Assembly: GCA_903873905.1 (NCBI GenBank)
Contig: CAIQQJ010000136.1
Location: forward strand, 1 to 32,623
DNA length: 32,623 nt
Source: an uncultured Flavobacteriales bacterium
GTDB taxonomy: Bacteria; Bacteroidota; Bacteroidia; Palsa-965
Reading direction: 5' to 3'
A model generated the notes under the pieces. It did not search any database, had not been told where the DNA came from, and saw only the letters and a program-made list of their open reading frames with translations. Position numbers and translations under genes: made by a program. Below are positions 1 to 32,623 of the stretch, piece by piece; position 1 is the stretch's first letter; every line of letters begins with the position of its first letter.

Positions 1-320
1 CCATCGATGGAATTACTTGGCGTTTGACCAGGCTCTAATATTGTCACGCCTTGATTCTCGTCTAAAATATAAAATTGAATATTTGAATCATTCCGCGTTA
101 TTTTTCCTCCTTTTTTTATGTCTAATAACTGTAGCAAAGATGCTATACCAAGCCCTAATCCAATATTTCTGGTTGTTAGATTTTCTGAAAGTGATAATCC
201 TACTGTTGCAAGTAGTCCTAATGACATTCTTGTATAAGGATCAATCTTATTTTCAAGCGTTTTAATCCCAGCATATGACACAATACTGGAGCTAGTTATT
301 GTTAATTGGTTCTTTTTCAT
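1..320 (-). CDS. Hypothetical protein, N-terminal part (cut by window edge)
   Basis: An open frame on the minus strand runs from an ATG at 318-320 without a stop to base 1, giving about 106 residues. It begins MKKNQLTITSSSIVSYAGIK. A moderately hydrophobic stretch follows (about residues 35-70, rich in GLG and LL), then a charged KKGGK segment and a region ending in EPGQTPSN. There is no classical signal peptide: the N-terminus is polar rather than hydrophobic. I do not recognise the family. The frame is supported by its length without stops and by composition. A competing plus-strand frame over 17-265 reads as low-complexity hydrophobic sequence and is probably its shadow. It is divergent from the gene at 486, with about 165 bases between them. 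Confidence 0.6.
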   Translation of the reverse strand, partial: MKKNQLTITSSSIVSYAGIKTLENKIDPYTRMSLGLLATVGLSLSENLTTRNIGLGLGIASLLQLLDIKKGGKITRNDSNIQFYILDENQGVTILEPGQTPSNSID

Positions 321-485
321 TTTCTTTTTATGAAATGTTAATCAATTTTTATTCCACTTCAATCTATCTGACATATTGTCATTTGTCTAAAAGCTGACTG
401 TTAAGACTTAATTTATCTTTACTGTCTTTGTAATATTGGGCATAACAATCATATAACCTCGGCCAATTTTTAAATCAGTTATTTT

Positions 486-845
486 ATGAAAAATGAAAAT
501 CTTTTAGTACTTGATAAATGGATCGAAAGTTTTAATTCAAAAGATTTGGACACTCTTCTTTCACTTTACAATAACAACGCTGAACATTTCAGTCCCAAAC
601 TGAAAACTAGAAAACCGGAAACAAATGGATTGATAAAAGGGAAAGATCAATTACGAGATTGGTGGAAAGATGCATTTGAAAGATTGCCCAAATTGCACTA
701 CCAACCCAATTATTCCATTGCGGATGATAAAAGTGTTTTTGTGGAATATGTCAGAACAGTTCCTGGCGAAGACAATTTAATTGTTGGTGAAGTTCTGTTT
801 TTTGAAAACGGTTTGATCGTTAGGTCGAAAGTTTTTCATTCCTGA
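486..845 (+). CDS. SnoaL/NTF2-like small protein
   Basis: A 119-residue protein with the layout of the SnoaL-like branch of the NTF2 fold. An N-terminal helix contains LDKWIESFNSKDLDTLLSLY (the usual 'W...fn..D.d.l..ly...a' opening), followed by GLIKGKDQLRDWWKDAFERL and then a beta-sheet half ending GEVLFFENGLIVRSKVFH, which matches the strand-turn-strand ending of these cone-shaped domains. The family includes polyketide cyclases, isomerases and many ligand-binding proteins of unknown role, so no substrate can be named. There is no signal peptide, so it is probably cytoplasmic. It stands alone, with a gene on the opposite strand on either side. The first ATG is used; no Shine-Dalgarno sequence is seen. 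Confidence 0.75.
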   Translation: MKNENLLVLDKWIESFNSKDLDTLLSLYNNNAEHFSPKLKTRKPETNGLIKGKDQLRDWWKDAFERLPKLHYQPNYSIADDKSVFVEYVRTVPGEDNLIVGEVLFFENGLIVRSKVFHS

Positions 846-902
846 ATCTGGTATCGGATGCCTCCGCTGCGAAAATTGATTTATTTTTTTGAAAACAAAA
901 AA

Positions 903-929
903 CGGAACCATCTAATTTTGAAGGTTCCG
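903..929 (-). terminator. Hairpin with minus-strand T tract
   Basis: CGGAACC (903-909) and GGTTCCG (923-929) form a 7-bp stem with a 13-base loop. Read on the minus strand the stem is followed by a TTTTTTG run. It lies behind the stronger hairpin at 957-994 and may be a back-up terminator for the Kelch gene. Confidence 0.5.
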
Positions 930-956
930 AAAATGGATGAAACTTACATACAATTA

Positions 957-994
957 AAAGCCCCATATAATTAAGAACAATTATATGGGGCTTT
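957..994. terminator. Long perfect hairpin between convergent genes
   Basis: A perfect 16-bp inverted repeat (957-972 with 979-994, six-base loop) built on AAAGCCCC/GGGGCTTT. It sits 15 bases past the stop of the minus-strand Kelch gene and about 110 bases past the SnoaL-like gene. Short T runs follow on both strands, so it can end transcription in both directions. Confidence 0.8.
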
Positions 995-1009
995 CTTAAA
1001 AAAGAACAA

Positions 1010-2200
1010 TTATTTCGTAATCACCAATTTACTATTATAAACTTGTTTGTTCGAAATAACGCTAATGACATAAACACCTTCAGCAAAATTTCCCAAATCA
1101 ACTTGCAAAGAAGAAGATCCAGTAAGGGCTTTTTCACCAGCTGAATAAACCATTTTACCATCTAAAGTGTAAATGTTTACATCGTAATTCTGGTTGCCGC
1201 CTTCCAAATTAATGAAAACCACATCTTTTGCTGGGTTGGGAAATAAATTCACATTTACATTCTCAATTTCCTGAATACCCACATTAATGTCCAAGCGATA
1301 ATTTGTGTTCTGATAAGCATTATCAGTTCCACCAATTACATTAATACCTCCATTTATGGTACATGCTTTTGTTTCACCAATTAAAACGGGCAAAGCAGTT
1401 CCTGTACTCCAAATTCCATTGGTAGTATTGTATATTTCCACGTTATTATAGAAAGGGCCAGAGTTATTACTGTAGCTGTTTTTTCCTCCTATCGTATAAA
1501 TACTAGTATTGTGAATAGTACATGCAAATTGGTTGCGTGGTGTGGTCATTGTTGCACCTGCACTCCAGGTAGTTAATGCCGGATCATAAATCTGTACATT
1601 TCCTATCACTGAACCGCCATCATATCCACCCACCAAATAAATTTTTCCATTTGGAGCTGTAACAGCTCCTTCCATTTCAACACCAACTGGAATAGGAGTT
1701 CCAGCTGTCCAAGTATCAGAACTTGGATGATAAATTTGAGTTAAGGTCAATCCACCCTCACCACCAAAAACAAAAATATCTCCATTCGGTGCTGTAGCTG
1801 CTGCACTTTCCCAAACTGGTGTTGGAATTGGAGCAAGAGTTGTCCAAGAGTTTGTTGTTACATTATATTTATAACAAGAGGTAATCGTGCCACTCAAATC
1901 TACGCCTGAAAAACTATAGATCATTGAATCTAGGCCTAATGCCGAAGCAAAACCGCGACTGACTGTTGGTAAGGGTGCGCCTGCACTCCAAGAATTACTT
2001 GCTTGATCGTAGATCTCTAGGCTGGAAAAAGTATTGGTTAAATCATACCCACCCCAAACATATACTTTGCCATTTGGATGTGCAATCGCCGCATGTTGAC
2101 CGCGACCTGTTAGCATAGATGCCATTGTATTCCACTGTGAAAAAGCACTGAAACAAAAAACTAAATTGAATAGCGCAGTAACGAGTAATGATTTTTTCAT
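1010..2200 (-). CDS. Kelch-repeat secreted protein with T9SS sorting domain
   Basis: A 396-residue exported protein. The start is placed at 2200 because MKKSLLVTALFNLVFCFSAF opens a clear signal peptide; an in-frame ATG 39 bases upstream would put charged residues in front of it. Residues about 25-300 hold five or six Kelch-type blades, recognisable from repeated NGKVYVWGGYD, NGDIFVFGGEG and NGKIYLVGGYD strands followed by 'iYdp....W..g..lp', which predicts a beta-propeller. Residues about 318-396 (NLFPNPAKD to KLVITK) are a type A T9SS C-terminal domain, so the protein should cross the outer membrane by T9SS and be released or anchored at the surface. The ligand is unknown; Kelch propellers here may bind glycans or proteins. 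Transcribed alone, with terminators at 957-994 and 903-929. Confidence 0.88.
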   Translation of the reverse strand: MKKSLLVTALFNLVFCFSAFSQWNTMASMLTGRGQHAAIAHPNGKVYVWGGYDLTNTFSSLEIYDQASNSWSAGAPLPTVSRGFASALGLDSMIYSFSGVDLSGTITSCYKYNVTTNSWTTLAPIPTPVWESAAATAPNGDIFVFGGEGGLTLTQIYHPSSDTWTAGTPIPVGVEMEGAVTAPNGKIYLVGGYDGGSVIGNVQIYDPALTTWSAGATMTTPRNQFACTIHNTSIYTIGGKNSYSNNSGPFYNNVEIYNTTNGIWSTGTALPVLIGETKACTINGGINVIGGTDNAYQNTNYRLDINVGIQEIENVNVNLFPNPAKDVVFINLEGGNQNYDVNIYTLDGKMVYSAGEKALTGSSSLQVDLGNFAEGVYVISVISNKQVYNSKLVITK

Positions 2201-2467
2201 TTTTCTTGTTTTTAAGGGTTTTGCCAAAGGAACATCCATTGGTTAAATAACAAAATGATTTCGGCGACAAAGAAGCGTGATTTGTCTCACTTCTGCAAGG
2301 TTTTGTCTAAAATTCCATCACAAATTTTGGAACCAAATATTGGAACCAATAGAATATCATACAATTTTTATTATTCCTTTCAATGGTATGAAATATGCGT
2401 ACTATTACATTTTCCTCACAACTATTGCCCATTCTTTCTATCCTTTTCGTAAAATCATTTCTATACT

Positions 2468-4651
2468 ATGAACGCATTTTCCAATAGAAATAATTTATGG
2501 ATTGCGATCTTCATTCTATTGGCAGGAATACTACTCACTGCAAGCTCGGCGCATTATGTAGAAGGCGAAATAGAATCAAAAAGCAAATTAGAATATAGTT
2601 CGCTTTGCAACGCAATCAAAACGAAAATTTCCACTCGCCTTCACGAACACGCCTTGTTATTGCGACTCACCGCATCCTTTCTAAATAACAACGAAAATGT
2701 CACAAGAAATGATTGGAAACTTTTTATTGCCAATAGTAAAATAGATAAAAATTTACCGGGCATTTTGGGTGTTGGTTTTTCATTAATAATTCCCAAAAAT
2801 CAATTACAAAATCATATTACAAGTATTAGAAATGAAGGTTTCCCGACTTATAATGTGAAGCCTGATAATGATCGAGCCATATACACCTCGATTATTTATC
2901 TCGAACCATTTAACGATAAAAATAAACGAGCCTTTGGTTATGATATGTTTTCCGAACCTGTACGGCGAAAAGCAATGGAGCAATCGAGAGACAACGACAT
3001 TGCCGCAATATCAGGAAAGGTTGCGCTTGTACAGGAAACGCAGAAAGATATCCAAGCCGGAGCATTAATGTATGTCCCTGTTTACAAAAGAAATTTCTCG
3101 ACCAACACCATTGACGAACGCAGAGCTGCCATTATTGGATGGGTTTATAGTCCCTATCGTTTGAACGATTTAATGGAAGGCATTTTAGGTCGTTGGAATG
3201 TTGGCCATTTAGAAAATACTTCATTGCTTATTTATGATGACTCCGTTTCAAATCAATCCCTTTTGTTCAACAGTCAAAAAGCAGACTTATACCAAAAGAA
3301 TGATTCGACTTCCGATAAAATGAATTCCACACTTGAATTTAACGGCAAGAAATGGATCATCTGTTTTAGTCAACCGAAGAATGCAAATTTATTTCTTCAA
3401 GGTAAAGTTCTCCTTTTAATAATTTGCGGTTTGATAATAAGCGTATTGCTTTCCCTTTTGGTTCATTTATTATTAAATCTAAAAGGTAGAGCACAAAAGA
3501 TAGCAGAAAACTTAACCTTTGAATTAAAAGAGCGTTCAGAGCAACATCAAGATTTATCGAAACTTCTTGAATCAATTATTGATCATGTTCCTGGACTTTT
3601 ATTTTATAAAGACAAAGAAAATAGATTCGTTTATGTAAATAAATTCATTGCACTTGCACATAGCAAAGAAAAGGCAGAATTAGTAGGGAAAAATATTAGT
3701 GAATTCTATCCAGAGGAAGTAGCACAGAAATATTTCTTGGATGACTTATCGGTAATCAATTCAGGCATTGCAAAATTGAACATAGAAGAACCATGGGAAA
3801 CGGAGAGCGTATCCAAATGGCTTAACACCAACAAAATTCCATTTGTCAATTCAAACGGAGAAACCATTGGAATAATTGGGATTTCAATGGATATCACGGA
3901 ACGCAAAATTGCAGAGGAGATCATAAAAAAACAGAATCAAGATCTATTAAAACTCAATGAAGATAAAGACCGATTTATTTTTATTCTGGCACACGACATA
4001 AAAGGTCCTTTCAACAATGTCATTAGCATGCTTGACTTTTCAATTGAAAACATTCACAATTCCAATTTGAATGACATTGAAAAACAATTGAATATGGCAA
4101 GTGTTGCTGCAATGAAAGTCCATGCTTTATTGGAAGACATTCTAATTTGGATAAAATCCCAATCCGACAAATTTCCGATTGTGCCGCAGGAAATTAATTT
4201 TGGAAATATATTTGCTGAATTAATTGAAAATACAAAGTTAAGCGCTGCAAATAAAAACATTACCATCAATTATTCTGCAGAGGACAAAACAAGTATTCGT
4301 GCAGATAAAAACATGATCATTACCATTATTAGAAACCTTGTTGCCAACGCAATTAAATTCACCAATGCAGGTGGGGAAATCTTTCTTTCAGCGGAAATGA
4401 AATTTACAGAAATTATTATTACTGTTTCAGATAATGGAGTTGGAATTACACCCAATCGATTAATTGATTTATTTTCCATTACAAAAATCACAACAACACC
4501 TGGCACCAACAATGAGAAAGGAACAGGATTGGGTTTATTGATCTGCAAAGAGCTTGTAGAAAAACATGGTGGAAAAATATGGGCAGAAAGTGAAATTGGA
4601 AAAGGCACAAGTTTTAAATTTTCAATTCCAATATCAAATAACCAAGAATAA
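2468..4651 (+). CDS. CHASE-PAS hybrid membrane sensor histidine kinase
   Basis: A 727-residue membrane sensor kinase. Transmembrane helix 1 lies at about 10-28. A periplasmic CHASE-type sensor follows (about 40-300), with the family pattern of a long helix and then the 'LPGILGVGFS ... YTSIIYLEP' core and the 'ISGKVALVQET' strand. Transmembrane helix 2 is at about 313-337. A PAS domain spans about 363-480 (DHVPGLLFYKDKENRFVYVN to GISMDITERK). The HisKA segment carries the likely phospho-accepting His509 in FILAHDIKGPFNN. The ATPase domain has the N box around Asn623/Asn627, DNGVGI (655-660) and GTGLGL (685-690), so it looks active. There is no receiver domain and no response regulator next to it, so the partner is elsewhere. 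CHASE domains in other systems sense small molecules such as cytokinins, but the ligand here cannot be read from the sequence. Confidence 0.9.
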   Translation: MNAFSNRNNLWIAIFILLAGILLTASSAHYVEGEIESKSKLEYSSLCNAIKTKISTRLHEHALLLRLTASFLNNNENVTRNDWKLFIANSKIDKNLPGILGVGFSLIIPKNQLQNHITSIRNEGFPTYNVKPDNDRAIYTSIIYLEPFNDKNKRAFGYDMFSEPVRRKAMEQSRDNDIAAISGKVALVQETQKDIQAGALMYVPVYKRNFSTNTIDERRAAIIGWVYSPYRLNDLMEGILGRWNVGHLENTSLLIYDDSVSNQSLLFNSQKADLYQKNDSTSDKMNSTLEFNGKKWIICFSQPKNANLFLQGKVLLLIICGLIISVLLSLLVHLLLNLKGRAQKIAENLTFELKERSEQHQDLSKLLESIIDHVPGLLFYKDKENRFVYVNKFIALAHSKEKAELVGKNISEFYPEEVAQKYFLDDLSVINSGIAKLNIEEPWETESVSKWLNTNKIPFVNSNGETIGIIGISMDITERKIAEEIIKKQNQDLLKLNEDKDRFIFILAHDIKGPFNNVISMLDFSIENIHNSNLNDIEKQLNMASVAAMKVHALLEDILIWIKSQSDKFPIVPQEINFGNIFAELIENTKLSAANKNITINYSAEDKTSIRADKNMIITIIRNLVANAIKFTNAGGEIFLSAEMKFTEIIITVSDNGVGITPNRLIDLFSITKITTTPGTNNEKGTGLGLLICKELVEKHGGKIWAESEIGKGTSFKFSIPISNNQE

Positions 4652-4985
4652 AACAAAACGTTTTAATTTGTCAGGTAAGAAGTCAAAACTTTCTGACCAA
4701 AACTTCAATTGATAATTTCTTGGGTTTTATAAAGCAAACAGTATTTGTTATGCTTGAATGAGAATGAGGAAAGGACTGAAGCAAGAGTCCCCAAATTACT
4801 TATTGGTAGGTCGACAATAATAGTGATTGAAGGCCATTCCACTTGCAAAGAGCTTAAAAAGAAATTGTTTGAGTTTCATTCAGCTTTTGAAATCCTCCAA
4901 TTTATCATGCATCGTAATGATCTTTCTCAAGGTCTTTTGCTTCTTAATGTTTTAATCTTGTTCTACAAATTTAAAACACAAAAAC
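4652..4985. other. Intergenic region without a supported gene
   Basis: 334 bases between the histidine kinase and the phasin-like gene. A 92-codon plus-strand frame (4745-5023) overlaps the next gene by 38 bases and has no recognisable motif, so I do not call it. TAATCTTG close to 4955 is one mismatch from the Bacteroidota -7 consensus but has no TTTG at the proper distance. No convincing terminator was found behind the kinase. Confidence 0.5.
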
Positions 4986-5678
4986 ATGAACACGACAAAA
5001 ACCACTTACGAAGCATTGAATGAAAATGCAAAAACGATGGAAACATTATTCGGCAACACAAATGTTGCGATAAAGGAATTGTATAAAAAACAAATGGATT
5101 CGGTTACCGACTTCTATACCCATTTCCTCAAAACAAGTTTAGGAAACGGCAACCCTTGGAATTTAAACAGAAAGTTTATCAACTTGTATTTTGAAAAGGA
5201 TTGGTCCAAATGGTTTTTGAATTCATTTTCAAATTTCTCTGGGAATAATTCTCAGGCCTCTTTTCTTTCGGAGATTGACAAAACAATGAAACAGGTTATT
5301 GACCTTAACCAAAACTTACTTTCCTCTTTTACAGGAGGAACACTAGGCAAGGGATTCAATTGGGTTGCAATGAGTGAGAAATACAAGGAAACATTGGTTG
5401 ACCAAATTGAAGCCTCGAAAAAAATTCTTGACACCACCTCCAATGCGTTTAAAAAGCAACTTGAATCCTCCATTGAAATCAACATTAAAGCAACTGAAGA
5501 AATAAGCAACCAGTATAATCTGGTATTGAAACAGAATCAGAAATTGTGGAGTGATATTTTAAAAACATACCACGTTCCACATAACGGAGCGTACACAACA
5601 AATAAAGAATCGCATTCGCATGAAAATATGAAGCCAATGAAAATCTCAGATCATGAATTGCAGCATCGGAAATCCTGA
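4986..5678 (+). CDS. Phasin-like helical protein
   Basis: A 230-residue protein with no signal peptide or membrane segment. It is predicted to be almost entirely helical: long amphipathic stretches such as NVAIKELYKKQMDSVTDFY, then EASKKILDTTSNAFKKQLES and IKATEEISNQYNLVLKQNQ, ending in a polar, His-rich tail. This architecture (hydrophobic-to-amphipathic helices with Lys, Gln and Asn, 'f...q......e.....k...') is like phasins, which coat polyhydroxyalkanoate granules, and like the small helical proteins annotated near them. No PHA synthase lies in the window, so the role is inferred from shape alone. Alternatives are a general coiled-coil or surface-coating protein. The small secreted gene at 5718 follows 39 bases later and may be co-transcribed. 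Confidence 0.6.
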   Translation: MNTTKTTYEALNENAKTMETLFGNTNVAIKELYKKQMDSVTDFYTHFLKTSLGNGNPWNLNRKFINLYFEKDWSKWFLNSFSNFSGNNSQASFLSEIDKTMKQVIDLNQNLLSSFTGGTLGKGFNWVAMSEKYKETLVDQIEASKKILDTTSNAFKKQLESSIEINIKATEEISNQYNLVLKQNQKLWSDILKTYHVPHNGAYTTNKESHSHENMKPMKISDHELQHRKS

Positions 5679-5717
5679 ACAGCGATTTAATACTGATATC
5701 GGCAAAAAATCATTCCT

Positions 5718-6068
5718 ATGAACAAACTCTTGCAGCGGTTTTCAGTGGTGGGCATTATCGCCATTTCAGTTCCATTGTCATTGTCATGGTCGAGTAAATG
5801 TCAATACCATAATCAGAAAGCAGCGGGGACTGGAACTTTTCAGGTAATTTCTCGAAAAGAAGCTTCAGATACATTTTCAGGAAAATACATGGACAGTTTA
5901 CGCGTTGTAATTCAAAAAAAGCGTGACAAGGAAAAGGAAGTGGTGATTCAGATTTCTCCTGAAACAACTGTGAGGATATTACCACAACAAGAAATTTCCA
6001 AACTTCATTTTATTCCGATTGAAGGATTTGTATTTGTTGACAGAACGATAAAACGAACTAATCAATAG
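5718..6068 (+). CDS. Small secreted protein of unknown function
   Basis: A 116-residue protein starting MNKLLQRFSVVGIIAISVPL. The basic start and hydrophobic core look like a signal peptide or a single N-terminal anchor ending near residue 23. No lipobox is evident; the Cys at residue 28 is not in the right context. The rest is polar with alternating strands (RVVIQKKRDKEKEVVIQISP, then TTVRILPQQEISKLHFIPIE), suggesting a small beta-rich periplasmic domain. I do not recognise a family. It lies 39 bases behind the phasin-like gene in the same direction and is the last plus-strand gene before the four minus-strand paralogues. Confidence 0.6.
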   Translation: MNKLLQRFSVVGIIAISVPLSLSWSSKCQYHNQKAAGTGTFQVISRKEASDTFSGKYMDSLRVVIQKKRDKEKEVVIQISPETTVRILPQQEISKLHFIPIEGFVFVDRTIKRTNQ

Positions 6069-6214
6069 CATCGGAAATGGATAAGGTTTCCCTATCAGTC
6101 TGAAGATTGGGATTTCATGGCGCGATTTGACCGTAATTATTTTTATTTAAAAAAACACATTTCGAATTGAATTGAAACCTTGTAGTGAATGATTAACCTT
6201 TCAAATAAAAAAAA

Positions 6215-6240
6215 CGGGAGATTATTCATCTCCCGCTTTT
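6215..6240. terminator. Terminator of gene A, shared hairpin type
   Basis: CGGGAGAT (6215-6222), loop TATTC, ATCTCCCG (6228-6235). A run of eight T follows on the minus strand and CTTTTT on the plus strand, so it can serve both gene A and the convergent gene at 5718. The same stem and loop recur behind genes B and C (8962-8982 and 11936-11966). Confidence 0.85.
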
Positions 6241-6259
6241 TAATTTCAATAATTAAAAT

Positions 6260-8659
6260 TTATTTCTGAACTGAAATCTTCTGTATTTTCTGTTCACCAT
6301 TAGCAATGATGCGCAAGAAGTACAATCCTGAAGATTGTGTATCAAGACTAATCTGTTTTTCAAAACCGGAATGAACGTTATTCTCAATTGAAGAATAAAC
6401 AACTCGTCCTTGCATATCCGTTACCTCCATTGTAAGATCACCAACGTTTGCATCAACTGCAATGGTGAATGTTCCATTATTAGGATTTGGAAAAATGTTG
6501 ATTCCATTTGACAAGGTTTGATCAACAAGTCCAGTACAAAAATTCACAGTAATTACAACTGTTGCAACTGAAGAACATCCATTTGCATCTGTATAATTGT
6601 AGGTTGCAGTTTGTGCTCCAACTCCTGCTAATGAAGGTGTAAATGAAGATGACGTTACACCAGGTCCGCTCCATGTTCCTGAAATCGGTGTTCCTGTCAA
6701 TGAAATTGCTCCATCGTTAAAACATGCTGTTGTGATAGAAGCCGTTGCTGTAACAACTGGAAATGGATTTACAGCTACCGTAGTTGTTGCTGTATTGGTG
6801 CAATTATTTGCATCAGTTCCTGTTACAGTATAGGTAGCTGTAGAAACAGGTACAAAAGAAATGCCATCCGATACACCACTCGACCATGAATAATATATTG
6901 CACCGCTACCAGTCAAGATTACGGATGCCCCTGTGCAAACTCCTGCCGCCGTTGAATTGGCAACAACTGTTGGAAGTGAATGCAATGTTATTGTAATTGT
7001 AGCAGTATTGACACAACCCGCAGCGCTTGTTCCTGTTACAGTATATGTTAATGTTGAAAGGGGAACAAATGAAACTGCATTGATAACACCACCAGACCAT
7101 GCATAAGTTGCAGCACCGCTTCCTGTAAGCGTTACACTGCTACCAGCACAAACAGAGGTTGTTGTTGCATTGGCAACAACTGTTGGAAGTGGATTCACTG
7201 TTACTGTTGTTGTTGCTGTATTGATACAACCATTAGCACCTGTACCTGTAAGTGTGTATGTTATTGTTGAAACAGGAACAAAAGAAACGGCATTCGTTAC
7301 GCCACCGGACCATGCATAAGTTGTTGCTCCGCTTCCTGTAAGTGTTACACTGCCACCTGCACAAACAGCTGCTGCAGTAGAATTCGCAACAACCGCTGGA
7401 AGTGGATTAACTGTTACCGTTGTTGTTGCCGTATTGGTACAACCATTAGCACCTGTTCCTGTTACTGTGTAGGTCAATGTTGAAAGCGGAACAAAAGAAA
7501 CTGCATTCGTTACACCACCAGACCATGTATACGATGTTGCACCACCACCTGTGAGTATGACGCTTGTTCCAGCGCATACTGTTGCTGCAGTGCTGTTGGC
7601 TGTAACTGCTGGTGATGCATTAATTGAAAGTGAAAGTGTTGTTGGTGAACTTGTACCGCATGGGAATGTTGCAGTAACCGAAATATTTCCAGCAGTACTT
7701 CCAGCAGTAATATTGATTGCTGTTGTTCCTTGCCCTGAATTAATTGTTGACCCCACTGGAACTGTCCATGTATAGGAAGTTGCTCCAACTAAACTTGCGA
7801 TCGAATAATTACCGGAACCATTTGCACAAATTGTTGCACTGCCTGTTATTGCTCCGGGATTACTAACGCCATTGATAGGTGTAATAACCACTTGTCCATT
7901 TCCAGTTTGATATCCTTGTGTATGTGTAACTGCTGTTGCTCCAACATCAGCATAATTACTACCGCCACCACCGCCACCAATAAATCCGCCGCCGCCGCCA
8001 AAATAACCACCACCACCACCGCCACCGCCACCTGACCAACCTTGACCAGAACCACCAAGTCCCAAGGAACCATCAATTGCATTTGGTTGGCTCCAAGTAG
8101 ATCCAATTCCTCCAATACCACCACTGACTTGTGTTCCGCCTGTTCCACCTGGATATCCGTTCCAAGTAGCACCAGTACCTCCAGTTAATGTTCCACCAGC
8201 ACCTCCATTAGCAGTAGGACCAGTAAAGCCACCGCCACCACCACCACCTGCAACAAAAATTCTGTTTGCTAATGCATAAGGAGTAATTCTAATATCTGAT
8301 GCGCCTCCACCAGTTCCAGCTTCTTGTCCTGCACCAGCAATTGTTCCTCCACCTCCATTAAAGCCACCTGTTCCGCAAGTGGCACAATTAAATCCAACCC
8401 CACCTACATAAATATCTAATACTTGACCCGGTGTAACTGCAATAGTCCCCTGAACTCTTCCTCCATTACCACCAACAGATGCATTCACACCATCTCCTCC
8501 TTTTGCACCCATAACATCAACTGTTATGGAGGTTACACAAACAGGAACAGTGTACGTTTGAACCCCTCCGGTATAAGTAAATGTTACTGGCTGTGCAGAA
8601 AGAGAAACACTCGCACTTGCGAGAAATATCACGAAAATATTTTTGTAAAGTTTCTTCAT
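6260..8659 (-). CDS. Paralogue A: glycine-rich, Ig-like repeat T9SS surface protein
   Basis: A 799-residue exported protein. The signal peptide is MKKLYKNIFVIFLASASVSL plus SAQ. Residues about 24-265 form a glycine-rich domain opening FTYTGGVQTYTVP, with GGGASDIR at 118-124 and polyglycine runs near 139-144 and 210-233, closing GNGQVVITP. Residues 266-350 are a PKD-like domain (GATSYTWTVPVGSTINSGQG). Four Ig-like repeats of 71 residues follow (351-634), each with a Cys pair (VCAG and GC.NTA) that could form a disulphide. A variant repeat (635-708, LTGTPISGTWSGPGV) precedes the T9SS type A domain (about 711-799, FPNPNNG at 723). The likely role is a surface adhesin or matrix protein; the ligand is unknown. 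It has its own promoter (8798-8830) and terminator (6215-6240) and is therefore probably monocistronic. Confidence 0.9.
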   Translation of the reverse strand: MKKLYKNIFVIFLASASVSLSAQPVTFTYTGGVQTYTVPVCVTSITVDVMGAKGGDGVNASVGGNGGRVQGTIAVTPGQVLDIYVGGVGFNCATCGTGGFNGGGGTIAGAGQEAGTGGGASDIRITPYALANRIFVAGGGGGGGFTGPTANGGAGGTLTGGTGATWNGYPGGTGGTQVSGGIGGIGSTWSQPNAIDGSLGLGGSGQGWSGGGGGGGGGYFGGGGGFIGGGGGGSNYADVGATAVTHTQGYQTGNGQVVITPINGVSNPGAITGSATICANGSGNYSIASLVGATSYTWTVPVGSTINSGQGTTAINITAGSTAGNISVTATFPCGTSSPTTLSLSINASPAVTANSTAATVCAGTSVILTGGGATSYTWSGGVTNAVSFVPLSTLTYTVTGTGANGCTNTATTTVTVNPLPAVVANSTAAAVCAGGSVTLTGSGATTYAWSGGVTNAVSFVPVSTITYTLTGTGANGCINTATTTVTVNPLPTVVANATTTSVCAGSSVTLTGSGAATYAWSGGVINAVSFVPLSTLTYTVTGTSAAGCVNTATITITLHSLPTVVANSTAAGVCTGASVILTGSGAIYYSWSSGVSDGISFVPVSTATYTVTGTDANNCTNTATTTVAVNPFPVVTATASITTACFNDGAISLTGTPISGTWSGPGVTSSSFTPSLAGVGAQTATYNYTDANGCSSVATVVITVNFCTGLVDQTLSNGINIFPNPNNGTFTIAVDANVGDLTMEVTDMQGRVVYSSIENNVHSGFEKQISLDTQSSGLYFLRIIANGEQKIQKISVQK
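6758..7609 (-). repeat. Four tandem 213-bp Ig-like repeats in gene A
   Basis: Four units of 71 codons in phase with the frame, each ending in a variant of TVTVNPLP. The first three are of the [12 protein letters not shown] type and the last is of the SSGVSDGISFVP type. The DNA is similar enough within the gene and with genes B-D for recombination or assembly collapse to be possible. Confidence 0.85.
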
Positions 8660-8731
8660 TTTTAAATCGTGTTTAGTTTTTATTTTTAATAATAACAGAG
8701 TGTAAAAAAAACCTCAACAGTAATAAACATA

Positions 8732-8764
8732 ATTCTCAAAAACCAACAATTGAATTTTGAGAAT
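8732..8764 (-). promoter_or_regulatory. Hairpin in the leader of gene A
   Basis: A perfect 10-bp inverted repeat, ATTCTCAAAA (8732-8741) and TTTTGAGAAT (8755-8764), with a 13-base loop, in the 5' leader between the promoter at 8798 and the start at 8659. No T tract follows on the minus strand, so it does not look like an attenuator; it could stabilise the mRNA or bind a regulator. The rest of 8660-8961 holds only the promoter and AT-rich sequence. Confidence 0.6.
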
Positions 8765-8797
8765 GGGTCATGAAAATTACAATTAGTATTTGCTCTG

Positions 8798-8830
8798 CTA
8801 ATGTAAATCAAAAAAGGGATAAAATACAAA
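8798..8830 (-). promoter_or_regulatory. Promoter of gene A (Bacteroidota type)
   Basis: On the minus strand, TTTG (8827-8830) and TACATTAG (8798-8805), 21 bases apart. TACATTAG is one mismatch from TAnnTTTG. Genes B and C carry the identical TACATTAG, and B also carries the flanking GGATTTG, so the element is conserved among the paralogues. It predicts a leader of about 130 bases. Confidence 0.65.
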
Positions 8831-8961
8831 TCCAAAAATTTAGGCTTGAGTCATGAGTTGAGAAAATGAAAAAAAAACCTTGATTTTGATGGGTTTCTAA
8901 AGATAATTTGAAAAAATCTTTAAGTGCAAACTTTTGTTAAACAGTTCTTGGTAAAAAAAAA

Positions 8962-8982
8962 CGGGAGACTATTCATCTCCCG
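8962..8982 (-). terminator. Terminator of gene B, shared hairpin type
   Basis: CGGGAGA (8962-8968) and TCTCCCG (8976-8982) with the same TATTC loop core as behind A and C; the innermost pair is mismatched (C/A). A run of nine T follows on the minus strand. Confidence 0.8.
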
Positions 8983-9006
8983 CTTTTCATTTTCAATTAT
9001 TGAAAT

Positions 9007-11640
9007 TTATTTCTGTACAGAAATCTTTTGTGTTTTCTGTTCTCCATTTGCAATGATGTGCAAAAGATATAATCCTGAAGATTGTGTATCAAGACTGATC
9101 TGCTTTACAAATCCTGAATGAACGTTATTATCTACTGAAGAATAAACAACGCGTCCTTGCATATCCGTTACCTCCATTGCAAGATCACCAACGTTTGCAT
9201 CAACTGCAATGGTGAATGTTCCATTGTTCGGATTTGGAAAAATGCTTATTCCATTTGACAAGGTTTGATCAACAACACCTGTACATGCATTCACAGTAAT
9301 AACAACTGCTGCAATCGCGGAACATCCGTTTGCATCTGTGAAACTGTAGCTGGCAGTTTGTGCGCCAACTCCTGCGGTTGCAGGTGAGAAGCTTGATGCT
9401 GTTACACCAGGGCCGCTCCATGTTCCACCGGCAGGTGTTCCTGTCAATGAAATTGAGCCATCTGCCAAACATGCTGTCGTTGTTGTTGCCGTTCCTGTTA
9501 CAGTTGGAAGTGGATTTACAGTTACAGTGGTTGTTGCTGTATTAACACAAGCATTTGTATCTGTTCCTGTTACCATGTAAGTGATTGTTGCACTTGGCAC
9601 AAATGAAACGCCATCAACAACATTGTTATCCCATGCATAGGTTGTTGCTCCACCACCTGTCAATGTTACAGGTGAACCCGCACAAACTGCAGTGGCTGTT
9701 GAATTGGCAACAACAATTGGAAGTGGATTTACCGTTACTGTGGTTGTTGCTGTATTGATACATCCATTTGCATCAGTTCCTGTAACGACGTAAGTATTTG
9801 TTGCAACAGGCACAAAAGAAAGGCCGTCTGATACACTGTTGTCCCATGTATAGGAAACCACTCCGCCGCCTGAAAGTGTTACACTGCTACCTGCACAAAC
9901 TGCTGCTGCAGTACTATTGGCCGTAACCGTCGGAAGTGGATTCACTGTTACTGTTGTTGTTGCTGTATTGATGCAACTATTCGCACCGGTTCCTATTACT
10001 GTGTATGTCAATGTTGAAACTGGCACAAATGAAACCGCATTCGTTACGCCACCTGACCAAATGTAAGTTGATGCGCCACCGCCAGTGAGCGTTACGCTAT
10101 TTCCAGCGCAAACTGCGACTGCTGAAGAATTTGCCGTTACCATCGGAAGTGGATTCACTGTTACTGTGGTTGTTGCCGTATTGGTGCAACCTGCTGCACT
10201 TGTTCCTGTGACAGTGTATGTCAATGTTGAAACTGGAACAAATGAAACTGCGTTCGTTACGCCACCGGACCAAGCATACGTTGATGCTCCGCTTCCTGTA
10301 AGTGTTACACTAGTTCCTGTACAAACTGTGGCAGCTGTTGAATTGGCTACCACTGTTGGAATTGGATTCACTGTTACTGTTGTTGTTGCTGTATTGCTAC
10401 AACCTGCAGAAGTTCCAGTCACTGTGTAAGTTGCTGTTGAAACTGGAACAAATGAAACCGCATTTGTTATTCCACCTGACCAAGAATAAGTTGTTGCTCC
10501 ACTTCCTGTTAATGTCACACTGCTACCGGCACACACTGCAGCTGCTGTTGAATTGGCAACAACTGTTGGTGATGGATTAATGGTAAGTGAAAATGTAGTT
10601 GGTGAACTTGTGCCACATGAGAAAGTTGCTGTAACAGAAATATTTCCTGATGTGCTTCCTGCAGTGATATTAATTGCTGTTGTTCCTTGTCCTGAATTAA
10701 TTGTTGTGCCTGCTGGAACTGTCCATGTATAGGAAGTTGCACCAACCATGCTTGCAATGGAATAACTACCAGAAGCATTTGCACAAATTGTTGAACTGCC
10801 TGTAATGACTCCTGGATTGGGAATACCGCCAACCAAAGTAATTACTACCGAGCCATTGCCAGATTGGAATCCTTGTGTATGTGTTACTGCGGTAACTCCT
10901 ACAGCTGTGTAACTACTACCACCACCGCCAGAGGAATATGTGCCACCGCCACCGCCACCATACCATCCACCACCACCACCAGCACCACCATCGCCATTAT
11001 TACAATTTGGACTTGGTCCAGCTCCGTTTCCACCTACCCCAAAACTTCCACCAGGAACAGGAGTGAAAAAACAACAAGATGCAGTTGGTGTTGCTGCAGC
11101 TCCACCTGCTGATTGCGTTCCACCTGTAGCATAAGTTGCAAGGCAACTATTTCCAGTACTGGCAACATTACCGCCTAAAAGTCCACCTCCAACTCCTGCA
11201 TTACTTGAACTATTAATAGGATGACTTCCACCACCACCACCCGCAACAACCGCACGATTTGCGAGAGCTGTACTGTTCACTCTGATATCAGAAGCACCAC
11301 CACCACCTGCACCAGGATAACTCACTGAACATGTACCAGCAGTTCCTCCTCCATTAAATCCTCCAGCTGAATTACTTATTTCTGGGCCACCTTGTCCGCC
11401 CACATAAATATTTAAGACATCGCCAGGAGTGACAGGCATTGTACATTGAACACGACCACCGAAACCTCCTGTGCCACCACCTTGAGCGCCCTTTGCGTCA
11501 ACAGTAATTGAAGTAACACAAGTTGGAACAGTATAGGTTTGAACCCCACCAGTATAATTAAATGTCAGTGTTTGTGCAGAAAGTGAAATGCTTGCTCCTG
11601 CGAGAAAAAATGTAAAGGTTTTTTTGAAAAGTTTTTTCAT
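9007..11640 (-). CDS. Paralogue B: glycine-rich, Ig-like repeat T9SS surface protein
   Basis: An 877-residue paralogue of gene A, longer mainly because it has five instead of four standard Ig-like repeats. The signal peptide is MKKLFKKTFTFFLAGASISL plus SAQ. The glycine-rich domain (about 24-271) includes GGGGASDIR (112-120), GAGGGGGWYGGGGGG (219-233) and closes GNGSVVITL. The PKD-like domain is 272-358, the Ig-like repeats 359-712 (each with two Cys), the GTWSGPGV variant 713-785 and the T9SS domain 788-877 with FPNPNNG at 801. The last 90 residues are nearly identical to those of A and C. It is exported by Sec and should be sorted by T9SS to the cell surface. Its own promoter (11766-11797), leader hairpin (11700-11730) and terminator (8962-8982) mark it as a separate transcription unit. 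Confidence 0.9.
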   Translation of the reverse strand: MKKLFKKTFTFFLAGASISLSAQTLTFNYTGGVQTYTVPTCVTSITVDAKGAQGGGTGGFGGRVQCTMPVTPGDVLNIYVGGQGGPEISNSAGGFNGGGTAGTCSVSYPGAGGGGASDIRVNSTALANRAVVAGGGGGSHPINSSSNAGVGGGLLGGNVASTGNSCLATYATGGTQSAGGAAATPTASCCFFTPVPGGSFGVGGNGAGPSPNCNNGDGGAGGGGGWYGGGGGGTYSSGGGGSSYTAVGVTAVTHTQGFQSGNGSVVITLVGGIPNPGVITGSSTICANASGSYSIASMVGATSYTWTVPAGTTINSGQGTTAINITAGSTSGNISVTATFSCGTSSPTTFSLTINPSPTVVANSTAAAVCAGSSVTLTGSGATTYSWSGGITNAVSFVPVSTATYTVTGTSAGCSNTATTTVTVNPIPTVVANSTAATVCTGTSVTLTGSGASTYAWSGGVTNAVSFVPVSTLTYTVTGTSAAGCTNTATTTVTVNPLPMVTANSSAVAVCAGNSVTLTGGGASTYIWSGGVTNAVSFVPVSTLTYTVIGTGANSCINTATTTVTVNPLPTVTANSTAAAVCAGSSVTLSGGGVVSYTWDNSVSDGLSFVPVATNTYVVTGTDANGCINTATTTVTVNPLPIVVANSTATAVCAGSPVTLTGGGATTYAWDNNVVDGVSFVPSATITYMVTGTDTNACVNTATTTVTVNPLPTVTGTATTTTACLADGSISLTGTPAGGTWSGPGVTASSFSPATAGVGAQTASYSFTDANGCSAIAAVVITVNACTGVVDQTLSNGISIFPNPNNGTFTIAVDANVGDLAMEVTDMQGRVVYSSVDNNVHSGFVKQISLDTQSSGLYLLHIIANGEQKTQKISVQK
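9505..10566 (-). repeat. Five tandem Ig-like repeats in gene B
   Basis: Five units of 70-71 codons. The first three are of the SGG(V/I)TNAVSFVP type; the last two are of the DNSVSDGLSFVP and DNNVVDGVSFVP type. This is one unit more than in A, C and D, consistent with gain or loss of a whole repeat. Confidence 0.85.
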
Positions 11641-11699
11641 GTTTATTGTGTTTGGTTAAAAAAAATGACGGATAAATGCAAATGCCTGCAACAATAATA

Positions 11700-11730
11700 A
11701 CCTCACATCATGTGTAACACATGATGAGGT
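11700..11730 (-). promoter_or_regulatory. Hairpin in the leader of gene B
   Basis: A near-perfect inverted repeat: ACCTCA, two extra bases CA, TCATGTG (11700-11714), spacer TAA, CACATGATGAGGT (11718-11730). It lies 60 bases upstream of the start, between promoter and gene, in the same place as the unrelated hairpin of gene A. No T run follows. The rest of 11641-11935 holds the promoter and AT-rich sequence without a gene. Confidence 0.65.
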
Positions 11731-11765
11731 AAACAGTGGTTAATAAAATAGGGGTATTTGCTATG

Positions 11766-11797
11766 CTAATGTAAAGCAAAAAAGAGTATTGAACAAA
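11766..11797 (-). promoter_or_regulatory. Promoter of gene B (Bacteroidota type)
   Basis: On the minus strand, TTTG (11794-11797, within GGATTTG) and TACATTAG (11766-11773), 20 bases apart. About 30 bases here are strongly conserved with the region upstream of gene A, although the surrounding leaders have diverged. The predicted leader is about 120 bases. Confidence 0.65.
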
Positions 11798-11935
11798 TCC
11801 AAGCTGCAACAATCGAGTTGAAAAATTTATAAAGCAAAAAATCAAATAGTTTTTTCCCTTTTTTGATAGTAGGTCTAGAGCATAATTTGAGAATATTATT
11901 TCTGTGTTAAATTTTATCTTGATACTTATAAGTAA

Positions 11936-11966
11936 AAAAGCGGGAGATTATTCATCTCCCGCTTTT
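11936..11966. terminator. Terminator of gene C, shared hairpin type
   Basis: A 13-bp perfect stem, AAAAGCGGGAGAT (11936-11948) with ATCTCCCGCTTTT (11954-11966), loop TATTC. It is the longest form of the hairpin found behind A, B and C. Confidence 0.85.
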
Positions 11967-11985
11967 CATTTCTACTTATTGAAAT

Positions 11986-14579
11986 TTATTTCTGTACAGA
12001 AATCTTTTGTGTTTTCTGTTCTCCATTTGCAATGATGTGCAAAAGATACAATCCTGATGCTTGTGTGTCAAGACTGATTTGTTTTACAAATCCTGAGTGA
12101 ACGTTATTCTCCAATGAAGAATAAACAACTCTTCCTTGCATATCCGTTACTACAAGAGTAAGATCACCAAGGTTTGCATCAACTGCAATGGTGAATGTTC
12201 CATTGTTCGGATTTGGAAAAACGTTGATTCCATTTGACAAGGTTTGATCAACAACACCTGTACATATGTTCACAGTAATTACAACTGTGGCAACTCCAGT
12301 GCAACCGTTTGCATCTGTGAAACTGTAGCTGGTTGTTTGTGCTCCAACTCCTGCAGTTGCAGGTGAGAAGGATGATGCTGTTACACCAGGGCCGCTCCAT
12401 GTTCCACCGGCAGGTGTTCCTGTCAATGCAATTGATGCGTCTGATAAACATGCTGTGTTTGTGGTAGCGGTTCCTGTTACAGTTGGGTTTGTATTGATAG
12501 TTACCGTTACTGTATCCGCACCAAAACATCCACTTGCATTTGTCACAGCTACAAAATAGGTTCCTGTTGTTGACACTGAAAGTGTTTGAGCTGTTGTTGC
12601 ATTACTCCACAAGTAAGTTGATCCAACATTTCCTGCATCAAGGATAACCGTACCACCACATTGTGTTACGTTTTGTCCAAGACTTACAATTGGATTTGAA
12701 TTGACAGTAACTGTAGTTGTAGCTGTGTTCGCACAACCATTCGCATCTGTTCCTGTAACCGTGTAGGTAATTGTGGAATTAGGCACGAAAGAAACTCCAT
12801 CCATTACACTATTGGTCCAAGAATAAACAAGTCCGCCACCACCATTAAGTGTTACGCTTCCGCCAGCACAAACTGCAGCAGCTGTGCTGTTGGCAGTGAT
12901 TGTTGGAATTGGATTTACTGTTACTGTTGTCGTTGCTGTATTTGTACAACCATTAGCATCTGTTCCTGTGACAGTATATGTCAATGTTGAAACTGGAATA
13001 AATGAAACTGCATTCGTTACTCCGCCTGACCATATATAAGTTGAAGCCCCGCTTCCTGTAAGTGTAACACTTGCTCCTACACAAACTGCTGCTGCCGTTG
13101 TGTTGGCCGCAATTGTTGGAAGTGGATTTACTGTTACTGTTGTTGTTGCTGTATTGCTGCAACCTGCAGAAGTTCCAGTTACCGTGTAAGTCAATGTTGA
13201 CACAGGAACAAATGAAACTGCATTTGTTACACCACCAGACCATGCATAAGTTGAAGCACCACCACCTGTAAGTGTTACGCTTGTTCCTGCACAAACTGAA
13301 GCTGCGGTACTGTTGGCAGTAACTGTCGGAATAGGATTCACTGTTACTGTTGTTGTTGCTGTATTGCTGCAACCTGCAGAAGTTCCTGTTACTGTGTAAG
13401 TCAATGTTGACATAGGAACAAAAGCAACTGCATTGGTAACACCACCAGACCAAGTATAAGTTGTTGCGCCACTTCCAGATAATGTAACACTGCTACCAGC
13501 ACACACTGCAGCTGCTGTTGAATTGGCAACAACTGTTGGTGCTGGATTAATGGTAAGTGAAAATGTTGTTGGTGAACTGGTGCCACATGGGAATGTTGCA
13601 GTAACAGAAATATTTCCAGAAGTACTTCCTGCTGTGATATTGATTGCTGTTGTTCCTTGTCCTGAATTAATTGTTGTACCTGCTGGAACTGTCCATGTAT
13701 AGGAAGTTGCGCCAGGCATACTAACTATTGAATAATTTCCTGAAGCATTTGCACAAAGTGCTGCGGAACCTGTTATTGCTCCTGGATTTGAAATACCAGA
13801 AACAGGAGTGATTACTACTTGACCATTACCTGTATGAATTCCTGCCGTAGTTGCGGTTGCTGTGCTTCCTGGAAAAGAGATGTAACAAGAACCTCCAGCA
13901 CCAGCAGAAACATATCCACCACCACCACCATAATAACGCCACCGCCACCGCCACCAATGCAATATCCACTGAGAGGTCCAGCATCACCTCCCAAACCTAG
14001 GCTCCCTGCTCCTGCAGAGCTAGGACTGTAAAAACCACCTGCTCCACCAGCTGATTGGGTTCCACCAAATCCCTGTGTGCCACCGATCCAACTTGCTGCT
14101 CCATCGCTTCCTGTCAAGCCACCACCTGCTCCACCTGCTCCGCTTGTCCATCCTTGTCCACCACCACCTCCAGCAACTATGATTCTATTTGAAATGCTAA
14201 CAGAAGTTCGAACATCAGATGCTCCACCTCCACCCCATCCGTCATTTGTACCGCCTCCACATGGAAGTGCATTTACGGCGCCGCCTCCGTTATAACCTCC
14301 ACTGCCAGCACCTGGTCGTGTTGTGGGTTGTCCTCCAACATAAATATAAAGCGTAGAACCACTAATGACAGGAATTGTTGCTGTTGCGCTTCCACCAAGA
14401 CCTCCAACAGGTCCACCTCCTTGAGCGCCATAAGCGTTAATGGTTACAGATGTAACACAAACAGGCACAACATAAGTTTGAACTCCTCCTGTGAAATTGA
14501 AAGTTGTTGGTTGTGCACAAAGTGAAATGCTCACTCCTGCAAGGAAAAGCGAAAAAATGTTTTTGTAGATTTTCTTCAT
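11986..14579 (-). pseudogene. Paralogue C: same family, broken by a one-base deletion
   Basis: The family architecture is complete but split over two frames. From 14579 the first frame gives signal peptide MKKIYKNIFSLFLAGVSISL plus CAQ and about 210 residues of glycine-rich domain (GGGGASDVR, GYCIGGGGGG), then leaves frame at about 13937 and stops at 13815. The other frame continues YYGGGGGYVSAGAGG, GNGQVVITP, the PKD-like domain, four Ig-like repeats, a LGQNVTQCGG-type variant, the GTWSGPGV variant and the T9SS domain, ending at 11986. Loss of one G from GGCGGTTATTAT (plus strand: TAATAACGCC where TAATAACCGCC is expected at 13931-13940) explains the shift exactly. The restored protein would be about 863 residues. 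It may be a pseudogene, a phase-variable state or a sequencing error in a repetitive stretch; the intact sequence on both sides suggests a very recent event or an error. Confidence 0.85.
12691..13536 (-). repeat. Four tandem Ig-like repeats in gene C
   Basis: Units of 70, 70, 71 and 71 codons. The first three are of the SGGVTNAV(S/A)F type, the last of the TNSVMDGVSFVP type. The fourth unit and the LGQN variant after it closely match the corresponding part of gene D. Confidence 0.85.
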
Positions 14580-14609
14580 GATATTGTGTTTTAGTGCGCG
14601 TTGAATTGT

Positions 14610-14617
14610 CTAATGTA
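14610..14617 (-). promoter_or_regulatory. Promoter -7 element of gene C
   Basis: TACATTAG on the minus strand, identical to the -7 element of A and B, within ATTTACATTAG. No clear TTTG lies 19-21 bases upstream, so the promoter may be weaker. The leader would be only about 25 bases, with no hairpin, unlike A and B. Confidence 0.5.
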
Positions 14618-14691
14618 AATGAAAATTATCAAGAATAAGGTTGGCGTCGCAATTAAAAAAGGTATTTAAAAAAATTAATAATTATAAAAAG

Positions 14692-14723
14692 AAAGTCCCC
14701 AGTCAAAAATGACTGAGGACTTT
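14692..14723. terminator. Terminator of gene D
   Basis: AAAGTCC (14692-14698) pairs with GGACTTT (14717-14723) and AGTCA (14701-14705) with TGACT (14710-14714) around an AAAA loop, with a two-base internal mismatch. It differs in sequence from the hairpin shared by A-C. Confidence 0.75.
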
Positions 14724-14744
14724 AATTAACGGGTATGTTGAAAT

Positions 14745-17396
14745 TTATTTCTGCACAGCGATTTTAAAAATTTGTTGTTCCGAACTTGTTGTTAAACGAA
14801 GCATGTAAATTCCATTGGAAACACTTTCCAAAGAAATCGATTTTGTGAATCCTGCATTTACATTATTCTCCAATGAAGAATAAACTAATCGTCCTTGCAT
14901 ATCAACCATTTCAATTTTCACATTGCCAAGACTAGCATTCACTGAAATTGTGAATGTTCCTGCGTTAGGATTTGGAAATACATTGACACCATTTGCAAGT
15001 GATGTTTCAGTCACACCAGTGCAAGCATTAACCTGAATATTAACGTTTGCTGTACCAGCACAATTATTTAAATCTGTAAAAGTGTAAATAAGCGTTTGTG
15101 CGCCAACGCCTGCTCCAATTGGACTGAAGTTAGAACCTGTAACACCTAATCCACTCCATACTCCTCCAATTGGTGTTCCTGTCAATGCAACCGAAGCATC
15201 ATCAACACAGACAACTGAACTTGCAGAAGTTCCTGTTACGGTAGGAAGCACATGGATAGTTATTGTTGTTGTGTCTTCGCCAATGCAACCATTTCCATCG
15301 GTTACATTAACAAAATAAGTTCCAGTTGAATTGACAGTTAAAGTTTGATTGTTACTTGCATCACTCCACAAGTAAGTTGACCCAACATTTCCAGCATCAA
15401 GAATGACTATCCCTCCACATTGAGTTATGTTTTGTCCAAGATTTACAATTGGATTTGAATTAACGGTAACTGTTGTTGTTGCTGTATTAGAACAACCATT
15501 CGCATCTGTTCCTGTAACCGTGTAGGTAATTGTGGAATTTGGTACGAAAGAAACTCCATCCATTACACTATTTGTCCAAGAATAAACACTTGCACCGACA
15601 CCAGTAAGTGTTACGCTATTTCCCAAACAAACTAAAGCTGCCGTACTGTTAATGGTTACGATTGGAAGAGCATTAACAGTTATTGTTGTTGTTGCAGTAT
15701 TGACACAACCACTTGCATCAGTTCCTGTAACCATGTAAGTTGTTGTTGCAGTAGGGGCAAAAGAAACACCATCTGTTACACTGTTATCCCATATATAGGA
15801 AATGGCTCCTCCACCAGTAAGTGTTACACTATTTCCCAAACAAACTGCAGCAGCTGTAGTATTGGCAACTACTGTAGGAATTGGATTGACCGTTACTGTT
15901 GTTGTTGCTGTGTTAGTACAACCTGCGCCACTTGTTCCAGTAACTGTATAAGTCAAAGTAGAAACCGGCACAAAAGAAACTGCATTTGTTACACCACCAG
16001 ACCATGAATAAGTTGTTGCTCCACTTCCTGTAAGTGTTACACTGCTGCCACTACAAACAATTGCTGATGATGAATTGGCTACTACTGTTGGTATTGGATT
16101 GACAGTGACTGTAGTTGTTGCTGTATTGGTACATCCAGTAGCACCTGTTCCTGTAACAGTATAAGTCAAGGTTGAGACTGGTACAAAAGCAACGGCATTC
16201 GTTACACCGCCAGACCAAGCGTAGGTTGAAGCTCCACTTCCTGTTAATGTCACACTATTTCCTGCACATACTGCTGCTGCTGTTGAATTGGCAACCACTG
16301 TTGGAGCTGAATTAATAGAGAGGGCAAATGTTGTTGGTGTGCTTGTACCGCAAGGAAAAGTTGCACTAACTGTAATGTTTCCCGCTGTACTTCCTGCTGT
16401 GATATTAATTGCAGTTGTGCCTTGACCAGAATTAATGGTAGATCCGGCAGGAACTGTCCAGGTATATGAAGTTGCACCAAGCAAACTGGAAATTGAATAA
16501 CTACCAGAAGCATTTGCACAAATTGTTGCGTTTCCTGTTATTGCACCAGGGGCTTGAATACCGTTATTCGGTGTGATTATTACAACACCATCTCCACTTT
16601 TGAATCCTGCTGTATTTACAACACCTGTAGCTGAAACAACCGTGTAATTGCTTCCACCACCACCAGCACCTAATCCGCCGCCGCCGCCGCCATAATATCC
16701 GCCGCCGCCGCCGCCGCCGCCTGTAGGGCCGCCACAACTTGTTGAATTGCTATTCCCGCCTTGACCAAACACACCTGCTTGCGCATCGCAATTACATCCC
16801 CAATCTCCTTTTACACCGCCTGCAGATTGTGTTCCTCCTTGCCCACTTGGATTGCAGCTGCAAATTGATCCTGGCTGTCCAGGATTTGCAACTAAACCAC
16901 CACCGTGTCCACCATCTAAACCATTGCAAGTACATCCATCGGAGCCACCGCCGCCACCACCACCAGCAACAACAATTCTATCGGTCAGAGCATTTCCATT
17001 CAATCGAATATCCGATGCACCACCTCCTCCACCACCACCATAATAAGTATAGTTGGATTCCATCATACCGATTCCGCCACCATTGAATCCACCAGCTGCA
17101 GATGTATTATTATCAGGCGCACCAGCACCTCCAACATAAATGTTTATGACATCACCGGGCGTCACAGTTATTGTAGCTTGAGTTCTTCCACCTAATCCAG
17201 GTAGCCCTTGATAACCACCGCATCCAAGTGCACCAAGGCCACCTTGCGCTCCCTGAACATCCACAGTTAATGAAGTAACACATGGGGGAACAGTATAAGT
17301 TTGAACGCCGCCCGTGTAATTTAATGTCAAGGATTGTGCATCTGCAATTTGATATTGCATGAAAGACAATCCTACTAATAGAGTAAGTTTTTTCAT
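14745..17396 (-). CDS. Paralogue D: glycine-rich, Ig-like repeat T9SS surface protein
   Basis: An 883-residue member of the family, the most diverged of the four. The start is set at 17396, where MKKLTLLVGLSFMQYQIADA gives a signal peptide; an ATG 27 bases upstream would add a polar extension. The glycine-rich domain (about 22-278) has GGGGGGASDIR (121-131), a Cys-rich insert absent from A and B (CTCN, CSCN and CNCD near 155-204) and long Gly runs (225-249). PKD-like 279-365, Ig-like repeats 366-649, a LGQNITQCGG variant, a GVWSGLGV variant and a T9SS domain with FPNPNAG follow. The final 90 residues (TETSLANGVNVFPNPNAG) differ clearly from those of A-C, suggesting D is the older branch. It is divergent from the PKD cargo gene at 17695, with its own promoter (17443-17474) and terminator. 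Confidence 0.9.
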   Translation of the reverse strand: MKKLTLLVGLSFMQYQIADAQSLTLNYTGGVQTYTVPPCVTSLTVDVQGAQGGLGALGCGGYQGLPGLGGRTQATITVTPGDVINIYVGGAGAPDNNTSAAGGFNGGGIGMMESNYTYYGGGGGGGASDIRLNGNALTDRIVVAGGGGGGGSDGCTCNGLDGGHGGGLVANPGQPGSICSCNPSGQGGTQSAGGVKGDWGCNCDAQAGVFGQGGNSNSTSCGGPTGGGGGGGGYYGGGGGGLGAGGGGSNYTVVSATGVVNTAGFKSGDGVVIITPNNGIQAPGAITGNATICANASGSYSISSLLGATSYTWTVPAGSTINSGQGTTAINITAGSTAGNITVSATFPCGTSTPTTFALSINSAPTVVANSTAAAVCAGNSVTLTGSGASTYAWSGGVTNAVAFVPVSTLTYTVTGTGATGCTNTATTTVTVNPIPTVVANSSSAIVCSGSSVTLTGSGATTYSWSGGVTNAVSFVPVSTLTYTVTGTSGAGCTNTATTTVTVNPIPTVVANTTAAAVCLGNSVTLTGGGAISYIWDNSVTDGVSFAPTATTTYMVTGTDASGCVNTATTTITVNALPIVTINSTAALVCLGNSVTLTGVGASVYSWTNSVMDGVSFVPNSTITYTVTGTDANGCSNTATTTVTVNSNPIVNLGQNITQCGGIVILDAGNVGSTYLWSDASNNQTLTVNSTGTYFVNVTDGNGCIGEDTTTITIHVLPTVTGTSASSVVCVDDASVALTGTPIGGVWSGLGVTGSNFSPIGAGVGAQTLIYTFTDLNNCAGTANVNIQVNACTGVTETSLANGVNVFPNPNAGTFTISVNASLGNVKIEMVDMQGRLVYSSLENNVNAGFTKSISLESVSNGIYMLRLTTSSEQQIFKIAVQK
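15450..16301 (-). repeat. Four tandem 213-bp Ig-like repeats in gene D
   Basis: Four units of 71 codons. The first two are of the SGGVTNAV type; the third is DNSVTDGVSFAP and the fourth TNSVMDGVSFVP. Confidence 0.85.
16675..16721 (-). repeat. CCG trinucleotide runs coding for polyglycine
   Basis: Five CCG units plus CC (16675-16691) and seven CCG units plus CC (16699-16721), separated by a short ATAATAT spacer coding for YY. On the coding strand these are GGC codons in gene D. Slippage by whole units would change glycine number without breaking the frame. Confidence 0.85.
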
Positions 17397-17442
17397 TTTT
17401 TCGGGAATAGGGTTTAAGAGCAAATATTTGTGTATGCTGATG

Positions 17443-17474
17443 CAAGAATACCGCTAAGCCTTATATTTTCCAAA
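17443..17474 (-). promoter_or_regulatory. Promoter of gene D (Bacteroidota type)
   Basis: On the minus strand, TTTG (17471-17474) and TATTCTTG (17443-17450) exactly 20 bases apart; the second is one mismatch from TAnnTTTG. The predicted leader is about 40 bases. Confidence 0.6.
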
Positions 17475-17480
17475 TAGAAA

Positions 17481-17494
17481 ATGACCTCGGTCAT
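17481..17494. promoter_or_regulatory. Inverted repeat, possible operator
   Basis: ATGACC, TC, GGTCAT: a 6-bp inverted repeat with a two-base centre, immediately upstream of the gene D promoter in the divergent region with the gene at 17695. The loop is too short for a hairpin, so a dimeric regulator site is more plausible, but it could be chance. Confidence 0.35.
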
Positions 17495-17694
17495 ATTTTT
17501 TAAGTTTTGCAAATCCATTCCAGACTACTTATTAACTTATTTAAACCGCGATTTTGTTGCACCAAATCTCCTATAAGACCTATAAACATTAACAACCCGA
17601 GGAAATCAACAATAGGTTATTAACAACTATACTTTAGCCTAATCTAAGCGTGAAGGAGGGTGAACTAGTTTTACTGAAGAAACTCCACCCAAGC

Positions 17695-19080
17695 ATGAAA
17701 AAATTCATTACCCTACTCGCTTTTGCATTTCCAGGAATGTTGTTTGCGCAACCCATTGTGAGCAATGCAATCGTTTCGCAATATGTGGAAGGAAATACAG
17801 CAACCAATAACAACCGAATTCCATTTTGGTTTTGGGGCGACATTAGTGGATTTACCCCTGGTGCCACCTACCATTATTACTGTGCCCTTGATACGTTAAA
17901 CCCAGCTCCAGCATCGCTTGGTGCGGGCAACCCCTATTTTGTCAATACGGTAAGTGGTGTCATAAGAAGATCGGCCAATGCAAGTATGACTTTAAATACA
18001 GGATATGATTCACTTGTGGCGGACGCAAACGGACACTTAAAAGCTTGGTTTGGTATTGAACCAACAGGAAGTGCCAGATTTACTCCAGGAAGAATTCTTT
18101 GTCCGAAAATAATGCTCAATAATGGGGCGGGTGGAACACTTGTGACAACAAAATTGGATTTTGCTGCCTACCATACAACCGTTTTGAATTTTGGTACAAG
18201 TTCCTTGAATGCAACACAAGGTTCGGCTTTGTATGATTCCTTGAATGCTGCAACGAAAAATTTCATCTGCATTTACGATAACACTACTGCAACGGGGAGA
18301 CCAATTTCTATTGCCATAGTTGAAAATGATGGAATGATGATTAAACAATTACCAAGTACCGCAACTTTTTATAAAAATAAAGTAGACTCATTGAATTTTC
18401 ATTGGGGAACAATCATCCCGAATAATCTTGCAAATGGAGTCCGTGCATTAGAAGAGAGGGCATTTTTGACAGGAGCACCAATTGATACGGTAAGGGATGC
18501 AGATGGGATTTGGTGTTTTGGAACCAACACAGTGAACATGGTGAACGGAACAACTCCGTTGTATTTAAACTCAACTTTTGTATTGACCGCAAGCGCAATT
18601 ATTCCGGATACAACTTGGACAGGAATAAATACGGTATTAACAGCAAGCTCCAATTCCCCTAACTCCATTTACACTTGGGATTTCGGCGATGCGGCAAGTG
18701 GAACTGGCGCAAGTGCAAATCACACGTACCTTACACCAGGTGTTGTAAACGTGCAAGTGGTAATTTCCACTGGAGGATGTAGCATTACCATCAATCAAAC
18801 CATGGTGGTGATGTTGTCAACAGGAATCGTTACACCAATGCCACTTTCATTCCAGTTGATGCCCAATCCAACAAGTGGTGAAATTTATGTTGTCACAAAA
18901 GACAACAATGAAAAATTGATAACTGTCACCGATTTACTCGGACAAACCATTTCTTCCCAAGTGCTCACCGGAAACAAAGTCAGTGTTGATCTCACTGGAC
19001 AAACGCCGGGAGTTTACCTTGTTTCTGTTTCTGATAAAGTGACAGGAAAAACAGGTGTGAAGAAAATAGTTTTGCAATGA
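17695..19080 (+). CDS. Secreted PKD-domain protein with T9SS sorting domain
   Basis: A 461-residue exported protein; the start is set at 17695 because MKKFITLLAFAFPGMLFAQ is a clean signal peptide, while a longer frame from 17650 would precede it with charged residues. Residues about 20-300 form a domain of unknown family (YVEGNTATNNNRIPFWFWGD, then RFTPGRILCPK, AIVENDGMMIKQLP and VRDADGIWCFGTN), which resembles lamin-tail-like or nuclease-associated beta domains of Bacteroidota only loosely, so I leave it unnamed. A PKD domain spans about 312-374 (YTWDFGDAASG, then HTYLTPGVVNVQV). The T9SS type A domain is at about 388-461 (LMPNPTSGEIYVV to KKIVLQ). It is divergent from gene D and has its own terminator at 19100-19129. 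Confidence 0.82.
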   Translation: MKKFITLLAFAFPGMLFAQPIVSNAIVSQYVEGNTATNNNRIPFWFWGDISGFTPGATYHYYCALDTLNPAPASLGAGNPYFVNTVSGVIRRSANASMTLNTGYDSLVADANGHLKAWFGIEPTGSARFTPGRILCPKIMLNNGAGGTLVTTKLDFAAYHTTVLNFGTSSLNATQGSALYDSLNAATKNFICIYDNTTATGRPISIAIVENDGMMIKQLPSTATFYKNKVDSLNFHWGTIIPNNLANGVRALEERAFLTGAPIDTVRDADGIWCFGTNTVNMVNGTTPLYLNSTFVLTASAIIPDTTWTGINTVLTASSNSPNSIYTWDFGDAASGTGASANHTYLTPGVVNVQVVISTGGCSITINQTMVVMLSTGIVTPMPLSFQLMPNPTSGEIYVVTKDNNEKLITVTDLLGQTISSQVLTGNKVSVDLTGQTPGVYLVSVSDKVTGKTGVKKIVLQ

Positions 19081-19099
19081 CCCATGGAATATGGTAAGG

Positions 19100-19129
19100 G
19101 CCGTCTCTGAAAAGGGGCGGCTTCTTTTT
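19100..19129 (+). terminator. Intrinsic terminator behind the PKD cargo gene
   Basis: GCCGTCTC (19100-19107) pairs with GGGGCGGC (19114-19121), with two G-U pairs, and is followed by TTCTTTTT. It starts 20 bases past the stop codon. Confidence 0.8.
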
Positions 19130-19234
19130 GGGATCATTTTTTTCAAGCTGATCTTATTGAGTCGGCCAAACGACGCAAAAACTCAACGTTCAATTACCAG
19201 CAAGGATTATTTTAAATAATTTTTGATTGGGAAA

Positions 19235-21022
19235 TCAATCCAATTTCAACACTGCCATAAACGCACTCTGCGGAATTTCTACGTTGCCCACTTGACGCAT
19301 TCGCTTCTTTCCTTCCTTCTGCTTCTCAAGCAATTTTCGCTTACGAGAAATATCACCTCCATAACATTTCGCTGTTACGTCTTTTCGCATGGCGGAAATG
19401 TTTTCACGGGAAACAATTTTTGCTCCGATTGCAGCCTGAATAGCAATTTGAAATTGTTGACGTGGAATTAATTCCTTCAATTTTTCGCAAATCTTTTTTC
19501 CAAACTCATGTGCACGAGTACGGTGAATCAATGCAGACAACGCATCCACTTGATCGCTATTGATGAGAATATCCAGTTTTACAAGATCGGATTGGCGATA
19601 ATCTATTGGATGATAATCGAAAGATGCATAACCTTTGGAAATGGATTTCAGTTTATCATAAAAATCAAAAACGATTTCTCCCAATGGTATTTCAAAAACC
19701 AATTCAACACGATCAGTTGTAAGATAGGTTTGATTCAAAATAATTCCTCGTTTTTCCATGCACAACTTAATGATGGAACCCACGAACTCTGTTTTGGAAA
19801 TAATATTTGCTTTGATAAAAGGCTCTTCAATAAAATCGAGTTTACTTGGATCGGGCATGTCACTCGGATTGTTCATGTAAATGACTTCTCCATTGGTGAT
19901 ATGGGCGATATAAGAAACGTTAGGGACAGTTGTAATGACTGTCATGTTGAATTCGCGCTCCAATCGTTCCTGCACAATTTCCATATGCAACATTCCCAAA
20001 AAGCCACAACGGAAACCAAATCCCAAAGCAGCTGAAGCTTCCGGTTCCCAAGTGAGTGACGCGTCGTTCAATTGCAATTTCTCCATGGAATATCGCAACT
20101 CTTCGAAATCATCCGTATCAACCGGATAAATTCCAGCGAATACCATTGGCTTCACATCTTCAAATCCATCAACACCTTTTTCACAAGGATTTGCAACGGA
20201 AGTAATTGTATCACCAACTTTCACTTCTCGCGCCGACTTAATTCCTGAAATAATATATCCTACATCACCAGTTTTTACAACATCACGAGGCGCTAAACCA
20301 AGTTTGAGGTTTCCAACTTCATCTGCCAAATATTCACTTCCTGTATTGAAGAATTTCACCTTTTCTCCTTTACGAATTTCACCGTTCAGTACTTTGTAAT
20401 AAGCGATGATACCACGGAAAGAATTAAAAACAGAATCGAAAATCAAGGCTTGTAATGGAGCTTGCGGATCTCCTTTAGGAGAAGGCACGCGTTCAATAAT
20501 TGCGTCAAGAATTTCCTGGATTCCAATTCCTGTTTTTCCTGATGCAGAAATAATTTCTTCACGCTTGCAACCCAACAAATCAACAATCTGATCTTTCACA
20601 ACTTCGGGTTCTGCACTTGGCAAATCAATCTTATTGAGGACGGGAATTATTGCCAAATCATTTCCTAAGGCCAGGTATAAATTCGAAATTGTTTGCGCTT
20701 GAATTCCTTGTGCAGCATCAACAATCAACAAGGCTCCTTCACAACTTGCAATGGAACGTGAAACCTCGTAAGAAAAATCCACATGACCAGGCGTATCAAT
20801 TAGGTTCAACGCGTATTCAACGCCATGCCTTTTGTAATTCATTTGAATCGCATGGCTCTTGATTGTGATGCCACGTTCTTTTTCAAGATCCATATCATCG
20901 AGCACCTGATTTTCCATCTCACGTTTAGAAATCGTGCCTGTGAACTCAAGTAAACGATCAGCCAAAGTGGATTTACCATGGTCGATATGGGCGATAATGC
21001 AGAAATTGCGGATGTTCTTCAT
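19235..21022 (-). CDS. lepA: Elongation factor 4 (LepA), ribosome back-translocating GTPase
   Basis: A 595-residue translational GTPase of the usual length (about 600). The G motifs are intact: AHIDHGKST (11-19), RGITI (50-54), DTPGH (76-80) and NKID (130-133). The LepA-specific C-terminal region ends in [20 protein letters not shown] followed by [19 protein letters not shown]4 binds the ribosome and remodels stalled or mis-translocated complexes. The gene is alone on the minus strand; a TACCTTTG -7 element lies 18 bases upstream. No signal peptidase gene follows, unlike the lepA-lepB operon of enterobacteria. Confidence 0.98.
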
Positions 21023-21039
21023 TGCTATTTTAAGGAGTG

Positions 21040-21047
21040 CAAAGGTA
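21040..21047 (-). promoter_or_regulatory. Promoter -7 element of lepA
   Basis: TACCTTTG on the minus strand is a full match to TAnnTTTG. No TTG is present about 20 bases further upstream. It predicts a leader of only about 10 bases. Confidence 0.5.
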
Positions 21048-21324
21048 GTGAAAAAAGGGGCGTGGGACGTGGGATGCAGGACGTGATTTTATTTGCCCTC
21101 TTTCAGGGTTTCCGTCAATACTTTCCATGCAATAAAAAAAAATGGGCAGGGCCTTCATGGAATACGAAAACCTCCAAAAGAGAATAGTAAGCAGGTGAAA
21201 AAAACATCCAAATTCCATTTACCAGATATGACGAAAAGGCTTGTTGAGTGCTTATCTTGTGAAAGAATTTAATAATAACCCAATTCTTCAGATGAATTTG
21301 TGATTTGAACGAATGAATAAAACT
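21048..21324. other. Intergenic region, no gene seen
   Basis: Between the lepA promoter and the VTT-like gene. It contains a 7-bp repeat block (21062-21089), an A run near 21131-21139 and AT-rich sequence. Short open frames here have no recognisable features. Confidence 0.5.
21062..21089. repeat. Degenerate 7-bp tandem repeat block
   Basis: GTGGGAC, GTGGGAT, GCAGGAC, GTGATTT: four consecutive heptamers of the GTGnnAn type. The same period and GTG start recur at 26410-26472. Confidence 0.6.
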
Positions 21325-21332
21325 AGGGGAGG
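21325..21332 (+). promoter_or_regulatory. Unusually strong Shine-Dalgarno sequence
   Basis: AGGGGAGG ends five bases before the ATG at 21338. Most other starts in this window have no such sequence, as is normal in Bacteroidota. It favours 21338 over the second ATG at 21341. Confidence 0.6.
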
Positions 21333-21337
21333 TTTTT

Positions 21338-21937
21338 ATGATGTTGTGGGGCAAATATTTTTTGGTCTTCATAGGAAGTTTATTGGTGGATATCGTTCCG
21401 CTTCCATTGCCACCCGCTTTTACGGTTATGATCTTTTTGCAAATCACTTTTGATCTCAATATTTGGTGGGTGATTGGCATCGGTGTATTAGGTTCCATCG
21501 CTGGAAGATATATTCTCGCATTATACATCCCAAATCTTGCGCATAAAATTTTCAATCCCGCAAAAAATGAGGATGTTCACTTTCTAGGCCAGAAACTGAA
21601 ATCAAAAAAAGGAAGAGGACGCGCAATGATCCTAATTTATTCCCTTATGCCCTTACCCACAACACCATTGTTCATTGCGGGTGGAATGGCAAGACTGAGT
21701 CCTTTGTTTATCCTTCCCCCATTTGTTATTGGAAAACTGATCAGTGACAGTATTGCGGTTTTTATGGGAAAATATGCCACTGAAAATACGGAAGATCTTA
21801 TGAAAGGATTGATTTCATGGCAATCGATAACAGGACTGATTATTGGATTGGCGCTACTTTTCGCAGTAGTATTTATTGATTGGATGAAGTTGCTGCAGGA
21901 AAAGAAATTTTCTCTGAAGTTTAATGTTTGGAGATAA
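21338..21937 (+). CDS. VTT/DedA-like integral membrane protein
   Basis: A 199-residue polytopic membrane protein. It has two hydrophobic, proline-rich modules: residues 6-62 with LLVDIVPLPLPPAFTV, and 96-145 with YSLMPLPTTPLFIAGGMARL, plus a C-terminal helix (163-182). The repeated 'P.P..P.f..aG' segment matches the re-entrant loops of VTT (DedA/SNARE-associated, YqaA-like) proteins, which flip or transport lipids such as undecaprenyl phosphate or phosphatidylethanolamine. The acidic residue usually found in the first loop could be Asp18, but the family assignment rests on overall pattern. It is transcribed towards the T9SS cargo gene at 22013, with a shared terminator between them. Confidence 0.72.
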   Translation: MMLWGKYFLVFIGSLLVDIVPLPLPPAFTVMIFLQITFDLNIWWVIGIGVLGSIAGRYILALYIPNLAHKIFNPAKNEDVHFLGQKLKSKKGRGRAMILIYSLMPLPTTPLFIAGGMARLSPLFILPPFVIGKLISDSIAVFMGKYATENTEDLMKGLISWQSITGLIIGLALLFAVVFIDWMKLLQEKKFSLKFNVWR

Positions 21938-21952
21938 AGTGCAGAATTAAAA

Positions 21953-21994
21953 ATGTCCTTTCTCCATTCCGATATTTCGGGGGAAAAAGGACAT
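21953..21994. terminator. Hairpin between convergent genes
   Basis: ATGTCCTT (21953-21960) pairs with AAGGACAT (21987-21994), extended inward by CTCC/GGGG pairing across an A-rich mismatch. It follows the VTT-like stop by 16 bases and the minus-strand T9SS gene stop by 19 bases. Confidence 0.65.
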
Positions 21995-22012
21995 CTTATT
22001 TCTGAAATATTA

Positions 22013-22954
22013 TTATTGAACGGAAAGTTTTCCTGTTGCAATTATTTCGCCTTCGTTTACAAGATTGTATAAATAAATTCCATCATTCAATCCTTCACGA
22101 TTAATGGTAATGTTTTCTCCATTAAGATCCGACATCACACGAACTTTGTTTCCGAGAACATCAAAGATTTCAAGTGATGCATTTTTCAATATTACATTAC
22201 TGAAACTCAAGGTTGCTTTATTGCTGAAGGGATTCGGAAAAACAGAAACGATGGCAAGATTGCTATGTTGTTCTTCCATTCCAATTAATCCCGTAAATGC
22301 TAAATCATCAAGCGTGAAAATGGTTCCTGGATGTGGAGTTGTTGCCACAATTCCTGCGGCAATAAAACAAGTATCGGGAGTAAGTCCTGAAGAATAGGTC
22401 AACGGAAGGCTGAAACTTGTCCAAGCTGCCGCATTTGTGATGTAATAATTCTGGGTATTAACAAGTGTATCACGCGTATTTGTAATCGTATTCCATTTTG
22501 TCATGATCACTCCAACGGTTGTTGAATCGCCACCAACACTGCTGAACTTTCTAAAACCTGTAAGATTTGCAGAACGCGTTGAATAAGGAAAACCCATTGC
22601 TCCAGGTCCACCAAAAGCTACATTGAAAAAATTCGTTGCTGATGGCTCAGAAAAAATTGATCCCGCAATGGTGTCGCCTGCGTTACTTTGAACAACGGCC
22701 ATTTGCACTGCGAAAGATCCACCATGCGCAGAGCCCACTTGTGTAACAGCATTCACTACATAAGTTGCATTACCAAATAAATTGGAAATATAAGATTGAA
22801 GTACATCACCTGAAATCCAGTTCTGTGGAACAGAATACGTGTGCGGACTTTCAACATTATTCGCCCAAGTTTCAAATCCCGGAGTAGGAATTGTTTGTGC
22901 AAAGGAAATTGCACTGATGAATGTTGTTGCGAAAAACAAAGTAATTTTTTTCAT
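22013..22954 (-). CDS. Secreted protein with T9SS sorting domain, PCMD-like
   Basis: A 313-residue exported protein starting MKKITLFFATTFISAISFAQ, a textbook signal peptide; an upstream in-frame ATG at 23023 would add 23 unlikely residues. The mature part opens PTPGFETWANN and continues YSVPQNWISGD, then GGSFAVQMAVV and FTLDDLAFTG. This 'FE.W ... P..W ... G..a' pattern is like the putative carbohydrate-metabolism / jelly-roll domains common in Bacteroidota surface proteins, which would suggest glycan binding (inference). Residues about 237-313 are the T9SS type A domain (VFPNPFSNKATLSF to GIYLYNL to KLSVQ). It is divergent from metF; a TATCTTTG -7 element lies at 22984-22991. Confidence 0.83.
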   Translation of the reverse strand: MKKITLFFATTFISAISFAQTIPTPGFETWANNVESPHTYSVPQNWISGDVLQSYISNLFGNATYVVNAVTQVGSAHGGSFAVQMAVVQSNAGDTIAGSIFSEPSATNFFNVAFGGPGAMGFPYSTRSANLTGFRKFSSVGGDSTTVGVIMTKWNTITNTRDTLVNTQNYYITNAAAWTSFSLPLTYSSGLTPDTCFIAAGIVATTPHPGTIFTLDDLAFTGLIGMEEQHSNLAIVSVFPNPFSNKATLSFSNVILKNASLEIFDVLGNKVRVMSDLNGENITINREGLNDGIYLYNLVNEGEIIATGKLSVQ

Positions 22955-22983
22955 AGGGATTTTCGGTTTGATGATTTGTAATG

Positions 22984-22991
22984 CAAAGATA
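22984..22991 (-). promoter_or_regulatory. Promoter -7 element of the T9SS gene
   Basis: TATCTTTG on the minus strand, a full match to TAnnTTTG, 29 bases upstream of the start at 22954. A TTG lies 17 bases further upstream, somewhat close. Confidence 0.5.
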
Positions 22992-23032
22992 AATGAAATC
23001 AAATCGGGCAATTCAACTTTCAATAGAATATG

Positions 23033-23040
23033 TACTTTTG
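23033..23040 (+). promoter_or_regulatory. Promoter -7 element of metF
   Basis: TACTTTTG, a full match to TAnnTTTG, ending 20 bases before the metF ATG at 23061. No good -33 TTTG is seen. It lies within the longer open frame that continues upstream, which supports the start at 23061. Confidence 0.55.
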
Positions 23041-23060
23041 ACTCCGCTTACACACTAACC

Positions 23061-24014
23061 ATGAAAGTAACAGACCATCTCAAAGCGTCGAAATCAACGC
23101 TTTTCTCAATAGAAATTCTTCCTCCACTAAAAGGCAAGAGCATCACTTCCATTTACGAAGGCATTGATCCTTTGATGGAATTTAAACCTTCTTTTGTGGA
23201 TGTTACTTACCATCGTGAAGAATACGTTTACAAAAAACGAGATGGTGGTTATCTTGAAAAAGTTTCCATTCGCAAACGTCCTGGCACTGTTGGAATTTGT
23301 GCTGCGATTATGAACCGATATCACATCGATGCGGTTCCGCATATTATTTGTGGAGGTTTTACAAAAGAAGAAACAGAAAGTGCACTTATCGATTTGCAGT
23401 TTCTTGGAATTGAAAATGTTTTGCTGTTACGCGGTGATGCAATCAAGACGGAATCCGCATTTGTTCCTGAGCCAAATGGACACAACTATGCAATTGATTT
23501 GGTGAAACAAGTTGTTGAAATGAATAAAGGTTTATATCTGCACGAAGATGTTGTTGATATGGCTCCAACTCATTTCTGCGTGGGTGTTGCAGGATACCCC
23601 GAGAAACATTTCGAAGCGCCAAATTTGTATGCCGATATGCAATTTCTAAAAGCAAAAGTGGATGCCGGTGCAGATTACATTGTTACACAAATGTTTTTCG
23701 ACAATCAAAAGTTTTTTGAGTTCAAATCAAAATGTAAGGAAGCTGGAATAAATGTTCCCATCATTCCAGGATTAAAAATTCTTACATCGAAAAAACAAAT
23801 ACTGGCGCTTCCGAAACTTTTCCATATTGATGTTCCGCAGGATTTATTCGTGGAAGTTGAAAAATGTAAAGACGATAAAGAAGTGAGAGAACTTGGAATA
23901 CGTTGGTGCATTCAACAATCCAAAGAATTGGTGAAAGCTGGCGTTCCTTGTTTGCATTTTTACACAATGGGAACAAGTGAAACGACAAGAAGAGTTGCGA
24001 GTGAAGTGTTTTAA
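23061..24014 (+). CDS. metF: 5,10-Methylenetetrahydrofolate reductase
   Basis: A 317-residue flavoprotein that reduces methylene-THF to methyl-THF, the methyl donor for methionine synthesis. It starts MKVTDHLKASKSTLFSIEIL; Glu18 in the FSIEILPP motif corresponds to the catalytic Glu28 of E. coli MetF. Other family segments are SFVDVTYHREEY, VPHIICGGFTKEE, NVLLLRGD, ADYIVTQMFFDNQKFF and INVPIIPGLKILTSKKQ. The frame stays open upstream to 22839, but that part is the shadow of the divergent gene, and the TAnnTTTG element at 23033-23040 supports 23061 as the start. The length matches the short bacterial form without the eukaryotic regulatory domain. It stands alone; no metH is adjacent. Confidence 0.97.
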   Translation: MKVTDHLKASKSTLFSIEILPPLKGKSITSIYEGIDPLMEFKPSFVDVTYHREEYVYKKRDGGYLEKVSIRKRPGTVGICAAIMNRYHIDAVPHIICGGFTKEETESALIDLQFLGIENVLLLRGDAIKTESAFVPEPNGHNYAIDLVKQVVEMNKGLYLHEDVVDMAPTHFCVGVAGYPEKHFEAPNLYADMQFLKAKVDAGADYIVTQMFFDNQKFFEFKSKCKEAGINVPIIPGLKILTSKKQILALPKLFHIDVPQDLFVEVEKCKDDKEVRELGIRWCIQQSKELVKAGVPCLHFYTMGTSETTRRVASEVF

Positions 24015-24037
24015 ATAATTCTGAATTCTCAGTTTTG

Positions 24038-24068
24038 AATTTTGAATTGAATTCGGTAATTCAAAATT
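24038..24068. terminator. AT-rich hairpin between convergent genes
   Basis: A perfect 11-bp inverted repeat, AATTTTGAATT (24038-24048) and AATTCAAAATT (24058-24068), nine-base loop. It follows metF and its right arm overlaps the stop codon of the minus-strand gene at 24067. Confidence 0.6.
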
Positions 24069-25941
24069 AATTTTCCTCGATTTTATTTTTTTTCAGAAAA
24101 TTATTTGACCAATCAACAATAACACTGCGGTCAAAATCAGAAGCTGTTCTTTTAATAATCTTTACAGCCGCATTCATCTGATATTTTTCATTGGCATCGG
24201 GTGGCGTTTTCGTATCCTGCACTTTCACTTCAAAATCACTCAACAAACGCATTGCGATCCGATCCCCTTTTTCCTTTTGACCACACTCGTAATAGGTTTG
24301 AACACCATAAGCCCACATTGCCCCATATTCCCATTCACTTGGCGGGAATAATGAATCGCAATAATTCAGCAAGCGAATCGCTTTTTCAGGCTGCAAAGCG
24401 GAAAGCTCATATGCCAGTAAAATATATTCCATTTTGAAATTTGTCACAAACATTGGCCCCACATATTTATCAATTCCCGGAGCGTAGCTAAAATCAATTT
24501 TCATCAAGTTGTCATACATCACAACCGGAAGGAAGTTTTGTCCGAACATCAACTTGGGATTTCCACCCGAAATTTCAAATGGAATAAACCGATTGACCAC
24601 GCCTTCACTGAACAGGTATTTATCAATAGTAATATTCAATTCGCCGCAAGTGATGGTGTAATAAATAGGCCTTTCATTGAGATTCGAAAGAATAACATCC
24701 AATTGAGCAAAATCGCTTCTAAGCAAATAGGATTTGTGTAGGTCAATCATCAATGCACTGTCAGGAACCAAGTTCTCTATTTCTTTGAAAAAGGAAAAAT
24801 GAGTCGCAATGGAAATAGTGCAATTAGGAAAATTGTAATAGCTATAATCACTCGATTGATCTTCGCCCTTTATCTGCTGCAATTTTTTTTTATTCAAAAA
24901 TTCCTCATAAGTGATTGGGTCGGGTTCAATATTTTCATTTTGAAAATAATCACTTTCCTTCTCAGCATATTTTTTCATGTCAAAGGAAAACTTCACAGGT
25001 AAAGCTTTCCCTTTGCCTTTCCCGGCCTGCTCAAGTGTTGATGCAAGATTCATCATCGACAGATTAAGCAGTGTCACATCAGAACGAACTCCTTTGACAA
25101 ACTGCAGGTATTCCAAAGGAAATGTATCGTTGTCACCATTTGTAAATAGTATGGCGTTGGGATCGCACTCTTCAAGAACACTCCTTGCAAAGCCAAGCAA
25201 GAGGGGATCGAATAAATCCTCCTTGAAATAAGGTGCTGCAATATTTTCCTTCCCGAATAAAAGAAGATAATCGTAAAACGACATGATCTCGTCTGCGTAT
25301 TTGGTATTGGAGCAACCGGCAAGCATTTCATAATTTGAATTTTGTTTTCGGAGTCGGTCAAATGTTGCAATTGCAAATTGTTCGTAGTGGACAAAACTAT
25401 CAAGTTTCATTTTTTCATCAAGTCCTGGATTTAAAACATGGAATCCATAACTGTGTTCCGTAAAACCAAAAGCATAATTGGAAAAAGCCCGTCCCAAACC
25501 CTCAAGCATTGTGTCAGCCAAAATTTTTTCTTCACTAAAATCATGAATCACATCTTTGTCAAAACCAATATATCCATAATAGGGATTGCGAGAATAATTA
25601 TATCGGTCGCCATATGGAAATATTTGGTTTTTCACTTCTTCCGTAATCGGAGTCTTTCCTGATTTGAATGTAGAAAGTGGCAAGTATGCTAATTGCTTTG
25701 CAGACCAAAACAACTCCTCCGAAATTACTGCTGCAGGAAATTTTGTTGCATCCGTCCATTGCACAAACCAACCTTCAGGTTTTTTTGCAAAATGCAATGT
25801 GTGCTCTGCTACAGATTGAGGCACATCGTAACTTTTATAAAGCTCGCCAATAACCGTATTGAGTTGTGGATAGATAACTTGTTTTGCATGCAGGGAAAAT
25901 GCAAAAAAGAGAGGTAGTAAAAACAGGCTACAATATTTCAT
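24067..25941 (-). CDS. Exported protein like the soluble C-terminal part of DUF2723 proteins
   Basis: A 624-residue protein with signal peptide MKYCSLFLLPLFFAFSLHAK and no other membrane segment. Residues 258-300 carry ECDPNAILFTNGDNDTFPLE followed by YLQFVKGVRSDVTLLNLSMM. From memory this is the hallmark of the periplasmic C-terminal region of Bacteroidota DUF2723 proteins (TMEM260-like, large polytopic glycosyltransferase-fold proteins), where it also precedes TPR-like helices; here the C-terminal 130 residues look TPR-like (AYGVQTYYECGQKEKGDRIA). The polytopic N-terminal half of those proteins is absent and replaced by about 230 soluble residues I do not recognise. It is therefore probably periplasmic or surface-exposed and not itself a membrane glycosyltransferase. 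It is a single-gene unit on the minus strand, convergent with metF. Confidence 0.7.
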   Translation of the reverse strand: MKYCSLFLLPLFFAFSLHAKQVIYPQLNTVIGELYKSYDVPQSVAEHTLHFAKKPEGWFVQWTDATKFPAAVISEELFWSAKQLAYLPLSTFKSGKTPITEEVKNQIFPYGDRYNYSRNPYYGYIGFDKDVIHDFSEEKILADTMLEGLGRAFSNYAFGFTEHSYGFHVLNPGLDEKMKLDSFVHYEQFAIATFDRLRKQNSNYEMLAGCSNTKYADEIMSFYDYLLLFGKENIAAPYFKEDLFDPLLLGFARSVLEECDPNAILFTNGDNDTFPLEYLQFVKGVRSDVTLLNLSMMNLASTLEQAGKGKGKALPVKFSFDMKKYAEKESDYFQNENIEPDPITYEEFLNKKKLQQIKGEDQSSDYSYYNFPNCTISIATHFSFFKEIENLVPDSALMIDLHKSYLLRSDFAQLDVILSNLNERPIYYTITCGELNITIDKYLFSEGVVNRFIPFEISGGNPKLMFGQNFLPVVMYDNLMKIDFSYAPGIDKYVGPMFVTNFKMEYILLAYELSALQPEKAIRLLNYCDSLFPPSEWEYGAMWAYGVQTYYECGQKEKGDRIAMRLLSDFEVKVQDTKTPPDANEKYQMNAAVKIIKRTASDFDRSVIVDWSNNFLKKNKIEEN

Positions 25942-26034
25942 AGGGATTCGAATTTCTCCGTCAATTCGGTTTTATACGAAGCTACACATTAGCAATTCAA
26001 TCCGGAATGATTTGCGATTTCGAAACAAATTCAA

Positions 26035-26400
26035 CTAACCTCCGAATGGTTGAAATGCTCCAGGAATATGTTTCAACACAGATTCATTATTCCTCTTAAT
26101 AATTCCCACCACATCAAATCGCACTTCGCACGACAATTTTTTTTGTTCGAGATATAGATTAGCTGCACGAATTAATTTCGCTTGCTTCTGCTTATTGACA
26201 AACATTTCCGGTTCTCCATAAGCATCTGTGCCTCTCGTTTTCACTTCCACAATTACCAGCTCCTCCTTATCCATCGCGACAATATCAATTTCCAAATGCA
26301 AAAACTTCCAATTCAGCTCACGGATTTCAAGTCCTTTTCCTCTTAGAAAACGAACCGCAGCATCTTCGCCCCATTGACCTAATTTCTGATTTTTATTCAT
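26035..26400 (-). CDS. yraN: YraN/UPF0102 family nuclease-fold protein
   Basis: A 121-residue protein starting MNKNQKLGQWGEDAAVRFLR. The family core is present: GEDAA near the start, LEIDIVA (36-42, Asp39) and VIVEVKTR (49-56, Glu52/Lys54), the PD-(D/E)xK-like arrangement of the UPF0102 fold, then the 'K..kli.aA..yl' helix and FDVVGI. The usual Gly before EID is replaced by Leu (LEIDIVA). Its cellular role is still not settled; a nuclease-like fold is known for the family. The start at 26400 is preferred: the frame extends 30 bases upstream only through the 7-bp repeat block beginning at 26410. Confidence 0.92.
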   Translation of the reverse strand: MNKNQKLGQWGEDAAVRFLRGKGLEIRELNWKFLHLEIDIVAMDKEELVIVEVKTRGTDAYGEPEMFVNKQKQAKLIRAANLYLEQKKLSCEVRFDVVGIIKRNNESVLKHIPGAFQPFGG

Positions 26401-26409
26401 CGCTTTTAA

Positions 26410-26472
26410 GTGACAGGTGGCAGGTGACAAGTGACAGGTGACAGGTGACAGGTGACAGGTGGCAAGTGAGAG
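26410..26472. repeat. Nine tandem 7-bp repeats (GTGACAG type)
   Basis: Nine back-to-back heptamers: GTGACAG, GTGGCAG, GTGACAA, four GTGACAG, GTGGCAA, GTGAGAG. The block begins 10 bases upstream of the yraN start, within its 5' leader. Confidence 0.9.
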
Positions 26473-26484
26473 AAAATTAATACC

Positions 26485-26512
26485 CTGTCACTTGTCCCCT
26501 ACCACTTGTCAC
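26485..26512. repeat. Four inverted 7-bp repeats
   Basis: CTGTCAC, TTGTCCC, CTACCAC, TTGTCAC: heptamers of the same family in the opposite orientation, 12 bases after the direct block, so the two blocks can pair as a large hairpin. Confidence 0.85.
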
Positions 26513-26611
26513 ATATTTCTGCGAATCTAAGAATAGGCTGGCATGATATTCGTTTGTAATTGGCTAATTATGAGAAGTGTTAAGAAACAATGTTCAATAT
26601 ACTTTACGCTC

Positions 26612-26632
26612 GCCACTTATCACGTGCCACTT
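26612..26632. repeat. Third block of inverted 7-bp repeats
   Basis: GCCACTT, ATCACGT, GCCACTT: three more units in the inverted orientation, about 30 bases upstream of the DUF4412 gene start. Confidence 0.7.
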
Positions 26633-26664
26633 TTACCTAAATTCGTTTATCAAAAAATAGCCCT

Positions 26665-27300
26665 ATGCTTCGCAAAATTATTGCTCTTCTCATCTTGACA
26701 CTTGGATTTTCTGCCTATACCTCGGCACAGAATTTCGAAGGTATCATCGAATTCAAGAAACAAATCGGAACGACCTCTACCGATTACGTCTATTATGTGA
26801 AAGGCGACAAGGTGCGCATTGATGAATTTTCCCCTGGCACACGTACGGTTGATGAAATTTTCATTCTCGATACAAAAGCGAATACATTCATTTATCTGAA
26901 TAGCGTTCGAAAGCAGTGGGGAATGCGTGTAACAAGTGAATCTTCTGTTGCTCCTGCTGGATGCATTGCATCTACGACAAAAGCTACCAAAGAAATTTTC
27001 GGATATAAATGTGCCGAGCAGTTAGTGACCAATGAAAAAGACAACACACAAATCAGTTTTTTTGTTGCACCGGGTAAATTTGCATTTTTTGCCCCAATGG
27101 TAAAATTGATGAATCAGCAGGAAAATTTTTCCACTTATCTGATGGCTGTTGCACTTAAAGATGGCTCAATGCCTTTATTGGCAGTAGAAAAAGATTTGAA
27201 TGGACTTGAAAAAGGTCGTCTGGAAGTTACCCGACTTGAACAAAAAGTTCTAGCAGGTGGCTTGTTTGAAATTCCAAAAGATTATACCGAAGTCAAATAG
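26665..27300 (+). CDS. DUF4412-like exported protein
   Basis: A 211-residue protein with signal peptide MLRKIIALLILTLGFSAYTS plus AQ. The mature part starts NFEGIIEFKKQ, continues YYVKGDKVRIDEF and FILDTKANTFIYLN, then KEIFGYKCAEQLVTNEKDN and ends FEIPKDYTEVK. This order, in particular 'fegtI ... yyikgdkvRid ... GykC ... F.iP..y', is that of DUF4412 proteins, periplasmic beta-sheet proteins of unknown function with a LolA-like outline. Its role is unknown. It is divergent from yraN across the 7-bp repeat region and convergent with ldcA. Confidence 0.8.
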   Translation: MLRKIIALLILTLGFSAYTSAQNFEGIIEFKKQIGTTSTDYVYYVKGDKVRIDEFSPGTRTVDEIFILDTKANTFIYLNSVRKQWGMRVTSESSVAPAGCIASTTKATKEIFGYKCAEQLVTNEKDNTQISFFVAPGKFAFFAPMVKLMNQQENFSTYLMAVALKDGSMPLLAVEKDLNGLEKGRLEVTRLEQKVLAGGLFEIPKDYTEVK

Positions 27301-27351
27301 AATTAATAATGTGTCCCAAAGGGACTCCTTAGGAGCAGATGATAATTTTCG

Positions 27352-27380
27352 AATCCTGGACTTCAAGAGAGTTCAGGATT
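27352..27380. terminator. Terminator between DUF4412 gene and ldcA
   Basis: AATCCTGGACT (27352-27362) pairs with AGTTCAGGATT (27370-27380), one G-U pair, loop of seven, followed by TTTACTTTTT on the plus strand. It sits 52 bases past the DUF4412 stop and directly past the ldcA stop on the other strand. Confidence 0.8.
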
Positions 27381-27387
27381 TTACTTT

Positions 27388-28305
27388 TTAAAGAAAATCC
27401 AATTCTGCCAAATCAACACGCACATCTAGTTTTACATTTGCCCCCAATGGCAATGCGTAATTTTTCACATCATGCCCTGCAGGAAATCCGAAACAAACTG
27501 GGAAATCATATTCTGAAACCGTTTCTGAAATTATTTGCTCAACTGTTTTTCCGAATGGAATAGTGTTGTCCTTCATATCATTCATGCCTCCGATGATCAA
27601 ACCTTTTATTCCATCAAATTTTCCTGCACGCTTCAAACTCAAGAGCATTCTGTCCATGTGATATAAATATTCGTCAAGATCTTCGAGGAATAAAATTTTT
27701 CCCTTCGTTTCAATATCAGAAACAGAACCTTGCATTGAATACAGCAAGGAAAGATTTCCTCCCACTAATTGTCCTTCTGCAATTCCAATTTTATTTTTTA
27801 CAATTCCAATGTTTTTCGCCTTGTAAGAAAGTGGTTCTCCGAATAATGCCATTCGCAAAGTCTCTGTTGAATATTCGTCCTTCTTGAAATTGATTGGCAT
27901 TGTGGCATGCAAAGTTGAGGTATGGAAATTCTGATGAATGTGCGAATGCAAAACGGTGATGTCGCTATATCCAATTATCCATTTCGGATTTTTTTTAAAT
28001 GCTGAAAAATCCAACTGATCAACGATTCTCAAGGTTCCATATCCACCACGACCAGAAATTACAGCCTTGATATTTTCATCATCGAGGAAATTCTGCAAAT
28101 CCTCCGCTCTTTGAATATCGGATCCCGAATATTGATCTTGACTTCCGTAAAGATTTTTTCCAAGAACCACATACAAGCCCCAACTTTCCAAAATTCGAAT
28201 CGCCGCCTCCATTTCATCAGCGGAAACCTTTCGTGCTGTAGCGCAAATTCCGATGGTGTCTCCTGATTTCAGAAAGGACGGGCAAGTGATATCGTGTGGT
28301 TTCAT
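27388..28305 (-). CDS. ldcA: LD-carboxypeptidase (peptidase S66)
   Basis: A 305-residue enzyme that removes the terminal D-alanine from muropeptide tetrapeptides in murein recycling. The S66 Ser-Glu-His triad is visible: Ser114 in [11 protein letters not shown], Glu208 in [16 protein letters not shown], and His278 in [17 protein letters not shown]. Other family marks are [13 protein letters not shown] at the start, [15 protein letters not shown] and [12 protein letters not shown]. There is no signal peptide, fitting a cytoplasmic enzyme. The length is usual. It is divergent from metG, with about 110 bases between the two starts. Confidence 0.95.
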
Positions 28306-28357
28306 TATGGTATGGTACGAAGCCGATTCAAAATTTCATTGACAAGAGGCGAAGTAG

Positions 28358-28365
28358 TATCTTTG
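28358..28365 (+). promoter_or_regulatory. Promoter -7 element of metG
   Basis: TATCTTTG, full match to TAnnTTTG, 50 bases upstream of the metG start. A TTG lies 16 bases upstream, shorter than the usual 19-20. It is inside the upstream open extension of the metG frame and so supports the internal start. Confidence 0.5.
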
Positions 28366-28415
28366 GGCTCTTTTTTCACTGTAAACATACAACCAAATCC
28401 CGATTTTTCGGATTT

Positions 28416-30521
28416 ATGCAAACGCCCAAACGCTACACGGTTACCGCCGCATTGATTTATGCCAATGGTCCCATTCATATTGGACACTTGGCTGGCTGTT
28501 ATCTGCCTTCTGATATTTACGTTCGTTTTCTTCGTGCAAAAGGTGAAGATGTTTTATTTGTAAGTGGATCGGATGAACATGGGGTTCCCATTACAATTCG
28601 CGCACAGAAAGAAGGATTGACTCCGACTCAAGTTGTCGATAAATATTATGGTGTAATAAAAAATGCCTTTCAGGATTTCGGAATTGAGTTTGACATTTAT
28701 TCGAGAACAAGCAGACCTATACACCATCAAGTTGCTGGTGATTTTTTCAAAACACTTTACGACAAAAAAATATTCACTGAAAAAGTTACCGAAGAATATT
28801 ACGACGAAACAGCAAAACGATTTCTTTCCGACAGATTAATTGTTGGAACTTGTCCGAATTGCAAGAATGAAAATGCTTACGGCGACCAATGTGAAAAATG
28901 TGGTTCATCACTTTCTCCTGATGAATTGATCAATCCACATTCCATGCTTTCCGGTTCACCGCTTGTGAAAAAACCTACCAACAATTGGTTTCTTCCGCTT
29001 GATAAATTACAACCAAAACTTCAATCTTACATTGACTCGCACAAAGAATGGAAAGCAAATGTTTCCGGGCAATGTCAGTCGTGGTTGAAAGATGGTTTGC
29101 GTCCACGTGCCATGACACGCGATTTGGATTGGGGCGTTAAAGTTCCATTGCCCAATGCAGAAGGAAAAGTTTTGTACGTGTGGTTCGATGCACCTATTGG
29201 TTACATCACTGCAAGTAAAGAATGGTTTGAACAACCTGAAACGCGCAATGCAGTTTCTTACGGAGGAAAACCAAAAAGCAACAATTGGGAAACGTATTGG
29301 AAAGACAAAGATTCTAAACTCGTTCACTTCATTGGAAAAGACAATATTGTTTTTCACTGTCTGATTTTTCCTGCCATGTTGATGGTACATGAAGGATTCA
29401 TTCTTCCTGAATCAGTTCCTGCAAATGAATTTTTGAATCTTGAGAACAATAAAATTTCCACTTCACGCAATTGGGCAATCTGGTTGCATGAATATTTGGA
29501 AGAAATGCCTAACAAGCAAGATGAGTTACGTTATGTACTCACTGCCATTTCTCCAGAAACTTCCGATAGCGATTTCACTTGGGCGGATTATGAAGCACGT
29601 GTGAATAATGAATTGGCAGCGGTGTTCAGCAATTTTGTTCATCGCACCATGGTGTTGACACAAAAGAATTTTGCAAGTAAAGTTCCTGAGACAAAACAAT
29701 ACACGAAAGAAGATATTCTCGTACTCGAGGAAATTTCAAAATTCCCAGAGCGAATTGGCAATGCAATTTCAAATTATCGTTTCCGTGAAGCACAAATGGA
29801 AATGATGAATCTCGCGCGCGTAGGAAATAAATATTTGTCGGACAATGAGCCTTGGAAAAATCCAGACATTGAACGCGTGAAAACAATTCTGAATATCTCC
29901 TTGCAGATTTGCGCGAACCTGAGCATTCTTTGTCAGCCATTCCTCCCTTTCACCAGCGAAAAATTACGTCGCATGTTGAATTTGGGCGCGATGACTTGGA
30001 GCAATGCAGCGAATACAAATTTGCTTCCTGCGGGACACCAACTCGGTGATCCTGTTATGCTATTTGCAAAAGTGGATCCAGAGCTGATGAAATTTCAGAT
30101 TCAGAAATTAGATAAAATAAAAAAATTGGCAGACGAAGAAAACGCCAAGCTGGAAATTGGCAATCAACAATCGGCAATTCCTCCGCAAAAGGATGTCACA
30201 TCTTTCGATGATTTCAATAAAATGGATATTCGCATCGGAACAATTATCGCTGCGGAAAAAATGCCGAAGAGTGATAAGCTCTTGAAACTTACTGTTGATA
30301 CTGGAATTGATCAGCGAACTGTATTGAGCGGTATTGCAAAATATTATTCTCCAGAAAATATCATCGGACAACAAGTGACGATTCTTGTCAATCTTGCTCC
30401 AAGAAAAATGATGGGCATCGAATCGAACGGAATGATTTTGATGGCGGAAAACGACAAGGGAGAATTGAGTTTTGTATTGCCGAATAAGGATGGAATTAAC
30501 AATGGCTCAACTGTGAAATAA
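28416..30521 (+). CDS. metG: Methionyl-tRNA synthetase with C-terminal tRNA-binding domain
   Basis: A 701-residue class I synthetase that charges tRNA-Met. HIGH is at 21-24 ([11 protein letters not shown]), the zinc knuckle has Cys146, 149, 159 and 162 (CPNC and CEKC), and the KMSKS loop reads KISTS (346-350). The anticodon-binding helices follow, and the C-terminal EMAP/Trbp111-like OB domain starts near 590 ([20 protein letters not shown]) and ends at the stop. The start at 28416 ([18 protein letters not shown]) matches the family; an upstream frame to 28296 adds 40 residues with no similarity and covers the promoter. The next gene begins one base after the stop. Confidence 0.98.
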
Positions 30522-30522
30522 A

Positions 30523-32277
30523 ATGAAGAATATTTATTTTCTGATTTTATTTTTTACAATTGCATCTTTTTCTTTCTCTCAGAATTTATCACAAGCTCGG
30601 AAAACCAATTGGTCATTTGCCGGAATCAATCACGTTGTAAATCAACCGAGCAATCAAATAAACATTATGAGTTTTGGTGCTGATGCTACTGGAGTAAATC
30701 CAAGCAACTTGGCAATGCAATCAGCCATATCAAGTTTAAATGGAAATGCTGGCGTGATAAATTTACCTGCAGGAACATTTCTTTTTACCAGTTCCATCAT
30801 TTTACCCGACAGTGTTATTTTGCGTGGCGCAGGTTCAACATCTACCCTGCTTCAATTTAATTTAAATGGAACAGGCGATTTGATTCGGATTGCAGGAAGT
30901 GCTCAATTAAAAAATAGTCGTTTAATTTCTTCCTCTATAAAAGATAGTTCATTTGTTGAAATTACAAATCCCTCTAACTTTTCCATTGGAGATTATTTCC
31001 GCATTTATCAAAATGATTCTTCCATTGTGACATCTAGTTGGGCATACAATTCGGTAGGTCAAATAATGCATATCACTTCTATTGTTGGAAATCGCGTTTA
31101 TTTCAATGGTGTGCTACGGAAAAATTATTTGCTTTCTGATTCATGCAAATTTGAAAAGTGCAATATGAAAAAGTCCATCGGAATTGAGTGCATGAAAATT
31201 GAACGATTGGATGCTTCTGTAGGACAAACCACAAATATTGCTTTCGACTATGCTGCTGATTGTTGGGTTTCGGGTATTGAGAGTTACAATTGCAACTTCG
31301 GACATTTGGTTTTTTCCAAGTGTACCAACTGCTACGTTTACGGAAATTATTTTCACCATGCTTTTGCCTATGGTGGAAATGGACAAGGATATGGTGTTGT
31401 TTTGCAGTATACCAGCGGAGAGTGTTTGGTAGAAAACAACGTCTTCAATCACCTACGACATTCAATGCTCTTGCAAGCGGGCGCAAATGGGAATGTGTGT
31501 GCTTTCAATTATTCATTGGACACTTATTGGACAAGTTTCCCGAGTAATTCAGCAGGTGATATTGTACTTCATGGAAACTATATTTTCATGAATTTATTTG
31601 AAGAAAATATTGTTCAGAATATTGTCATTGATGCTTCACATGGGATCAATGGTCCTTACAATACTTTTTTTAGAAATCGCGCTGAATTGTATGGCATTGT
31701 TATGAGTACAAATCCTTCCAGTGATAATCAAAACTATATTGGAAATGAAATCACCAACTCTTCCTTCCCTTATGGTCAATATTCATTGACAGGCATTGGC
31801 AATTTTGAATTCGGCAACAACAAACAAGGCACATGCATTCCATCCAACACAAGTGCTATTACCGACATCAGTTATTATTACACGGGCACACCTTGGTTTT
31901 TGACATCCAACTATTCCTATCCTACCATCGGATATAGCAATTCATTAAATGCAAATTCAATACCAGCAAAGGATCGATATTCCAGTGGTAACTTTACACT
32001 TTGCAGCAACATTCTCACAGAAGCAACAAACACAAAACAAAATAAATCCATTGCGCTTTTTCCAAATCCAGCAAACGATGTGCTTTTCGTTCAATCGGAT
32101 TATGGTTCTGCTCTCACCTTCTCCATTTATAATTCCGAAGGAAAATTAGTTGACAGTGGCGATTTATTGCACGAATCCAAAATAGATTTGACTGCACTTA
32201 CAAATGGAATTTACTTTATCACATTTTCGAAATCAACACAAGCTGTGTCGAGCCAAAAATTTATTTTGAACAGATAA
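30523..32277 (+). CDS. Pectate-lyase-like beta-helix protein with T9SS sorting domain
   Basis: A 584-residue exported protein with signal peptide MKNIYFLILFFTIASFSFSQ. Residues about 48-105 (IMSFGADATGVNPSNLAMQS, then GVINLPAGTFLFTSSIILPD and VILRGAG) are the classical opening of the pectate lyase superfamily (Pectate_lyase_3-like) right-handed beta-helix. The following repeats of 'n...n.y...v..' such as CTNCYVYGNYFHHAF, and GECLVENNVFNHLRHSMLLQ, fit successive coils. Residues about 509-584 (LFPNPANDVLFVQ to GIYFITF) are a T9SS type A domain. It is probably a surface polysaccharide-binding or -degrading protein; catalytic residues cannot be assigned. The ATG lies one base after the metG stop, so the two are likely co-transcribed, an unusual partner for a synthetase. 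No strong terminator was found behind it. Confidence 0.85.
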   Translation: MKNIYFLILFFTIASFSFSQNLSQARKTNWSFAGINHVVNQPSNQINIMSFGADATGVNPSNLAMQSAISSLNGNAGVINLPAGTFLFTSSIILPDSVILRGAGSTSTLLQFNLNGTGDLIRIAGSAQLKNSRLISSSIKDSSFVEITNPSNFSIGDYFRIYQNDSSIVTSSWAYNSVGQIMHITSIVGNRVYFNGVLRKNYLLSDSCKFEKCNMKKSIGIECMKIERLDASVGQTTNIAFDYAADCWVSGIESYNCNFGHLVFSKCTNCYVYGNYFHHAFAYGGNGQGYGVVLQYTSGECLVENNVFNHLRHSMLLQAGANGNVCAFNYSLDTYWTSFPSNSAGDIVLHGNYIFMNLFEENIVQNIVIDASHGINGPYNTFFRNRAELYGIVMSTNPSSDNQNYIGNEITNSSFPYGQYSLTGIGNFEFGNNKQGTCIPSNTSAITDISYYYTGTPWFLTSNYSYPTIGYSNSLNANSIPAKDRYSSGNFTLCSNILTEATNTKQNKSIALFPNPANDVLFVQSDYGSALTFSIYNSEGKLVDSGDLLHESKIDLTALTNGIYFITFSKSTQAVSSQKFILNR

Positions 32278-32366
32278 ATATTGTTTTTTTCACTGTTGTT
32301 GCAAGCATCACAATTTCAATTGTCCCGACTTTAACCGATTAATAAACTTGTTAGCGTTTCATTTAG

Positions 32367-32374
32367 TAAATTTG
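32367..32374 (+). promoter_or_regulatory. Possible promoter -7 element of tRNA-Arg
   Basis: TAAATTTG, full match to TAnnTTTG, 82 bases upstream of the tRNA. A TTG lies 16 bases before it. The region 32278-32456 contains no gene. Confidence 0.4.
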
Positions 32375-32456
32375 CAATAATGAAATTCTCTTTGATCAAA
32401 CTATCTTCACTGAAACAATGTTTGACAAAATGAATTTTAGTTCTTTCAATGATCGA

Positions 32457-32528
32457 GGTTTCGTAGTTCAATGGATAGAATAGAAGTTTCCTAAACTTTT
32501 GATGCAGGTTCGATTCCTGCCGAGACCA
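32457..32528 (+). tRNA. tRNA-Arg (anticodon CCU)
   Basis: A complete cloverleaf. Acceptor GGTTTCG (32457-32463) pairs with CGAGACC (32521-32527) with one G-U pair. The D stem is GTTC/GAAT, the anticodon stem GAAGT/ACTTT, and the anticodon loop TTCCTAA places CCT at 32490-32492, reading AGG. The T arm is GCAGG, TTCGATT, CCTGC. The discriminator is A; CCA is not encoded (CAAA follows), so the end must be added by the CCA enzyme. Confidence 0.95.
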
Positions 32529-32532
32529 CAAA
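32515..32532 (+). repeat. tRNA 3'-end repeat, first copy (in the tRNA)
   Basis: The 18-base sequence TCCTGCCGAGACCACAAA at the 3' end of tRNA-Arg recurs exactly at 32606-32623, 91 bases later. A direct repeat of a tRNA 3' end is the usual mark of an integration (att) site or of a tRNA-tail-containing repeat. Confidence 0.85.
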
Positions 32533-32548
32533 TGAATAATTATTAACT

Positions 32549-32602
32549 ATTCCTGCAGGAATCGTGTTCTGTCGACGACAGAAGCATCACGAGCTTTGCT
32601 CG
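32549..32602. repeat. Cluster of palindromes between the tRNA-tail copies
   Basis: A perfect 14-bp palindrome, ATTCCTGCAGGAAT (32549-32562), then TTCTGTCG, A, CGACAGAA (32567-32583) inside an outer TCGTG/CACGA pair (32562-32566 and 32588-32592), then CGAGC, TTT, GCTCG (32590-32602). The density of short inverted repeats is unlike any other part of the window. Confidence 0.8.
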
Positions 32603-32605
32603 CTC

Positions 32606-32623
32606 TCCTGCCGAGACCACAAA
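32606..32623 (+). repeat. tRNA 3'-end repeat, second copy (at window end)
   Basis: An exact copy of the last 14 bases of tRNA-Arg plus CAAA, without the rest of the tRNA. The window stops at the last base of the repeat. Confidence 0.85.

Follow-up and report, generated by a model that had tools for sequence, protein, structure and literature searches.

The window analysed here is the entire contig C136 of genome G000 (32,623 bases). The repeat search showed that the tail of the tRNA-Arg gene near its right end, TCCTGCCGAGACCACAAA, recurs as the last bases of the contig (18/18 identical, 91 bp offset). This confirmed the first-pass annotation, which had described a tRNA-Arg 3′ end repeated 91 bases downstream. 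The tail repeat extends 3 bp beyond the ARAGORN end of the gene and was therefore copied from DNA, not from mature tRNA. The 18-mer occurred four times in the G000 genome and its reversed control did not occur, so the repeat is not due to chance. A second complete tRNA-Arg gene, which the annotation had considered as another outcome, was ruled out, as ARAGORN found one tRNA in the window and none around the further copies described below. The features of the locus are listed in Table 1.

Table 1. Features at the right end of the window (contig C136)
Feature	Position	Strand	Evidence
tRNA-Arg (anticodon CCT)	32457..32529	+	ARAGORN; Rfam RF00005, 67.7 bits
18-bp tail, first copy: T-stem 3′ strand, acceptor 3′ strand, bases beyond	32515..32532	+	repeat search
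Spacer behind tRNA-Arg	32533..32554	+	sequence
Copy 0 of the conserved unit (66 bp), with GCAGGA/TCCTGC as outer stem, two hairpins, and tail	32555..32620	+	two more copies at 97–99%; fold
Left arm GCAGGAATCG, the reverse complement of CGATTCCTGC (T-loop/T-stem 3′ strand) of the local tRNA-Arg	32555..32564	+	shuffle test (2/500 as good); own-versus-other tRNA table
Hairpin 1 (TG TTCTGTC GAC GACAGAA g CA)	32565..32586	+	fold
Last 55 bases of C136, the same as in copy A on C57	32569..32623	+	sequence comparison
Box ATCACGA	32586..32592	+	same sequence in copy 0, copy A (both G000), and the G002 Arg unit
Hairpin 2 (CGAGC TTT GCTCG)	32590..32602	+	fold
tRNA tail, second copy; C136 stops within it	32606..32623	+	repeat search

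The repeated element is a unit of 66–76 bp comprising a left arm, a hairpin, the ATCACGA box, a second hairpin, and the tRNA tail. The palindromes claimed in the first-pass annotation were found: ATTCCTGCAGGAAT lies at 32549–32562, and folding confirmed the CTGTC-GAC-GACAG and CGAGC-TTT-GCTCG hairpins. The fold strength of the window hairpins had a z value of −2.57, and 2 of 200 shuffles were equally stable. In the fold of the whole unit, GCAGGA pairs with TCCTGC and encloses the two hairpins. No known RNA family was found for the unit in the Rfam search of the window. The exact core and box-plus-tail patterns gave no match in the viral contigs searched.

The absence of further copies, also named beforehand as a possible outcome, was not observed. 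Query 32440–32623 matched contig C57 of the same genome at 94349–94435 (copy A; 95%, 87 bases) and 95875–95943 (copy B; 97%, 69 bases), both on the minus strand. A 76-base unit query matched the same two places at 99% over 76 bases and 97% over 69 bases. The window copy and copies A and B share GCAGGAATCGTG, the CTGTC-GAC-GACAG hairpin, the box, the second hairpin (GCTTTGC core), and CTCTCCTGCCGAGACCACAAA, and the sequences flanking this shared part differ among them. Copies 0 and A carry the palindrome ATTCCTGCAGGAAT but copy B lacks it, which places the start of the conserved part at GCAGGAATCG. The box reads ATCACGT in copy B. The assembly probably halted at the end of C136 because its last 55 bases equal copy A, presumably as an assembler k-mer effect.

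The placement of the copies was derived from synteny. Contig C52 of the congener G001 carries the C57 genes (69.8 to 85 kb), tRNA-Arg, and the metG of C136 (28290–30518) with the adjoining carboxypeptidase gene in one run. It is therefore very probable that C57 and C136 adjoin in G000 with their right ends facing each other. The order in G000 is very probably metG, a secreted protein gene, tRNA-Arg, copy 0, a gap, copy B, a PD40 (TolB-like) gene on the opposite strand, copy A, a Fic gene, and a DEAD-box helicase gene. Copies A and B have the same orientation as tRNA-Arg, and all copies probably form one array behind it, with a gene separating two of them. The three copies at this tRNA locus are placed by synteny, with an assembly gap between copies 0 and B. 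Copies B and A are 1,526 bp apart with the opposite-strand gene between them, and copies 0 and B are separated by at least about 340 bp plus the unassembled gap. The proposal of a 91-bp unit continuing past the window is thus supported as to the further copies, but not as to the 91-bp spacing.

The terminator scan of 32200–32623 showed no terminator-like hairpin between tRNA-Arg and the end of C136. A terminator-like hairpin with a TTTT run starts 3 bases after the tail of copy A; it is weak taken alone, since 16 of 200 shuffles fold equally well. A further terminator-like pattern lies on the array strand within the B–A segment. The first terminator-like hairpin judged to belong to tRNA-Arg, in its direction, comes after the last copy (A). 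Two other G000 tRNA genes, Leu(TAA) and Gly(GCC), have terminator-like T-run hairpins directly behind them. The terminator pattern fits units inserted between tRNA-Arg and its terminator.

Several other features were observed in the surrounding DNA. Positions 15955–16150 of the C57 locus L007, beside copy B, resemble 2243–2354 and 5726–5927 of L046 (G000:C159) as a repeat (75–83% identical), which, judged by eye on the opposite strand, has the look of the terminal part of a broken gene for a four-helix bundle. This likeness of C159 to the end of C57 is unrelated to the unit. Repeated CCGCACATCATGCGG palindromes, operator-like in look, precede a Fic/DUF4172 gene (L007 14230–14330). L007 10698–11624 (+) encodes a 309-aa protein with a weak match to NPP1 (necrosis-inducing protein; 22.3 bits, cut-off 21). 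In the window itself, four large adjacent ORFs (6263–17453, −) match one protein region of G002 at 40–46% identity and form a paralogue array, and a glycine-rich ORF (ALK_LTK_GRD) lies among them.

Units in relatives were found in the congener G002. The 76-base unit query matched 2 of 148 genomes, G000 itself and G131, the latter being a chance look-alike inside apparent coding sequence. The pattern CTCCTRCCGAGACCAC matched 3 of 395 genomes (G000, G002, and G063), that in G063 (L049) being a chance look-alike with a tail match only. The Muribaculaceae match in L055, the viral contigs L105/L106 (tail-like match only), and plasmid and phage matches covering 23–34% of the query were also chance look-alikes. 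In G002, a diverged unit lies about 100 bp behind its own tRNA-Arg(CCT) and consists of GTAACGGGAATCGAG, a hairpin, ATCACGA, a longer hairpin, and TTCTCCTACCGAGACCAC. A model built from the three G000 copies (R1) scored this unit at 21.7 bits (E 0.0022 over 131 kb; E 0.074 against the whole G002 genome). Despite the modest E-value, we judged it convincing because it is placed behind the same tRNA. Three of 20 base pairs were changed on both sides between the species, a number that 21 of 500 shuffles reach, and these changes give modest support to the unit fold.

A second model (R2), for which the G002 Arg unit was combined with copies A and B in a model-based alignment, was searched against 395 genomes and revealed a second G002 locus, C10:9466–9552 (E 1.8 × 10−4), behind tRNA-Lys(TTT). 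Six of the 395 genomes had any match at E ≤ 0.3; the other four carried 26-base matches near E 0.15–0.25, as long as a tRNA T-arm. Behind tRNA-Lys(TTT), copies of the Lys tail CCCAGCGGGATCAC stand at 116 and 240 bp, and each closes a unit made up of a left arm (GGGATTCG), hairpin 1, a box (ATCTCAC or ATCACAA), and hairpin 2 with an inner GTCCACMGGAC. Terminator hairpins with T-runs adjoin the Lys tails and separate the Lys units. The relatives G001, G003, G005, and G006 have tRNA-Arg with an empty site behind it.

In 5/5 units compared, the left arm matches the T-loop/T-stem 3′ strand of the local tRNA as its reverse complement (8–11 nt). The match was 10 nt in G000, 11 nt in the G002 Arg unit, and 9 and 8 nt in the two Lys units, with 2, 1, 1, and 20 of 500 shuffles as good, respectively. 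In an own-versus-other test with five tRNAs, left arms fitted their own tRNA best in 5/5 units and tails in 4/5, a table of few tRNAs in which left arm and tail depend on each other wherever the two are paired. The exception was the G002 Arg tail, which fits the G000 tRNA better than its own (10 vs. 4 nt). The two Lys left arms fit E. coli Tyr nearly equally (8 vs. own 9, and 7 vs. own 8). Simple direct copying of the left arm was rejected, as in the G000, G002 Arg, and Lys units the arm matches over a greater length in inverted than in direct orientation. The left parts behind G002 tRNA-Met and in G018 are direct partial tRNA copies, and that of G010 tRNA-Thr showed neither orientation beyond chance. 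One unit type standing behind different tRNAs with ends fitted to each is unusual.

Other tRNA-tail repeats were surveyed in 71 distinct tRNA contexts from loci fetched for other reasons, 40 of them with the full 1,000 bp downstream. The 14-mer tails (≤1 mismatch) recurred downstream of the window tRNA-Arg, G002 tRNA-Lys and tRNA-Met, G018 tRNA-Arg, and G010 tRNA-Thr. Further 14-mer matches in L055 and L099 fall among neighbouring full tRNA genes. By the same test, tail repeats were found for 2 of 9 tRNAs in G002 (954 kb) and 1 of 4 in G000 (615 kb), in purposely sampled DNA. The G018 and G002 Met cases differ in make, being direct partial tRNA 3′ copies with a palindrome in the T-loop. L048 (G018:C2) 8784–8899 holds a tRNA-Arg 3′ part copy with a 40-nt palindromic insert (CCTGCCTACCGGCAGGCAGG core), and the tail recurs 88 bp downstream of the tRNA. 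L133 (G002:C27) holds, in the 260 bp following tRNA-Met(CAT), a tRNA-Met 3′ half with TCCCGATAGCTATCGGGA in the T-loop and then a second tail; homologous terminators stand behind tRNA-Met and behind the last tail.

The tyrT repeats of E. coli are usually treated as an oddity of a single operon. In the tyrV/rttR region of E. coli K-12, which was fetched for comparison, the 19-nt tRNA-Tyr tail recurs at +160, +338, and +516 (period 178 bp). Each unit contains GGGGAAGGAT, the reverse complement of ATCCTTCCCC in the tRNA, followed by AAGGTTCG, hairpins, and the tail, and the first unit folds with a 10-bp outer stem. The window resembles E. coli rtT in having a tail of about 18–19 nt repeated behind the tRNA in the same orientation, the inverted T-arm 3′ strand, hairpins, and a closing outer stem. 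However, the window unit is unrelated in sequence. RF00391 detected the three E. coli units (positive control) and gave no match in sequence or structure in the window or in the tested G002 and G018 loci. The spacing is strictly 178 bp in E. coli but irregular in G000, with a gene between copies. The E. coli tail includes CCA. Unlike E. coli rtT, the core of the G000 family recurs behind tRNA-Lys in a congener. Passages of PMC4986893 report that RtT RNAs are released from tRNA operon transcripts and affect the stringent response. A literature search of open-licence full texts led to work on rtT and on the ssrA islands, but among the texts listed there was no earlier description of tRNA-tail repeats in Bacteroidota.

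We consider it reasonably probable that the window feature is a tRNA-tail repeat array of the tyrT/rtT kind, with the layout of E. coli rtT but outside the RF00391 family. As placed by synteny, at least three units in tRNA orientation probably stand behind tRNA-Arg(CCT). Each unit may be seen as a T-arm mimic, in which a complementary left arm and a loop region filled with two hairpins would be followed by the copied tail, that is, the T-stem 3′ strand, the acceptor 3′ strand, and a few flanking bases from the tRNA gene. We speculate that recombination at the T-arm palindrome, or template switching there, duplicated the tRNA 3′ end and that the structured core was placed in the T-loop at duplication. 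The units would be transcribed by read-through as a tRNA trailer, and their RNA would fold into hairpins ending in an unpaired acceptor strand. Cutting during tRNA processing, as reported for E. coli rtT, might then release the unit RNA, and by this analogy the window RNA may be excised like E. coli RtT RNA. Several points speak against the rtT-like reading: the irregular spacing, the opposite-strand gene and the terminator-like pattern between copies B and A, the missing RF00391 match, the misfit of the G002 Arg tail to its own tRNA, and just three both-side pair changes. In G002, terminator hairpins follow the tRNA ahead of the units, and transcription would have to read through them.

More tentatively, the units may belong to a family of small elements with a shared core (hairpin, ATCAC box, hairpin) and both ends tailored to the preceding tRNA gene, the right end being its tail and the left end complementing its T-loop/T-stem. 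The ends could be copied from the target at insertion or selected for pairing with the tRNA precursor. If the ends are tailored in this way, each unit would be either an RNA regulator specific to its tRNA or a mobile element templated by its target. The agreement of both ends with the local tRNA opens two ideas to testing, copying from the target and RNA pairing with the tRNA precursor. That the layout stands behind tRNA-Arg and tRNA-Lys, and in degenerate form behind tRNA-Met, in Bacteroidia MAGs suggests that it arises recurrently at tRNA 3′ ends. Such repeats are not necessarily marks of genomic islands, and they are able to break short-read assemblies.

The main rival to the rtT-like reading, which we regard as rather unlikely, is an accretion of attachment sites. 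In this reading, several small integrative elements, most of which would since have lost their integrases, inserted serially at the 3′ end of tRNA-Arg, and each left behind a tail copy with the element's own right-end sequence before it. The direct repeats of the tRNA 3′ end would be those of an att site, the gene between copies B and A could be cargo, the terminator-like hairpin is shifted to the far side of copy A, and the unit is missing from most relatives. Passages of PMC3146451 describe tandem ssrA islands of Dehalococcoides in which 20-bp repeats of the ssrA 3′ end form the boundaries; a conserved 15-bp motif directly precedes each repeat, and the insertion position lies within the T-loop. 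The units resemble these islands in the downstream repeats of an RNA-gene 3′ end, the conserved sequence before each repeat, and the T-loop insertion (same passages of PMC3146451). However, many of the islands carry a serine-recombinase integration module according to these passages (PMC3146451), whereas none was found near the tRNA-Arg units. No recombinase was found among the C136/C57 proteins scanned with Pfam, and the four tyrosine recombinases of the genome are all on contigs other than C136 and C57 as assembled. The 91–129 bp units in G000 and G002 are too small for genes, an inverted left arm is unexpected, and one core family ending in different tRNA tails is not predicted by a single integrase specificity. 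The att-site or remnant interpretation of the first-pass annotation agrees with the direct tail repeat and keeps some probability, while the lack of a tyrosine recombinase on C136/C57 as assembled and the Lys-tailed relatives count against it.

We find it improbable that a miniature mobile element, a REP/BIME-like palindrome, inserted into the T-loops of duplicated tRNA 3′ ends. The insert of the G018 tRNA-Arg copy follows GGTTC, and TCCCGATAGCTATCGGGA in the G002 tRNA-Met half follows GTTCGA, this palindrome occurring twice in 787 kb against about 0 expected. Short intergenic hairpins are common to the units and REP/BIME palindromes, and passages of PMC2965389 assign rtT-like elements to BIMEs. 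Unlike REP/BIME sequences, the G000 hairpin cores were found only inside tRNA-tail units (3 and 2 times in 350 kb sampled) and were not dispersed there, and there is no linked transposase. An integron-like cassette array, whose primary site would be the tRNA tail and whose folded recombination site would be the unit, is very improbable. The units share one orientation and one conserved end with differing DNA between them, and a folded site with an inverted and a direct arm would suit such an array. The attC sites of integrons have imperfect inverted arms around variable hairpins and a GTTRRRY/RYYYAAC core pair. The window unit likewise has inverted arms enclosing hairpins, but copy 0, as read from the sequence, has no GTTRRRY core, there is no linked integrase, and the array has just three units. 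The integron-integrase-like recombinase on contig C103 adjoins a different repeat.

L079 (G000:C103) 6942–8215 encodes this 386-aa tyrosine recombinase, which is near integron integrases (TIGR02249, 202.7 bits, below the cut-off of 265). It is followed by a structured repeat of about 100 bp ending in AGTTAGTGGCA and then by an ORF. The recombinase was rejected as the array enzyme: its relatives occur in G003 (55%) and G002 (58%), of which G002 alone has the unit, and another kind of repeat follows it in G000 and G002; no link to the array is claimed. The G002 relative (L083, 58% identical) has a similar end behind it, AGTTAGCGGTA. The C103 recombinase and its repeat are possibly a separate integron-like system.
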